A stretch of DNA of 45,834 bases from a virus. The stretch is taken from positions 1 to 45,834 of IMG/VR virus record IMGVR_UViG_3300044470_000166; one strand, written 5' to 3'. Below, piece by piece: positions 1 to 45,834 of this stretch; the stretch's first letter is position 1; every line of letters starts with the position of its first letter. Below the pieces are notes generated by a model, which did not search any database, was not told the origin of the DNA, and saw only the letters and a program-made list of their open reading frames with translations. Position numbers and translations under genes: made by a program.

Positions 1-30
1 TAAAATGTATACTGCTTTTGGGTTGAAATG

Positions 31-426
31 TCAAGTAGATTCTATATCTTCTGTATAGGTATTTTTTACTCTTATAGAAGAGTTAAAGTAGGTAAACCAA
101 ATTACTGCCCATATGAGAGAGCCAAGCGTATAACCAGGACTTATAGGACTTACAAATATACTTATAAATATATTTGTAATAGACATTATAACTATATAAG
201 TATTTGTTTGTTTTACAATCCCCTTTCTTTTTTTCAATAAACTCCAGCAAATATAAGAAGAATATAATCCACCTACTATAATAATAAAACAGATAGCAGG
301 TGAATATGCTACTATTAAATCAATAATACCTACAACAACTTCAATAATACCTAATATACCATTAGTCCAAACAAACCAGCCTAGCCACCCCTTTACTCCA
401 GCTAATTCTTTCATGTTCCTTTTCAC
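31..426 (-). CDS. DUF2569-like small membrane protein
   Basis: 131 residues with about four hydrophobic segments (residues 14-38, 42-64, 76-94, 98-114). The N-terminal GVKGWLGWF and the C-terminal aromatic stretch ending in SSIRVKNTY resemble the GGWL start and the Y-x-x-S-x-RVK-x-T/F end of DUF2569 membrane proteins, whose function is unknown. An AAGGA site precedes the ATG. It is the last gene of a six-gene leftward run that starts near 1582. A possible internal promoter lies upstream at 529-557. The family call comes from pattern memory, not a search. Confidence 0.7.
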   Translation of the reverse strand: MKRNMKELAGVKGWLGWFVWTNGILGIIEVVVGIIDLIVAYSPAICFIIIVGGLYSSYICWSLLKKRKGIVKQTNTYIVIMSITNIFISIFVSPISPGYTLGSLIWAVIWFTYFNSSIRVKNTYTEDIEST

Positions 427-433
427 TCCTATA

Positions 434-608
434 CTAAAATATCTATATTCTGCCCTAAAGCCTCATCCTGAATCTTATTTACTTCAACCTCATCAGTAAT
501 AGGCTTTATTATTACGTCTCTCATGTAAACAATACTACATTCTTTTCTATAAGTCAATACCTTTCTCTCATCCTCACTAAAGGCTATTTCAAACTTTACT
601 TGTGTCAT
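434..608 (-). CDS. small hypothetical protein
   Basis: 57 codons starting MTQVKFEIAFSEDERK. The start codon overlaps the stop of the upstream gene (ATGA, 605-608), which indicates translational coupling. It is acidic, with no domain that I recognise. It lies between a small paralogous gene and the DUF2569-like gene in the same leftward operon. Confidence 0.7.
529..557 (-). promoter_or_regulatory. candidate internal sigma70-like promoter
   Basis: Minus-strand TTGACT (552-557), 17-nt spacer ending in GTAG, then TATTGT (529-534). It has the geometry of the other promoters in this window. It lies inside the 434-608 gene and would give the DUF2569-like gene extra transcription. Confidence 0.35.
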
Positions 609-772
609 ACAGCCCCCACAGCAGAATGACTATCAGAGGTTTGGAGCATCCTCTGGTGGAAATCATCAGCATCAATTCCCTTCTCGAACAGGATATCAGT
701 ATAGATACCTTTCTTCATCTGTTCAAAAATAAGGTTCTTTTCAGCTTCAGTTATCTTACTGTAGTTCTTCAT
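605..772 (-). CDS. small hypothetical protein, paralogue family member
   Basis: Starts MKNYSKITEAEKNLIFEQM, about 55 residues. I chose the ATG at 772 over the upstream extension because two neighbouring small proteins align from the same point (MKNYSRMTEAQK at 1582; LTEDQKVQLFDNM at 926). It overlaps the end of the upstream gene by 17 nt. Function unknown. The three copies share a T-E-x-x-K helix, an I-LF segment and a D-D-x-x-x-RM end. Confidence 0.7.
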   Translation of the reverse strand: MKNYSKITEAEKNLIFEQMKKGIYTDILFEKGIDADDFHQRMLQTSDSHSAVGAV

Positions 773-926
773 ACTGTTTCCTAGAAATATACATCCTCTC
801 AATAAACTCGTCCTCTACTTTAGCATCCTCAGGAGAGAAGATAATGTTCTCAAATATACCCTTATTCATATTATCAAAAAGCTGAACTTTCTGATCCTCA
901 GTAAGAATGGCATACCTAATGTCCAT
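756..926 (-). CDS. small hypothetical protein, paralogue family member
   Basis: 56 residues starting MDIRYAILTEDQKVQLF. A perfect AAGGAGG site lies 7 nt before the ATG at 926. It is related by pattern to the proteins starting at 772 and 1582 (EDQK, MNKGIFENIIF, FIERM). The stop at 756-758 lies inside the next gene, whose ATG is at 772, so translation is probably coupled. Function unknown. Confidence 0.75.
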   Translation of the reverse strand: MDIRYAILTEDQKVQLFDNMNKGIFENIIFSPEDAKVEDEFIERMYISRKQYEELQ

Positions 927-963
927 GTTTATCCTCCTTAAGATAAGTATATCATAGTATTTC

Positions 964-1431
964 CTATGAGGTTGCCCTAGTATTAGGATGATTGCCTATA
1001 TCTAAAAATGTAATATACTTAACTGGTGGTTTAACACGAATGTTCTGCTGTATCTGTATAGTGATTATATCGGCTCCTGGTATATGAAAATCATATTTTC
1101 CTTGTCCTCGTGGTGTCCATTCATGATAGTCTAAGGTTTGGGCACCACCACTAGGGAGGGGAATAGTGTAAGGCAAACCATTCCCATCCCCATGTTCTAC
1201 CAGATATTGTTGAACGTAGGCTATTGTATATATAACATCCTGTTTTTCTTTTTCTGTAGAATACTTTTCTAATACTTTTTCAAGATTTTTTGTATAAGTA
1301 TTTGCATGGATAATCTTAACTATAGGCTTTGGTTTTATTTTTTGAGATACTGGAGATTTTTGATGCTTTGGTTTTTTCTTGTCCCCTTCCATAAGAGGAT
1401 TGAAGTCATTGAGAATATCAGTTAACTTCAT
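964..1431 (-). CDS. hypothetical protein, 155 aa
   Basis: 155 residues: a Lys/Pro-rich N-terminus (residues 15-40), then a more structured part with a TPRGQGKYDFHIPGAD segment and a hydrophobic end (VKYITFLDIGNHP). The strand-rich C-terminal half loosely recalls small RelE-like nucleases, but no catalytic set can be assigned. Its ATG overlaps the end of the upstream 54-residue gene by 14 nt. Function unknown. Confidence 0.65.
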   Translation of the reverse strand: MKLTDILNDFNPLMEGDKKKPKHQKSPVSQKIKPKPIVKIIHANTYTKNLEKVLEKYSTEKEKQDVIYTIAYVQQYLVEHGDGNGLPYTIPLPSGGAQTLDYHEWTPRGQGKYDFHIPGADIITIQIQQNIRVKPPVKYITFLDIGNHPNTRATS

Positions 1432-1582
1432 TTTTCTCTTTATCTTGCTTTTCCTGTACCTTTTTCACCAATCGTTTCATCCAATCATAAGCATCATCAG
1501 AAGATTCAAAAAGAATATCCCCAGAAATCTTGGTAACACTCTTCTGCTTCTGAGCCTCAGTCATTCTACTGTAGTTCTTCAT
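1418..1582 (-). CDS. small hypothetical protein, first gene of the operon
   Basis: 54 residues starting MKNYSRMTEAQKQKSV and ending in a Lys/Glu-rich helix. It is preceded by GATAGGAG and a sigma70-like promoter at 1606-1634, so it is the first gene of the leftward run 1582-31. It is a paralogue by pattern of the proteins starting at 772 and 926. Confidence 0.75.
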   Translation of the reverse strand: MKNYSRMTEAQKQKSVTKISGDILFESSDDAYDWMKRLVKKVQEKQDKEKNEVN

Positions 1583-1605
1583 ACTATTTTCTCCTATCTA
1601 TAGAT

Positions 1606-1634
1606 AATATATACTATAAAATTAGTCCTGTCAA
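1606..1634 (-). promoter_or_regulatory. sigma70-like promoter
   Basis: TTGACA (1629-1634), 17-nt spacer, TATATT (1606-1611) on the minus strand. It would start transcription near 1599, just upstream of the 1582 gene and its AGGAG site. The spacer also contains GGACTAATT, which resembles the ACTAAYTA element discussed elsewhere. Confidence 0.75.
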
Positions 1635-1663
1635 GAGAATAATACTGTTTTTATTTATTTTTC

Positions 1664-1733
1664 AGGCTCATGAGGACTCGAACCCCAACTAATGGTTTTG
1701 GAGACCATTGTGCTACCATTACACCATGGACCT
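1664..1733 (-). tRNA. tRNA-Trp (CCA)
   Basis: Cloverleaf read from the minus strand: acceptor AGGTCCA/TGAGCCT with one mismatch, anticodon stem ATGGT/ACCAT, loop CTCCAAA giving CCA, and T-loop GGTTCGAGTCC. The 3' CCA is not encoded. Confidence 0.9.
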
Positions 1734-1898
1734 ATTTCTGCTCTACTAAATCATCTACAATACCATGCCAACCACACTCACATATAGCAGAATTTTTATC
1801 TGGAGGAGCAAAATAACCAACAAGGGTTTCTAATATATATATATATTTCCACATTGAGGACAGGCTTTATGCTTATTTCTATATTCTTTACTAATCAT
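1732..1898 (-). pseudogene. small zinc-ribbon protein with (AT)n frameshift
   Basis: From ATG 1898 (after AAAGGGGAG) the frame reads MISKEYRNKHKACPQCGN and then stops in an ATATATATATATAT run. Two bases fewer in that run would join it to an open frame reading LETLVGYFAPPDK through CECGWHG to a stop at 1732-1734. The joined product would carry two Cys pairs (CPQC and CEC), a plausible zinc ribbon. The stop overlaps the 5' end of tRNA-Trp by 2 nt. It is either a broken gene, a tract that varies by slippage, or a sequencing error. Confidence 0.6.
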
Positions 1899-1913
1899 TT
1901 TACTCCCCTTTAT

Positions 1914-1985
1914 TGTCCGAGTAGGAGTTGAACCTACGATGGCGGGATTCAGAGTCCCGTGCATTCACGACTATGCTATCGGACA
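1914..1985 (-). tRNA. tRNA-Gln (CTG)
   Basis: Perfect acceptor TGTCCGA/TCGGACA, anticodon stem CGGGA/TCCCG, loop CTCTGAA giving CTG, and T-loop GGTTCAACTCC on the minus strand. Confidence 0.9.
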
Positions 1986-1990
1986 TTGTT

Positions 1991-2062
1991 TCCCCCCACA
2001 CCGAATCGAACAGTGATACCGAGAATCAAAATCTCGGGTCTTAGCCATTAGACGATGGAGGG
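1991..2062 (-). tRNA. tRNA-Gln (TTG)
   Basis: Acceptor CCCTCCA paired with the 3' strand TGGGGGG, anticodon stem CGAGA/TCTCG, loop TTTTGAT giving TTG, and T-loop TGTTCGATTCG on the minus strand. Confidence 0.85.
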
Positions 2063-2067
2063 CTGAA

Positions 2068-2140
2068 CGGGAAGTGCAGGGATTGAACCTACGACATTTT
2101 GCTTAACAGGCAAACACTACTACCTCTGAGTTAACTTCCC
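2068..2140 (-). tRNA. tRNA-Asn (GTT)
   Basis: Perfect acceptor GGGAAGT/ACTTCCC, anticodon stem TTTGC/GCAAA, loop CTGTTAA giving GTT, and T-loop GGTTCAATCCC. Confidence 0.92.
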
Positions 2141-2161
2141 TTGGAACTATCGACTCAAGAT

Positions 2162-2234
2162 ATACCCTATGATAGAATTGAACTACCGCTCCCTGGGTGT
2201 AAACCAGGAACTCTACCATTAAGTTAATAGGGCA
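2162..2234 (-). tRNA. tRNA-Val (TAC)
   Basis: Acceptor TGCCCTA/TAGGGTA, anticodon stem CCTGG/CCAGG, loop TTTACAC giving TAC, and T-loop AGTTCAATTCT. The first 16 nt overlap the 3' end of the homing endonuclease gene at 2219-3013. Confidence 0.9.
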
Positions 2235-3013
2235 TCTACTACAAACGTTCCATTTCTAATCTCTTTAATCTGCTCTTCAAATATAAATATTATTTCTATT
2301 GAATATTGCTTCTTAATTATTTCCATCTTCCTTTTATCATACTCCTTATAATATCCTTTTACCTCTATATACTTATTTTTATCTGGTAAGTAAAAATCAG
2401 GAACATATGTTTTTGGCTTACCCTCTAAAGTATAAGGTAAATAAATTTTACGAATCCAGTGTATACCTTGAGAGTTAAGCCAATTTGCTACATCTCGTTC
2501 CCATAGCCCCCTACACCAAAATTCCTCATTCTCTAAATTCTTTATTTTATAGCTTCCTATTTTCTGGAATCCCCCATGGTTACCTCCTAGTTCTTCTATA
2601 GTTTTAGACCTTGCTAAAGATAGTTTTCTTCTTGTTTCTACACTTATAGGTTTTTTTTTCATTTCTATAAAAGAACTTCTTTGAGCGTCTGTCCTACTAG
2701 GCTTAGGCAATCCCAATTCTTTTGCTTTAGTATATTGATTATTTCTTTTTCCTTTTTTTCTCCTCTCTTTAGCATCTTCTGAACAGAAAAAGTTTATTTC
2801 TCTGTTAGGATTATTTTTACAGTACCTCTCATGATTAAATTGGGAATTGCCATTTTTAGCAATTTTCTCACAATATCTACATTTACCTGTAAACTCTATT
2901 TTTCCCAGTATCCTTGATTTTCCAATACATTTGCATTCATGTCGTAAAAAGTTAGAATAACTAATCAATTTACCACATTTTAAACAAATTTTTTTAAACA
3001 TTTCCTCATGCAT
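2219..3013 (-). CDS. homing endonuclease, zinc-finger plus PD-(D/E)XK/EDxHD-like nuclease
   Basis: 264 residues. Two zinc-binding modules lie at the N-terminus (CLKCG with H-x-C, and CRYC with H/C partners near residues 43-66). The middle has a NUMOD3-like stretch (SVETRRKLSLARSK). The C-terminal nuclease-like part has WERDVANWLNSQGI, YVPDFYLP and IEVKG, matching an E...PDF...ExK active-site pattern as in Vsr-like homing endonucleases. Free-standing endonucleases of this kind spread by cutting cognate DNA. ACTAACT lies directly before the ATG and there is no Shine-Dalgarno site. The stop codon lies inside tRNA-Val, and a broken tRNA 5' half lies just upstream. Confidence 0.8.
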   Translation of the reverse strand: MHEEMFKKICLKCGKLISYSNFLRHECKCIGKSRILGKIEFTGKCRYCEKIAKNGNSQFNHERYCKNNPNREINFFCSEDAKERRKKGKRNNQYTKAKELGLPKPSRTDAQRSSFIEMKKKPISVETRRKLSLARSKTIEELGGNHGGFQKIGSYKIKNLENEEFWCRGLWERDVANWLNSQGIHWIRKIYLPYTLEGKPKTYVPDFYLPDKNKYIEVKGYYKEYDKRKMEIIKKQYSIEIIFIFEEQIKEIRNGTFVVDALLT

Positions 3014-3020
3014 AGTTAGT
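3014..3020 (-). promoter_or_regulatory. ACTAAYT start element
   Basis: ACTAACT abuts the ATG at 3013 of the homing endonuclease. It is one of a set of such elements at gene starts in this window and may be a late promoter -10. Confidence 0.4.
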
Positions 3021-3029
3021 ATTACTCCT

Positions 3030-3077
3030 ATTTCTACTCTGATGCTTTCACCCTTGAACCAACTGAGCTAATTTCCC
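3030..3077 (-). pseudogene. tRNA 5'-half remnant
   Basis: The minus strand from 3077 reads a tRNA-like acceptor and D-arm (GGGAAAT TA GCTCAGTTGGTTCAAGGGT), but no anticodon arm or T-arm follows. The endonuclease gene starts 17 nt further on. This is consistent with a tRNA gene broken by the mobile gene. Confidence 0.5.
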
Positions 3078-3131
3078 TTAAAATGGCGATCTAATTCTTA
3101 TCAGCCTATCTACAATAACTTTCATCGTTAA

Positions 3132-3320
3132 TTATACTGATTGCAGCAGATCATGATAGCAATCATCACATAACCATTCCATTCTAGATTCACCAGTCAT
3201 TTCATGAGTATAGGGATTCTCTCTATACTCAGCAGGGTACCTACCACAATTATCACAAGAATGCCCTTTGTAACGATTATCTAACTCTTTTTCTCCTTCC
3301 ATAAAATCAAAATTAAGCAT
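3132..3320 (-). CDS. small zinc-ribbon protein
   Basis: 62 residues with two Cys pairs, CDNC near residue 22 and CDDC near residue 51, typical of a four-Cys zinc ribbon. Its start overlaps the end of the 3313-3759 gene by 8 nt. Specific function unknown. Confidence 0.75.
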   Translation of the reverse strand: MLNFDFMEGEKELDNRYKGHSCDNCGRYPAEYRENPYTHEMTGESRMEWLCDDCYHDLLQSV

Positions 3321-3759
3321 TAGTACCTCCTACTAACATACCATGAAAGAACCCTGGTGTCAAGCGTAAAGAGTTTACAATAGCACCAATAGTTTTATTA
3401 TTAAATTCGAAGGTTCTATCTGTAGCATAGTCTAAGTACAGAGTTTTAGTCCTACCATCATATCCATAGTAGAAAGTGCCTTCTGTGCTTTCCCCTGGCT
3501 GCATCTGCTTCTTCAATTCAGCGTGAGAGGTACCACAGGAGCCCACTACAGCGTCGTATCTACCTTTATTGGATACAAGTAGCCCTCGGCCCCAATGAGA
3601 ACCAAAGACAGGCACAGATTGGTGTGCATCCATGATATTCACTTCAGGAACTACTTGTTTGAAACCAAGTTTTAGATTAGCCACTCGGAGGGCCTCTTCT
3701 AGCGCTTCTTCTTCTACCATAATTCCTTCATCAAGCTTTAGTATGTTTTCCGTTGTCAT
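3313..3759 (-). CDS. hypothetical protein, 148 aa
   Basis: Acidic N-terminus, then a Gly-rich stretch (GSHWGRGLLVSNKGRYDAVV) and strand-like segments. No family recognised. The start ATG follows ACTAATTA plus 3 nt without a Shine-Dalgarno site, like several homing endonuclease and probable late genes. The 3' end overlaps the zinc-ribbon gene by 8 nt. Confidence 0.7.
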   Translation of the reverse strand: MTTENILKLDEGIMVEEEALEEALRVANLKLGFKQVVPEVNIMDAHQSVPVFGSHWGRGLLVSNKGRYDAVVGSCGTSHAELKKQMQPGESTEGTFYYGYDGRTKTLYLDYATDRTFEFNNKTIGAIVNSLRLTPGFFHGMLVGGTNA

Positions 3760-3762
3760 GTA

Positions 3763-3770
3763 TAATTAGT
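3763..3770 (-). promoter_or_regulatory. ACTAATTA-N3-ATG start element
   Basis: ACTAATTA exactly 3 nt before the ATG at 3759. No purine-rich Shine-Dalgarno site is visible. Confidence 0.5.
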
Positions 3771-3772
3771 CT

Positions 3773-4084
3773 TTAGAATGTTAGGGGAAAGGCGTATACA
3801 ACTCTTAATAGTCCATTGAGATTAGCCCTCACAGCTACATCCAGATAGGTTCCTTTTAGCAGTACTATCCCCCCTTCAGTAATATGTTGGAACTTATACA
3901 AAGATTCTCTTTTTCCAAACTTAGGGAAAAAAGATGAAACTGCTATACAATTTCTACCTATAATATCAAGCTGTATACAGTCTATTACTTTACATTCTTG
4001 TTCTTTCTCTTCCTCCTCCTTTCGTTTCTTTTTGAGTGCAAAAAGTTCTGTTTCGAGTAAATCAATTTTTTCCTGTAGTGTCAT
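3773..4084 (-). CDS. hypothetical protein with N-terminal coiled coil
   Basis: 103 residues. The first 35 form a Leu/Glu/Lys heptad-like coiled coil (LLETELFALKKKRKEEEEKE). The rest is strand-like (IGRNCIAVSSFF, IVLLKGTYLDVAVRA). A clear AAGGAG site precedes the ATG. No family recognised. Confidence 0.7.
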   Translation of the reverse strand: MTLQEKIDLLETELFALKKKRKEEEEKEQECKVIDCIQLDIIGRNCIAVSSFFPKFGKRESLYKFQHITEGGIVLLKGTYLDVAVRANLNGLLRVVYAFPLTF

Positions 4085-4152
4085 ACTAACTCTCCTTTAC
4101 ATCATTACGAGTAGGACCATATGAAATATATTTACTTTCACCTAAGCTCATA

Positions 4153-4353
4153 TTAGTATATTGATCCCCAGCCACCATTTATAGCAAGGTTATCGGCTAT
4201 TTTATATAGTTCATTCAGGTGAGCAAATACTTTAGCATCACCACCATGATCAGGATGGAACTGCATAGAGAGTTTATGATACTCAGATTTGTATCCATCG
4301 AAGGTAAAGAGGTTAGCTGGATTATGGATAGAGAGAAGAGCTTCACCCGTCAT
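4153..4353 (-). CDS. minimal J-domain protein
   Basis: 66 residues containing YHKLSMQFHPDHGGDAKVF, with the HPD tripeptide and the flanking helices II and III of a DnaJ J-domain. J-domains stimulate Hsp70 ATPase. Here only the J-domain core is present, with no Gly/Phe or zinc module, so it may redirect the host DnaK. It overlaps the upstream gene by 4 nt (ATGA). A 21-codon frame (MSLGESKY...) follows in 4085-4152 but is too short to call. Confidence 0.75.
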   Translation of the reverse strand: MTGEALLSIHNPANLFTFDGYKSEYHKLSMQFHPDHGGDAKVFAHLNELYKIADNLAINGGWGSIY

Positions 4354-4778
4354 TTATTTTCCTTTTTTTTAGCACGAGCAGCGATTAAATTGATTCGAAG
4401 TTTATCCTTCTCTTCCTCAGTCAAAGGTCTTCGAGTTCTTACCTTCTTAGGTATCTTGTTTTCAACCTCCACAATATCAAAGATATCCTGGAGCCTATTC
4501 AAGACTATCCGTACATTTTGCCATAGTGGCATATGGGCGATTTCATTACAAAGCATATTACATTCTTTATTTTTATTTAATGGACGTAAGGATTCCCGAA
4601 TAGCAGGAAAGAAGTCTAAAGCATCTTTCTCCGTACCTGTAATGAAAAGTTTGGGCTTACCACTGCCTACATCTGTACTTTTGACTGCTTTTATAGCCTT
4701 GGCTTGTTTTCTGCCTTCCTGCATTGCTTTCTTGTGCTCATCGGTGAGCTTGAATCCTTTTGGTCGTCCTCTATGCAT
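4350..4778 (-). CDS. hypothetical protein with AT-hook-like start
   Basis: 142 residues. The N-terminus RGRPKGFKLTDEHKK has an AT-hook-like GRPKG core followed by a basic helix. The C-terminus is Lys/Arg-rich (TRRPLTEEEKDKLRINLIAARAKKK). DNA binding is possible but unproven. It is translationally coupled to the J-domain gene through ATGA. Confidence 0.65.
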   Translation of the reverse strand: MHRGRPKGFKLTDEHKKAMQEGRKQAKAIKAVKSTDVGSGKPKLFITGTEKDALDFFPAIRESLRPLNKNKECNMLCNEIAHMPLWQNVRIVLNRLQDIFDIVEVENKIPKKVRTRRPLTEEEKDKLRINLIAARAKKKENK

Positions 4779-4787
4779 TATAAAACC

Positions 4788-4985
4788 TCATTTAAGAATC
4801 TCATCAATAATCTCTATAAAAAGTATCAGCAGCCACAAACAAAGAACAAAACCTATAACAATCCATAGTGGACATAGTACCCACAACCAGGACTACGTAA
4901 TAGCACCAGTGAGTTTTAGTATAATAAAGAGAATAGTTAGTAAAGAAGCCCAGGGTATACTTAAAGTAACTTTAGTTGATTTCAT
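4788..4985 (-). pseudogene. small membrane protein gene with in-frame TAG
   Basis: After AAGGAG, the frame from ATG 4985 reads MKSTKVTLSIPWASLLTILF...LTGAIT, then TAG at 4893-4895, then SWLWVLCPLWIVIGFVL to a TGA at 4788. The two hydrophobic parts form one typical small phage membrane protein in which Trp is expected at the stop (TGG to TAG). It is probably a nonsense mutant; readthrough or a base error is also possible. Confidence 0.65.
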
Positions 4986-4997
4986 TTCTTTCTCCTT

Positions 4998-5276
4998 TTA
5001 TTCTCTATCCCACAATTTAACTTGTATGGAATCTATAAGAATCTTTTTTGCTTGCTCTTTCAGCTCTTCAGTAAGAGGCACCTCTGATGCCTTAATCTCA
5101 TTATAGCGATTATCTATACGATCATATTTTTTAACTATTTTCCAAGCGTGCCTTTTTGTTTTTCTTTCACACTCATAGTATTTGTCAAGATAAAGAACAT
5201 CCCTATTATCATAGAACCAAAAGATATATTCTTTTTTGTGAAAATCATCAACAGGAACATCAAGAATAACGTTCAT
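4998..5276 (-). CDS. hypothetical protein, 92 aa
   Basis: Charged protein, rich in Tyr, Asp and Lys (YIFWFYDNRDVLYLDKYYECERK), with a C-terminal helical part. No family recognised. AGAAGGAGA lies just before the ATG, and a sigma70-like promoter (5328-5356) places it first in the leftward run to 3132. Confidence 0.7.
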   Translation of the reverse strand: MNVILDVPVDDFHKKEYIFWFYDNRDVLYLDKYYECERKTKRHAWKIVKKYDRIDNRYNEIKASEVPLTEELKEQAKKILIDSIQVKLWDRE

Positions 5277-5327
5277 TTTCTTCTCCTTCTAAAAGATTTG
5301 GCTTTATTCTCCAGTTGCCTCATATAC

Positions 5328-5356
5328 AATCTATCATCTCTTCTAGAAAATGTCAA
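5328..5356 (-). promoter_or_regulatory. sigma70-like promoter
   Basis: TTGACA (5351-5356), 17-nt spacer, TAGATT (5328-5333). It would serve the gene starting at 5276 and those downstream. It lies just past the terminator at 5368-5398. Confidence 0.65.
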
Positions 5357-5367
5357 GCATAAAAAAT

Positions 5368-5398
5368 AAAAAAAGAGAGGGAGTTTTTTCTCCCTCTC
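5368..5398 (-). terminator. rho-independent terminator
   Basis: The minus-strand transcript forms a perfect 9-bp stem GAGAGGGAG/CTCCCTCTC around an A6 loop and continues into a run of U. It ends transcription coming from the 5642-6223 gene and the gene-free stretch 5399-5641. Confidence 0.9.
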
Positions 5399-5641
5399 CT
5401 ACCCTGCTGATGCTGTTGAATTGTAGCAACCACGCTAACTATTTATTACGCTATAGATGTTTAATCTACCAACCCTTGGTTTAAGGGCCCGACCTCTCCT
5501 ATCAACAGCACTAGTCGTTCGCAGCAGTCCCATATCTACCCTCTAGAATGGCAGGTAACTATAGTATGGGTACTATAGTATGACTAATAAATAATTTTAA
5601 GAACCCATGGGCTAAATAGTATTCACTCCCACAAATCCTCC
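5399..5641 (-). ncRNA. candidate structured RNA ending at a terminator
   Basis: A 240-nt stretch without a convincing ORF, followed by the strong terminator at 5368-5398. It contains a double palindrome (TACTATAGTA...TACTATAGT at 5558-5581), a GGGCCC block and a GCTGTTGATAGGAG segment. It may be a small RNA cut from, or overlapping, the 3' part of the 6223 transcript. The RNA class is not recognised. Confidence 0.4.
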
Positions 5642-6223
5642 TTATTCCTGAAATGCCTTGATCCTATGTGAGCGATCTATCATCGCATCAATAGCATCTA
5701 CCATGTAGCTGTTGTGGGGCTTCCTGCACGCAAGGGCACCATCTACTTTGGCATCAAAATCAGGGTCTTTCTGGTCTATACCCTGAAATGGGTTCATCCA
5801 CTTGTCAACCTTAAAAGTTCCGTTGACAGCCATCTCGATAGCCCTGCGAAGGCCCTCCTCTCGGTCGAAGTGAGGAACCATTATCTCACAATCACCTTTC
5901 CATCCTTGTTCCGCCATATCCAGGTACAGCCGGTAAGCTTTGGACTGGAAGATATCCACCTTAGGAGCAGGAATCTCCTTTCCATTCTTATCCATAACTC
6001 CAGGCTTGTAATCTTTTACCCTCTGGAGCATTTTCTGGATAGCGGGAACCTGATGAAGTTTCAAGTCCCTACTTTCGTAATCGTGTCGATGGTTTACCAT
6101 TGACCACCCAATCTTGTTCTGGCCTATAGCCACGACAATTCCTATCTTAAACCCAAGATCATTACGCACATACGTGATGATGACCTTGTTCTGTTTAAGA
6201 TACTCCTTAACCATACTGTACAT
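5642..6223 (-). CDS. hypothetical protein, 193 aa
   Basis: Soluble-looking protein with a strand-rich N-terminus (KVIITYVRNDLGFKIGIVVAIG) and a helical, charged C-terminal part. No family recognised. The start at 6223 is supported by AAGGAG 5 nt upstream. Transcription comes from the promoter at 6272-6300. It has higher GC and less biased codons than most neighbours. Confidence 0.7.
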   Translation of the reverse strand: MYSMVKEYLKQNKVIITYVRNDLGFKIGIVVAIGQNKIGWSMVNHRHDYESRDLKLHQVPAIQKMLQRVKDYKPGVMDKNGKEIPAPKVDIFQSKAYRLYLDMAEQGWKGDCEIMVPHFDREEGLRRAIEMAVNGTFKVDKWMNPFQGIDQKDPDFDAKVDGALACRKPHNSYMVDAIDAMIDRSHRIKAFQE

Positions 6224-6271
6224 ATTAACTCCTTAGATTAGGTAACCGTCTAGCAGTTCCTATCTATAAAT

Positions 6272-6300
6272 AGTATACTATGGTTTTTTAAAAAAGTCAA
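6272..6300 (-). promoter_or_regulatory. sigma70-like promoter
   Basis: TTGACT (6295-6300), 17-nt spacer ending in ATAG, TATACT (6272-6277). It lies 50 nt upstream of the 6223 start. Confidence 0.8.
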
Positions 6301-6308
6301 TAGGAAAA

Positions 6309-6381
6309 TAGCCGATGCCAGATTTGAACTGTGCCCTAGCATCCCAAATGCCATGTGCTACCGGATTACACCACAGCGGCT
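6309..6381 (-). tRNA. tRNA-Pro (TGG)
   Basis: Acceptor AGCCGCT/ATCGGCT with one mismatch, anticodon stem TGGCA/TGCTA, loop TTTGGGA giving TGG, and T-loop AGTTCAAATCT. Its first 2 nt are shared with the stop of the HNH remnant upstream. Confidence 0.85.
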
Positions 6382-6481
6382 ATAAATAATCTTTAGAGAA
6401 ATGCTCTTTATTATGACAATTAGAACATAAAACCTCACATTTATCAATTTCTTTTTTTATATTTTTAAATGTATTCCCAAA
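6380..6481 (-). pseudogene. HNH homing endonuclease C-terminal remnant
   Basis: A 33-codon frame with IDKCEVLCSNCHNKEH, the typical C-terminal zinc/HNH signature of phage HNH endonucleases, ends at a TAG at 6380-6382. It has no start and is closed upstream by TGA. It lies between a broken tRNA-Pro 5' part (6497-6543) and an intact tRNA-Pro, consistent with a decayed insertion. Confidence 0.75.
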
Positions 6482-6496
6482 TCAGAATTCTCTAGT

Positions 6497-6543
6497 CAAC
6501 TGATGGCCCCAAACCACCCGCTCTACTATCTGAGCTACATCCC
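6497..6543 (-). pseudogene. truncated tRNA-Pro (TGG)
   Basis: The minus strand from 6543 gives the acceptor 5' strand GGGATGT, a canonical D-arm and an anticodon arm GGTGG/CCATC with loop TTTGGGG (TGG). After AGTTG the T-arm and 3' acceptor are missing and the HNH remnant follows. Confidence 0.7.
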
Positions 6544-6549
6544 GATATA

Positions 6550-6807
6550 TTACCAGTCTCTGCTCAAAACATGGTCTCTCATCACTTGACTCTCTGGAGA
6601 CACTGGCGGCTTCACGTAATTAGGATCAGCCCCCCATGCTGCTTTTGCTTTTGTTTTCTGGTCTACAGGCACATCAATAGGGGTACCTAACATTACATTG
6701 ATTTCAATGTACAACTTAGTCAATTCTTCTGTCAAGTCCCTCTGTTGGTTTAGCTTGAGTCTAAGTAAATCCAATTTAGCTGCTATTTTGTTTACATCTA
6801 TATCCAT
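6550..6807 (-). CDS. hypothetical small helical protein
   Basis: 85 residues. The N-terminal half is a heptad-like helix (KLDLLRLKLNQQRDLTEELTKLYIEI) and the C-terminus is Pro/Lys-rich. AAGGAG precedes the ATG. It lies 10 nt downstream of the putative metall­opeptidase gene, probably in the same transcript. Function unknown. Confidence 0.65.
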   Translation of the reverse strand: MDIDVNKIAAKLDLLRLKLNQQRDLTEELTKLYIEINVMLGTPIDVPVDQKTKAKAAWGADPNYVKPPVSPESQVMRDHVLSRDW

Positions 6808-6817
6808 ATAAATCTCC

Positions 6818-7738
6818 TTATTTCATATTAGTGCCAAGCATATGTTCTCTATTTAATCTTGATACTATTTGTTGCTTAAAATTATTAAATGCTTGCTTAT
6901 GTGTAGCATCCTTTTGAGCATAGGACATTACTACATTTAATCCAGGGTCTATTTCAAATAAATCATCTATTGTTAGATTATTCCACTCATCCTCCCCCAT
7001 CAGTTTCTTTCTTTGAAGTAATCCATGGATATATGCATTAAGTTCCACAGTAGAAAATATCATATTAGGAACTTTGTAATATTTAGCAGCCCCTTGGTCT
7101 GAAGAATTATGCCTACTCTTTATATAATTACTATTAGTAGTATATAATGTTTCATATATCCAATGAGATATTTCATGGTATATCCCCGTTTGATATTCCT
7201 CTAAAGTAAAAAGTTTTTTATCTTTAGCATAAATTATATCTTGGTCAATTCTATTCATAGAACCCATAGGTCTATTAGGTACTATTGAAGTATATACATC
7301 ATTAAAATCAGTAAAAATTTCATTAGAATAATACCATTTCTTCAGTAAGTCATACAGCACCATAGGATAGCCAACACTAATATAATCCAAGGCACTATCA
7401 TAAAACCAATTGCAATAGGGTATAAAATATATTGAAATAGGGTGCTTTTTATGAGCCTCATTACAGATAGGGGAGAGTAGTCCTCCTGACTTAGTTATAT
7501 GTTTATACCTATAGGGCACTTGCATGATATCTAATAACTTACTTTTATTATTGTTTATAGCAATGGAATCTAAAAGTTCTGTAAACTGGATAAAAGGTAA
7601 AGATAATATTTCTATGTCTTTATCCTCTATATCAAAAACTTTTTCATACAGATGTGAATTTTCTACAAACTCCATACAACTCATTCTTGAGCCTTCAAGT
7701 AATAGTGTGTATTCTTCCTCTTCTGTAAGCCTAATCAT
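6818..7738 (-). CDS. putative HExxH zinc metallopeptidase
   Basis: 306 residues with IYHEISHWIYETL (about residues 184-196), an HExxH zincin motif, followed some 40 residues later by STVELNAYIHGL, whose Glu could be the third zinc ligand. Zincins of this form hydrolyse peptide bonds; the substrate cannot be inferred. The start at 7738 follows ACTAACTA plus 3 nt with no Shine-Dalgarno site, a start type shared with probable late genes, so it may be made late or packaged. The assignment rests on the motif only. Confidence 0.6.
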   Translation of the reverse strand: MIRLTEEEEYTLLLEGSRMSCMEFVENSHLYEKVFDIEDKDIEILSLPFIQFTELLDSIAINNNKSKLLDIMQVPYRYKHITKSGGLLSPICNEAHKKHPISIYFIPYCNWFYDSALDYISVGYPMVLYDLLKKWYYSNEIFTDFNDVYTSIVPNRPMGSMNRIDQDIIYAKDKKLFTLEEYQTGIYHEISHWIYETLYTTNSNYIKSRHNSSDQGAAKYYKVPNMIFSTVELNAYIHGLLQRKKLMGEDEWNNLTIDDLFEIDPGLNVVMSYAQKDATHKQAFNNFKQQIVSRLNREHMLGTNMK

Positions 7739-7741
7739 ATG

Positions 7742-7749
7742 TAGTTAGT
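7742..7749 (-). promoter_or_regulatory. ACTAACTA-N3-ATG start element
   Basis: ACTAACTA exactly 3 nt before the ATG at 7738. No Shine-Dalgarno site is visible. The next 90 bp up to the tRNA at 7841 hold nothing else that I recognise. Confidence 0.5.
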
Positions 7750-7840
7750 GAAACTAGTTATTTATGACAGAGCTACACAATCAAAAACGCCCCCCAGAAT
7801 AGCCTAAAATAATGTATGATTTTCTCTCTAAAAAAATAAA

Positions 7841-7912
7841 TGGAGCTACAGGGAGTCGAACCCTGGTTTGAAGAATGCAAATCTACTGTAATAGCCACTA
7901 TACTACAGCCCC
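7841..7912 (-). tRNA. tRNA, probably Ala (TGC)
   Basis: Acceptor GGGGCTG/TAGCTCC, T-stem CAGGG/CCCTG with loop TTCGACT. The anticodon stem GTAGA/TCTTC has one T-T mismatch, and loop TTTGCAT gives TGC by position. The D-arm (GTATAGTGGCTATTAC) is unlike most Ala tRNAs, so Cys (GCA) is the alternative if the loop register is shifted. Confidence 0.7.
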
Positions 7913-7917
7913 ATTGT

Positions 7918-8289
7918 TTATGCTGTTTTCTTAGCCTTCATGTTCCTTAGTAATGTTTTCAATCCTATAATAATACCAACTGCTGAAGCAGCAATACCAA
8001 AAATTTGATTAGCATCATCTAAAAAATTCTTTACCTTTATATGTTTTAGTTTAGCCTGAAGTAAAGCCTGTTGTTCAGTAGATACGGATTCTGGTCTAGC
8101 TGATTTTGGTGTTAGCATTAACATTTCTGTTTTAGCCGGTACCGCTGCTACTAAACCTATATTTAATTTTTCCTGCACCCAGGGTACTACATAGGGCTTT
8201 ACAACAAATACATACAAGCCTATGGCTAAACCTAAGCTAATGACTATAATTTCCCATGTTTCTATTATCTTTTTCTTCTTTGCTGCCAT
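7918..8289 (-). CDS. small membrane protein, two hydrophobic segments
   Basis: Start taken at 8289 (MAAKKKKIIETWE) because AAGGATA precedes it; the longer frame would run into tRNA-Lys. There is one membrane segment near residues 12-28 (IIVISLGLAIGLYVFVV) and a second near 95-112 (IFGIAASAVGIIIGLK). Basic tails lie at both ends. Function unknown. An ACTAATTA element lies upstream, touching the tRNA-Lys 3' end. Confidence 0.7.
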   Translation of the reverse strand: MAAKKKKIIETWEIIVISLGLAIGLYVFVVKPYVVPWVQEKLNIGLVAAVPAKTEMLMLTPKSARPESVSTEQQALLQAKLKHIKVKNFLDDANQIFGIAASAVGIIIGLKTLLRNMKAKKTA

Positions 8290-8303
8290 ATAATATCCTT
8301 GTA

Positions 8304-8311
8304 TAATTAGT
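8304..8311 (-). promoter_or_regulatory. ACTAATTA element
   Basis: ACTAATTA followed by TAC and an AAGGA Shine-Dalgarno site for the gene starting at 8289. Its first base is the discriminator base of tRNA-Lys (CTT). Confidence 0.45.
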
Positions 8312-8382
8312 GGGATCAGAGGGACTTGAACCCTCAACTAACGGATTAAGAGTCCGCTACTCTACCATTGAGTTACGATCCC
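8311..8382 (-). tRNA. tRNA-Lys (CTT)
   Basis: Perfect acceptor GGGATCG/TGATCCC (one wobble), anticodon stem GCGGA/TCCGT, loop CTCTTAA giving CTT, and T-loop GGTTCAAGTCC. Confidence 0.92.
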
Positions 8383-8384
8383 AA

Positions 8385-8456
8385 TGGGTCTACTGGGAAT
8401 CGAACCCAGGACTCTCTGGTTAAAAGCCAGATACTCTACCACTGAGTTACAGACCC
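8385..8456 (-). tRNA. tRNA-Lys (TTT)
   Basis: Acceptor GGGTCTG/TAGACCC, anticodon stem TCTGG/CCAGA, loop CTTTTAA giving TTT, and T-loop GGTTCGATTCC. Confidence 0.93.
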
Positions 8457-8463
8457 AGATTTT

Positions 8464-8531
8464 TGATCCTGGCCCGGTTTGAACGGGCTACCTACTGCTT
8501 CTTTATTACTCTGATATAGACTCGTATTATG
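8464..8531 (-). pseudogene. tRNA 3'-half remnant
   Basis: T-arm GCCCG/CGGGC with loop TTCAAAC and acceptor 3' strand CAGGATC are clear. No pairing 5' acceptor (GATCCTG) or normal anticodon arm exists in the 70 nt upstream. Confidence 0.55.
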
Positions 8532-8604
8532 TGACCCATATTGGATTCGAACCAATGACAAGTAGATTAGAGGTCTACTGCGCTATCCTCTGCGCCAATG
8601 GGCC
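8532..8604 (-). tRNA. tRNA-Arg (TCT)
   Basis: Acceptor GGCCCAT/ATGGGTC, anticodon stem GTAGA/TCTAC, loop CCTCTAA giving TCT, and T-loop GGTTCGAATCC. The 5' half (8567-8604) is also the end of the homing endonuclease gene. Confidence 0.92.
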
Positions 8605-9355
8605 AAATAAAGTTCTCACATTCCTCTTTAGTTTTTATTATAATCAAGTTAGGTAAATACTTCTCTAGCAATAACTCTATTTTTTCTTTTTGCTGTTCTT
8701 GCACTATTGAATTTTTAGGGTCTAAATAAACATTATACTTAGGTAAATAAAAATCTGGAAAATAGTGATGCTCTTTTCCGTCCCTATCTACCCAAGGTAT
8801 AGGCTTTGGTCTAACCCAATCAATATCTAAATAGTCTAATCTTTGAGCTAACACTACCTCCCATGAAGAATCTAAAATAATGATAGTGCCATCTTTTTTA
8901 TAAAAAAGTTGTTGATGCCTCATAAGTCTTCTATATGTTAATTTTCTTCCTATCTCTGATAATTTTTCTTTTGTTTCTTTTGTTTGTAAGTGTCCTGGTT
9001 TTCCTCGAATACTATTAAAATACTCTTTATACTTTCCTTCTCTATGGGCTTTTTTTATCCCTTCACTTGCCTTTTTTCTAGCTTTCTCTGTTTGCATAGG
9101 AGCTGCACCTAATGCTCGTATACTTGCATTTTCTCTATATGTAAAATATTTAGGATTAGCAATGCACCATCTCATATGATTTATTTTTATTTGGTGCTTC
9201 TTCTCTTTTAATTTAATCTTACAATAAGGGCATATTTCAATAGGTTTATTTACAAAAGGAATAATTCCTTTGCAAGCATCTTTATGTTTTTTTATTTGTG
9301 AAGAATTGTAGAATCCCTCACACTTTTCACACTTTACTTTTGTTTTTCCAGCCAT
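8567..9355 (-). CDS. homing endonuclease, zinc-finger plus PD-(D/E)XK/EDxHD-like nuclease
   Basis: 262 residues, same architecture as the product of 2219-3013: N-terminal zinc modules (CEKCEG with H/C, and CPYC with H/C near residues 42-63), a NUMOD3-like middle (TKETKEKLSEIGRK), then SSWEVVLAQRLDYLDIDW, YFPDFYLP and YLDPKN. The ExK of the sister protein is replaced by DPK here. Its last 38 nt lie inside tRNA-Arg (TCT), and the stop TAA falls in the tRNA anticodon loop. The start has ACTAATTA plus 3 nt and no Shine-Dalgarno site. Confidence 0.8.
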   Translation of the reverse strand: MAGKTKVKCEKCEGFYNSSQIKKHKDACKGIIPFVNKPIEICPYCKIKLKEKKHQIKINHMRWCIANPKYFTYRENASIRALGAAPMQTEKARKKASEGIKKAHREGKYKEYFNSIRGKPGHLQTKETKEKLSEIGRKLTYRRLMRHQQLFYKKDGTIIILDSSWEVVLAQRLDYLDIDWVRPKPIPWVDRDGKEHHYFPDFYLPKYNVYLDPKNSIVQEQQKEKIELLLEKYLPNLIIIKTKEECENFIWPIGAEDSAVDL

Positions 9356-9358
9356 ACT

Positions 9359-9366
9359 TAATTAGT
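9359..9366 (-). promoter_or_regulatory. ACTAATTA-N3-ATG start element
   Basis: ACTAATTA exactly 3 nt before the ATG at 9355 of the homing endonuclease. No Shine-Dalgarno site is visible. Confidence 0.5.
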
Positions 9367-9410
9367 ATGATTAGAAAAGTATTAGTCTAATGCTTTATCC
9401 TTTTTACTAT

Positions 9411-9484
9411 TACCTTTGACTGGATTTGAACCAGCAACCACCTGATTCGTAGTCAGGTACGCTATCCCTTTGCGCCACAAAGGC
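9411..9484 (-). tRNA. tRNA-Arg (ACG)
   Basis: Acceptor GCCTTTG/CAAAGGT, anticodon stem CCTGA/TCAGG, loop CTACGAA giving ACG, and T-loop GGTTCAAATCC. Reading all CGN codons would need A34 deamination by the host TadA. Confidence 0.9.
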
Positions 9485-9488
9485 AAGA

Positions 9489-9572
9489 TGGGTCCAGAGG
9501 GGGTCGAACCCTCAATCCTTTCGGCATTAGTTTCTAAGACTAACGTGTATACCACATTTCCACCACGGACCC
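9489..9572 (-). tRNA. tRNA-Leu (TAG)
   Basis: Class II tRNA: acceptor GGGTCCG/TGGACCC, anticodon stem TTAGT/ACTAA, loop CTTAGAA giving TAG, variable arm around TGCCGAAAGGATT, and T-loop GGTTCGACCCC. Confidence 0.9.
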
Positions 9573-9588
9573 TTATATTTTCTTTACA

Positions 9589-9661
9589 GGTGGCTGGAGG
9601 GAGTCGAACCCTCTATCTCTATCTTCACAGGATAGCGCAACACCAAATCTGCCTCAGTCAC
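9589..9661 (-). tRNA. tRNA-His (GTG)
   Basis: Acceptor GTGACTG/CAGCCAC with one mismatch, D-stem GCAG/TTGC, anticodon stem CTATC/GATAG, loop CTGTGAA giving GTG, T-loop GGTTCGACTCC, and C73 discriminator as usual for His. The encoded -1 base is T rather than G. Confidence 0.85.
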
Positions 9662-9663
9662 AT

Positions 9664-9736
9664 TCCACGGTCTCCGAGTCGAACGGAGGACAACCAAGTC
9701 TTCAGCCTGGGGCTCTACCAACTGAGCTAACCGTGG
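9664..9736 (-). tRNA. tRNA-Phe (GAA)
   Basis: Perfect acceptor CCACGGT/ACCGTGG, anticodon stem CCAGG/CTTGG, loop CTGAAGA giving GAA, and T-loop CGTTCGACTCG. Confidence 0.92.
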
Positions 9737-9742
9737 CAATAA

Positions 9743-9814
9743 AGCGGCATGTCGGATTCGAACCGACGACCCCGAGTTTGGAAAACTAGGACTCTACCCC
9801 TGAGCTAATACCGC
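9743..9814 (-). tRNA. tRNA-Gly (TCC)
   Basis: Acceptor GCGGTAT/ATGCCGC, anticodon stem CTAGT/ACTCG with one mismatch, loop TTTCCAA giving TCC, and T-loop GGTTCGAATCC. Confidence 0.88.
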
Positions 9815-9905
9815 ATGTAAGAGTGCTCTAGCCTCTGAGCTATAGGGCCTTCCGGCCCCAGAGGGACTCGAACCCCCAACCTCTCCTTTCTAGACTGTGC
9901 TTCCA
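9815..9905 (-). pseudogene. tRNA halves in permuted order (3' half, GGAA, 5' half)
   Basis: Reading the minus strand: a T-arm (GGGGG TTCGAGT CCCTC) and acceptor 3' strand TGGGGCC, then GGAA, then acceptor 5' strand GGCCCTA, TA and a canonical D-arm (GCTC...GAGC). The two acceptor strands pair over 7 bp. The outer ends (CTCTT after the D-arm, AGGAG before the variable loop) also pair as an anticodon stem. The anticodon loop itself is not canonical (no U33). It is either a permuted tRNA gene or the product of duplication and deletion. Confidence 0.5.
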
Positions 9906-9944
9906 ATACACCACAAGACGGATTCGAACCGCAACCTGCCAGCT
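9906..9944 (-). pseudogene. tRNA fragment with T-arm
   Basis: The segment GCGGTTCGAATCCGT is a T-arm with its T-loop. It is squeezed between tRNA-Ile and the permuted halves and runs directly into a D-arm-like GTGTATTGGAAGCAC. No full cloverleaf can be built. Confidence 0.45.
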
Positions 9945-10018
9945 TGCGAAGAGATGGACTTGAACCACCCACCCCGAAGTTATCAGCTTCGTGCTCTAAC
10001 CAGATGAGCTACCTTCGC
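9945..10018 (-). tRNA. tRNA-Ile (GAT)
   Basis: Acceptor GCGAAGG/TCTTCGC, anticodon stem CGAAG/CTTCG, loop CTGATAA giving GAT, and T-loop GGTTCAAGTCC. Its first 23 nt are also the last codons of the membrane protein gene 9996-10361. Confidence 0.92.
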
Positions 10019-10361
10019 TTACTATTGCAAATAGAGCAAGTACACACAATGTACTAACCCCCAACATATACATCCAAGTAAATACTATACTCATAGTAAG
10101 GGGTAAATAATTTAATATAAGTAATTCTACTGATAACAGTAATGAATACCAACCAAAGTTACTCCACGATTGGGCTTGTATGTTTTTTTCGGCTTCAGGA
10201 CCGAAATATAGTACCAATCCTAATCCTATAGCAAATATGATTTGTATTACTCCTTCCATTGAAGGGGCAAACGTACCCATAGTAATAGAGCCCACAATGC
10301 CTATTACAATCAAATATGCCCACAAAGTCCTAACAGGAATCAAACTTAAAGTCTCGTTCAT
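9996..10361 (-). CDS. small membrane protein, four hydrophobic segments
   Basis: About 121 residues from ATG 10361 (MNETLSLIPVRTLW), preceded by GAGGTGG in the end of the upstream gene. There are four hydrophobic segments with short loops (AYLIVIGIVGSI, VIQIIFAIGLGLVLYF, LLLSVELLILNYL, LGVSTLCVLALFAIV). The final SEGSSSG and the TAG stop are encoded by the 5' part of tRNA-Ile, whose D-loop supplies the stop. Function unknown. Confidence 0.75.
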   Translation of the reverse strand: MNETLSLIPVRTLWAYLIVIGIVGSITMGTFAPSMEGVIQIIFAIGLGLVLYFGPEAEKNIQAQSWSNFGWYSLLLSVELLILNYLPLTMSIVFTWMYMLGVSTLCVLALFAIVSEGSSSG

Positions 10362-10362
10362 T

Positions 10363-10551
10363 TTATTCCACCTCACAGTACTCTTCCATCAGACGTAGGG
10401 CATCTTCATACGAGGATGCTTCGAATAGTTTTTCTTGTAATTCCTTCGCTTGCTCTTTCTGTCCTGCTTCTTTTAGTGCTTTGGTACAGATACCTAACAG
10501 ATTAAATACATTACCATTAGCACCAGTCAAAGTAACCTTAGGTTTAAACAT
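10363..10551 (-). CDS. small conserved phage-type hypothetical protein
   Basis: 62 residues starting MFKPKVTLTGANGNVFNLLG, then a helix-rich part and YEDALRLMEEYCEVE. The pattern V-x-L-x-G-x-x-GN-x-F at the start and a Y-x-x-x-L-R end occurs in a widespread small phage protein of unknown role. It sits directly between two membrane-protein genes with no gap. Confidence 0.75.
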   Translation of the reverse strand: MFKPKVTLTGANGNVFNLLGICTKALKEAGQKEQAKELQEKLFEASSYEDALRLMEEYCEVE

Positions 10552-10923
10552 TTACTTCCTCCCCCATGGATTGTAACTTTTTATAGGAGCACTTATCCCT
10601 TTTTTCATCCACCATCCCGTATATCGTATAAAAGATATAAGGTCTAGTTTCATCCCTATATTATTAAATCGGATTACTCCATTCTTAGAAACCCAACTTA
10701 TAACATTCATATTGCTATCCCATTCTGTAGTAAAATCTTCATAAATGTTAGTCCATTTAGTGGAGTTATACATACGAAGAAAATCATCAAAATTTCCCCA
10801 TGCATAACCTATAGTAATCTTATTAGCTTGATTAAGATGTATACCCCACGCTATCAGTAAAAACATAGCTCCTATCAAGAATAACATTGCTATTATAGTG
10901 AGAAAACCAAATAAATACGCCAT
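10552..10923 (-). CDS. hypothetical protein with N-terminal membrane helix
   Basis: 123 residues. Residues 5-28 are strongly hydrophobic (FLTIIAMLFLIGAMFLLIAW). The rest is soluble and rich in Trp, Asn and Lys. Probably membrane-anchored. It is 3 nt downstream of the exonuclease gene and contiguous with the next gene. Confidence 0.65.
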   Translation of the reverse strand: MAYLFGFLTIIAMLFLIGAMFLLIAWGIHLNQANKITIGYAWGNFDDFLRMYNSTKWTNIYEDFTTEWDSNMNVISWVSKNGVIRFNNIGMKLDLISFIRYTGWWMKKGISAPIKSYNPWGRK

Positions 10924-10926
10924 ATT

Positions 10927-11565
10927 TTACTCCTTTAGGGCAACCATTCTCACTGGTGATAATTTTAGCATACTACTAAATATGCTTCGTGTCAAGTATA
11001 CATCATAAGAAGATTGGTGAAGTTCGGCTTCATCAGTAATAATACCATAATCGGGCGCTACCTCTTTGAGTTTTCTATTTGGCTTATTTTCTATTTTGCT
11101 CTGTACTACCATTATATCTAAAGAATGAGGAAATATCATATGCTCTTCAAGATAGATGTTATCAAAACCTGTATTATTATACCCGATATATACAGGGGCA
11201 TCTTCACAAAAGAGTTTAAAGGAACTAATGTCATTCAAAAAATACATAGGATAAAGATTATCATCCTTCCCCCGTTTTTGCTTAATTACATATTCATCTG
11301 TAAGTCCATTTACTTTTGTAGCCCGAGGATCATAAGGCTCTACAGAGTAGTAATATCGAGCATATGTGTCTATAATCTCTATTGTTTTGTTTGGCAGTAA
11401 TCTACACTTCTCAGCCGATATGGATAATACTGAAGGCATTGGATTTTTAAGTAAACCATTAGTTTCCAGATCGTAAACAATAAATCTATTATTGTCCCTT
11501 ATATAGCGGATAACTTGCGCTATATACTTATTTAGAACCTGAAGTTGCTCCTCGTTTATCATCAT
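10927..11565 (-). CDS. DEDD-family 3'-5' exonuclease (DnaQ-like)
   Basis: 212 residues with the three exonuclease motifs: ExoI FIVYDLETNGL (about residues 28-38), ExoII YIGYNNTGFDNIYLE (about 125-139), and ExoIII HQSSYDVYLTRSIF, with His four residues before Asp as in the DEDDh group. Likely removes 3' nucleotides during replication, repair or RNA turnover. It could supply proofreading to the phage polymerase, whose exonuclease part is not in this window. The start overlaps the phosphatase gene by 38 nt. Confidence 0.85.
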   Translation of the reverse strand: MMINEEQLQVLNKYIAQVIRYIRDNNRFIVYDLETNGLLKNPMPSVLSISAEKCRLLPNKTIEIIDTYARYYYSVEPYDPRATKVNGLTDEYVIKQKRGKDDNLYPMYFLNDISSFKLFCEDAPVYIGYNNTGFDNIYLEEHMIFPHSLDIMVVQSKIENKPNRKLKEVAPDYGIITDEAELHQSSYDVYLTRSIFSSMLKLSPVRMVALKE

Positions 11566-12199
11566 TTTCTCCCCTTAGTTTATTTACTTTTACCCATCTC
11601 TCGTATCTATCTAAAAAATCAAATTGTTTATTATTATCTATAATAGACCTTATTTTACTCACATACTCATATGCCTGTTCTACCGTTTTACCTAATCTAA
11701 CAAAACAACCTACTACTATAATACCTGTACGCCCATGACCACCATGACAATGTACCAATACATTACTCTTATTTTTTAGTAAAGTCAATATCATTTCAAC
11801 AAGCTTGTTGAAGGAAACAAAATCCTTAGGCACACCATAGTCTACAATAGGGTAGTGTATTACTCTCAACCCATTTTCCTCGTATACATCAAATAAACCT
11901 TTATCTATATATATCCTATCTAAATCTTGTTGCTCTAATAATACTACAACAGTAGTGATATTAGCATCTATAGCTTTCTTTGAGATTATCTCTGCTTCTT
12001 TTGTATCTAATGGTGCTGCTGTCATATATAGTTTGGCCCCATTAGAGAAAGGGATAGGGTCTAATTTTAATATTCTAGGTAGCTTCTTTTTAAAAGGTAT
12101 GTTATCATAATCATCAGTTGGGTAAGCCTCACTCAATATTTTATATAATTCAATATTTGTTTTCTTAAGCCATTGAATATTTTTTCCCCATTCAGTCAT
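11528..12199 (-). CDS. protein tyrosine / dual-specificity phosphatase
   Basis: Start taken at 12199 (MTEWGKN...), after AGGGG. The core VLVHCHGGHGRTGI holds the CX5R loop (C-HGGHG-R) with the following Thr and Gly of PTP/DSP enzymes, and the upstream DYGVPKD segment could be the general-acid loop. It would hydrolyse phosphate from phosphotyrosine or another phosphomonoester; the target is unknown. The last 38 nt overlap the exonuclease gene. An ACTAATT element lies upstream. Confidence 0.8.
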   Translation of the reverse strand: MTEWGKNIQWLKKTNIELYKILSEAYPTDDYDNIPFKKKLPRILKLDPIPFSNGAKLYMTAAPLDTKEAEIISKKAIDANITTVVVLLEQQDLDRIYIDKGLFDVYEENGLRVIHYPIVDYGVPKDFVSFNKLVEMILTLLKNKSNVLVHCHGGHGRTGIIVVGCFVRLGKTVEQAYEYVSKIRSIIDNNKQFDFLDRYERWVKVNKLRGENDDKRGATSGSK

Positions 12200-12215
12200 A
12201 GTATTACCCCTATCC

Positions 12216-12222
12216 AATTAGT
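12216..12222 (-). promoter_or_regulatory. ACTAATT element
   Basis: GACTAATT followed by GGAT and AGGGG before the ATG at 12199. It sits at the T-run of the terminator at 12225-12263, so it could restart transcription for the phosphatase and exonuclease genes. Confidence 0.4.
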
Positions 12223-12224
12223 CT

Positions 12225-12263
12225 AAAAAAGGAAGGAGCGGGGGTCTTACCTTCCCCCGCCCC
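12225..12263 (-). terminator. rho-independent terminator
   Basis: The minus-strand transcript forms a GC-rich 10-bp stem (GGGGCGGGGG/CCCCCGCTCC, one mismatch), then TTCCTTTTTT. It ends the transcript coming from the 13474 gene and the gene-free stretch after it. Confidence 0.88.
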
Positions 12264-12718
12264 AATTAATATCTTTCAAGGATATTGTTAGTATTGCTAG
12301 TACCGTTTCGGGCCGAAGTCACCCAATGGTTTGTACTAAAAACGCCGAGTCTTCCACCGACTCTCCTCTCCCACAAAGAATTCTGTTTCCAAAATGCTTA
12401 GTGGGAGGGATTGGATTCGAACCAATGCCTACGTTAAACTACCATTGTTGCCAATGCCTCTGTCACAATCTAGACTTAAGAAAACTATGAGCAATACACT
12501 AAAAATTAAGTTGGTGAAACTTTGATACTCGTAACGATGTAGAATAACCAATCCTACAATACTCCTACTGACACTAAAACTAGCTCTTAAAGAATCAGCC
12601 CCCAAAGCAACCCTTATGTGCTAAAGGAGGTGCACTTCTAGGAAGGTATCAAAAACCTAAAAGTGATAATACCACACAAAGATTGCTGTGGTGGAGCTGA
12701 CTCCATTATACATCTTAA
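12264..12718 (-). ncRNA. candidate structured RNA with a tRNA-like T-arm
   Basis: 455 nt without a convincing ORF between the 12719-13474 gene and a strong terminator. It contains a full T-arm with acceptor 3' strand (ATTGG TTCGAAT CCAAT CCCTCCC A, 12402-12440) but no matching normal 5' half. A GNRA hairpin CATTG-GCAA-CAATG and a hairpin GAGTC-GGTGGAA-GACTC are also present. At 12591-12603 the minus strand reads GGGGGCTGATTCT, matching the start of bacterial tmRNA, but neither the conserved GGATTCGACGGG nor a tag reading frame is present. RNA class unresolved. Confidence 0.4.
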
Positions 12719-13474
12719 TTAACTGTTGATATAGGTGAAGAGTTTATCACCTAACTTTACGTTCACTACTTGGGCCTGATTAGCTTGCTGACGGGCCTGT
12801 TTTACTGCCTGTATGAGGGTATCAATCTTTGACAAAAGATTGGACTTCTCTATAGGCTGCAAACGACCAGTTGAATAAGTAGTCTCGTACCTACCTACCT
12901 GCACAACATTCTTCACCAACTCGGTCTGAGCAGCGAATTTATCAGTAGCAGCGGCTTTAAGTAATACCTCTAACTTCTCTACTGACCTAAATTTGGTCTC
13001 GACAGGGGCTACATAGATGGCCCTAGCCTGGGTAGGGTCCTTCGTCCATGAGCGGGCAGGGTCCACCGTAGGAATCTTTTTGTAAACCTCACGAATTCGC
13101 ACTAGATACTTCTCTAGCGCAATTAGAGAAGTAGCTGAGAGGGTACCGAAGTCAGTACCATCATCGAGCTTCAAAGGGGCAGTAGCAGTGCCGGAAGCAT
13201 TGGTCTCTTCCTTGCTAATGGTAGCATCGATAGCCTTGATCATAGCATCCTTGGCATAGTCAAGTTTCTCGGCTACAGTAGTAACCAGTTCCTTCTTCTC
13301 AGGAGGAATCTGTTCTCCATTCTGATCAAATGAAACGTAATTCTTTAGCACTCCATCAAAAAGGTCTTCCTTTTTGGTGAACGTATTCAAGCATTCCACA
13401 TCAAGGATATTCCTTGACTGTTGTGCTAAATCTTGCTCCACGCAAAGTAGCTGATGTAAAAAATTTCCTGACAT
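12719..13474 (-). CDS. conserved phage/bacterial hypothetical protein
   Basis: 251 residues with the pattern LHQLLCVEQDL, CLNTFTKKEDLFDG, TTVAEKLDYAKDA, LIALEKYLVRIREVY, IPTVDP-RSW, DPTQARAIYVAP and KIDTLIQAVKQARQQAN. I know this layout from a helical protein family common in phages and some bacteria, with no assigned function. AGGAGAAGGAA precedes the ATG, and a strong sigma70-like promoter lies at 13528-13556. Codon use is less AT-rich than in its neighbours, which suggests high expression or recent acquisition. Confidence 0.8.
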   Translation of the reverse strand: MSGNFLHQLLCVEQDLAQQSRNILDVECLNTFTKKEDLFDGVLKNYVSFDQNGEQIPPEKKELVTTVAEKLDYAKDAMIKAIDATISKEETNASGTATAPLKLDDGTDFGTLSATSLIALEKYLVRIREVYKKIPTVDPARSWTKDPTQARAIYVAPVETKFRSVEKLEVLLKAAATDKFAAQTELVKNVVQVGRYETTYSTGRLQPIEKSNLLSKIDTLIQAVKQARQQANQAQVVNVKLGDKLFTYINS

Positions 13475-13527
13475 TTCCTTCTCCTAAAACTTATAAACAA
13501 GGCTTGATACCCTGCTCTCCTACTTAT

Positions 13528-13556
13528 AGTATACTACAGTTGATGGGCTTTGTCAA
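13528..13556 (-). promoter_or_regulatory. sigma70-like promoter
   Basis: TTGACA (13551-13556), 17-nt spacer ending in GTAG, TATACT (13528-13533). It serves the gene starting at 13474 and overlaps the end of the NUMOD3 remnant. Confidence 0.85.
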
Positions 13557-13767
13557 TATGTGTTTTGCTCATCTTCTGTTTAGTCTCTTCTGAATGATGT
13601 TTACCATACATACCATTATTTTTACCAGAAGTCTTCTCACTTATTTTCTTTTTTGACTCTTCTGAATGTATATGCCCTGTAAAACCTATTGTTCTAATAT
13701 TAGTAGCAGTAGAGCCTGAATCTCCATAAAAACGGGAAAGGTTGGTTTTGTTCCAACAATCACTCAG
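13534..13767 (-). pseudogene. NUMOD3-type homing endonuclease remnant
   Basis: An open frame without a start codon reads GFTGHIHSEESKKKISEK, GKNNGMYGKHHSEETKQKM and ends in TAG at 13534-13536. These are typical NUMOD3 repeats of homing endonucleases. The frame is closed upstream by TAA. The nuclease domain is absent, so this is a decayed mobile gene. Its 3' end has been overlaid by the promoter of the 13474 gene. Confidence 0.7.
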
Positions 13768-14020
13768 GAATTACCCTTTGTAGTTTTCCATTAAACTACT
13801 TCCCCAAAAAATAGAAGGGGGGCACTGTTGATAGCATCTCAGCCCACTATGGATAAATCCCACTTTACCCTGCCCTCGTTAGTTTACTATTGGCGCACAG
13901 TGTATCGAAAAGTTCCATAAGCGGTAGGCTAGAGCCTTTGGGTAAGGTACTACCCCCAATACTCGTTTACTCCTCTTCTTTCTGGTATTGCCAGTTTTCA
14001 ACTGCTCCCGGTCCCTTCTT
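13768..14020 (-). ncRNA. gene-free, hairpin-rich stretch with own promoter
   Basis: About 250 nt without a convincing ORF, downstream of the promoter at 14026-14054. Hairpins include CAGTT-GAA-AACTG (near 13996), AGGCT-CT-AGCCT (near 13930) and GTAGTTT...AAAACTAC (near 13790). The last sits in a tRNA-like arrangement with GGGAAG...CTTTCCC and a GTTGG/CCAAC arm, but without canonical loops. Class unknown. Confidence 0.35.
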
Positions 14021-14025
14021 ATAAT

Positions 14026-14054
14026 ACTATACTATTCTTTTTCAAAAAAGTCAA
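14026..14054 (-). promoter_or_regulatory. sigma70-like promoter
   Basis: TTGACT (14049-14054), 17-nt spacer ending in ATAG, TATAGT (14026-14031). It lies at the very end of the 14032-14895 endonuclease gene and reads into the gene-free stretch 14020-13768. Confidence 0.75.
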
Positions 14055-14895
14055 TAGGTCTTTTAGCTCCTACAAATCTTCCAGCACACGATCTTGAACA
14101 AAAGCCATGTTCTGTTTTTATTTGTTTATTTCTAAAAAATTCTTTTTTACAATACTCGCATATGTAAGAAAACTTTGGTTTATAATTATCATATAGATAA
14201 TATATTTTATCTTTACTTATCTTGTAAATACTTTCTACATAATCAAACTCTTCTTGTAAATTTTCTTTTCTCTTTACTATGACATAGTATCCATTATACT
14301 CTGCTATTTTATTCTTTTCATCTACAGAAGAATCTCTTTCATATCCTTTTATTTCAATTATATTACCTTTTTGTAAAAAATCAGGAATATATTTTCTTTT
14401 AGTAAAAGGAGCTGAAAGTTCTTTTTCAAATCTACTAAAAGGTATATTATTATCTAATTGATATATTACCCAGGCAAGTTCATAAGTGCTACCACAATAT
14501 ATTCCTTTATAATATCCGCTTTTAGATCGTCCTGAGCCTTCCCTATACCCCCCAGTAGATACTTTTCTAAAAATATGTTTGCTATCCTTATTATAACATG
14601 CTTTACTACAATATATTTTTTTAGAATAGCAAGGAGGAACATTAAAAGTATTTTTACAACAAGGACATATTTTATGCACTCTTCTATTTTTTGCTTTTTC
14701 TACAAATATTTCTTGCCCTTTTTTCCATAATCCAGAAGTTTTAATGGATATACTGATTTTTAACTTAGTTTCTTCTGAGTGTATCCTAGTATTAGAACAA
14801 GCCCTTGAGCAGTACTTACAAAGAGTCCCCTCTCTTTTTCCTTTATCCTTTCTCCAATCTTTATAAAATGTTTTACCACAATTTATACATTTCAT
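14032..14895 (-). CDS. homing endonuclease, zinc-finger plus PD-(D/E)XK/EDxHD-like nuclease
   Basis: 287 residues. Zinc modules lie at both ends: CINCGKTF with CKYC near residues 3-30, CPCC with CSKAC near 76-101, and a C-terminal CEYCKKEF with CSRSC. A NUMOD3-like stretch (SEETKLKISISIK) precedes the nuclease part, which has GSTYELAWVIYQLDNNI, YIPDFLQKG and IIEIKGYER, matching an E...PDF...ExK pattern. It is closely similar in plan to the 2219 and 8567 products. The start has ACTAATTA plus 3 nt and no Shine-Dalgarno site. It lies directly downstream of the tRNA with an anticodon-loop insertion. Confidence 0.8.
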   Translation of the reverse strand: MKCINCGKTFYKDWRKDKGKREGTLCKYCSRACSNTRIHSEETKLKISISIKTSGLWKKGQEIFVEKAKNRRVHKICPCCKNTFNVPPCYSKKIYCSKACYNKDSKHIFRKVSTGGYREGSGRSKSGYYKGIYCGSTYELAWVIYQLDNNIPFSRFEKELSAPFTKRKYIPDFLQKGNIIEIKGYERDSSVDEKNKIAEYNGYYVIVKRKENLQEEFDYVESIYKISKDKIYYLYDNYKPKFSYICEYCKKEFFRNKQIKTEHGFCSRSCAGRFVGAKRPIDFFEKE

Positions 14896-14898
14896 ATA

Positions 14899-14906
14899 TA
14901 ATTAGT
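14899..14906 (-). promoter_or_regulatory. ACTAATTA-N3-ATG start element
   Basis: ACTAATTA exactly 3 nt before the ATG at 14895, within TATACTAATTATATATG. No Shine-Dalgarno site is visible. Confidence 0.5.
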
Positions 14907-14945
14907 ATAAATTGAACTGATAATCTACAGAATGATTAGAACTCC

Positions 14946-15044
14946 TAGCCCATAGCAGACTCGAACTGCTTTTCCAGGATTTCTATACTCACTCATTCAA
15001 ATGAATATAGAAAGCCCTATTTCTTACCTATAGAAGAATGGGCC
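14946..15044 (-). tRNA. tRNA-Glu (TTC) with 28-nt anticodon-loop insertion
   Basis: Canonical acceptor GGCCCAT/ATGGGCT, D-arm TTCT-ATAGGTA-AGAA, T-arm AGCAG-TTCGAGT-CTGCT and anticodon stem TAGGG/TCCTG. The loop between the stem strands is 35 nt (14980-15014) instead of 7. Removing 28 nt after C36 leaves CTTTCAA, the loop expected of Glu-TTC (compare CTCTCAA in the neighbour Glu-CTC). The insert forms a hairpin in which TTTC of the anticodon side pairs with GAAA at its 3' end. No group I core fits in 28 nt. Confidence 0.75.
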
Positions 15045-15048
15045 TCAA

Positions 15049-15121
15049 TAGCTCCACTCGGATTCAAACCGAGGCTCTTCTCCTTGAGAGGGAGATGACT
15101 TAATCACTCGTCTATGGAGCC
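15049..15121 (-). tRNA. tRNA-Glu (CTC)
   Basis: Acceptor GGCTCCA/TGGAGCT, anticodon stem TCTCC/GGAGA, loop CTCTCAA giving CTC, and T-loop GGTTTGAATCC. Confidence 0.9.
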
Positions 15122-15384
15122 ATAATAAAGGTGGTTCTCATACACCCGGTAGCTGTAATGGCAAGCCATCCATACAGTCAAGCTAACCTTCGGATAGTGG
15201 GAATGTCGCTCCTTCTAAGTGCAAGGTGGGCTCCCCCAGTCAACCTAACTTCACTACGTATGTGATACTCCCCGATTACTCCATACTACCCCTTAGCGGG
15301 CTCTAAGGCATCCCCATGTATCACGAGGGAGGTTATTTCATACTGTCCTATTTCTAGGACAAGGGCTAACACTCTAACCCTATT
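15122..15384 (-). ncRNA. gene-free, hairpin-rich stretch between tRNAs
   Basis: 263 nt without a plausible ORF. There is a clear nested hairpin CTGTA-ATGG-CAAG-CCAT...TACAG (near 15151-15180) and a 7-bp-type hairpin GTCCTATTTCTAGGAC (near 15345-15360). No T-loop sequence is present, so it is not a missed tRNA. The processed product, if any, is unknown. Confidence 0.35.
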
Positions 15385-15457
15385 TACCCCACCTAAGACT
15401 CGAACTTAGACTGAATAGTTCTTGAAACTACTGCCTCTGCCTTTGGGCTAGTAGGGC
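15385..15457 (-). tRNA. tRNA, anticodon CAA by position (Leu-like, class I)
   Basis: Acceptor GCCCTAC/GTGGGGT, anticodon stem GTAGT/ACTAT, loop TTCAAGA giving CAA, and T-arm CTAAG-TTCGAGT-CTTAG. CAA would be Leu, but the long variable arm expected of Leu tRNAs is missing and position 37 is G. The identity is therefore uncertain. Confidence 0.65.
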
Positions 15458-15465
15458 ATATTATC

Positions 15466-15578
15466 TGCCCAAGATGGGACTCGAACCCATACACTCTTTC
15501 GAGTACTGGATTAACTGAAGCTCTATTTACAAAGCTTCCGTTAAGTCCAGGGTGTCTGACCAATTCCACCACTCGGGC
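15466..15578 (-). tRNA. tRNA-Leu (TAA) with 28-nt anticodon-loop insertion
   Basis: Canonical class II tRNA: acceptor GCCCGAG/CTTGGGC, D-arm GTGG...CACC with GG, variable arm TACTC-GAAA-GAGTG, and T-arm TGGG-TTCGAGT-CCCA. The anticodon stem CTGGA/TCCAG encloses 35 nt (15511-15545). Removing 28 nt after A36 leaves CTTAAAA, a normal Leu-TAA loop. The insert carries GAAGCT/AGCTTC, and TTAAC of the anticodon side pairs with GTTAA at its 3' end. The insertion length equals that in tRNA-Glu (TTC). Confidence 0.8.
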
Positions 15579-15848
15579 ATAGATGGACCATAATGGTTCT
15601 TTATGGACTGAGGGAACCTATCTGCTTGTCCAAGGCAGACTCAAAGACCTCACATAACATAAACAATCTATTAGGTGTGTTATTACACCAAAAGGAAGAT
15701 GCGCCCACCTACTCATCGTTCCACGACCCCTCAATGGTTGCGCCCACATCCGGTCATCTGGTGCCTCACCCCTTTTAGGTTACTAACCAGAGCCTACTGT
15801 CCCACTCATTAAAGCTGGACACTTCTAATCCAACTGCCTAATAGACTA
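15579..15848 (-). ncRNA. gene-free stretch, possible structured RNA
   Basis: 270 nt between a small basic-protein gene and tRNA-Leu (TAA). It holds a GGTGT-GTTATT-ACACC hairpin (near 15674-15689), a CCATAA...TTATGG hairpin (near 15587-15606) and a repeated GCGCCCAC (15708 and 15741 regions). No convincing ORF. Confidence 0.3.
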
Positions 15849-16049
15849 CTACAGCCCTATCTTTGCCAGTTCCTCCTGGCTGCAATCGGTCATGAGCTTC
15901 CTACCCTGCCTTCGCAGAGACTTAGGAGCAAGCTCCTGCCCACCAGACTTCCTGCGAACTCCACCCTGGTTTCCCTCCGTGGAACTCCTGCCGGAATTCT
16001 TGCCAATCCTCTTGATCCTGCACGAACGACTCCTAACCTTAGTCGCCAT
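15849..16049 (-). CDS. small very basic hypothetical protein
   Basis: 66 residues from ATG 16049 (MATKVRSRSCRIKRIGKNSG), chosen because AAGGAG lies 6 nt upstream. Very rich in Arg, Lys, Ser and Gly up to residue 50, then an acidic helix (SQEELAKIGL). Nucleic-acid binding is likely from charge alone. It has higher GC than its neighbours. Confidence 0.6.
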   Translation of the reverse strand: MATKVRSRSCRIKRIGKNSGRSSTEGNQGGVRRKSGGQELAPKSLRRQGRKLMTDCSQEELAKIGL

Positions 16050-16104
16050 ATTTATCTCCTTACAACAAGTGATAGTAGGAATGTAACACATTCCTTTACT
16101 AAAA

Positions 16105-16464
16105 TCAATATCTTTTTTTAGTTAAGAGTGAATATTCTTGTATTTTACAGACGTTTTCTTTATCAAAAAGAACTTGATACTTACCATATTCAATTTCTTT
16201 AGCCTCATAAACAGCAAGAACAAATCCCAAAGAATGAAGAAGTCTTCTATCTCTCAAATTGAACCATTTTCGAAATTGTTGTAAATCTTTAAATCCACAT
16301 TTTTCACTATCCTTAATAAACCTATTAATATTATTATCATAATAAGGCACAGGAGGATAATCATTTGTATGACGATTCTTAACATGAGACATGAAAATAT
16401 CATAGTACTGACCACGATATGGTCCAATACATTTACGATCCTCAACCCTGTACACAAGTGCCAT
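16105..16464 (-). CDS. conserved phage-type hypothetical protein
   Basis: About 119 residues from ATG 16464 (MALVYRVEDRKCIGPYRG), preceded by GAGGAG. It contains VYRVED...GPYRG, H-x-x-x-x-HTNDYPPVP, CGFKDLQQFRKWF and LHSLGFVLAVYE...KYQVLFD. I recognise this layout from a widespread small phage protein without assigned function. The promoter at 16494-16522 drives it. Confidence 0.75.
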   Translation of the reverse strand: MALVYRVEDRKCIGPYRGQYYDIFMSHVKNRHTNDYPPVPYYDNNINRFIKDSEKCGFKDLQQFRKWFNLRDRRLLHSLGFVLAVYEAKEIEYGKYQVLFDKENVCKIQEYSLLTKKRY

Positions 16465-16493
16465 TTTTGGCTCCTCAGAAATAGGATAATAGG

Positions 16494-16522
16494 AGTATAC
16501 CATACTCTAAAATAAAAGTCAA
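16494..16522 (-). promoter_or_regulatory. sigma70-like promoter
   Basis: TTGACT (16517-16522), 17-nt spacer, TATACT (16494-16499). It lies 30 nt upstream of the 16464 start and just after the small RNA/terminator at 16531-16640. Confidence 0.8.
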
Positions 16523-16530
16523 ATAAAAAA

Positions 16531-16640
16531 CTTCAGGATAGGTAATATTTTGAATATATACTATCACTCCCCTATAACGCTTGGCTCCATCATAGAGTTT
16601 CCCTTTTTGGTGAGCCATCACCTACTCAGGCTGAAGTTAC
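16531..16640 (-). ncRNA. compact structured RNA or terminator element
   Basis: The minus-strand transcript is closed by ACTTCAG/CTGAAGT, continues with GTAGGT/ACCTAT pairing, encloses a GGCTC/GAGCC arm, and is followed by TTTTTT. It could terminate the 16652-17119 transcript or be a free small RNA of about 110 nt with its own terminator. The fold does not match a riboswitch that I know. Confidence 0.45.
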
Positions 16641-16651
16641 CCTTCACAAGA

Positions 16652-17119
16652 CTAATACACAAAACTATATTTATATTTTCTCTGCTCCTCAGGAAGCTCC
16701 TTATCTGCCTTCAGCTCATCTATTCTCTGTACTAATCCCTTCTCATTATAAAAGCCCCAAGGATAGAGATTTTCAATAATATCATTTAGAGTTATATTTT
16801 CTTCACCAAGGGTTTCCAGAATATCAATGAGCATAACTACTAAAGCTCCCACCCGATCAGGAAATACCCCAAAGGACAAGAAAGCTGGAATAGTGAATTT
16901 CATATTAAAGCCATAAACATCAATTCTTTTTTCTATAGCCTGAAAAGGAAATAAAGCCTCCATGTCCTCAGTACTTTCTGATCTACTTGTCATTTCACCC
17001 AGAATTTCCTTAGCAGTTTTGAAACTGCTGTCTTGCATTTCTAACTCTACTATCGCTAACAATGATTGTGTCATTTCCTTAGCCATTGGCTTTGAAAACT
17101 CTTCTGGTACTATGCCCAT
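16652..17119 (-). CDS. hypothetical protein, about 155 aa
   Basis: Start at 17119 (MGIVPEEFSKPMAKEMTQ), with AAGGAG 5 nt upstream; the in-frame GTG two codons earlier is less likely. It is helical, with an acidic patch and a hydrophobic core (GALVVMLIDILETLG). No family recognised. It lies directly downstream of tRNA-Met. Confidence 0.65.
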   Translation of the reverse strand: MGIVPEEFSKPMAKEMTQSLLAIVELEMQDSSFKTAKEILGEMTSRSESTEDMEALFPFQAIEKRIDVYGFNMKFTIPAFLSFGVFPDRVGALVVMLIDILETLGEENITLNDIIENLYPWGFYNEKGLVQRIDELKADKELPEEQRKYKYSFVY

Positions 17120-17145
17120 ATTCACTCCTTTATCAAAATAGATGT

Positions 17146-17219
17146 TGGGCTCTGGTGGATTTGAACCATCGACCTTGGCATTATGAGTGCCCTGCTCTAA
17201 CCAACTGAGCTAAGAACCC
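17146..17219 (-). tRNA. tRNA-Met (CAT)
   Basis: Acceptor GGGTTCT/AGAGCCC, anticodon stem GGGCA/TGCCA with one mismatch, loop CTCATAA giving CAT, and T-loop GGTTCAAATCC. It is an elongator-type Met; a lysidine-modified Ile-CAT cannot be excluded. Confidence 0.9.
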
Positions 17220-17675
17220 ATGACCCCCTCCAATCTCGTTTACCTCTATAAGGCTGCTTATGGACCTTGATTGGTAGGTGTTAGGGGTTGCCTAACTTTA
17301 GCACAGAGGGTGAATGAAACATAAAACAAACCATCAAGAAAATAAAAGGCCAGGGTGGCTTTCGCATCAATCTCCTGGCCTGAAGCGCTTACTAGAAATG
17401 TTCCTCCATTACAGAGGACGAGCAGACATGATAGTTCCCTCCATAATTCGTTTAAGGGTAATGGTGCTTGAAGTGCTTGCCCTTCCTATTGATCTTTACC
17501 CTGTCTACACAAAACAATCTCACACCCAAAAAGTTTCAACAATTTACCTACTTACTATGGAATAGTAAGGTTTCTTACTGACCGGGCGGCATCGTCTTTT
17601 CCTCCTTGACTTTAGTTAAGTGCTCAAATGGGTTAACGTCACATGATAGTTTTAAGGCTTCACTATCAACCTACT
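17220..17675 (-). ncRNA. gene-free, hairpin-rich stretch (part of a large RNA?)
   Basis: 455 nt without a convincing ORF on the minus strand; an 83-codon frame on the plus strand has no support. Strong hairpins are AGGCCAGG...CCTGGCCT (17347-17381), CTTACTA-TGGAA-TAGTAAG (17550-17568), TGATAGT...ACTATCA (17644-17668) and TTAGG-GGTTG-CCTAA (17281-17295). It is contiguous, through two tRNA-like elements, with 17871-18570. The combined element recalls large ornate phage RNAs. Confidence 0.4.
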
Positions 17676-17743
17676 AGCAGAGGTGGGTGCTGGCCCCACG
17701 GAGTCGGAATTATGAGTCCCGATTGAATACTGATTCTCCCTGC
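17676..17743 (-). tRNA. tRNA-Met-like element (CAT), atypical
   Basis: Acceptor GCAGGGA/CCTCTGC (one mismatch), anticodon arm CGGGA/TTCCG with loop CTCATAA (CAT), and T-stem GTGGG/CCCAC. The D-arm is tiny (GAAT-CAGT-ATTC) and the T-loop reads GCCAGCA instead of TTCRANT. It may be a decayed or strongly divergent tRNA-Met. Confidence 0.45.
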
Positions 17744-17768
17744 AATGTAATTGGTACTTGTTGCTTAT

Positions 17769-17870
17769 TGCCCCCGGATGGATTTGATACCACCAACACA
17801 GATAAACGTTCACTTGCCATAGCTTTCGCCACAAGTTCATTTATCCTGCTCTAACTTGAGCTACAAGGGC
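17769..17870 (-). tRNA. tRNA-like element with long anticodon-arm insertion
   Basis: Acceptor GCCCTTG/CGGGGGC, D-arm GCTC-AAGTTA-GAGC without GG, anticodon stem GGATA/TATCT, and T-stem GGTGG/CCATC with an 8-nt loop TATCAAAT. The anticodon loop is 37 nt and holds ACTTG/CAAGT and a GGC-GAAA-GCT hairpin. The loop lacks U33, so no anticodon is assigned. It is possibly a third insertion-bearing tRNA, or a domain of the surrounding RNA. Confidence 0.4.
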
Positions 17871-18570
17871 ATGTAAAGGGTTTGAAGATTTACCGCCCTC
17901 TATGCGGATTATACTTCCTTTTGACCACCACCCTAAGGGATTACTTCATGTTGTGTCTGACCTACAATAGACAAGTAAAAGGAGGTAGGTACACTCAGAA
18001 GAACATACGAATTTTATGCCTACAAAAGGTCTCACAGGGTATTCGTTACACCTAAATTTGGTGGGCTTCTGATAGTTATGACCAGTAGAGGCTTACTTAG
18101 TGAAGCTTGCTACCCACCACGAGGAAATATACCGTATTGCCTGACGGTTAGCAGGGTCTGGCTCACGCCGTTCCAACCACATTAGGTCATAGATTTACTT
18201 CAGCCTCACTCCACACCCCAAACCTATTGGTTTAACATGCTTCTTTGCTTTGGCTTCTTCAGTTTCTCTCTACGGTGGTTACCACCATGGTGCCTTTCTT
18301 TTACGTTATGTCCTTAGGCTCAACGTGCTATTTTCTCTCCTCTACCCTACTGTATCGGATAGTATCAACGAGAGTGGCTGCAATCCCACACACCAAAGTT
18401 TTTCTTGTACGGTGATTTACAAGTAAAAGGAAGGGCCACTGCTGCAATATCACTGAGCGCACTACCACTATCCGCAGTGTTGAGCCCACAGCCTTTATGC
18501 CTTCCTAATTCCCATCCCTAAATTGTCAAAGTTCTCTGTTAGGTTTGGCCTTCTGCTCACAACCTCACAC
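17871..18570 (-). ncRNA. candidate large structured RNA downstream of a promoter
   Basis: About 700 nt without a supported ORF, beginning just past a sigma70-like promoter (18575-18603) and running into tRNA-like elements. Paired segments include GGAAGG...CCTTCC (about 18427-18505) and AGGCTTACTTAGTGAAGCTTG-like repeats near 18090. Long gene-free RNAs next to phage tRNAs are known as GOLLD and ROOL. Membership is an inference from size and setting, not from a motif match. Confidence 0.45.
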
Positions 18571-18574
18571 TCAT

Positions 18575-18603
18575 ACCATACTACTTCTTTCGAAGTTTGT
18601 CAA
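18575..18603 (-). promoter_or_regulatory. sigma70-like promoter
   Basis: TTGACA (18598-18603), 17-nt spacer ending in GTAG, TATGGT (18575-18580). It overlaps the stop of the 18600-18734 gene and reads into the gene-free stretch below 18570. Confidence 0.7.
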
Positions 18604-18734
18604 CTACTATTTTTCTTTTTCTTTGCATTTTCATAGGCTTGTTTTGCAGCCCTGCAACCCTCACACAGTCCAATTCTGTAACACAGAGCATCCTTCGTAC
18701 ACTTCTCAGGTAGCTTCCACGTTTTCATACTCAT
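18600..18734 (-). CDS. small Cys-containing hypothetical protein
   Basis: 44 residues (MSMKTWKLPEKCTKDALCYR, then GLCEGCRAAKQAYENAKKKK). It has four Cys (C-x6-C and C-x2-C), possibly a small zinc site. The start codon abuts the -10 of a possible promoter at 18735-18763, so the real start may be the second Met (18728) or the transcript may come from further upstream. Confidence 0.6.
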   Translation of the reverse strand: MSMKTWKLPEKCTKDALCYRIGLCEGCRAAKQAYENAKKKKNSS

Positions 18735-18763
18735 AGCTTACTACCCTTTATTCCAACTGTCAA
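18735..18763 (-). promoter_or_regulatory. candidate sigma70-like promoter inside an inverted repeat
   Basis: TTGACA (18758-18763), 17-nt spacer, TAAGCT (18735-18740), directly before the ATG at 18734. The -35 is part of a perfect 10-bp inverted repeat CAACTGTCAA...TTGACAGTTG (18754-18781). An operator or a transcript hairpin is possible. Confidence 0.4.
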
Positions 18764-18921
18764 GTCTTTTTTGACAGTTGCTTACCGAATTCTCGCCATG
18801 CTGCTATAGCTCTTGTTTGTTCTGAGCTATAGTAATCTTTATTACAGGCAGTGCAACGACTTACCAGCTTAGTAATTGTCTGCTCCACAATTTTATGACA
18901 ATGTGGACACTCATCTTTCAT
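18760..18921 (-). CDS. small zinc-ribbon protein
   Basis: 53 residues from ATG 18921 (MKDECPHCHKIVEQ), preceded by TAGGAGGAG. It has four Cys in two pairs, CPHC and CTAC, then YYSSEQTRAIAAW. This is a treble-clef/zinc-ribbon layout often seen in small phage proteins (restriction alleviation-like or transcription accessory). Exact role unknown. Confidence 0.75.
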   Translation of the reverse strand: MKDECPHCHKIVEQTITKLVSRCTACNKDYYSSEQTRAIAAWREFGKQLSKKT

Positions 18922-19001
18922 AGCTCCTCCTAAAAAATAACCCTGTTGAGGGCAATGACGCTGATTCAACAGGGAGCAGATACAGGTATTAATAATTAGT
19001 G

Positions 19002-19274
19002 CTAGTATGACAGCATCATATTTAGCTGTTCGAATTTTCCTCTAAGTCCCTCGAAATTTTCATTATCCAAATAAGCAGTTGATTTTAACAATGCCTTCCA
19101 AATAGTGAAAATTTCATCATTGCTCAATAGTGCCTCGTCTAATCGTAGATTGTCCTGAAGATTCTTTTTTTCTTTAGAACTGTAATCCTGAGGATTGAAA
19201 AGGTAGTAATCATCGAGGACATCTTCCAATAAGGAAATCTCCTCATCCCCTAGTAACATTTTAGTTCGGACCAT
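19002..19274 (-). CDS. hypothetical acidic helical protein
   Basis: 90 residues, rich in Leu, Asp and Glu, predicted all-helical. AAGGAG precedes the ATG. An ACTAATTA sequence lies just after its end (18993 region). No family recognised. Confidence 0.65.
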   Translation of the reverse strand: MVRTKMLLGDEEISLLEDVLDDYYLFNPQDYSSKEKKNLQDNLRLDEALLSNDEIFTIWKALLKSTAYLDNENFEGLRGKFEQLNMMLSY

Positions 19275-19313
19275 ATTGCTCTCCTTTATTATGCTATAAT
19301 CTTCATACGGAGA

Positions 19314-20081
19314 TTATTTATTCTCATACACTATAGTAGCATCTTTTCCTGAATGGAGTCTCCATGTAGTACCATCAAATGATGGTATAAACCCATGTTC
19401 CCATAAATACAAAACAGATGAAAAATCATATTTATACTCAATATCTAAAAATGAAGAGACATAAGCCCACACCGAGTTCAGCATCGAGTCCCACATCGAG
19501 GCCCGCACCGAGTCCCGCATCGAGCCCCACACCGAGTCCCACATCGAGGCCCGCACCAAGTCCCACACCGAGTTCAGCATCGAGTCCCGCACCGAGTCCC
19601 ACACCGAGTTCAGCATCGAGTCCCACACCGAGGTCCGCACCGAGTCCCACACCGAGTTCAGCATCGAGTCCCACACCGAGTTCGGCACCGAGTTCCACAC
19701 TAAGCTCCATTCTCTTAATTTCATTTTTATTTTTTTAGTTACTTTTTTTGGTTTATTTTTCAAGGGATTCACTATTGGTTTTATTATTAGCTGAGGAATA
19801 ATAGTTTTAAAGTCTAAAGCTTCAACCCATGCTTGGGCTTTATCTATTATTTCTGGATCAATATCCGGTCTTTTACTAGGATTATCTTCTATAAATTTTT
19901 TAGTCAGAGGATTAAATTCAAAATAATTCCATTTATCCTGCTGTTTAGGAGGAATTTTAAAATGAGTTAAAATCCATGTATGTGAATCTACCTTTTCTTT
20001 CAAATTATTTTTTCGTATTTCCCAATCTGAATATAAAAAAGTATTAAAGCCATCATAACAGAAACTGAAAAAATTGCACAT
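19314..20081 (-). CDS. WDSV-repeat protein
   Basis: 255 residues. Residues about 126-209 consist of near-perfect repeats built on W-D-S-V-R/W and M-L-N-S units, flanked by ordinary sequence (N-terminal YDGFNTFLYSDWEIRK, C-terminal YLWEHGFIPSFDGTTWRLHSG). Such repeats are seen in some phage and bacterial proteins and probably form a regular solenoid. Function unknown. AAGGGG precedes the ATG. The repeat DNA is open in several frames, so the other long frames here are shadows. Confidence 0.75.
   Translation of the reverse strand: MCNFFSFCYDGFNTFLYSDWEIRKNNLKEKVDSHTWILTHFKIPPKQQDKWNYFEFNPLTKKFIEDNPSKRPDIDPEIIDKAQAWVEALDFKTIIPQLIIKPIVNPLKNKPKKVTKKIKMKLREWSLVWNSVPNSVWDSMLNSVWDSVRTSVWDSMLNSVWDSVRDSMLNSVWDLVRASMWDSVWGSMRDSVRASMWDSMLNSVWAYVSSFLDIEYKYDFSSVLYLWEHGFIPSFDGTTWRLHSGKDATIVYENK
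19471..19706 (-). repeat. tandem 15/30-bp coding repeats
   Basis: About 15 copies of a 15-bp unit related to TCCCACACCGAGTTC (plus strand), encoding the WDSV repeats. The copies are almost identical at DNA level, so recombination could change the number of units. Confidence 0.85.
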
Positions 20082-20128
20082 ATTGTACCCCTTGCTTATC
20101 AGAATATAGGCTCTTATAGAGCCTCTTT

Positions 20129-20464
20129 CTAAAGATTACTGCTTTCTTTCATCTCTGTCAATACTTTATCGGCTACCTTCTCTGAGTCCACATAGGCATC
20201 AACAGTACCATCACCATTGTCCAGAATAAGAGCATTTTCCTCAGTAGGTTTTTTTTCTTGCTCTTTTTTCATTGCCTCCTCATATTTCATCATAGCATTA
20301 ATGTAAGGACGTAAATTCAATAAGCATGAACCACATACAATGGCTTCTTTCTCTTCATCAGTCTGTGGGTTCTTATACAATCGAGGATAAGAAAACGCAT
20401 GACAATATGGACATTGAATCATATCACCACCTACAGTGGTTCTAGTTGTATTTTTTTTACTCAT
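20129..20464 (-). CDS. zinc-ribbon hypothetical protein
   Basis: Start at 20464 (MSKKNTTRTTVGG), overlapping the previous stop (ATGA). Two Cys pairs, CPYC and CGSC, form a zinc ribbon (residues 17-45), followed by a charged helix and a strand-like DNGDGTVDAYVD. A small hairpin (AGGCTC/GAGCCT, about 20104-20124) follows the gene. Function unknown. Confidence 0.7.
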   Translation of the reverse strand: MSKKNTTRTTVGGDMIQCPYCHAFSYPRLYKNPQTDEEKEAIVCGSCLLNLRPYINAMMKYEEAMKKEQEKKPTEENALILDNGDGTVDAYVDSEKVADKVLTEMKESSNL

Positions 20465-21000
20465 TCCCATTTCCCCTCATCACCTTTTTCAGCAATTAAA
20501 TCTAACCGTTCCTGCTCTCGTATAGCATCAATATTTACAATATTACCAGTACCACCATACTCCTTGGTTTCTCCTGTATTAGGATCAGTGTATACTGACC
20601 TTACTGAGGGAGCTTGTTCACCTTTAGTGATAGAGATGGTTTTAGATACAGGAATTGCTGCCATCTTAACGTCGCCTTGAAGATAGGTTCTGATGTTATT
20701 GATATGAGCCTCAACTTGATCTGGAGATTGCCAACCACCTTCGCCTAAGATAACCCTACCTTCATCATTGTAAACAGTATAACCATAAATGCCACTTTCA
20801 TCCTTGCTGGCTTTCACTTTACCAGATTCAAATAAACGCTTTAATATATTTACATTTTCAAATACATCTTGGGGAGAAGCAAACCTAAAATCCTCCAGTA
20901 AGATACGCTGAACAGTGTCATATTTATTTTCACTATCAGTCATATTAACAACTCTGAATCCCCATTTTCGTGTTTGCTGGTGCTGTGATACTACTACCAT
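20461..21000 (-). CDS. hypothetical protein, 179 aa
   Basis: Soluble protein with FRVVNMTD near the start, a GIYGYTVYNDEGRVILGEGGW segment (a strand pair with a turn), and a C-terminal helical part. The start codon directly follows the previous TAA (TAAATG). No family recognised. Confidence 0.65.
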   Translation of the reverse strand: MVVVSQHQQTRKWGFRVVNMTDSENKYDTVQRILLEDFRFASPQDVFENVNILKRLFESGKVKASKDESGIYGYTVYNDEGRVILGEGGWQSPDQVEAHINNIRTYLQGDVKMAAIPVSKTISITKGEQAPSVRSVYTDPNTGETKEYGGTGNIVNIDAIREQERLDLIAEKGDEGKWE

Positions 21001-21351
21001 TTATTCTACCTTCTTACCACAATTAGTGCCATCATCAAAAATAAAGAACTCTAGAAGTTTATCATATAAATAGGTACCAACATTCACAGCAATGCCCCTT
21101 TTATTTTGTTTAAGAATTAAATACTTTTCTTCTTGATCTTTAAGACGGACAATTCTTCCCACAAGATTATCTTCATAAGTAAAAGGTACATATTCAGATT
21201 CTGGTTTTATTCTCCAATCATAATTAGGATCAAAATTAGGATTAGAGGTATTCGTCCAAGGAAGATGATGATATCTTGAATATTGAATTGTTTTGCCCTC
21301 ACCATACGCTTTAATAATTGAAGCCAACATAAGTGCAGCCTCTCTAGTCAT
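21001..21351 (-). CDS. phage-type hypothetical protein with WRIKPE motif
   Basis: 116 residues: a helical start (ASIIKAYGEGKTIQYSRYHHL), then DPNYDWRIKPESEYVPFTYED and a strand-rich end. The combination K-A-Y-x-EGK-x-IQ and YDWRIKPE is typical of a common small phage protein of unknown role. It overlaps the upstream gene by 8 nt. Confidence 0.7.
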   Translation of the reverse strand: MTREAALMLASIIKAYGEGKTIQYSRYHHLPWTNTSNPNFDPNYDWRIKPESEYVPFTYEDNLVGRIVRLKDQEEKYLILKQNKRGIAVNVGTYLYDKLLEFFIFDDGTNCGKKVE

Positions 21352-21664
21352 TTGTAGCCTCCCATGCTTCTATACTTTTCACTACTTCACCAGCATATTT
21401 TTTTCTTCCCTCTATTGTATGACAAATTACCCATTCTATATAAGAGCCATCAATACAAGGATATAAAGGGCAGTCTATCTCATTATCTTCAGTGAAATAA
21501 TGGACTTTACATTTAGGAAAAACTTCGCATAAAGCACAATAATACACAGTATGTAACTTATCAAGCATCTCTTTAGGAACTTGAGTTTTATCCTCAAGTT
21601 CAGGGTTATCTCGTAAGTATCTCCACATCTCTAAAGAGATGTCTTTGGCTTCAAGTTTAGTCAA
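21344..21664 (-). CDS. Cys-rich hypothetical protein
   Basis: 106 residues with five Cys (CALC, a Cys in FPKCKVHY, and two in CPLYPC), so a metal site or Fe-S-like cluster is possible. It overlaps both neighbours (ATGA at its start). Confidence 0.65.
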   Translation of the reverse strand: MTKLEAKDISLEMWRYLRDNPELEDKTQVPKEMLDKLHTVYYCALCEVFPKCKVHYFTEDNEIDCPLYPCIDGSYIEWVICHTIEGRKKYAGEVVKSIEAWEATND

Positions 21665-22089
21665 TCTTTCCTCCTGTGCTCATCACATGTAGTAGATAAC
21701 CATCCATGAATATCTTTTAGTTCTCCTGCTTTACCGCATACTTCGCAAGTACGTTCAGAAACATGCTCTGCCATATGAATAGCACCAGCAATATACTCAT
21801 CATCATAGTTGGTATAAAATCGTAAAGTTCCAAACTTCTCTTTTACTTGTACAGCCTGACAATTAACATGAGGCTCTTCCTTTCCTTCTTTTTTATTTGT
21901 ATAGTCAATACTATTATTAAGGTTCCATATATGATTTTTTATTACACTGCACAAATCATGAATAATCTGATACCAGCCATCTCCACAGGCAAAGCCCCAG
22001 CACATACAGGTTTCTTGCATACTCATGTTACGTTGAGCAAATATTTCTGGAAATTCTTCACAGAGTTTAGCATCCAGTTCGTTGTTCAT
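21661..22089 (-). CDS. conserved phage-type zinc-binding protein
   Basis: About 142 residues from ATG 22089 (MNNELDAKLCEEFPEIF), 8 nt after GGAG. Features are CMCWGFACGDGWYQII, VQVKEKFGTLRFYTNY, TCEVCGKAGE and a final CDEHRRK. I know this order (GDGW..., VKEKFGTLRFY, CE-x-CG) from a widespread phage protein without known function. The last Cys/His set probably binds zinc. Confidence 0.8.
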   Translation of the reverse strand: MNNELDAKLCEEFPEIFAQRNMSMQETCMCWGFACGDGWYQIIHDLCSVIKNHIWNLNNSIDYTNKKEGKEEPHVNCQAVQVKEKFGTLRFYTNYDDEYIAGAIHMAEHVSERTCEVCGKAGELKDIHGWLSTTCDEHRRKD

Positions 22090-22198
22090 GTGCATCACTC
22101 CTTTCTAGCAAAGTCTCTAAAGCCCTATCAATATCCTCGATCCTGTACTTCTCATACTTCTGATATTTGGTTCGCCAATAGCATACATCACACTTCAT
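22067..22198 (-). CDS. small hypothetical protein, 43 aa
   Basis: MKCDVCYWRTKYQKYEKYR... with one CDVC pair, then a charged helix. It overlaps the start of the next gene by 23 nt. Supported by its position in a gap of the operon and by a neat ATG/stop arrangement. Confidence 0.5.
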   Translation of the reverse strand: MKCDVCYWRTKYQKYEKYRIEDIDRALETLLERSDAHEQRTGC

Positions 22199-22211
22199 AA
22201 GTATATCACAA

Positions 22212-22424
22212 TTACAATTTCTTTTCACTGAATTTTCCTAGCTTCTTTTCCTTAGTACAATCTAAACAAATACCTACTGAGGCATAAGATTTATTAGTAG
22301 GAATCGAAGCATAATCAGATTTACTCCATTCATGCCCTCCTGTCATTTGTCCACAGAGAGGGCATGGAAGCCAAAAGTATCCACCTAACATAGCTCTAAA
22401 ATGATTCCATAATCTATATTTCAT
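22212..22424 (-). CDS. small zinc-ribbon phage protein
   Basis: 70 residues with FRAMLGGYFWLPCPLCGQMTGGHEW and GICLDC. The F-W-L-PCPxCG...GGHEW pattern with a second Cys pair is common in phage genomes, and a four-Cys zinc site is likely. It overlaps the upstream gene by 4 nt (ATGA). Confidence 0.75.
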   Translation of the reverse strand: MKYRLWNHFRAMLGGYFWLPCPLCGQMTGGHEWSKSDYASIPTNKSYASVGICLDCTKEKKLGKFSEKKL

Positions 22425-22786
22425 TTTACCTTCTCTAAACGAATCACCTGTAACCCATCCGCTTCATAAGGTATCAATGAAACTTTATCTCCAAATTCCT
22501 CTTCGTAGATATATCCAACATTTCCTATATATAAAAACTTAGTAGCATTACCTTTCTGTGTCAATACAAAGGGGTAAGCAACAATCCCTAAATAGGCATC
22601 GTTCATCATTATCACTTCGGACCTACCAAACAAAACAAAGGAATAAATAGAGTGAGAAGGAGGAATAATTTTATATAGTCCTTGGACTACATCAGTGCTA
22701 ATGGGATTAAATATATCCTTCTGAGCACTAAGAACTGTGCTTAGACATAGAAGCAACATTATAATAAATATCCTCATCTTTCTCAT
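22421..22786 (-). CDS. secreted/periplasmic hypothetical protein
   Basis: 121 residues with a clear signal peptide: basic MRKMR, then the hydrophobic core IFIIMLLLCLSTVL, then a likely cleavage after SAQ. The mature part is strand-rich (SFVLFGRSEVIMMND, VGYIYEEEFGDKVSLI). It overlaps the kinase gene by 59 nt. Role unknown; a cell-envelope or superinfection function is possible. Confidence 0.7.
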   Translation of the reverse strand: MRKMRIFIIMLLLCLSTVLSAQKDIFNPISTDVVQGLYKIIPPSHSIYSFVLFGRSEVIMMNDAYLGIVAYPFVLTQKGNATKFLYIGNVGYIYEEEFGDKVSLIPYEADGLQVIRLEKVK

Positions 22787-23339
22787 AGTGCTCCCCTTTT
22801 AGCTCCTTACAATAAGCTACTACCTTTTCAATTCGTTTGTCAAGGTGTCCAGTAATATACTTATATTTATCATATGCCCAATCAGGAAGAAGATGATTCA
22901 TTATTGTTACTATTTCTTGTCTTTGTGCTTCATCCACTGTTCGTGTACCATCAGCTACAATAGGGAATTCGGGAATAAGAACAAAGGTCAAGTCTATATG
23001 CTTCATAAACTCATGAGACATATCAAACATAAAATATTCAGCCTCTTTAGACATATTACTGTTACCTCTTTTTTTGTGATAAAAATAATAGGCTAAATTA
23101 TCTATTACTGATCTATCAAATATAGCATCTTCATATTGATTTACATGATAGAGCTGTAGCGCCAATGTAGCAAGCTGCACTTCACTATTAGCAGTATCAA
23201 ACCCTATATCATATACCTGTTTTAAATATCGAGTAGGAGAGTCAAATATATGATAGCTCTTAAGATAAGAAGTTTTGATAAGTTCTTTTATCAGTGTTGT
23301 TTTACCACAGCACTGTGCAGAGGAAAAAGCTATTTTCAT
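22728..23339 (-). CDS. P-loop nucleotide/dNMP kinase-like protein
   Basis: 203 residues. The N-terminal MKIAFSSAQCCGKTTLIKEL is a Walker A motif with Ser in place of the first Gly. FDRSVIDNLAYYFYH resembles the DR-x-x-x-D-x-x-AY segment of AAA_28/NadR- and thymidylate-kinase-like enzymes, and DLTFVLIPEFPIVADGTR resembles their lid region. It likely transfers phosphate from ATP to a small substrate such as a nucleotide. Confidence 0.75.
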   Translation of the reverse strand: MKIAFSSAQCCGKTTLIKELIKTSYLKSYHIFDSPTRYLKQVYDIGFDTANSEVQLATLALQLYHVNQYEDAIFDRSVIDNLAYYFYHKKRGNSNMSKEAEYFMFDMSHEFMKHIDLTFVLIPEFPIVADGTRTVDEAQRQEIVTIMNHLLPDWAYDKYKYITGHLDKRIEKVVAYCKELKGEHYEKDEDIYYNVASMSKHSS

Positions 23340-23906
23340 TTATTCCCTATTCTCCTTCTTTACCTTTTGGACAAACTTATTAAATTTCTTCTCAATAGTT
23401 TTATCAAGCTCCAATTCTTTTACTAATTTACAGCCCCAATATCCAGAGTTATTAGCATTTTCTGGCTGATACCGAGTTTCAGTTCTTTCTTCTTGAAATC
23501 CTTCATAAACTTCTAGTTTATTAGTATCAAGATTTATTATATATGCCCACTCACAAAAAAGTGAATTTTGAAGGAATTTACTACTATCAATCATAAATCC
23601 TACTTTAGCACTAGCATTTAAATCTCCCTGGGCTTCACGTAATACACAATACCAATCTTCAGGAGACTTATTACTAACAGTGTCATTATAGTATTCAGCA
23701 CATTGTAGAAATTGCTCCGTAGTAGGCTTATCACTACCCCTAACCATAGTAATTACATTGAAATCATTGTTCATTTCCTCTATGGTTTTGGACTTAATAT
23801 ATTTTATTATATCTAAACCCAAATCATCAGGAAATGAATCAAAATTATTGTAGGTAATCTTATCCATTCCATCTTTGTAAAATCCGTAAGCTCCTCTAGT
23901 ACCCAT
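23340..23906 (-). CDS. conserved MGTRGAYGF-type hypothetical protein
   Basis: 188 residues beginning MGTRGAYGFYKDGMDKITYN then NFDSFPDDLG. This N-terminus is characteristic of a broadly distributed phage and bacterial protein without known function. It continues to EWAYIINLDTNKLEVYEGF and a charged tail. It is adjacent to the kinase gene with no gap. Confidence 0.8.
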   Translation of the reverse strand: MGTRGAYGFYKDGMDKITYNNFDSFPDDLGLDIIKYIKSKTIEEMNNDFNVITMVRGSDKPTTEQFLQCAEYYNDTVSNKSPEDWYCVLREAQGDLNASAKVGFMIDSSKFLQNSLFCEWAYIINLDTNKLEVYEGFQEERTETRYQPENANNSGYWGCKLVKELELDKTIEKKFNKFVQKVKKENRE

Positions 23907-23916
23907 ATATGTCTCC

Positions 23917-24061
23917 TTATTTTTTCGTTTCTATCAATTCTGGATTCTCGTGGATATTGCCGATGACTTCGACGATACCGGGCTTAAAACTCCCTATCAA
24001 CATAGTGACCTTTTACTTTATCTGAATAATAAAGCCATGCTCTAAATTTTATTTCATGCAT
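23917..24061 (-). pseudogene. YopX-like gene remnant with internal deletion
   Basis: From ATG 24061 the frame starts MHEIKFRAWLYYSD, the usual YopX N-terminus (xEIKFRAWD), and stops after 25 codons. In another frame MLIGSFKPGIVEVIGNIHENPEL follows, matching the usual YopX C-terminus (EVIGNIYENPEL), to a TAA at 23917. The middle of the family is missing. The second part has its own ATG and could still be translated. Confidence 0.65.
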
Positions 24062-24426
24062 GATTCAATATTTTCCATTTCTTCATATGTTTGACGTAAT
24101 TGACGAAATATGTTTTTTAGATCAGTAGTCATATCAGGATATAGTAGTTTACTTTTATATATTTCATGGGCTAAATAGTTCATAGCATCCTGTAGCTCCT
24201 CTTTCGCATGTTGTAACGTAGGGGAATTCATGGAATTTACAAAGGTGGATTGAAAGGATAAATCTCCATATTTTTTTAATCCTTCTTCTCTTTTCTTTTG
24301 TAAAATTTGTAATAACTGTGCTACGTTCTGTTGACCAAGAATATCTACTATAACATCATTTATTATTTGTTCATAGTAGGTATTATAATCCTGAGGTAGT
24401 TCTGACATAATCTTTTTATAGTCCAT
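24049..24426 (-). CDS. hypothetical helical protein
   Basis: 125 residues, helical. The segment KKREEGLKKYGDLSFQ...HAKEELQDAMNYLAHEI resembles small phage proteins with an EELxDAxNYL helix as in MazG-like folds, but metal-binding residues are not complete. The start abuts the upstream stop (one-base overlap). Confidence 0.65.
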   Translation of the reverse strand: MDYKKIMSELPQDYNTYYEQIINDVIVDILGQQNVAQLLQILQKKREEGLKKYGDLSFQSTFVNSMNSPTLQHAKEELQDAMNYLAHEIYKSKLLYPDMTTDLKNIFRQLRQTYEEMENIESCMK

Positions 24427-24842
24427 TAGTCTAACTCCTTTTTTATTTTGTTGTATGCATCAAAAAATTCATCTTGAGTTATCTCTGTCCAATGATCGAT
24501 TTTTTTATCATATTGGTATACCATTTCAAATTCTTTTTTAAAATAAATCTCACAATTATTACTTGAAATATGGAGAATAGTATACATCATGGTTATACTA
24601 TCTCTTTCCAAATTTTCTTCCTTCATTAAGAGTATTTTTTTGTACTCCCACCAACAATCAGGACTACCCCCATAGGAATTTAGATACTTGTAGCACTTGC
24701 CAATCAAAGCCTCATAGTCATTAATTTTATATTTACTCTCTAGTTCTTCTTGGAGCTTGCTCTGCTTTTCACGAAGAGTATGTATTTTTTTATCAATATT
24801 ATCTATTACAGTTTCTAGCTCAGGTCTAGACAGGGTTTTCAT
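24426..24842 (-). CDS. hypothetical coiled-coil protein
   Basis: 138 residues from ATG 24842 (MKTLSRPELETVID), 8 nt after AGGAG. Residues 10-40 form a coiled coil (KIHTLREKQSKLQEELESKY). The rest is mixed strand/helix with WWEYKK. No family recognised. Confidence 0.65.
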   Translation of the reverse strand: MKTLSRPELETVIDNIDKKIHTLREKQSKLQEELESKYKINDYEALIGKCYKYLNSYGGSPDCWWEYKKILLMKEENLERDSITMMYTILHISSNNCEIYFKKEFEMVYQYDKKIDHWTEITQDEFFDAYNKIKKELD

Positions 24843-25065
24843 TTTCACTACTCCTATTTATTTGCATTTTCTCGTTCTTGTCATATTGCTTCTTAATCCA
24901 TTTCATTAGGGTAATGGCCTTCTCGTGAGCATTGAATGTGCCATTATCAATATCTGCTACGGGTACCTCAAATAGAAATTCATTATCGGTTTCATAAAAC
25001 ATAATACCAAATCGAATAAACCTAAAGTGAGCATTCTGATCCTTAATCAAATCAATAAACTTCAT
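24826..25065 (-). CDS. conserved small phage protein
   Basis: 79 residues with LIKDQNAHFRFIRFGIMFYETDN then FLFEVPVADIDNGTFNAHEKAITLMKWIKKQ. The AHF-x-F-x-R-x-G, VPVxDxxxGTF and MxWIxK order is a recurrent phage hypothetical protein. Function unknown. It overlaps both neighbours by a few bases. Confidence 0.75.
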   Translation of the reverse strand: MKFIDLIKDQNAHFRFIRFGIMFYETDNEFLFEVPVADIDNGTFNAHEKAITLMKWIKKQYDKNEKMQINRSSENENPV

Positions 25066-25625
25066 TGTGCCTCCCTGGCCCTCTCTAATAGGCTATTATA
25101 CTCATTGGGTACTACCCCCCACATTAATGTAGCCAAGGTAGTGCCTTCCTCTATCACCGTCTTATACTCTACATTCAATATACCACAGAATGGATTGAAA
25201 TTCAAGGTCAAGTGCATACCAGCATTAAAGAGCCTGTCCTGCTGAAGATAGTGATACACAGGCTCTTGCCATCTAAAAGGAAGGGAACCAATGAACTCTA
25301 CCTTATAGGCCCCTGGTTCCAAGTTATACATAGATTCACCTGTAGGAAAAGTAAATTTATTTACTGTGCCTAATATATTAGCATTAAGCATAGCTTTAGC
25401 AAATATTATTGCTGGTCCCATTCGAATATATCGCTGAACCTTTAAATCAAATCCTGTATACTCTAACACTATAGTCTCCTTTTTATGCGCCATCTTCAAT
25501 AGGGCCTCAGTATATTTTTCATTCTCCTCAGGAGTAAAGGAACGAGCTGAACTCATGTTAAGAACAATATCTTTTAATTCTGCATACTTTGTATCTAAAA
25601 AAGGGTCCTGATCTCCCATTGGCAT
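25062..25625 (-). CDS. hypothetical protein, 187 aa
   Basis: Soluble protein with a charged helical start (FTPEENEKYTEALLKMAHKKE) and strand-rich middle and end (RYIRMGPAIIFAKAM, YKVEFIGSLPFRW, LTLNFNPFCGILNVEY). No family recognised. Overlaps the next gene by 4 nt. Confidence 0.65.
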   Translation of the reverse strand: MPMGDQDPFLDTKYAELKDIVLNMSSARSFTPEENEKYTEALLKMAHKKETIVLEYTGFDLKVQRYIRMGPAIIFAKAMLNANILGTVNKFTFPTGESMYNLEPGAYKVEFIGSLPFRWQEPVYHYLQQDRLFNAGMHLTLNFNPFCGILNVEYKTVIEEGTTLATLMWGVVPNEYNSLLERAREAQ

Positions 25626-25808
25626 TTACCGCCTCTTCTCTAATATTTCAATTTCAAAAGGGTCTAAATCCTTCCATCGAACATCGTTACGTTGTAGACT
25701 TATCACAATATTTCCTTTCTTTGCTAAATACTTAGATAATTTCATGGCTAAAGTAGTTTTCCCTGCTCCATCTTCACCAGTAATAGTAATAGTAAGTTTA
25801 CGATTCAT
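25626..25808 (-). CDS. small P-loop ATPase-like protein
   Basis: 60 residues from ATG 25808 (MNRKLTITITGEDGAGKTT), after AAGGGG. GEDGAGKT is a perfect Walker A and the following helix LAMKLSKYLAKKGNIVIS fits an AAA/kinase fold. Only the first strand-loop-helix and one more strand are present, so it cannot be a full ATPase on its own. An open frame extends upstream to about 25979 but has no good start. It may bind nucleotide or partner with another subunit. Confidence 0.6.
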   Translation of the reverse strand: MNRKLTITITGEDGAGKTTLAMKLSKYLAKKGNIVISLQRNDVRWKDLDPFEIEILEKRR

Positions 25809-25921
25809 GGTAATCCCCTTTACTGTTAAGTTCCTTGCACTTTCTCCTAATATGTTCAATATGTTCTCTAATTTTTTACTATCCTCTTCAAGCTGTTTTT
25901 CAGTATCTGGCCCTAAAGCTT

Positions 25922-26281
25922 TTACTCCTCCAGCTTCTTTTGCGACGCTGCTCGTATCTTTTTTTCCGATATCTGCCAAATTATATCTCCTTTGCCATCG
26001 TGGGCATCCCCTACCAATCTAACAAATAAATCAGAGGGTGTCAAGTGGGTAGAGAACTTGGCTACTTTACCCCCGGATACAAAATCATCCCCTTCATAGT
26101 CAATATGCAACGTGCCTATAAAAGGTATTTGTATATCATTACCTTCAAGTAGTGATTCCACTTGCCGTAAAAATGCAGACTCTAATATATTTCTAACAGT
26201 TAATGGCTTATATGTTGAAATGGCTGAAATTTCATTCATCAGTGAGACTTCATATTCATTGATCTTTAGGTTGCTACTCAT
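25922..26281 (-). CDS. hypothetical protein, possibly HU-like
   Basis: 119 residues. The stretch VRNILESAFLRQVESLLEGNDIQIPFIGTLHIDYE loosely follows the helix-turn then IPxxGTL hairpin of HU/IHF DNA-binding proteins, followed by a basic end (SEKKIRAASQKK). The DNA-binding arm is not clear. Low-confidence family guess. Overlaps the zinc-ribbon gene by 8 nt. Confidence 0.6.
   Translation of the reverse strand: MSSNLKINEYEVSLMNEISAISTYKPLTVRNILESAFLRQVESLLEGNDIQIPFIGTLHIDYEGDDFVSGGKVAKFSTHLTPSDLFVRLVGDAHDGKGDIIWQISEKKIRAASQKKLEE
26016..26044 (-). promoter_or_regulatory. candidate internal sigma70-like promoter
   Basis: TTGACA (26039-26044), 17-nt spacer, TAGATT (26016-26021), inside the 25922-26281 gene. 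It could boost the small P-loop gene and those after it. A chance match is possible. Confidence 0.35.
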
Positions 26282-26609
26282 TAAAACTCCTTAATACCAT
26301 CTGTATTATTTCTTCTTCTGGAAACTCTTGCCATGTCATAAGATTAATTCTAATTCTCTTTGTTTCTTCATATGATGGAAATGCTATTTGTTTTATTAAA
26401 GGAACTGTTATTCCATCTACTGATGCTCCTATATCATGATAAATATCATATTTTTCTAACTTATTAAAAATTCTCTGAAACTTACTAAGTCTCTCTTCTT
26501 GTTCTTTATTCATTTTCTCTCTCCTATTTTCTTTCTCCACACATTCAGAACAAATTTGTGTTATTTCACCATATCCTCTAAAGAAAATACCACATCTTAT
26601 ACATACCAT
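26274..26609 (-). CDS. zinc-ribbon hypothetical protein
   Basis: 111 residues. The N-terminal CIRCG and CSEC form a four-Cys zinc ribbon (residues 3-23). A Lys/Glu-rich helix and a mixed domain (IKQIAFPSYEETKRIRINLMTW) follow. No further identification. Confidence 0.65.
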   Translation of the reverse strand: MVCIRCGIFFRGYGEITQICSECVEKENRREKMNKEQEERLSKFQRIFNKLEKYDIYHDIGASVDGITVPLIKQIAFPSYEETKRIRINLMTWQEFPEEEIIQMVLRSFNE

Positions 26610-26611
26610 TA

Positions 26612-26845
26612 CTATATCTCAATCGTTATTATTGACATTAAAAACTTTATAGTGCTGTCTTTCATTCTTTCAGATAAATCTCCTTGTTTAACTAATCTTC
26701 CAACCCACGCTTCTACATCATTCTTTATTTTTATTTTGATACCTGGTGTATAAAGAGTTCTACAGTAAACTTCTTTTAGATGCTTTTCCAATTGAATAAA
26801 AGTGTATTCCTGATGCTCAGGAAAAAGTCTTGATTCTAATTTCAT
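26612..26845 (-). CDS. hypothetical protein, 77 aa
   Basis: Small mixed protein (FIQLEKHLKEVYCR, IKIKNDVEAWVGRLVKQGDL, IKFLMSIITIEI). Its ATG overlaps the stop of the large membrane protein gene by 4 nt. Function unknown. Confidence 0.6.
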   Translation of the reverse strand: MKLESRLFPEHQEYTFIQLEKHLKEVYCRTLYTPGIKIKIKNDVEAWVGRLVKQGDLSERMKDSTIKFLMSIITIEI

Positions 26846-28320
26846 TTCTCTCCTTTATATAATTGTCCCATTGCTCTCTTTATTTCTTCCATCGATGCTA
26901 TCTTATAAAAACTGGCAGGGGGTCTAAATTGTGTCATAGTGCTATGGGTAAGGAAATCCACAATCTTTATAGCATGAAATAATGGTAATCCTACTTTAGT
27001 CGCTACATCTTCCTTTTTAAGCATTCTGCCTTTCTCGTCAAATAGATTGTCAATAAAAGCATCAATGAGCTTATCTCTATCTATGGTTTTGCGAATCAAA
27101 GGAGGAGCTTCGGGTACTACAATAGGAGGTTCTACTACCCCTACAGGAAAACCTTCTATTTGTATGTTAGGAATAGTTACCTCTTGTACTATAGGCTCGA
27201 TTTCTTTTTCTTTAGGCGGATTCATTTGAGAGAACTTCTCTATCTCTTCTTCCATACCTTCAAATTCAGATTCTATAAGAGAAGACTTAGGCTCCACATT
27301 AAAGGATTCCGCATAGATAGGTTCCGGTCTAGGCCATGGCTCTGAAGGTTCTATATGCTCACGAGGGTGTACAGGTTTTATATATTGTGTACTTTCTTTC
27401 TTTTCTTTCTCAAATGCTTTAGCAATCTCTCCTGGCTTTGGAAAAGAAGGTGCTACCTTTTTCTCTTCCTCTATGTCCTCCACATCCATCTGATTAAAAT
27501 GAGGGGAAGTAATAAACAGCCCTACCTCTATCATAATAGCAAGCAAATAAAGCAATATAAACATTACTGTTCTATCAGACATACCTAAGGACTCTCCCAT
27601 GAGCTGATACATGGTTTTTCCTTTAGTGCTATTAGTTTTTATATCTCCTAATTTCAAGCCCTGTAGGGTTTCGTTGCTACCCTGCTTTAGATCAAGTTGT
27701 TTTTGTATGTCATCATTATTTTTATCTATTTTCTTTTGGTAGGTATCATATTTCTTTTGGAAATCAGTATCGTTCTGGGAGTCCAGTAGTCCTTGGTTTT
27801 TAGCATATTCAATATTTAATTTTTTATCTTGAGCAATCCTATCATCTATAGCCTTTATCTTTTCACTATAAATGCTTTGAGCTTCGGACGTACTTACTGA
27901 CACTTTGGCCTGGGTAGTCAAATACACAGACTGTGAAATGTAACCATAGGAAGCAGATACAGATAGGAAGGCAGCAAATAAATAAATGATAAATCGAGTT
28001 CTGCCCTGTCTTCGGTGCTTTAAGTAGGACTCTACTGTCTTTAGTAATTTTCCATCTTTTATCTTCTTTAGATTCTGTGGCTTAAACATACCCTTGATAA
28101 ATTCATCAATGTAACGATTCTTCAATTGTAATGCTTGCCAGAAGGAAGTATTACTCCAAGTTAAACATAGTATCTTGACGGCTTCAATTACTCCTGATAC
28201 TATTAACATTATGAGGAATGAAAGTAAGTCATGGGATAATCCAGTGTATAGAATTATACCTAATCCAGTGGATACAATAGCAAGCCCAAAAAAAGCAATG
28301 TATTGTAGAGTTTTAAGCAA
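26842..28320 (-). CDS. large membrane protein with coiled coil and Pro-rich linker
   Basis: 492 residues. There are two membrane segments at the N-terminus (about 6-27 and 32-53), a third near 111-128, a coiled-coil/charged region (about 150-235), and a fourth membrane segment (about 252-272). A long Pro/Glu-rich linker (290-420) follows, then a C-terminal compact domain with DKLIDAFIDNLFDEKGRML and KEDVATKVGLPLFHAIKIVDFL, which resembles a small helix-turn-helix. It is the first gene of the leftward operon. A membrane-anchored sensor or assembly role is possible but unproven. Confidence 0.75.
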   Translation of the reverse strand: MLKTLQYIAFFGLAIVSTGLGIILYTGLSHDLLSFLIMLIVSGVIEAVKILCLTWSNTSFWQALQLKNRYIDEFIKGMFKPQNLKKIKDGKLLKTVESYLKHRRQGRTRFIIYLFAAFLSVSASYGYISQSVYLTTQAKVSVSTSEAQSIYSEKIKAIDDRIAQDKKLNIEYAKNQGLLDSQNDTDFQKKYDTYQKKIDKNNDDIQKQLDLKQGSNETLQGLKLGDIKTNSTKGKTMYQLMGESLGMSDRTVMFILLYLLAIMIEVGLFITSPHFNQMDVEDIEEEKKVAPSFPKPGEIAKAFEKEKKESTQYIKPVHPREHIEPSEPWPRPEPIYAESFNVEPKSSLIESEFEGMEEEIEKFSQMNPPKEKEIEPIVQEVTIPNIQIEGFPVGVVEPPIVVPEAPPLIRKTIDRDKLIDAFIDNLFDEKGRMLKKEDVATKVGLPLFHAIKIVDFLTHSTMTQFRPPASFYKIASMEEIKRAMGQLYKGEK

Positions 28321-28338
28321 GATTTACCTCTTCATTAT

Positions 28339-28367
28339 AGAATACTATCTAAAAAAGATAATGTCAA
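28339..28367 (-). promoter_or_regulatory. sigma70-like promoter of the leftward operon
   Basis: TTGACA (28362-28367), 17-nt spacer ending in ATAG, TATTCT (28339-28344), just upstream of the 28320 start. It forms a divergent pair with the promoter at 28502-28530. Confidence 0.8.
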
Positions 28368-28368
28368 C

Positions 28369-28388
28369 AGGGGGAACAGAGTTCCCCC
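28369..28388. repeat. inverted repeat in the divergent promoter region
   Basis: GGGGGAAC-AGA-GTTCCCCC lies between the two divergent promoters, next to the minus-strand -35. It lacks a T-run, so an operator is more likely than a terminator. Confidence 0.5.
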
Positions 28389-28501
28389 CTAATATTACTC
28401 CTAGTATAGTTATAGTCTTATATTAATAATGTTACCTCGCTTCTCAAAGAATTGATTCTGTTGTATCCTAAGAATCCTATATAGTAAAATGTTTATGTAT
28501 A

Positions 28502-28530
28502 TTGACTATCTTTAGAATAAAGAGTATAGT
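28502..28530 (+). promoter_or_regulatory. sigma70-like promoter directly before the polymerase ATG
   Basis: TTGACT (28502-28507), 17-nt spacer, TATAGT (28525-28530), followed at once by ATGGGTATGAAT. Transcription would start near the second ATG (28537), giving an almost leaderless mRNA. Alternatively AAAGAG at 28519-28524 acts as a Shine-Dalgarno site for a longer transcript. Confidence 0.65.
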
Positions 28531-29361
28531 ATGGGTATGAATATTGAACGAGTAACAGTGAATAGGACCATAACCGAAGATGAATTCCTTAGGTTAAAAG
28601 CACTAAAACCTTTCTCTACCTTTAGGCAAGATAGCAAGGCTATCAATTTTGGGCTTATATTCGGTATGAGCTTCAAGAAGTTCTCAGCCTCCACTCTAGA
28701 AACTAAATGGGATTTTAAGAGAGTTACCGAATTCATACGAGAAAGAGATTTAAATTCAATAGTTAATGAAATGTCACAGAAATATCCTAACATAGACCAA
28801 AAATTATGGTCATACTATGCTGTAGCCAAGTTTATCCGAGATCAATTTTTTGATACATATAAAGGGCTAATGAAAAGAATAAAAAGAAATGAAAAACTTG
28901 GCAAAGATGTAGGCTACGTTAGGTCTTATCATGGTGGTATTCGTCGAGTGCCACTACTCACTCTTGCTACTAATGAAGAAGGGAAGTGGAGAGCTGACGA
29001 GAGCTTTAAGGAGATGGCAAACCTTGTAAATATAACTGCCAATTCAACTATACAAACTGATGAGATAGCAGTGGTAGCACAGTCCATGCTAGCCTGGGCT
29101 GATGAAAATAATGAATATATCCAGTATGCACCCGAATCGGGAACAGTCCATGATTCCATTGATTTCTATGTTGACAAGGATCACGCCCTAGAAATATTTG
29201 AAAAGATGCAGGAAGTATTCCAGCACAACGATAAATGGCAAAATGGAGTGATGCTATTATGTGACATCACTATAGTTGACTTAGAGAACCTAGATCAGTA
29301 TTATAAACATGGTATTGACTATGAAAAATTTTTAGAGGAGCATAAAGATGCCAAAGTGTGA
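28531..29361 (+). CDS. DNA polymerase family A, C-terminal part (motifs B and C)
   Basis: 276 residues. FSTFRQDSKAINFGLIFGMS is motif B (R-x3-K-x3-FG-x2-[YF]G) of family A polymerases. GTVHDSIDFYV is motif C, with Ser where Asp/Glu is usual after HD. The fingers region between them is present (YVRSYHGGIRRVPLL, NITANSTIQTDE). Motif A, the 3'-5' exonuclease and the rest of the palm are absent, and the frame is closed by TAG 15 nt upstream. The N-terminal part must be encoded elsewhere, or this is a remnant. It leads the rightward replication block. Confidence 0.85.
   Translation: MGMNIERVTVNRTITEDEFLRLKALKPFSTFRQDSKAINFGLIFGMSFKKFSASTLETKWDFKRVTEFIRERDLNSIVNEMSQKYPNIDQKLWSYYAVAKFIRDQFFDTYKGLMKRIKRNEKLGKDVGYVRSYHGGIRRVPLLTLATNEEGKWRADESFKEMANLVNITANSTIQTDEIAVVAQSMLAWADENNEYIQYAPESGTVHDSIDFYVDKDHALEIFEKMQEVFQHNDKWQNGVMLLCDITIVDLENLDQYYKHGIDYEKFLEEHKDAKV
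29276..29304 (+). promoter_or_regulatory. candidate internal sigma70-like promoter
   Basis: TTGACT (29276-29281), 17-nt spacer ending in CAG, TATTAT (29299-29304), inside the end of the polymerase gene and 44 nt before the 29348 start. Confidence 0.45.
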
Positions 29362-29584
29362 AGGGATACGTAGATTTGGTGGGGCTTTTACTCTCGGGCC
29401 GGTTAGATGGGTTCGCTGTGAAGAAGAGCCTATCGTTGTTCTATCGGTGCTACAGGATAAGGCGACCTCCCCTACTGACTTTCTTGCATGTAAGACTTGC
29501 TGGGAGGAAGCTCTAAAGACCTCTGGAATCAAAGTTCTGCCAGCTAGACCTATCCAAGGGGAGCACAAAGATGAACACATGTGA
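29348..29584 (+). CDS. small Cys-containing phage protein
   Basis: 78 residues: MPKCEGIRRFGGAFTLGPVR, then WVRCEEEPIVVLSV and LACKTCWEEALKTSGIKVL. Four Cys in this spacing, with the CKTCWEEAL segment, match a small phage protein probably built around a zinc site. AGAGGAG precedes the ATG. It overlaps the polymerase end and the next gene. Confidence 0.65.
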   Translation: MPKCEGIRRFGGAFTLGPVRWVRCEEEPIVVLSVLQDKATSPTDFLACKTCWEEALKTSGIKVLPARPIQGEHKDEHM

Positions 29585-29768
29585 GAGTTGTAGATTTTAT
29601 AGAAAAGATGGTTCATTTGCGGTTCCAGCTCCACCTGATATTGGTGGGTATGACTGCTGAGGTACAGGGCCTCATTGTGAATATGACCCTGTTTGGGTAA
29701 GAATACAAGGTCCTGATGATCATTACTGTTCACATTGGCAAGAAAAGGAGGCTACAAATGGCATTTGA
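29571..29768 (+). pseudogene. small zinc-binding protein gene with in-frame TGA
   Basis: From ATG 29571 (after AAGGGGAG) the frame reads MNTCESCRFYRKDG...IGGYDC, then TGA at 29658-29660, then GTGPHCEYDPVWVRIQGPDDHYCSHWQEK to a stop at 29766-29768. The two parts together have the C-x2-C...C...PVW...C-x2-W layout of a common phage zinc protein, and Trp fits well at the stop. It is either a TGG-to-TGA mutation, readthrough as Trp, or a base error. The downstream ATG overlap is normal. Confidence 0.65.
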
Positions 29769-30006
29769 TGAGCAATGGTTTGACAGAGGAATTGAAGAGG
29801 GAGCACGGTATTTGATTGTAGCATGTGATACCTTTAGCTACGATGATTACCCTGTTTTTGTAAAGGAGAATGAGAACTTCTATAAAAAGTATGATGAACT
29901 AGATGGTAAAAATATGCAGAAGATTATGGAAGTCTATGACTTGAAAATGGATAAAGAAACACAGCTCAATGAGCAGAGAGCGCACCATCAACCCTTAAGA
30001 AGATAA
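29758..30006 (+). CDS. conserved small phage protein
   Basis: 82 residues from ATG 29758 (MAFDEQWFDRGIEEGARYLI), with AAGGAGG 8 nt upstream. It contains VACDTFSYDDYPVFV, DGKNMQKIMEVYDLKMDKETQL and a basic end. I recognise the layout YLIVxCDTFxxxDYPVxV...GKNMQxxMEVYxL from many phages; the function is not known. Confidence 0.8.
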   Translation: MAFDEQWFDRGIEEGARYLIVACDTFSYDDYPVFVKENENFYKKYDELDGKNMQKIMEVYDLKMDKETQLNEQRAHHQPLRR

Positions 30007-30008
30007 GT

Positions 30009-30197
30009 ATGAGTAGAAGTGATTTTGATAATAGGAAGCAACTTGGAGAGCCTATAATAGGCCATTGTTCCTGTGGAAAGATTATTCATTGCCATACAGC
30101 TACAATGATAGCAATTAGACAGCATCAAAAAATGCATAGAAATCGAGGAGACAATGCAACCATAATAACAAAACAAGGATATAGACAGGAGGGTTAA
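30009..30197 (+). CDS. small hypothetical protein with Cys/His
   Basis: 62 residues with GHCSCGKIIHCHTATM and a second His-rich stretch (IRQHQKMHRN). A C-x-C...C-x-H plus H-x3-H set suggests a zinc finger. Its last base overlaps the helicase start. Confidence 0.65.
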   Translation: MSRSDFDNRKQLGEPIIGHCSCGKIIHCHTATMIAIRQHQKMHRNRGDNATIITKQGYRQEG

Positions 30198-32005
30198 TGC
30201 CAGTAAAATTAGAAGTGGTCAAGAACACTATACATGCCTCTATCACAAAGAACAGCAATAATTTTTCTGATCTTGTTGCTTTCTTTCATGCTCAAGGCTG
30301 TACTTACAATAAAAAAAATCACTACTATGTAGTGCCAGTAAAACGATATGAAAATATTTATGAAGCATTATCAGAAATCACACTTATTAGTATAGACGAG
30401 AATACACAGCATGAATTATCTCTCTTACCAACTAAAGTTGGAACTCAAATACAAAAATATAGAATACCATTTGCTGAGAGTGATCTTAAGGTATCTCCGA
30501 TTGAGGGTAAGGCACCTTACCAAAAGTATCAGTTCGAAGATATACAAAAGCTAATGTCTACCAATAGGCACTTATTATTCAATGAGATGGGTACAGGTAA
30601 ATCCTATGAATTATTTTCAGCAGTAGATTTATATTCTCGTATGAAGGGCCTAAATAAGATAGTTATACTAACCTCAAATTCAGGTACCTATAATCTCTAT
30701 ATGGATTTACAAAGATTTAGTCATTTCACTCAGGATCAAATTGAAATAGGTGGAGTGAAAAATCGTAAACCTTTTGACAATAATTCTAATGTAATCATAA
30801 TGAGCTATAGGTCTTTCCTTTTAGTATCGGATGAGTATAGGGGCAATAAATGTAAAATATATAAAAAATGTCCTATACCAATGGAGCAATGGTTGAATGG
30901 AGATAGAGGAATGCTCATTCTGGACGAATCCCATCAATGCTCTAACCCCCAAGCTCGTCAATCCAAAGTGGTAGATTTGATTGCTTCTTACTTTTACTAT
31001 ATCTATTGCGCTACAGGAACACCCGCTGATGTCGAGTGGAAATATTATTCTCAACTAAAATGTATGGACCCAGCTTTAGTGAAGAATATGTCCTTTACAA
31101 ATTGGAGCCATGAATATTTCGAGGTAGGTGATAGGTACTCTCGGTATAATGTTTATGATATAAAGCCAGAAAAAGCAGAAGAGCTTCAAAATTTAGTGAA
31201 AGCATACTGTACCAGACGATTCGCTTTGGATGTATTACAATTACCTGACAATTATATTAGGCCCTACTATGTTAGTTTTACTGATGAGCATAAGACTCTC
31301 TACAGAGCAGTAGTATTAGAGGTATTACAGAAGATACAAGAGCAACAAGGAGCACTAGAAGCTCGTGCTGTTGTAAGTTCGTTCCAAACCGCTATGTTGG
31401 CAATAGATATGCCACAGCTATTATTGCGTTCGGAATACTCACCTGAAGTAACCCAGAGGATAGAGGCTTTCAAGTTCAAGAATCATAGCAAAATGGAAGC
31501 ACTACTAGAATTGATAGAGAAACACAAAGGTAGTAAAATAATAATTTGGACATCACATCCTAGGGTTGCCGCTGCCCTGGAAGAAATACTAAAAAAAGAA
31601 CATTTAGTTTTAGTTTTGAATGGAGAGTCTAAACTACCACGAAAAACAACTCGTGATGAATACAAGAAACAGGTGATTGATAAGTTTGAGAATGAGGGGT
31701 ACAATATTCTTATTGCTGGTGAGCAGGTATTGAATACATCGGTATCCATCATTAAGGCTAATGTACAAATTTATTTTGATACCGATTTCAACTATACTAC
31801 TAAGAGTCAATCCGGCTATAGAATACATAGAATAGGACAAACTCAAAATTGCTATACGTATGATTTGGTTATAGGAAGTTCCTTGGATGTAGTTCGCTAC
31901 AAAAACCTACAGGATAAGGACTTTATCAATAGGAATTTCTTGAATGAAAAGTATATAGACCTAAAGCAAGCGCAACTAATATATAATATGGAGGTAGACT
32001 ACTAA
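30197..32005 (+). CDS. SNF2/SF2-family DNA helicase
   Basis: 602 residues. Motif I is LLFNEMGTGKSYE (about residues 134-146), motif Ia is VILTSNSG, motif II is MLILDESHQC (DESH), motif III is CATGTPAD, and the second RecA domain has IIIWTSHPR and motif VI QSGYRIHRIGQTQ. These are SNF2-like ATP-driven DNA translocase signatures. It probably acts on phage DNA in replication, recombination or repair. AGGAGG precedes the ATG, and it is followed directly by a GIY-YIG endonuclease gene. Confidence 0.9.
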   Translation: MPVKLEVVKNTIHASITKNSNNFSDLVAFFHAQGCTYNKKNHYYVVPVKRYENIYEALSEITLISIDENTQHELSLLPTKVGTQIQKYRIPFAESDLKVSPIEGKAPYQKYQFEDIQKLMSTNRHLLFNEMGTGKSYELFSAVDLYSRMKGLNKIVILTSNSGTYNLYMDLQRFSHFTQDQIEIGGVKNRKPFDNNSNVIIMSYRSFLLVSDEYRGNKCKIYKKCPIPMEQWLNGDRGMLILDESHQCSNPQARQSKVVDLIASYFYYIYCATGTPADVEWKYYSQLKCMDPALVKNMSFTNWSHEYFEVGDRYSRYNVYDIKPEKAEELQNLVKAYCTRRFALDVLQLPDNYIRPYYVSFTDEHKTLYRAVVLEVLQKIQEQQGALEARAVVSSFQTAMLAIDMPQLLLRSEYSPEVTQRIEAFKFKNHSKMEALLELIEKHKGSKIIIWTSHPRVAAALEEILKKEHLVLVLNGESKLPRKTTRDEYKKQVIDKFENEGYNILIAGEQVLNTSVSIIKANVQIYFDTDFNYTTKSQSGYRIHRIGQTQNCYTYDLVIGSSLDVVRYKNLQDKDFINRNFLNEKYIDLKQAQLIYNMEVDY

Positions 32006-32914
32006 ATGACTATGATAGGAATATATAAAATAATTAATATTACTAATAATAAAGTATATATTGGACAAAGTTATAATATAGAACGAAGATTAAAAGAACA
32101 TGAAAAAAATTATGTATTTAAAGGATATCATCTTCAAAAAGCTATTAAAAAATATGGATGGAGCAGTTTTAATACTGAGATTTTAATACAGATAACTGAA
32201 GATGCGTATACTCAAGAATTATTAGATTTTTATGAAACCTATTTTGTATTTTACTATGATTCTATAAACTATATTTATGGGTATAATATTAAATTTCCCG
32301 GAAGTCATGGAAAAGCTTCTAAAGAATCAAAAAGAAAAATGAGTGAAAATCATGCTAATGTTGTAGGTAAAAATCATCCTATGTGGGGAAAGAAGTTTTC
32401 GGAAGAATCAAAAAGAAAAATGAGTGAAGCACAAATGGGAAGGAAGTTTTCGGAAGAATCAAAAAGAAAAATGAGTGAAGCAAAAACAGGTAAAAACAAT
32501 CCTATGTGGGGAAAGAAGCTTACTGAAGAAACTAAAAGAAAACTGAGTAAAGCACAAATGGGAAGGAAGTTTTCGGAAGAAACAAAAAGAAAAATGAGTG
32601 AAGCAAAAATAGGACATAAGGTTTCAGAAGAAACAAAGAAAAAAGATAGCATAGCTAAATTAGGAAATAAAAATCCAAGATATGGCCTTCATTATTCTGA
32701 GAAGGAAAAAAAGAAAATGAGTAAAGTTCTTTTAGGGGAGAAAAGCCCTAGAGCAAGATCAGTTATTTGTATTGAAACAAATAAAATATATAGTTTTATA
32801 AAAAAAGCTGGAAAAGAAACAGGTATTTGTTCAAGCTCCATAAGTGATTGTTGCAGGGGAAAGTATAAAACTGCTGGTGGTTTTCATTGGAGTTATTTGG
32901 AGGGCAATAAATGA
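32006..32914 (+). CDS. GIY-YIG homing endonuclease with NUMOD3 repeats
   Basis: 302 residues. The nuclease domain starts with [24 protein letters not shown] (GIY...YIG) and has the catalytic Glu further on. At least six NUMOD3-like units follow ([12 protein letters not shown] repeats, residues 100-240), then a NUMOD1-like end ([21 protein letters not shown]...GGFHWSYLE). It is inserted between the helicase and DUF2829 genes with GGAGG upstream. The repeat DNA is nearly identical between units. Confidence 0.92.
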
Positions 32915-33138
32915 CTCATTTAGACTTTAGTTGTGCTTTAAAAGTATTAAAATTGGGAAAGCCTATACAGAGAGATTCTCACAAAGACGTTTTTTATTAT
33001 CTCAAGGATGCCATTGTGTATATTCGTAGGATGAATGATACTATAGATAATCATATTGATGATACCATTGCTCTATTTACCTCTGAAGAGGTTCTCGCCA
33101 CTGACTGGACTGTAGTTGACACTCCCTCCCAAATATAG
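32911..33138 (+). CDS. DUF2829-like protein, possible Tad2-type anti-defence protein
   Basis: 75 residues: [20 protein letters not shown] at the start (F-x-x-AL-x-x-LK-x-GK-x-x-xR) and [15 protein letters not shown] at the end ([DE]-x-LA-x-DW-x-V). Both ends match DUF2829, the family of the Tad2 protein that sequesters the Thoeris signalling nucleotide. The middle is diverged and the usual Trp-Asn-Gly/M-x-L-x-x-VP part is replaced ([14 protein letters not shown]), so ligand binding is uncertain. It overlaps the GIY-YIG gene by 4 nt. Confidence 0.7.
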
Positions 33139-33144
33139 TATACT
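33116..33144 (+). promoter_or_regulatory. sigma70-like promoter
   Basis: TTGACA (33116-33121), 17-nt spacer ending in ATAG, TATACT (33139-33144). It overlaps the end of the DUF2829 gene and serves the loader-like ATPase and DnaB-like genes. Confidence 0.85.
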
Positions 33145-33159
33145 CAAAAAGAGGTTTCT

Positions 33160-33954
33160 ATGGAATTTACAGCTCCTATTTATGTTCAATGCAGTAAGTG
33201 TAAAGATAAGCCTGGACCTATGGGGCAACCTGGATTCTACTATGTGGATAATGGTGCTTATGTTGGAGTTAAAGAATGCGAATGTCATAAGCAGTGGCTG
33301 AAAGAAAATAAAATTCTTATAGGAGCATATAAGAATAATATATGGGTTGATGCTGTATCTCAAACATATAATATATTAACATCATACAAAGGTGAGAAGA
33401 GCTATAAAGAAATTATAAAAATAATGAATTATCTTAATGACTTTCCTGATGATCCCTCTTTACGCAAGACTTGCCTTTACTTTTATGGGATAGACCAGAC
33501 TCAAAAAACTACAGTAGCACAAGCCATAGGGCTTAATTTATTTCGTAAAGGCTTTAATGCTTTCTATACTACTATGAAAGATTTTTCCTCTATGGTGTGT
33601 AAGCCTTATCCTAGAGAAGAGGAAATACAAGAAATACAGGCATATATGAAAAAGGTAGAAAATTCTGATTTATTTATTATTGATAATGCCTTTGATCGTA
33701 ATGCTGCTCCAGTCTATGATTCTGGCACACAGTCGCCCTATATTGAAGCGTTCTTCCGAGACAGGATTGACAATAAAGGGAGAGGTGTGCTATTTGTATC
33801 AAGAGTAAAGCCTGAGGAAATTAGAAAGAATGGATACTCAGATTCATTACAGGTTTTTATCATACATCATACTACTAAAAGAAAAACAGCACTGAAGTTT
33901 GAAGATACTATGGTGAATGTACACATTCATGAAATTTTTAAGGATAAGATATAA
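33160..33954 (+). CDS. DnaC/IstB-like helicase-loader ATPase, degenerate P-loop
   Basis: 264 residues. The N-terminal zinc finger (CSKCKDK...CECHKQW) resembles helicase loaders of the DnaC/DnaI type. The ATPase core has YFYGIDQTQKTTVAQAIG at the Walker A position (last Gly replaced by Gln), DLFIIDNAFDR at Walker B (Asn instead of Glu), and a sensor-like GVLFVSRVKPEE. It lies directly before a DnaB-like helicase gene, so loader is the likely role, perhaps with weak or no ATP hydrolysis. AAGAGG precedes the ATG. Confidence 0.75.
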   Translation: MEFTAPIYVQCSKCKDKPGPMGQPGFYYVDNGAYVGVKECECHKQWLKENKILIGAYKNNIWVDAVSQTYNILTSYKGEKSYKEIIKIMNYLNDFPDDPSLRKTCLYFYGIDQTQKTTVAQAIGLNLFRKGFNAFYTTMKDFSSMVCKPYPREEEIQEIQAYMKKVENSDLFIIDNAFDRNAAPVYDSGTQSPYIEAFFRDRIDNKGRGVLFVSRVKPEEIRKNGYSDSLQVFIIHHTTKRKTALKFEDTMVNVHIHEIFKDKI

Positions 33955-35339
33955 TGGAGGAACGAACAAACGAAAGTTTTGTGCTATTAGCACAGATGCA
34001 GATACTAAAATTACTGATAGACTACCCTGATATCGAAGTAAAGAGCATCACTTCTGATTCCTTCCATAATGCTAAATTCAAGGCATACTTTACAGCCTTA
34101 CAGAACCTGAGGGAAGCAAAAGAGACAGTGAATGAAACTTCACTATTCCGTGAGGCTAATAGGCTTGACTCCGGTGTAGATACAGTGACGAATAAACACC
34201 TATTTACTATTGCGGTTGATAGAAGCAACCTTGAAGGAGCCTTAGAGGCACTACAAGATTCAATAGCAAAGAATAAAATAAATAGGGCTTTAGAGAAGAT
34301 ACAAGAACTTACTACCTCTCATGATCCTTTAGATACAGTGAAGGTAGCTTCTCTGGAATATATAATCCAGGAGACATTAGCTACAGCCTATAAACAGGTA
34401 ATAAGCAAAGATTTTAATGTACTGTTAGATAGCTACAGAAATGAGTTATTAGAGCGAAAGAAAGGATTACATTTTCCTTTCAATGATATGTTTCTAGATC
34501 GGACATTGACCAAGAAAGCTGCCCCAGGACAGATCATATTGTTAGCAGGATCGACAGGAACTGGTAAATCCATCTATGGTTTACACCTCATGTCAGGACT
34601 AGTTAATACTGATATTCCTTGCCTTTATTTCTCACCTGAAATGGATGAGATTAGCACTATGGATCGATGGATGGCAATGAGAAAAAATATACCTATTGAT
34701 AATTGGTATTCCACAGGGCCTGAGATGGATTCGTTGATAGACATAGTGGATAAGGAAAAGGAGCTGCTAAAGGATAAGGCATTTAGGTTCATAGATGAGC
34801 CCGATATCAATCTAGAGCAGATTAGGCATTACATACGTGAGTTTAAGCTGGCATATAAAGTGCCCTATTTGATAGTTTTTGTAGACCTTATTACCCAAGT
34901 GCGAGAGTTTATGGATATGGCGGGTAATAAAAATGCTTCGTTGCCTACCATTATGGAGAAGGCTATAAATAAGGTAAACGCTATAGCCAAGAAAGAGAAT
35001 GTCTGTATAGTGGCAATAGCACAGATGAATAGGGAGGCCGATTCAGCAAGAGTGACTTCATTAGCAGATATAAATAAGTTACGTCCTACCTTGAATACCA
35101 TAAAGAATTCGGCAGCACTCGCTGAACGATCCCGTACTGTGCTTAGTGTGTTCAGAGCTAAATACTATATTGATAGATACCTGCCTTTTGATTTAGAGGC
35201 CCAGGAAGAGCCTGACGTATTGGAAATACAGGTAGTAAAACAAAATATGGGTAGGGTAGGTAATATAGGCAGATATAATTTTAATGGACCTACATTTAGT
35301 CTAAATGTATTGATAGAAGGAGAGGCTGATGAACAATAA
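33954..35339 (+). CDS. DnaB-type replicative DNA helicase
   Basis: 461 residues with an N-terminal helical domain (about 1-110) and a RecA-like C-terminal domain. Walker A is ILLAGSTGTGKSIYGLHLMSG (about 196-216), then CLYFSPEMDE as helicase motif H1a, Walker B PYLIVFVDLITQV, motif H3 IVAIAQMNREAD, and the arginine-finger region further on. It unwinds DNA at the phage replication fork as a hexamer. The start abuts the loader stop by 1 nt. Confidence 0.92.
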   Translation: MEERTNESFVLLAQMQILKLLIDYPDIEVKSITSDSFHNAKFKAYFTALQNLREAKETVNETSLFREANRLDSGVDTVTNKHLFTIAVDRSNLEGALEALQDSIAKNKINRALEKIQELTTSHDPLDTVKVASLEYIIQETLATAYKQVISKDFNVLLDSYRNELLERKKGLHFPFNDMFLDRTLTKKAAPGQIILLAGSTGTGKSIYGLHLMSGLVNTDIPCLYFSPEMDEISTMDRWMAMRKNIPIDNWYSTGPEMDSLIDIVDKEKELLKDKAFRFIDEPDINLEQIRHYIREFKLAYKVPYLIVFVDLITQVREFMDMAGNKNASLPTIMEKAINKVNAIAKKENVCIVAIAQMNREADSARVTSLADINKLRPTLNTIKNSAALAERSRTVLSVFRAKYYIDRYLPFDLEAQEEPDVLEIQVVKQNMGRVGNIGRYNFNGPTFSLNVLIEGEADEQ

Positions 35340-35514
35340 TGTTTACCATGAAGGACACCTAAAAAAATGTACTATCTGTGGTAAATGGTGTGATAGTCTA
35401 TCCCCAAATACTAATGACTTTCCTTTTTCTATCTCTTTTTCGGATGGTTCCAAAAAATGGTTTCATACGGGATGCTTTACTAAAGATGTCCAGGAAATGC
35501 TAAAGACTAATTGA
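35329..35514 (+). CDS. small zinc-finger protein
   Basis: 61 residues with CTICGKWCDSL and WFHTGCF, a C-x2-C...H-x3-C set for one zinc ion. It overlaps the helicase end by 11 nt, with GGAGAGG upstream. Function unknown. Confidence 0.7.
   Translation: MNNNVYHEGHLKKCTICGKWCDSLSPNTNDFPFSISFSDGSKKWFHTGCFTKDVQEMLKTN
35506..35512 (+). promoter_or_regulatory. ACTAATT element
   Basis: GACTAATTGAAGAAGGGG precedes the ATG at 35531. The element overlaps the stop of the zinc-finger gene and here a Shine-Dalgarno site follows. Confidence 0.35.
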
Positions 35515-35530
35515 AGAAGGGGTTTCTCCA

Positions 35531-35695
35531 ATGGAAGATAAGATCAAAGAACTAGCGAGCCAAATGTTGAACTACTCTCGTAACTATATTCTGGGCGAAA
35601 TATCTGCTGAAGTATATGTAGCTAATGTGAATACCTTGAACTTTTCTTTACATGAGGAACTGAAGAAGAAAAAGGAAGATCATGAACGTAAATGA
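35531..35695 (+). CDS. small hypothetical protein, 54 aa
   Basis: Starts MEDKIKELASQMLNYSRNY and ends in a Lys/Glu helix (HEELKKKKEDHERK). GAAGGGG lies upstream. Overlaps the next gene by 14 nt. Function unknown. Confidence 0.65.
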   Translation: MEDKIKELASQMLNYSRNYILGEISAEVYVANVNTLNFSLHEELKKKKEDHERK

Positions 35696-36074
35696 ATACT
35701 TTGATTTTAAGAAATATTTATCAGTAAATAATGATGTCACCGAGACTCATACTCTAGTGGATACTACGGGTATTACAGACGATGAACTAAAACTTGAGAA
35801 GGCAGTAAAGAGCTTTTTAGCCTTTCTTCTCCATTCTGGCTTTGATGGTGAAGATGTGTGTGCCTCTATAATAGAAGCCACTAAAATAGTCACTAATCAT
35901 CCTGATATGGAGAGCTTTGCTCTAAGCTCTGCGATTGAGGAGCAAGTGAACAACAATGAGAATTTCAGACAATTTGTAAAGCATATGCAGGAAACGGAGG
36001 ATATGGAGTTTTTGAAGGAAGTATATAGAAGTTGGATAACATGTCATACACAAGTAAAATCCGAATCTAATTGA
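35682..36074 (+). CDS. hypothetical acidic protein, 130 aa
   Basis: Helical, acidic protein (ITDDELKLEKAVKSFLAFLL, EDVCASIIEATKIV). No family recognised. It ends directly before the promoter at 36071-36099. Confidence 0.65.
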   Translation: MNVNEYFDFKKYLSVNNDVTETHTLVDTTGITDDELKLEKAVKSFLAFLLHSGFDGEDVCASIIEATKIVTNHPDMESFALSSAIEEQVNNNENFRQFVKHMQETEDMEFLKEVYRSWITCHTQVKSESN

Positions 36075-36099
36075 CAGGACTAACTTATAATGATATATT
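36071..36099 (+). promoter_or_regulatory. sigma70-like promoter with ACTAACT in the spacer
   Basis: TTGACA (36071-36076), 17-nt spacer, TATATT (36094-36099). The spacer holds GGACTAACT (ACTAACT at 36079-36085). It serves the transglycosylase gene. Confidence 0.7.
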
Positions 36100-36129
36100 C
36101 AATACTATCACTAGTATGGGAGTTAAATT

Positions 36130-36756
36130 GTGATAAAACAGATTGTTCTGGGCCTACTAATTCTTATGACCCTCGCACCTGCTATCCCTTTTACCTATTA
36201 TATTCCAAATAGACTATATACTGTAGAACTTCCTGTTAAAAAAATCATAATAAAATATCCAATACCTCCAGCATGGTTTAATAAAGACCTTTTAAACTAT
36301 ATTTCTAAGGAATGTAAAAAAAATAATGTGCCTGTTCTACTAGTACACAAACTCATAGAACAAGAAAGCCAATGGCACTCAAATTCCCCCTCTCCTAACT
36401 ATGATAGACACCACAATCTTCTTTCTATTGACTATGGTTTGATGCAGATAAATTCAGATAATTTAGAACGATTTGCTCATGCTTATAAAGAGCCATGGCG
36501 ATCAGAAAAATCCTATAACCCTATGCATAATTCTTGGGATAATGTACATTTTGGTATTTGCTATCTACGAGATTTATATCTCCAATTTGGAAATTGGAAA
36601 GATGCTGTTGCTGCTTATAATGGGGGTACTAAAAGAGTAAAAAATAATACTCTTAAGAAGAGTACTCAAGAATACGTGAATACAGTTTGTCCTGTGACTG
36701 ACTGGTGGCTTACGCTTCCGACTAATTATGTAAGCCCAACTACCCAAATAAACTAA
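36130..36756 (+). CDS. lytic transglycosylase (SLT family)
   Basis: 208 residues, GTG start with GGGAG 7 nt upstream. An N-terminal signal/anchor (residues 4-22) is followed by an SLT domain: KLIEQESQWHSN with the catalytic Glu (ES-x-W), DYGLMQINSDN, HFGICYLRDLYLQFGNWKDAVAAYNGG. It cleaves peptidoglycan between MurNAc and GlcNAc. The signal sequence suggests action outside the membrane, in lysis or DNA entry. A terminator follows. Confidence 0.9.
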   Translation: MIKQIVLGLLILMTLAPAIPFTYYIPNRLYTVELPVKKIIIKYPIPPAWFNKDLLNYISKECKKNNVPVLLVHKLIEQESQWHSNSPSPNYDRHHNLLSIDYGLMQINSDNLERFAHAYKEPWRSEKSYNPMHNSWDNVHFGICYLRDLYLQFGNWKDAVAAYNGGTKRVKNNTLKKSTQEYVNTVCPVTDWWLTLPTNYVSPTTQIN

Positions 36757-36788
36757 ATTTTAGAAAGGACAGCAGGTTGGAGCTTGTT

Positions 36789-36828
36789 GGCTATAGTCAG
36801 ATTCAGCTATAGCCTAACTTTCTTTTTA
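36789..36828 (+). terminator. rho-independent terminator
   Basis: 8-bp perfect stem GGCTATAG/CTATAGCC around a 10-nt loop, followed by a T-rich tract (TAACTTTCTTTTT). It ends the transglycosylase transcript. Confidence 0.75.
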
Positions 36829-36829
36829 T

Positions 36830-36837
36830 ACTAACTA
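36830..36837 (+). promoter_or_regulatory. ACTAACTA element
   Basis: TATACTAACTATATAG lies directly after the terminator and upstream of the HNH endonuclease gene. This is consistent with a promoter that restarts transcription. Confidence 0.45.
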
Positions 36838-36869
36838 TATAGTCTCTCCAAAGACTCTAAAGGAAAAGT

Positions 36870-37685
36870 ATGAATCTGTTTAATCTTCCACAAGGTGCAG
36901 AGCCTCATTTTTCAAGATATATAAAATTTATAAATTCTCGTCCAAAAAGAATATATGAAAAATTTAGAGTGAATAAACACCATATTTTACCTCGTTCTAT
37001 GAATGGAACAGAGGATTTTTCTAATCTGATTATACTTACCCATAGAGAGCACTATATTGCTCATTTGATTCTTTGGAAATGCTATGGTGGAGCAATGGTT
37101 ACAGCATTTTGGTTTATGCAATTTAACGCTTCTACATCAGGAAAATATAATAATAAAATTAACTCAAGACAATTCTCTATACTAAGGGAGGACTATTGTA
37201 AAATTTGTTTTCCAGCTTCTACACGGGAAGCCTGTAAAAAAGTCATAGTAGGGAAAGCCCTTTGGAATAAAGGAATACCCCTCTCCTCAGAAGCAAAAAG
37301 AAAGTTAAGTATTTCTTTGAGTGGAAATAAACATTACAATTATGGTAAACATTTAAGTGAGGAGACTAGAAAAAAAATATCTAATGCAAATAAGGGAAAT
37401 ACAAATTTTTTAGGAAGGCATCATACACAAGAGTCTAAAGAAAAACAAAGAAAAAATAAAATAGGTAAAAGTAATCCTCAATTTGGTAAATCCCCTTGTC
37501 AGAAAAATATAGATATACATTCAAAAAAAGTTATTTGTGTAGAAACGGGGCAGGTATTCCCAAGTATAAGGAGCGCAAGTGAATACTATAATTTAGATAT
37601 ACATAAAATAAGTTTAGCATGTAAGCATAAAGAAAAAACAGTCTTGAACTTACATTGGGAGTATTATGAAAATAGGACTAATTAG
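36870..37685 (+). CDS. HNH homing endonuclease with NUMOD3 and NUMOD1
   Basis: 271 residues. The HNH core is VNKHHILPRSMNGTEDFSNLIILTHREHYIAH (residues about 31-62: paired His, then Asn, then His). NUMOD3 units follow (SSEAKRKLSIS, SEETRKKISNANKG, TQESKEKQRKN), then a NUMOD1-like end (ICVETGQVFPSIRSASEYY). AAAGGA precedes the ATG. A free-standing mobile gene inserted in the probable structural region. Confidence 0.9.
   Translation: MNLFNLPQGAEPHFSRYIKFINSRPKRIYEKFRVNKHHILPRSMNGTEDFSNLIILTHREHYIAHLILWKCYGGAMVTAFWFMQFNASTSGKYNNKINSRQFSILREDYCKICFPASTREACKKVIVGKALWNKGIPLSSEAKRKLSISLSGNKHYNYGKHLSEETRKKISNANKGNTNFLGRHHTQESKEKQRKNKIGKSNPQFGKSPCQKNIDIHSKKVICVETGQVFPSIRSASEYYNLDIHKISLACKHKEKTVLNLHWEYYENRTN
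37677..37684 (+). promoter_or_regulatory. ACTAATTA-N3-ATG start element
   Basis: ACTAATTA exactly 3 nt before the ATG at 37688, overlapping the stop codon of the HNH gene. No Shine-Dalgarno site is visible. Confidence 0.5.
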
Positions 37686-37687
37686 AT

Positions 37688-38233
37688 ATGCAAAGTAGCT
37701 GGCAATCAAGACTTTCCAGTCGTTTAAATAGAATTTCACAGACTTTAGTGGACAACTCAATAATTTTGTCAGGTTTCTCCACTGATGTTATTATTATTGA
37801 TGAAACTCTTAATGAGGTTCAGGACCCTACAGCCTTAAATGTAGATGAAATTGGAGTGGTTAACATTGTATTTCCTAGTTTCCAAGATGTACCAATGCGA
37901 CGTTTTATCCAAGGTGATGGTACTTATATCTCTGCCAATGCAGGTAAAGATAGTAAAGAAGATAAAGAACCTTTTGTATGCTATTCACCGATAGGAACCA
38001 ACCTGGGGATTGTAATCCCACAGGGGTCTATACTACTGAAATTCTTCGAGAATCCTACAGGTGCTGCTCCATGGATACTACCATTGAAGGTAGCGGATAT
38101 TTTGGGAACATTTGGAGCGAGAACTATTATATATCAAAAATTGAATATTGTGTATTATGATACTCCAGTTAGTTCTGTATTATATAATTATTTATTAACT
38201 TTGAGCCAGAGAAGATCATTATTAAATTGGTAG
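37688..38233 (+). CDS. hypothetical protein, probably virion-associated
   Basis: 181 residues, strand-rich (VIIIDETLNEVQ, GVVNIVFPSFQDVPMRRF, LGIVIPQGSILLKFFE, RTIIYQKLNIVYYD). No family recognised. It is followed within 11 nt by two very large genes, and its SD-less ACTAATTA start is shared with probable late genes, so a head-tail or tail role is plausible. Confidence 0.65.
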   Translation: MQSSWQSRLSSRLNRISQTLVDNSIILSGFSTDVIIIDETLNEVQDPTALNVDEIGVVNIVFPSFQDVPMRRFIQGDGTYISANAGKDSKEDKEPFVCYSPIGTNLGIVIPQGSILLKFFENPTGAAPWILPLKVADILGTFGARTIIYQKLNIVYYDTPVSSVLYNYLLTLSQRRSLLNW

Positions 38234-38243
38234 GATAATAAAA

Positions 38244-40556
38244 ATGGATATAAAAAAAATAAAATCATTCAAAACAGAGGAAGGTATTTTTTCTACTTGG
38301 GGTATAGATAGGGACCTGTTTACTGTATGGGAGAATCCTAAAGGTTGGATAATAAGAAACATGCTTATTCCTGAGGGGCTCCGAAGACAAGGATTAGCAT
38401 TTAATTTTCATAAAAAAATGAACATTCTCTCCTATCAGAAAACAGGAGTACCATTACAAACAGTATTGCCTAGAAAAGTGGGAGATACCTTCTTAAGAGA
38501 GTTTTCAGATGAGGCAGAAAAACTTTGGGAATATATGGTTGATAAAGGACTAGCAGTGAAAATTGACTATAAAAGATATATGATGAAACCTCCAGTAATT
38601 AATGAATCCACACAAGAAATTATAAATCCTTCTGAGAAGAATAGAACATATTTTAACACCATACCCTATAGAAGATTTATTTATAATGTTAAAAATAATA
38701 TATTAGTTTTAGGTGGAAATAATATAAATTGGAGTTCTCATGCGGAAGAATGGCAGGAAGCCGGTTTTTCTCCTCTAGATTTTGATACTGCTGTACGAGG
38801 ATGGGTGGCTGGAGGTAATCCTAAAAGAAGAAGCTATCGTTCTGGAATTATTCATTTTGCACCTCGCATATCAGAATATAATTATGATGAAGGATATACT
38901 ACACTAAAAATGTTTAAGAAGTTAGGGGCTACAAACTATACTATTATAAGACAATTCCTAAAACCAGGGGAAGAAAAATTAGGAAATATTATTATGAAGC
39001 TAAAGGAAAGGGTATTACAGGAAATTACCTACCAAGATGCTTATGGACCTGAATTCGTAAAGTTTGTAAATAAATGGAAGGGTAAAAAGAAAGATAAAAA
39101 CTACTTTGTACAATTCTCAAATCATAATGGGGATTATACTAATAAAGCTCCCTATGCAGACCCTAACCATGCAGACCCTGTAGGGGTATATGGGTATCCA
39201 TTATGGTATGTGATAGATTACCCTGGTGATATATGGTATGGGCAAAAGGCTAAATTTTTGCGAGTATTATGGAATAAACATCCAGAGAAAACATTACAAT
39301 TACAGTATGTAGGTTATAATGATGCTAATAATTTTCTAAATAAACTCCATATAAGCGATGGTAGATTTGAAACTACCCAACGAAAACTGAAGCACACTGG
39401 TATTTCTGCTGACGCTAAAACATTCTTTTCTTATATACAATTAGATATACCTAAATTCAACAAAACAGGAGAGAAAGTAGTACGTCCCGGCATGGAACAA
39501 ACTAAATTTTTACGTCAATTAGGGTTTTATGCTATTGAAGACAGGGCAGAGCGATACCAACAGGCAGTAATCAACGAGCGGGAACCAAACCAAATATGCT
39601 TTTTAACACCAGTGGCATTTGAGGTAATAGACTCATACCAGCTAAACCAAAAACAAACAGGAGCATTTACTTATAATGAGCCTTCAGATGAATTCCTACG
39701 CTCCCTTGTAAATAGAATTGCTACAGAAGTATTTAATGACAGACTGGTGCGACATCAATTGGGCACATATCGTGAATATCCTATAAACTATAGTAATACA
39801 TGGTGGACTGCTGGGGGAAGACGAATAGAATTGAATGTGGCTAGTGCTGATAACCATGATAGAAAGTTAGGACAAAAACCTTATAGACAGTGGAAAAAAT
39901 ATGATTGGTGGTATATTGATGTTAGTATATACTGTGAATATGATGATATAGAATATAGGCTCAATACAGATAATTCTATAAATGAGTTTATTAGGGACAT
40001 GAAAGAGGATTTAGCCGCCGATACACCTAATAAAGACTGGATACCAGATACACGAGAAAATTATGAAAAAGGCATAAAGACAAAACATGATAAATGGGTA
40101 CAAGACGAAATAAAAAAACGTAATGAGGGCTTTATTGAAGATTTTTATGAACTAAAACAATATTTAGAAACAGAATTTAAGGATGAAACTATTTATTCCT
40201 TGGTTAGCAGGATTACTGATGATGAAAGAATAGATTTTATACAAAACTCCAACTATGCTATACAAGAAATGATGAACTATACTCGATCAGTAAAAGATAA
40301 TGAAAAAAACTATCATCCTACTTATGAAGAATTTATCAGTTCTTCTTTAGGGAAGCAGTGGGAAGACTATGTGGTGAAAGAGGGACAAGATACTATAGGA
40401 ATGTCAGAAAATATATCTACTATCATATTAAAGATAATAAAGCATTTATTTGATGTATACTCTCCTAAAATATGTTTAGCTTATGCTGTAAGGGCTAATA
40501 TATGTATATCATTGATGAGTATACAGAGAGAGTTAGAAGAAAAAGGACTAATTTAG
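38244..40556 (+). CDS. large hypothetical protein with N-terminal GNAT-like region
   Basis: 770 residues. Residues about 30-115 resemble an N-acetyltransferase core: GWIIRNMLIPEGLRRQGLAFNF (R-R-x-G-x-A pyrophosphate loop), then SDEAEKLWEYMVDKGLAVKI. The other about 650 residues are rich in Tyr, Trp, Asp and Lys (NHADPVGVYGYPLWYVIDYPG, DRLVRHQLGTYREYPINYS) and unrecognised. The size, position and acetyltransferase-plus-unknown make-up recall polyvalent proteins injected with phage DNA. Inferred, not shown. Confidence 0.7.
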   Translation: MDIKKIKSFKTEEGIFSTWGIDRDLFTVWENPKGWIIRNMLIPEGLRRQGLAFNFHKKMNILSYQKTGVPLQTVLPRKVGDTFLREFSDEAEKLWEYMVDKGLAVKIDYKRYMMKPPVINESTQEIINPSEKNRTYFNTIPYRRFIYNVKNNILVLGGNNINWSSHAEEWQEAGFSPLDFDTAVRGWVAGGNPKRRSYRSGIIHFAPRISEYNYDEGYTTLKMFKKLGATNYTIIRQFLKPGEEKLGNIIMKLKERVLQEITYQDAYGPEFVKFVNKWKGKKKDKNYFVQFSNHNGDYTNKAPYADPNHADPVGVYGYPLWYVIDYPGDIWYGQKAKFLRVLWNKHPEKTLQLQYVGYNDANNFLNKLHISDGRFETTQRKLKHTGISADAKTFFSYIQLDIPKFNKTGEKVVRPGMEQTKFLRQLGFYAIEDRAERYQQAVINEREPNQICFLTPVAFEVIDSYQLNQKQTGAFTYNEPSDEFLRSLVNRIATEVFNDRLVRHQLGTYREYPINYSNTWWTAGGRRIELNVASADNHDRKLGQKPYRQWKKYDWWYIDVSIYCEYDDIEYRLNTDNSINEFIRDMKEDLAADTPNKDWIPDTRENYEKGIKTKHDKWVQDEIKKRNEGFIEDFYELKQYLETEFKDETIYSLVSRITDDERIDFIQNSNYAIQEMMNYTRSVKDNEKNYHPTYEEFISSSLGKQWEDYVVKEGQDTIGMSENISTIILKIIKHLFDVYSPKICLAYAVRANICISLMSIQRELEEKGLI
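40547..40554 (+). promoter_or_regulatory. ACTAATTT-N3-ATG start element
   Basis: GACTAATTTAGTATG. The element overlaps the stop of the 770-residue gene and lies 3 nt before the next ATG. No Shine-Dalgarno site is visible. Confidence 0.45.
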
Positions 40557-40557
40557 T

Positions 40558-43422
40558 ATGGAAATAAAAGAACTAAATAATTCCTATGCAAAATGGGAGT
40601 ACCAACCTAAAGATAAGCTTACTCAAAGTCCTGTATATATTTTTAAAATAGATGGTATAACCTATAAGTCCCATTTTCCTTTTATTTATCTTAACTTTGG
40701 TGGGCTTCTAATGCACTATCAAGCTGGATTACGATCTAATCTTAGAAAAATATTAGTGCTTAAACCTCTCTTTCATGATTCAGCAATAAATGTTTGTTTT
40801 TATTCTTTTACTTCTAATTATGGAGGGGATGAATATAATGACTCTCAAACAGGAACAGAAAATGCAGCTTTAGTTTTTCCTACTGTAATTGCAACAATAG
40901 AGGACTTTATACGAAAAAAAGGTAATAAAATAGATTTATTACTATTGGCTGGTAGGGATGAATCTAGTAAAGGCTCAAGAAATAAATTATATAGAATAAT
41001 GGCGAGACAACTACAAAAGAAATATGGATATCAGTACCAAGAAATCCAAGACGCTAATATGTCTCTTTTTGCTATTGATCTGAGTAGTATAAAGGAAAGT
41101 GTAATGAAAGAAAATAAACCTACACCTGTAAAAGAAGAAACTCCAGGTATGGTAGATACCCTTACTAATCAAGTTAAAGCTGATCCTTCTAAAACTGTTC
41201 AGGCTACCTGGGACCAAGTACTGCAACAAATGAAGCCCCAGACAGCAGAGGACTATGATAAAGCTGTACAGCAGGTACAACAAACCTTAGGGCTAGGGGC
41301 AGAAAATCCTTCGGCTAAAGCCATGTCTCAAGTATCAGCTAATGGAATTCAATCTCAAGGAAACTCTTTACCACAGTCTTCGTTAGATAATATAACTACA
41401 CAACCAGTAAAGCCACCTTCAACTATGGGCACTTCTACTCCACAGTCTGTACAGGCACCACAGCCTACCCAGGCTCCGTCCTACCCTAACTATGGTGCTA
41501 AGATGGGTAATCCTATGAAGCAGTCCTATAGAAGCAGGAATAGACCTTTTAACGAAGAAGATATAGGTAGAGCAAAGTCTACAACGAAAGGTGAGGATCA
41601 AGAATACACTGGTATGACCAAATTGGAACAGGCCCAAGCCATGATAAAAGACTTGAAAAAGAAGAAAGCCACCGATGCTAATATACTCTTTAGTCTTGTT
41701 AATCGCTTGTTTATTGATGTAGAGACAGCACAAGCAATTCTGGATAAAGAAATCAAAAAGGATGAGTTTCCTGATAAGCACGACGCTATTACTGATTTGC
41801 CACAAGATGGTATTATGAAAGATAAACCCACTAATGATATATCTATTAAAGAAAGTAAAATTATATGTCCAAAGTGTGGAGCTACTGGAAGTGCTATTAC
41901 TACAGAACCTTATGGTAAATGTAAGTGTAAGAAATGTGGTGATGAGTTCCCAGTAAATGGTAGTGAAGAAGATACTATTAAAGAAGAATGGGAGGAAGAT
42001 GATGATGAAGAGGAGGAGGATGATTCTAAATGGACACCCGCCTTTTCTGCTAAATCCAACCCAAAAGGAAAACTTCTTACTAACTGGAATCCTGGAGAAG
42101 AAAGCAAAAAAGATAAGGACATTAAAGAGGACTCTATCTATAATCATTCTCACATTACTACTAATAATAATTACGATTACGGCTCATATGATTTTTACCA
42201 AGTACGAGACCCTTATGAGTTTGAGCTGAACTCTACCCAACTTGTGGCTAGAGCCATGATTGTAGACCAGAGATATACCTATGAAATGAGATTCCAAGTG
42301 ATGAAGGAAACTGATGCTCGCTTTCCTCAAGCATGGAAATTTTTGCTTTTCCATGATATTAGGCATATACTAAAAATCTCTGTAAACCTATTGAATGCCA
42401 ATACAAATTATATGAAATTATCTCCTGACTCTGCCCCAATCTTTAATGAAACCCGTATAGCTAAAGTAGCAGCGCTGGCTTTCAAGTCCTACATAAAACT
42501 ATGGGGTAAGCAGCACTTCCAGATTATAGTAATAGAAACAGAAAATCCGATGAGACTTATATTCAATACATTACTCGCTAAGGAACTTGCTAAAGTAAGT
42601 GGTATAAAAATAAACCAAAATCTGTCTTTAGAAATGACTGGAAAACCATTGGAGAATACTAATGTCCCTGGTAAGCCTAAACTTTATACTGTATTGACTA
42701 ATGCTGCTGGTGGTAAAATAAAAGAAGCCATAGAAGAAGGTATATTTACTAAAGGGTTTAAACTACCTAAAAATGGTATAGTAATAGACTATAATAATTT
42801 CAGTTCATCACAGGAAATAACACAAAAATTTGGTAATCTTTTTGATATAACTAGAGAATTATTTTTAGAAATAGAATCTGTAGCCTCTTATCATAATGTT
42901 AGTAGAATAGCACTCCTTTCTATAGGGGGTTTTCCTATAGATGAACACTTTAGAATTAGAGAGATTGAAGGTATACTTATTGCTTATAATAATATTATTA
43001 TAGCCAGAATACCTAATTCTAATAATGAAAGACAATATAAGAATTGCTTTTTCTACTATGATAATTATAGTACTCAATTAAAAGAATTCTATTCTATAGC
43101 AAAAACTGTAATAGAAGATATCAAAAATGAAAAATTGCATAAGAAGGATTTAAGTTTAGGTGCGGGAGAAGTCTCAGGGCTTTCTTTTGATGAAGCACAA
43201 GTAGACGAGGATACAGAGTCTAGCGCTTTTATGCCTTCAGCACCCGAGAATGTAGCTGGATTAGTAGATTTATCTACTTCAAGGGGGCATAGAAAACCTA
43301 TCCCTTTTGGCGGGCAGACGGGCGATGAGATTAACGCTGATGCCCGTCGCCATCTAAAGCAAATGTCAGGAAGTTTAGAGACACAATTAGAGTCTATACA
43401 GAGTTTAGAAGAAATGGGCTAA
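40558..43422 (+). CDS. very large hypothetical protein with zinc ribbon and acidic linker
   Basis: 954 residues. N-terminal mixed domain (about 1-180), a Gln/Pro/Ser-rich linker (190-330), a small helical part, a zinc ribbon CPKCGATG...CKCKKCGDEF (about 437-466), an acidic run (EEWEEDDDEEEEDD), then a large mixed domain (540-880) and a helical tail. Virion-associated or polyvalent protein by inference. The stop TAA follows GAAATGGGC. One base fewer in the G run would extend it by about 29 codons (AKKLDDIGILIGEK...) to 43510. Confidence 0.7.
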   Translation: MEIKELNNSYAKWEYQPKDKLTQSPVYIFKIDGITYKSHFPFIYLNFGGLLMHYQAGLRSNLRKILVLKPLFHDSAINVCFYSFTSNYGGDEYNDSQTGTENAALVFPTVIATIEDFIRKKGNKIDLLLLAGRDESSKGSRNKLYRIMARQLQKKYGYQYQEIQDANMSLFAIDLSSIKESVMKENKPTPVKEETPGMVDTLTNQVKADPSKTVQATWDQVLQQMKPQTAEDYDKAVQQVQQTLGLGAENPSAKAMSQVSANGIQSQGNSLPQSSLDNITTQPVKPPSTMGTSTPQSVQAPQPTQAPSYPNYGAKMGNPMKQSYRSRNRPFNEEDIGRAKSTTKGEDQEYTGMTKLEQAQAMIKDLKKKKATDANILFSLVNRLFIDVETAQAILDKEIKKDEFPDKHDAITDLPQDGIMKDKPTNDISIKESKIICPKCGATGSAITTEPYGKCKCKKCGDEFPVNGSEEDTIKEEWEEDDDEEEEDDSKWTPAFSAKSNPKGKLLTNWNPGEESKKDKDIKEDSIYNHSHITTNNNYDYGSYDFYQVRDPYEFELNSTQLVARAMIVDQRYTYEMRFQVMKETDARFPQAWKFLLFHDIRHILKISVNLLNANTNYMKLSPDSAPIFNETRIAKVAALAFKSYIKLWGKQHFQIIVIETENPMRLIFNTLLAKELAKVSGIKINQNLSLEMTGKPLENTNVPGKPKLYTVLTNAAGGKIKEAIEEGIFTKGFKLPKNGIVIDYNNFSSSQEITQKFGNLFDITRELFLEIESVASYHNVSRIALLSIGGFPIDEHFRIREIEGILIAYNNIIIARIPNSNNERQYKNCFFYYDNYSTQLKEFYSIAKTVIEDIKNEKLHKKDLSLGAGEVSGLSFDEAQVDEDTESSAFMPSAPENVAGLVDLSTSRGHRKPIPFGGQTGDEINADARRHLKQMSGSLETQLESIQSLEEMG

Positions 43423-43515
43423 AAAATTAGATGATATAGGTATTCTTATTGGAGAAAAAGCAAATTATTTTGAAGATTGGAAACAAGAGTTTTTAGAGTC
43501 TACAATTTAGACTCC

Positions 43516-43544
43516 TTGACTTTATTTCTAAATAATGGTATATT
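43516..43544 (+). promoter_or_regulatory. sigma70-like promoter
   Basis: TTGACT (43516-43521), 17-nt spacer, TATATT (43539-43544), directly upstream of the small gene at 43562. Confidence 0.75.
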
Positions 43545-43561
43545 TTCTTTAGAGGTATAGT

Positions 43562-43741
43562 ATGCAAATAATGAAGAATTGTAAGCGCATGATTAGGGCT
43601 ACATTAGCACGATTTGAGGAGAACCCTCAAAGGTATTCCCATGAAATAGCTTCTCTACAAGCAGATATAGAGAATGTTAAGCCTAAAGTAAAGAAAGTAA
43701 AAGAAGAAAGACGGGACTATAGAGAGCAAGACGACTATTAG
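43562..43741 (+). CDS. small basic hypothetical protein, 59 aa
   Basis: Starts MQIMKNCKRMIRATLARFEE and ends in a Lys/Arg/Glu helix (KPKVKKVKEERRDYREQDDY). TAGAGG lies just upstream and a good promoter at 43516-43544. Function unknown. The convergent gap 43742-43818 holds no clear terminator. Confidence 0.65.
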   Translation: MQIMKNCKRMIRATLARFEENPQRYSHEIASLQADIENVKPKVKKVKEERRDYREQDDY

Positions 43742-43818
43742 GCATAAATAAAATGATAGTAAGAAGCATGTTTAATAATACCTCATCAATAGGCGGCAAC
43801 CTACTGTCCTCTCTATTA

Positions 43819-44253
43819 CTATCCTATAATAGTGAAAAGCCTTAAAGAATCCACAAAAGTAGCAGGATCATGCGCAGTTAATGAATAAGGTTGAATAGGA
43901 TCAAAAATTAAATTTTCTTTTCTGTTCCCCACACAAAAATGCGTAAATCCATTACTAGGGCGATGGAGTGCCATAATAGAATATACATTAGGGGCTATTA
44001 TTGTTGATGGAGGAAAATGCCCATCTATATATTGTAGGGGTAGCCCCATTATACTAATAATTCCACTATAGCTCTGAATAACAAACCCAGAATCAATAAA
44101 TCCTTGTTGTAAGGATTGATTCCAAAAAGTATTTACATCATCAATAGTATTGGTTTGCCCTATAATTTCTCTATAGAAATTTAATGAACAGAAAAGGCAG
44201 CCATATTCATGTAGTGTGTCTATTGCTTTAGGATCATTCTGGTATACTGGCAT
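43819..44253 (-). CDS. C39-like / papain-fold peptidase candidate
   Basis: 144 residues. The N-terminal EYGCLFCSLNF places a Cys in an N-terminal helix. Later GFTHFCVGNRKENLIFDPIQ gives a His then Asp/Asn in the spacing of C39/DUF261-like proteases (Cys...His...Asp-Pro). It would cleave peptide or amide bonds. The call rests on this short pattern. AAGAAGGAC precedes the ATG. Confidence 0.55.
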   Translation of the reverse strand: MPVYQNDPKAIDTLHEYGCLFCSLNFYREIIGQTNTIDDVNTFWNQSLQQGFIDSGFVIQSYSGIISIMGLPLQYIDGHFPPSTIIAPNVYSIMALHRPSNGFTHFCVGNRKENLIFDPIQPYSLTAHDPATFVDSLRLFTIIG

Positions 44254-44263
44254 ATAGTCCTTC

Positions 44264-45226
44264 TTATGAGCACTTTGCTTCTTTTATTTTTCTATCAATC
44301 TCTTTATCTACTTCACCATTTAATGTATTTATAGTATTGATAAGTTCATGGGTAACTAAAGAAAATACAGTGTCCATAACATCTAGTATCATTATGAGCT
44401 TCAACTGCCATGTGCGATAAAATGAGGAGTAGAGTACACTCTTTATTTTATTTACTAATAAGTCTACATGTGGGCGAGTAAATTGTTTGTATTTATCTAC
44501 AAAACATACAGGTATGCCAACAACACATATATTATTAAAGATAAGTTCTTTTTTGAAAGCTGCTTCTGAATAGGCATCAATGGCACTATAAAGTACATCA
44601 GGTAAAGTAAACATAAAATTTATCTTCTCTGTATCATTTTTTATAGCTTCAAGAGTGTTAATAAAATCTTTAAAAGTAGAACATAAAATAGGTGACCTAC
44701 ATTCCTGGATAAAGATTTTCCCAAGGTAGACTTTTCGTTTGTATTCTTCATTGTTGATGTTAGGAAAGTCTATACTCCTTTCAATGGAAGTTTTCAAATT
44801 AGTAAATACTGGATGCTGATTAAAAGGAATTAAATTCTTTTTATTATCTTCATCTGTTTTATTTTTTATACCTATCTGAACTTGCATATTTTGTAGTTCA
44901 TATTTAAGCTTGCTTATTTCGTCTCGTAATTCTGCTATTTCGTCTTCTTGCTTCTTATTTCGTGCTTCAAAAAAGTTTATTAGTTTCTGCTCCATTGGGG
45001 TTAAATCCTCTTTTTGTGGTGCTGTTCCTGCTTCATCTGAAGAAAAACCCAATTTTAGTCCATCGGGTGTCATTGTTGCTGTTGGACTAAGTTTTCTTTT
45101 TTTTAAATTCGCTACTACTTTTATAATAATAAACCCTACTAAACCTATAAATGCTCCTAAAAATAGTAAGGTAAGCCCCTGATCGAGGGGAGATTTTGAT
45201 ATCCAATAAAGTAAGAATTCACCCAT
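44264..45226 (-). CDS. membrane-anchored coiled-coil protein
   Basis: About 320 residues from ATG 45226 (MGEFLLYWISKSPLDQG), 10 nt after AAGGAA. One membrane segment (LTLLFLGAFIGLVGFIIIKVV, about 18-38), a coiled coil (about 75-115, KKQEDEIAELRDEISKLKYEL), then a helical globular part with Cys and His. ACTAATTA lies upstream and overlaps the stop of the next gene. Possible envelope-spanning or structural role. Confidence 0.7.
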   Translation of the reverse strand: MGEFLLYWISKSPLDQGLTLLFLGAFIGLVGFIIIKVVANLKKRKLSPTATMTPDGLKLGFSSDEAGTAPQKEDLTPMEQKLINFFEARNKKQEDEIAELRDEISKLKYELQNMQVQIGIKNKTDEDNKKNLIPFNQHPVFTNLKTSIERSIDFPNINNEEYKRKVYLGKIFIQECRSPILCSTFKDFINTLEAIKNDTEKINFMFTLPDVLYSAIDAYSEAAFKKELIFNNICVVGIPVCFVDKYKQFTRPHVDLLVNKIKSVLYSSFYRTWQLKLIMILDVMDTVFSLVTHELINTINTLNGEVDKEIDRKIKEAKCS

Positions 45227-45245
45227 TATTTTTACATTCCTTATG

Positions 45246-45253
45246 TAATTAGT
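45246..45253 (-). promoter_or_regulatory. ACTAATTA element
   Basis: AACTAATTACATAAGGAA precedes the ATG at 45226. The element starts in the stop codon of the upstream gene (45253-45255). Confidence 0.45.
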
Positions 45254-45834
45254 TAGCAAATAGACTGTGAGGTGGCTGAGGCTATACTTATAATCATATA
45301 GTAAGGACCATGTAATATATTATTGGTATCCTGTATAAAGTATTCATAAGTTCCTACGTTTGATATTTTTATGCAAAGAGGTAAATTATAAGTAGTCAAA
45401 GTATATCCTTGTACTCCCCATTGTAGTATTCCCTCAAAATTAATGCAAATCATTATAGGCAACACTACTACTCTTAAGTACGTGGTTGCTATCAAATCGG
45501 CAAAACTATTGAAATCATATGTTTGGTATCCAGTGTAGTTATCTACAGGCAAAGATAGAGCGCCAGTAGTACCAACGATACTCAATGTCAAACTCTGCCC
45601 CGGTAATGCTGCTGCTCCAAAGGAAAGAGTAGTACCAGGACCCGCATATTGTGTTTCTATTGCCTTATCACCAGACATTAGAGATATAGTAGCATTGTCA
45701 TTTATGCTTACTGAGCCCTTTCCATTAGAAGTCAATTTATGATTTAGATTTGAAACAGCATTGGAAACTACGATTGATGATGTATATGTGTTAGAATAAA
45801 AGATACCGTCAAATACAGTGATAGAAATTGAATA
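45253..45834 (-). CDS. strand-rich protein, partial (cut by window edge)
   Basis: The frame stays open to the window edge (...TVFDGIFYSNTYTSS before NHKLTSNGKG), so the start lies beyond 45834. At least 193 residues, rich in Ser, Thr, Gly and Val, with strand patterns (GKGSVSINDNATISLMSG, TLSFGAAALPGQSLTLSIVG) typical of phage structural or tail/decoration proteins. No family assigned. Confidence 0.7.
   Translation of the reverse strand, partial: YSISITVFDGIFYSNTYTSSIVVSNAVSNLNHKLTSNGKGSVSINDNATISLMSGDKAIETQYAGPGTTLSFGAAALPGQSLTLSIVGTTGALSLPVDNYTGYQTYDFNSFADLIATTYLRVVVLPIMICINFEGILQWGVQGYTLTTYNLPLCIKISNVGTYEYFIQDTNNILHGPYYMIISIASATSQSIC

Follow-up and report, generated by a model that had tools for sequence, protein, structure and literature searches.

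Small hairpin inserts in the anticodon loops of phage tRNA genes as candidate mini-introns

Introduction

Introns that are removed from tRNAs by proteins are a textbook feature of archaea and eukaryotes, in which short inserts in the anticodon loop of the pre-tRNA pair with the anticodon and are processed by EndA or TSEN together with RtcB or Trl1. In tRNA introns of the bulge-helix-bulge type, two 3-nt bulges flank a helix of 4 bp, the cut sites are located within the bulges, and the canonical site is between nucleotides 37 and 38. To our knowledge, the only tRNA introns known from bacteria and phages are self-splicing. Group I introns, which are self-splicing ribozymes of hundreds of nucleotides with a P3-P8 core of at least about 200 nt, also occur in the anticodon loops of bacterial and phage tRNA genes, including that of tRNA-Leu(UAA), a known home of such introns.

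Intervening sequences in bacterial 23S rRNA are excised by RNase III, after which the rRNA stays fragmented. The signature of RNase III is a 2-nt 3' overhang, and its products carry the 3'-OH and 5'-phosphate ends that T4-type RNA ligases, but not RtcB, use. Cells infected by phages are targets of anticodon nucleases, which phage tRNAs can evade by changes in the anticodon loop (PMC10264068). In phage T4, tRNA-Lys that has been cut by PrrC is repaired by Pnkp and Rnl1 (cited in PMC10264068).

Here, we analyze 2 tRNA genes in a viral record of 45,834 nucleotides (IMG/VR record IMGVR_UViG_3300044470_000166, positions 1 to 45,834), the whole of which is referred to as the window. A sequence-only reading of the window had suggested that these genes contain a new type of mini-intron. 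No report of such inserts in phage tRNAs was found in the open-licence literature searched, and reports may exist elsewhere.

Results

Both genes are located on the minus strand, which the sequence-only reading had left unspecified. The gene for tRNA-Glu(UUC), identified by ARAGORN in intron mode and by a tRNA-geometry detector, spans positions 14946 to 15044 and contains a 28-nt insert (14982 to 15009; UAUAUUCAUUUGAAUGAGUGAGUAUAGA) between nucleotides 36 and 37, with the anticodon UUC (nucleotides 34 to 36) at 15010 to 15012. The gene for tRNA-Leu(UAA), identified with Rfam and by ARAGORN in intron mode, spans positions 15466 to 15578, has a long variable arm, and contains an insert of 28 nt between the same 2 nucleotides (15513 to 15540; CGGAAGCUUUGUAAAUAGAGCUUCAGUU), with the anticodon UAA (nucleotides 34 to 36) at 15541 to 15543. 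The loop sequences, CTTTC-TATATTCATTTGAATGAGTGAGTATAGA-AA in tRNA-Glu and CTTAA-CGGAAGCTTTGTAAATAGAGCTTCAGTT-AA in tRNA-Leu, bear out that both anticodon loops consist of 35 nt, and removal of the 28 nt located 3' of the anticodon restores the 7-nt loops CUUUCAA and CUUAAAA, as had been claimed. Both genes have intact acceptor, D, anticodon, and T stems.

ARAGORN missed both genes without the intron option and detected both with the option, and it called ordinary tRNA-Glu(ttc) and tRNA-Leu(taa) genes when the inserts were left out. The tRNA-Leu gene including its insert scored 42.5 bits with the Rfam tRNA model, as compared to a gathering score of 29. The previously noted pairings, TTTC with GAAA in tRNA-Glu and TTAAC with GTTAA in tRNA-Leu, were found to be correct. 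The helix begins at U33-A38, while C32 is not paired; in tRNA-Glu it continues for 15 bp including the anticodon, and in tRNA-Leu it contains one G.A mismatch 2 positions into the insert. The MFE z-scores of the whole genes were -4.9 for tRNA-Glu and -5.6 for tRNA-Leu, and none of the shuffled sequences was as good. When only the inserts were shuffled (2000 times per gene), the observed energy of the arm was not reached in either gene; the contiguous extension of 15 bp in tRNA-Glu was reached in 0 of the 2000 shuffles and that of 5 bp in tRNA-Leu in 78 of 2000. Among the 8626 codons of the larger open reading frames in the window, GAA was the third most common and UUA was the top Leu codon, both ranking among the most frequent codons of the window, and the only tRNAs for these 2 codons detected by ARAGORN in the window are those described here.

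ARAGORN also predicted a tRNA-Leu(caa) gene of 75 nt at 15384 to 15458, which lacks the long variable arm expected of tRNA-Leu and is of doubtful identity. Weak tRNA matches of 35.2 and 23.9 bits, not called by ARAGORN, were located on the minus strand at 13733 to 13805 and 9853 to 9920, respectively. A gene for an HNH homing endonuclease (14032 to 14895) is located directly downstream of the tRNA-Glu gene, and a gene for a GIY-YIG homing endonuclease at 32006 to 32914. The window also encodes a DUF7873 protein, for which no relatives were found in the viral contigs searched and only distant relatives among annotated phages.

The loops seen in the window recur elsewhere. With patterns based on the tRNA consensus and a simple tRNA-geometry detector, applied to a viral collection, the same architecture was found in at least 19 distinct tRNAs, encoded by a variety of viral contigs and by T4-like phages isolated on Aeromonas, a count that refers to the matches listed from selective patterns and is not an estimate of frequency. 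The arms, in sequences designated by L numbers, comprise Leu-UAA in the window, L085/L143, L133, L138/L144, L140, and L142, Arg-UCU in L138/L144, L231, L284, L317, L325, L350, and the Aeromonas relatives, Ile-UAU in L288 and L319, Thr-UGU in L314, and Glu-UUC in the window. L231 is the T4-like isolate Aeromonas phage PX29. Two insert-bearing genes are located close to each other in the window and likewise in L138/L144.

In all 19 arms, U34 pairs with A37 and nucleotide 36 with the second-last base of the insert, and the right anticodon for the tRNA body, U33, A37-A38, and the register that gives a 7-nt loop have been kept. The bias toward U34 and A37-A38 is partly built in, since one of the patterns fixed CTT and AA, though not the pairing between insert and anticodon, and the pairing in the Leu set is partly built in because its pattern required CTTAAC and GTTAA. 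Two of the pattern sets were unselected for the pairing with the anticodon, and the Arg gene in L138 was met without any pattern. The inserts were 24 to 29 nt long in 17 of the arms and longer in 2, with an overall range of 24 to 40 nt. The identical length emphasized in the sequence-only reading, which is true of both genes in the window, is therefore only partly constrained and partly a coincidence.

Covariation was examined in 6 arms of equal length, which represent independent tRNAs aligned by register and not by descent, and 3 of which are related Aeromonas genes. The fraction of paired cells was 95%, as compared to 43% to 49% in slid controls; 15 of the 20 pairs had changed on both sides, and 0 of 500 shuffles was as good.

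A single mismatch, apparently between purines, was observed 2 positions into the insert in the tRNA-Leu of the window, L133, L142, L284, L288, and L314, just past the cut proposed below. The inserts in the tRNA-Leu of the window and the tRNA-Ile of L288 share a common core, CGGAAGC...GCUUCAG, as if inserts had moved between tRNAs. In L142, a viral contig of 122 kb, a flagellin-like gene (11802 to 13076) is located beside the hairpin tRNA-Leu. Five candidates with odd or weakly paired inserts (L111, L050, L257, L157, and L313) were set aside as unproven members. Most matches to the first Leu-type pattern were not introns but tRNA-like RNAs that lack an anticodon arm, a pattern based on the Glu insert gave a single chance match without a proper arm, and no isolates related to L337 and L325 were found.

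In the Aeromonas phages, the gene for tRNA-Arg(UCU) is located after gene 57B and before 2 tRNA-Leu genes. It contains an insert of 26 to 28 nt in PX29, avDM12-TAAL, Ah1, AsFcp_4, phiWae14, and Aeh1; at the same locus in phiAS5, tRNA-Arg(UCU) is uninterrupted and has the loop CUUCUAA, identical to the predicted loop. The junction is unique, since this loop is restored only by removal after nucleotide 36. Large differences among the phages are seen in the tRNA bodies at this locus, while the insert has been kept. Since the insert may have been lost from phiAS5, or another copy of the tRNA gained, the empty site is not proof of splicing. The interrupted gene is labeled as a two-piece tRNA-Lys in the RefSeq record of PX29 and as tRNA-Glu in that of Aeh1. 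The passages found in the genome paper of Aeh1 give a count of tRNAs, report no group I introns, and make no mention of an insert in tRNA-Arg (PMC1524935).

The Arg-UCU pattern gave 34 matches in 84,980 bacterial and archaeal species, 33 of which were in archaea and 1 in a bacterial MAG, which had no proper anticodon stem and was rejected; the phage form was thus absent from bacterial genomes in this one scan. All 5 matches to the same pattern in viral contigs were of the phage form. The archaeal loops nearly all read CUUCUA with a single extra A on the 3' side, which places the insert after nucleotide 37, with the exception of L390, which ends directly in AGAA. Many of the archaeal matches had the 3-nt AAA bulge of the bulge-helix-bulge motif when folded with the same program, whereas nucleotides 34 and 36, A37, and the second-last base of the insert were helical in all 19 phage arms. 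The likeness to archaeal introns put forward in the sequence-only reading therefore fails in detail: the phage inserts are located within a continuous helix and, as judged from the CTTCTAA loop, after nucleotide 36 and not between nucleotides 37 and 38.

A second class of inserts in the anticodon loop, of about 44 to 49 nt, has the form of a mini-tRNA, with an acceptor stem, a T arm, and an NCCA end. Such inserts were found in L337 (316 to 432), L360 (1889 to 2005), L334 (3357 to 3476), L289 (654 to 773), and L310 (917 to 1032, reverse strand), and in L295, L272, L199, and L169. With slashes at the ends of the insert, the loop reads CUU/GUCGAA...UUCGACUCCA/AUAA in L337, L360, and L169 and CUUUU/GUCAGA...UCUGGCACCA/AA in L310, and these inserts fold into a 7-bp acceptor stem and a 5-bp T arm with an NCCA tail. 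The inserts in L334, L289, L295, and L272 have the same NCCA ending; that in L199 has kept the CCA end and folds poorly. When the mini-tRNAs were left out, canonical Ile-UAU, Lys-UUU, or Val-UAC loops were obtained.

Widespread in phages are also tRNA-like RNAs (L009 to L128 and L146 to L264) with acceptor, D, and T arms and no recognizable anticodon arm, which is replaced by 50 to 80 nt of variable sequence. In Aeh1 (96384 to 96505) and its T4-like Aeromonas relatives, an RNA of this kind is conserved beside rI.1, where the annotation gives tRNA-Val or tRNA-Leu. The anticodon arm of the tRNA-like RNA in L192 is one long hairpin without the U33-anticodon motif (GCGATAAGCGTATTACTTCGGTAGTACGTTTATCGA).

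PX29 encodes full homologs of T4 Rnl1 and Rnl2. A gene for an Rnl5-like ligase in L142 (8821 to 10068) and a gene for an Rnl2-like ligase in L288 (5712 to 6359) are located 1.2 kb and 1.5 kb, respectively, from the hairpin tRNA. A ligase above the family cut-off was identified in 12 of the 18 records with inserts that were at least 25 kb long, with both insert classes included, versus 4 of 8 tRNA-rich controls, a difference that is not significant. No ligase was found in 2 large records with inserts (120 kb and 147 kb), and no RNA ligase in the window, a record of 45.8 kb that is possibly incomplete. RtcB was present in 2 of the 32 records searched. RtcB, one of the options named in the sequence-only reading, is therefore unlikely as the general ligase, because it is rare while T4-type ligases are common, although not universal, in the insert-bearing records.

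Discussion

The inserts look like a new type of tiny intron, because hairpins of the same kind are seen in many unrelated phages and a sister phage has a clean empty site. On balance, we favor the interpretation that the 28-nt inserts are mini-introns of phage tRNAs, which would be removed by an RNase III-type cut followed by sealing with a T4-type RNA ligase. That splicing occurs, and which nuclease and ligase take part, is what we infer from the genome sequences. In the transcript, nucleotides 33 to 36 and A37-A38 would zip with the insert into a hairpin of about 20 bp, and a double-strand-specific endonuclease, most likely the RNase III of the host, would cut both strands near the middle of the helix, after nucleotide 36 on one strand and before nucleotide 37 on the other, with 3' overhangs of 2 nt. 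This would release a 28-nt hairpin and bring the 2 tRNA halves, with 3'-OH and 5'-phosphate ends, together in an anticodon loop of 7 nt, to be joined by an ATP-grasp ligase of the T4 Rnl1, Rnl2, or Rnl5 kind, encoded by the phage or the host.

In the register of the phage arms, a cut with a 2-nt 3' overhang would yield loops of exactly 7 nt, and the predicted product is a canonical tRNA according to ARAGORN and, for Arg, the form of the gene in phiAS5. Without U34 and A37-A38, the helix would not be unbroken across both cut sites, which is probably why these nucleotides are required. Below the cut, the helices comprise 7 to 9 bp, and above it mostly 8 to 13 bp, consistent with the near-continuous substrate of about 20 bp expected for RNase III; some are interrupted above the cut, and those of the Leu arms in L138 (5 bp) and L140 (6 bp) are short and marginal for this enzyme. 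The weak-looking helices, and the recurring purine-purine mismatch, which might be read by a dedicated enzyme, could point to removal of the introns by another endonuclease, either phage-encoded or a different host RNase, since the architecture, the empty site, and the covariation would suit any helix-directed nuclease. We consider another endonuclease unlikely: a 2-nt stagger is characteristic of RNase III, and no shared nuclease candidate was met in an unsystematic look at the insert-bearing phages.

The mini-tRNA inserts could be released by RNase P and a 3' tRNA nuclease, which would also leave 3'-OH and 5'-phosphate ends. That the ends of both insert types coincide exactly with sites at which processing enzymes would cut strengthens the intron interpretation. 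We tentatively suggest, with less confidence than the interpretation of the 28-nt inserts, that phages contain a new and specific class of protein-spliced introns, cut in the manner of RNase III and sealed by a phage ligase, together with a sister class of nested mini-tRNAs that end in CCA and would be excised by tRNA end-processing enzymes.

The unspliced RNAs might instead serve as decoys, or resist tRNA-targeting defenses, as the sequence-only reading had also proposed: a paired anticodon would be unreadable by anticodon nucleases, and no decoding tRNA would be made. Such nucleases exist and can be evaded through changes in the anticodon loop of phage tRNAs (PMC10264068), and other phage RNAs lack an anticodon arm while retaining the acceptor, D, and T arms. 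We find this improbable, however, since decoys do not need the matching anticodon, U33, A37-A38, and the 7-nt register that all 19 arms have kept. Moreover, phiAS5 has a plain decoding tRNA at the same locus, and ARAGORN detected no further tRNA for GAA or UUA in the window; the decoy idea leaves the kept isoacceptor, anticodon, and exact 7-nt loop unexplained.

It is very doubtful that the window represents an archaeal virus with ordinary bulge-helix-bulge introns, despite the small size of the inserts, their location in the anticodon loop, and their pairing with the anticodon. The archaeal Arg genes carry the insert 1 nucleotide further downstream, many with the AAA bulge; both cut sites of the phage form would be inside the helix, and this form occurs in phages isolated on a bacterium, Aeromonas. 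Equally remote is gene decay, in which the inserts would have arisen at random or be left over from group I introns in tRNA genes that are being lost. The role of tRNA-Leu(UAA) as a home of such introns and the odd tRNA-like sequence in the same region of the window could be cited for this idea, but the stems are intact, the lengths cluster at 24 to 29 nt after nucleotide 36, 2 such genes occur together in both the window and L138/L144, and the covariation of the paired inserts contradicts it. As stated in the sequence-only reading, a group I element cannot fit: inserts of 24 to 40 nt are too small for such ribozymes, and no group I intron was matched in the window at the Rfam gathering scores.

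The favored mini-introns thus differ from group I introns in size. Their known hosts are so far bacteria, unlike those of the archaeal and eukaryotic introns, and the ends joined by the ligase would be 3'-OH and 5'-phosphate. Like the intervening sequences in 23S rRNA, they form an extended stem-loop at the tip of a hairpin in a stable RNA of the bacterial domain, with a helix suited to RNase III, but they are much shorter and located in phage tRNAs. A tRNA is split in the anticodon loop by such a cut and therefore needs to be ligated, unlike the fragmented 23S rRNA. Sealing of a break in the anticodon loop by a phage RNA ligase is also a feature of T4 Pnkp/Rnl1; that system repairs damage by a host nuclease, whereas the break at the phage inserts would be a programmed step of maturation. 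Of the original mini-intron proposal, the intron has gained support from the recurrence, the covariation, and the empty site in the sister phage, while the archaeal likeness does not hold in detail and RtcB is unlikely as the general ligase.

If correct, these would be the first small introns that are not self-splicing in tRNAs of the bacterial domain, and ordinary processing enzymes together with a phage ligase would be able to splice. The interpretation would explain why some phage tRNAs, such as the tRNA-Arg in Aeh1 and PX29, are missed or mislabeled by gene finders, and can be tested in isolated Aeromonas phages, with phiAS5 as a natural control. It would also give phage RNA ligases a routine role in maturation besides repair, and tRNA-rich phages a reason for keeping them.
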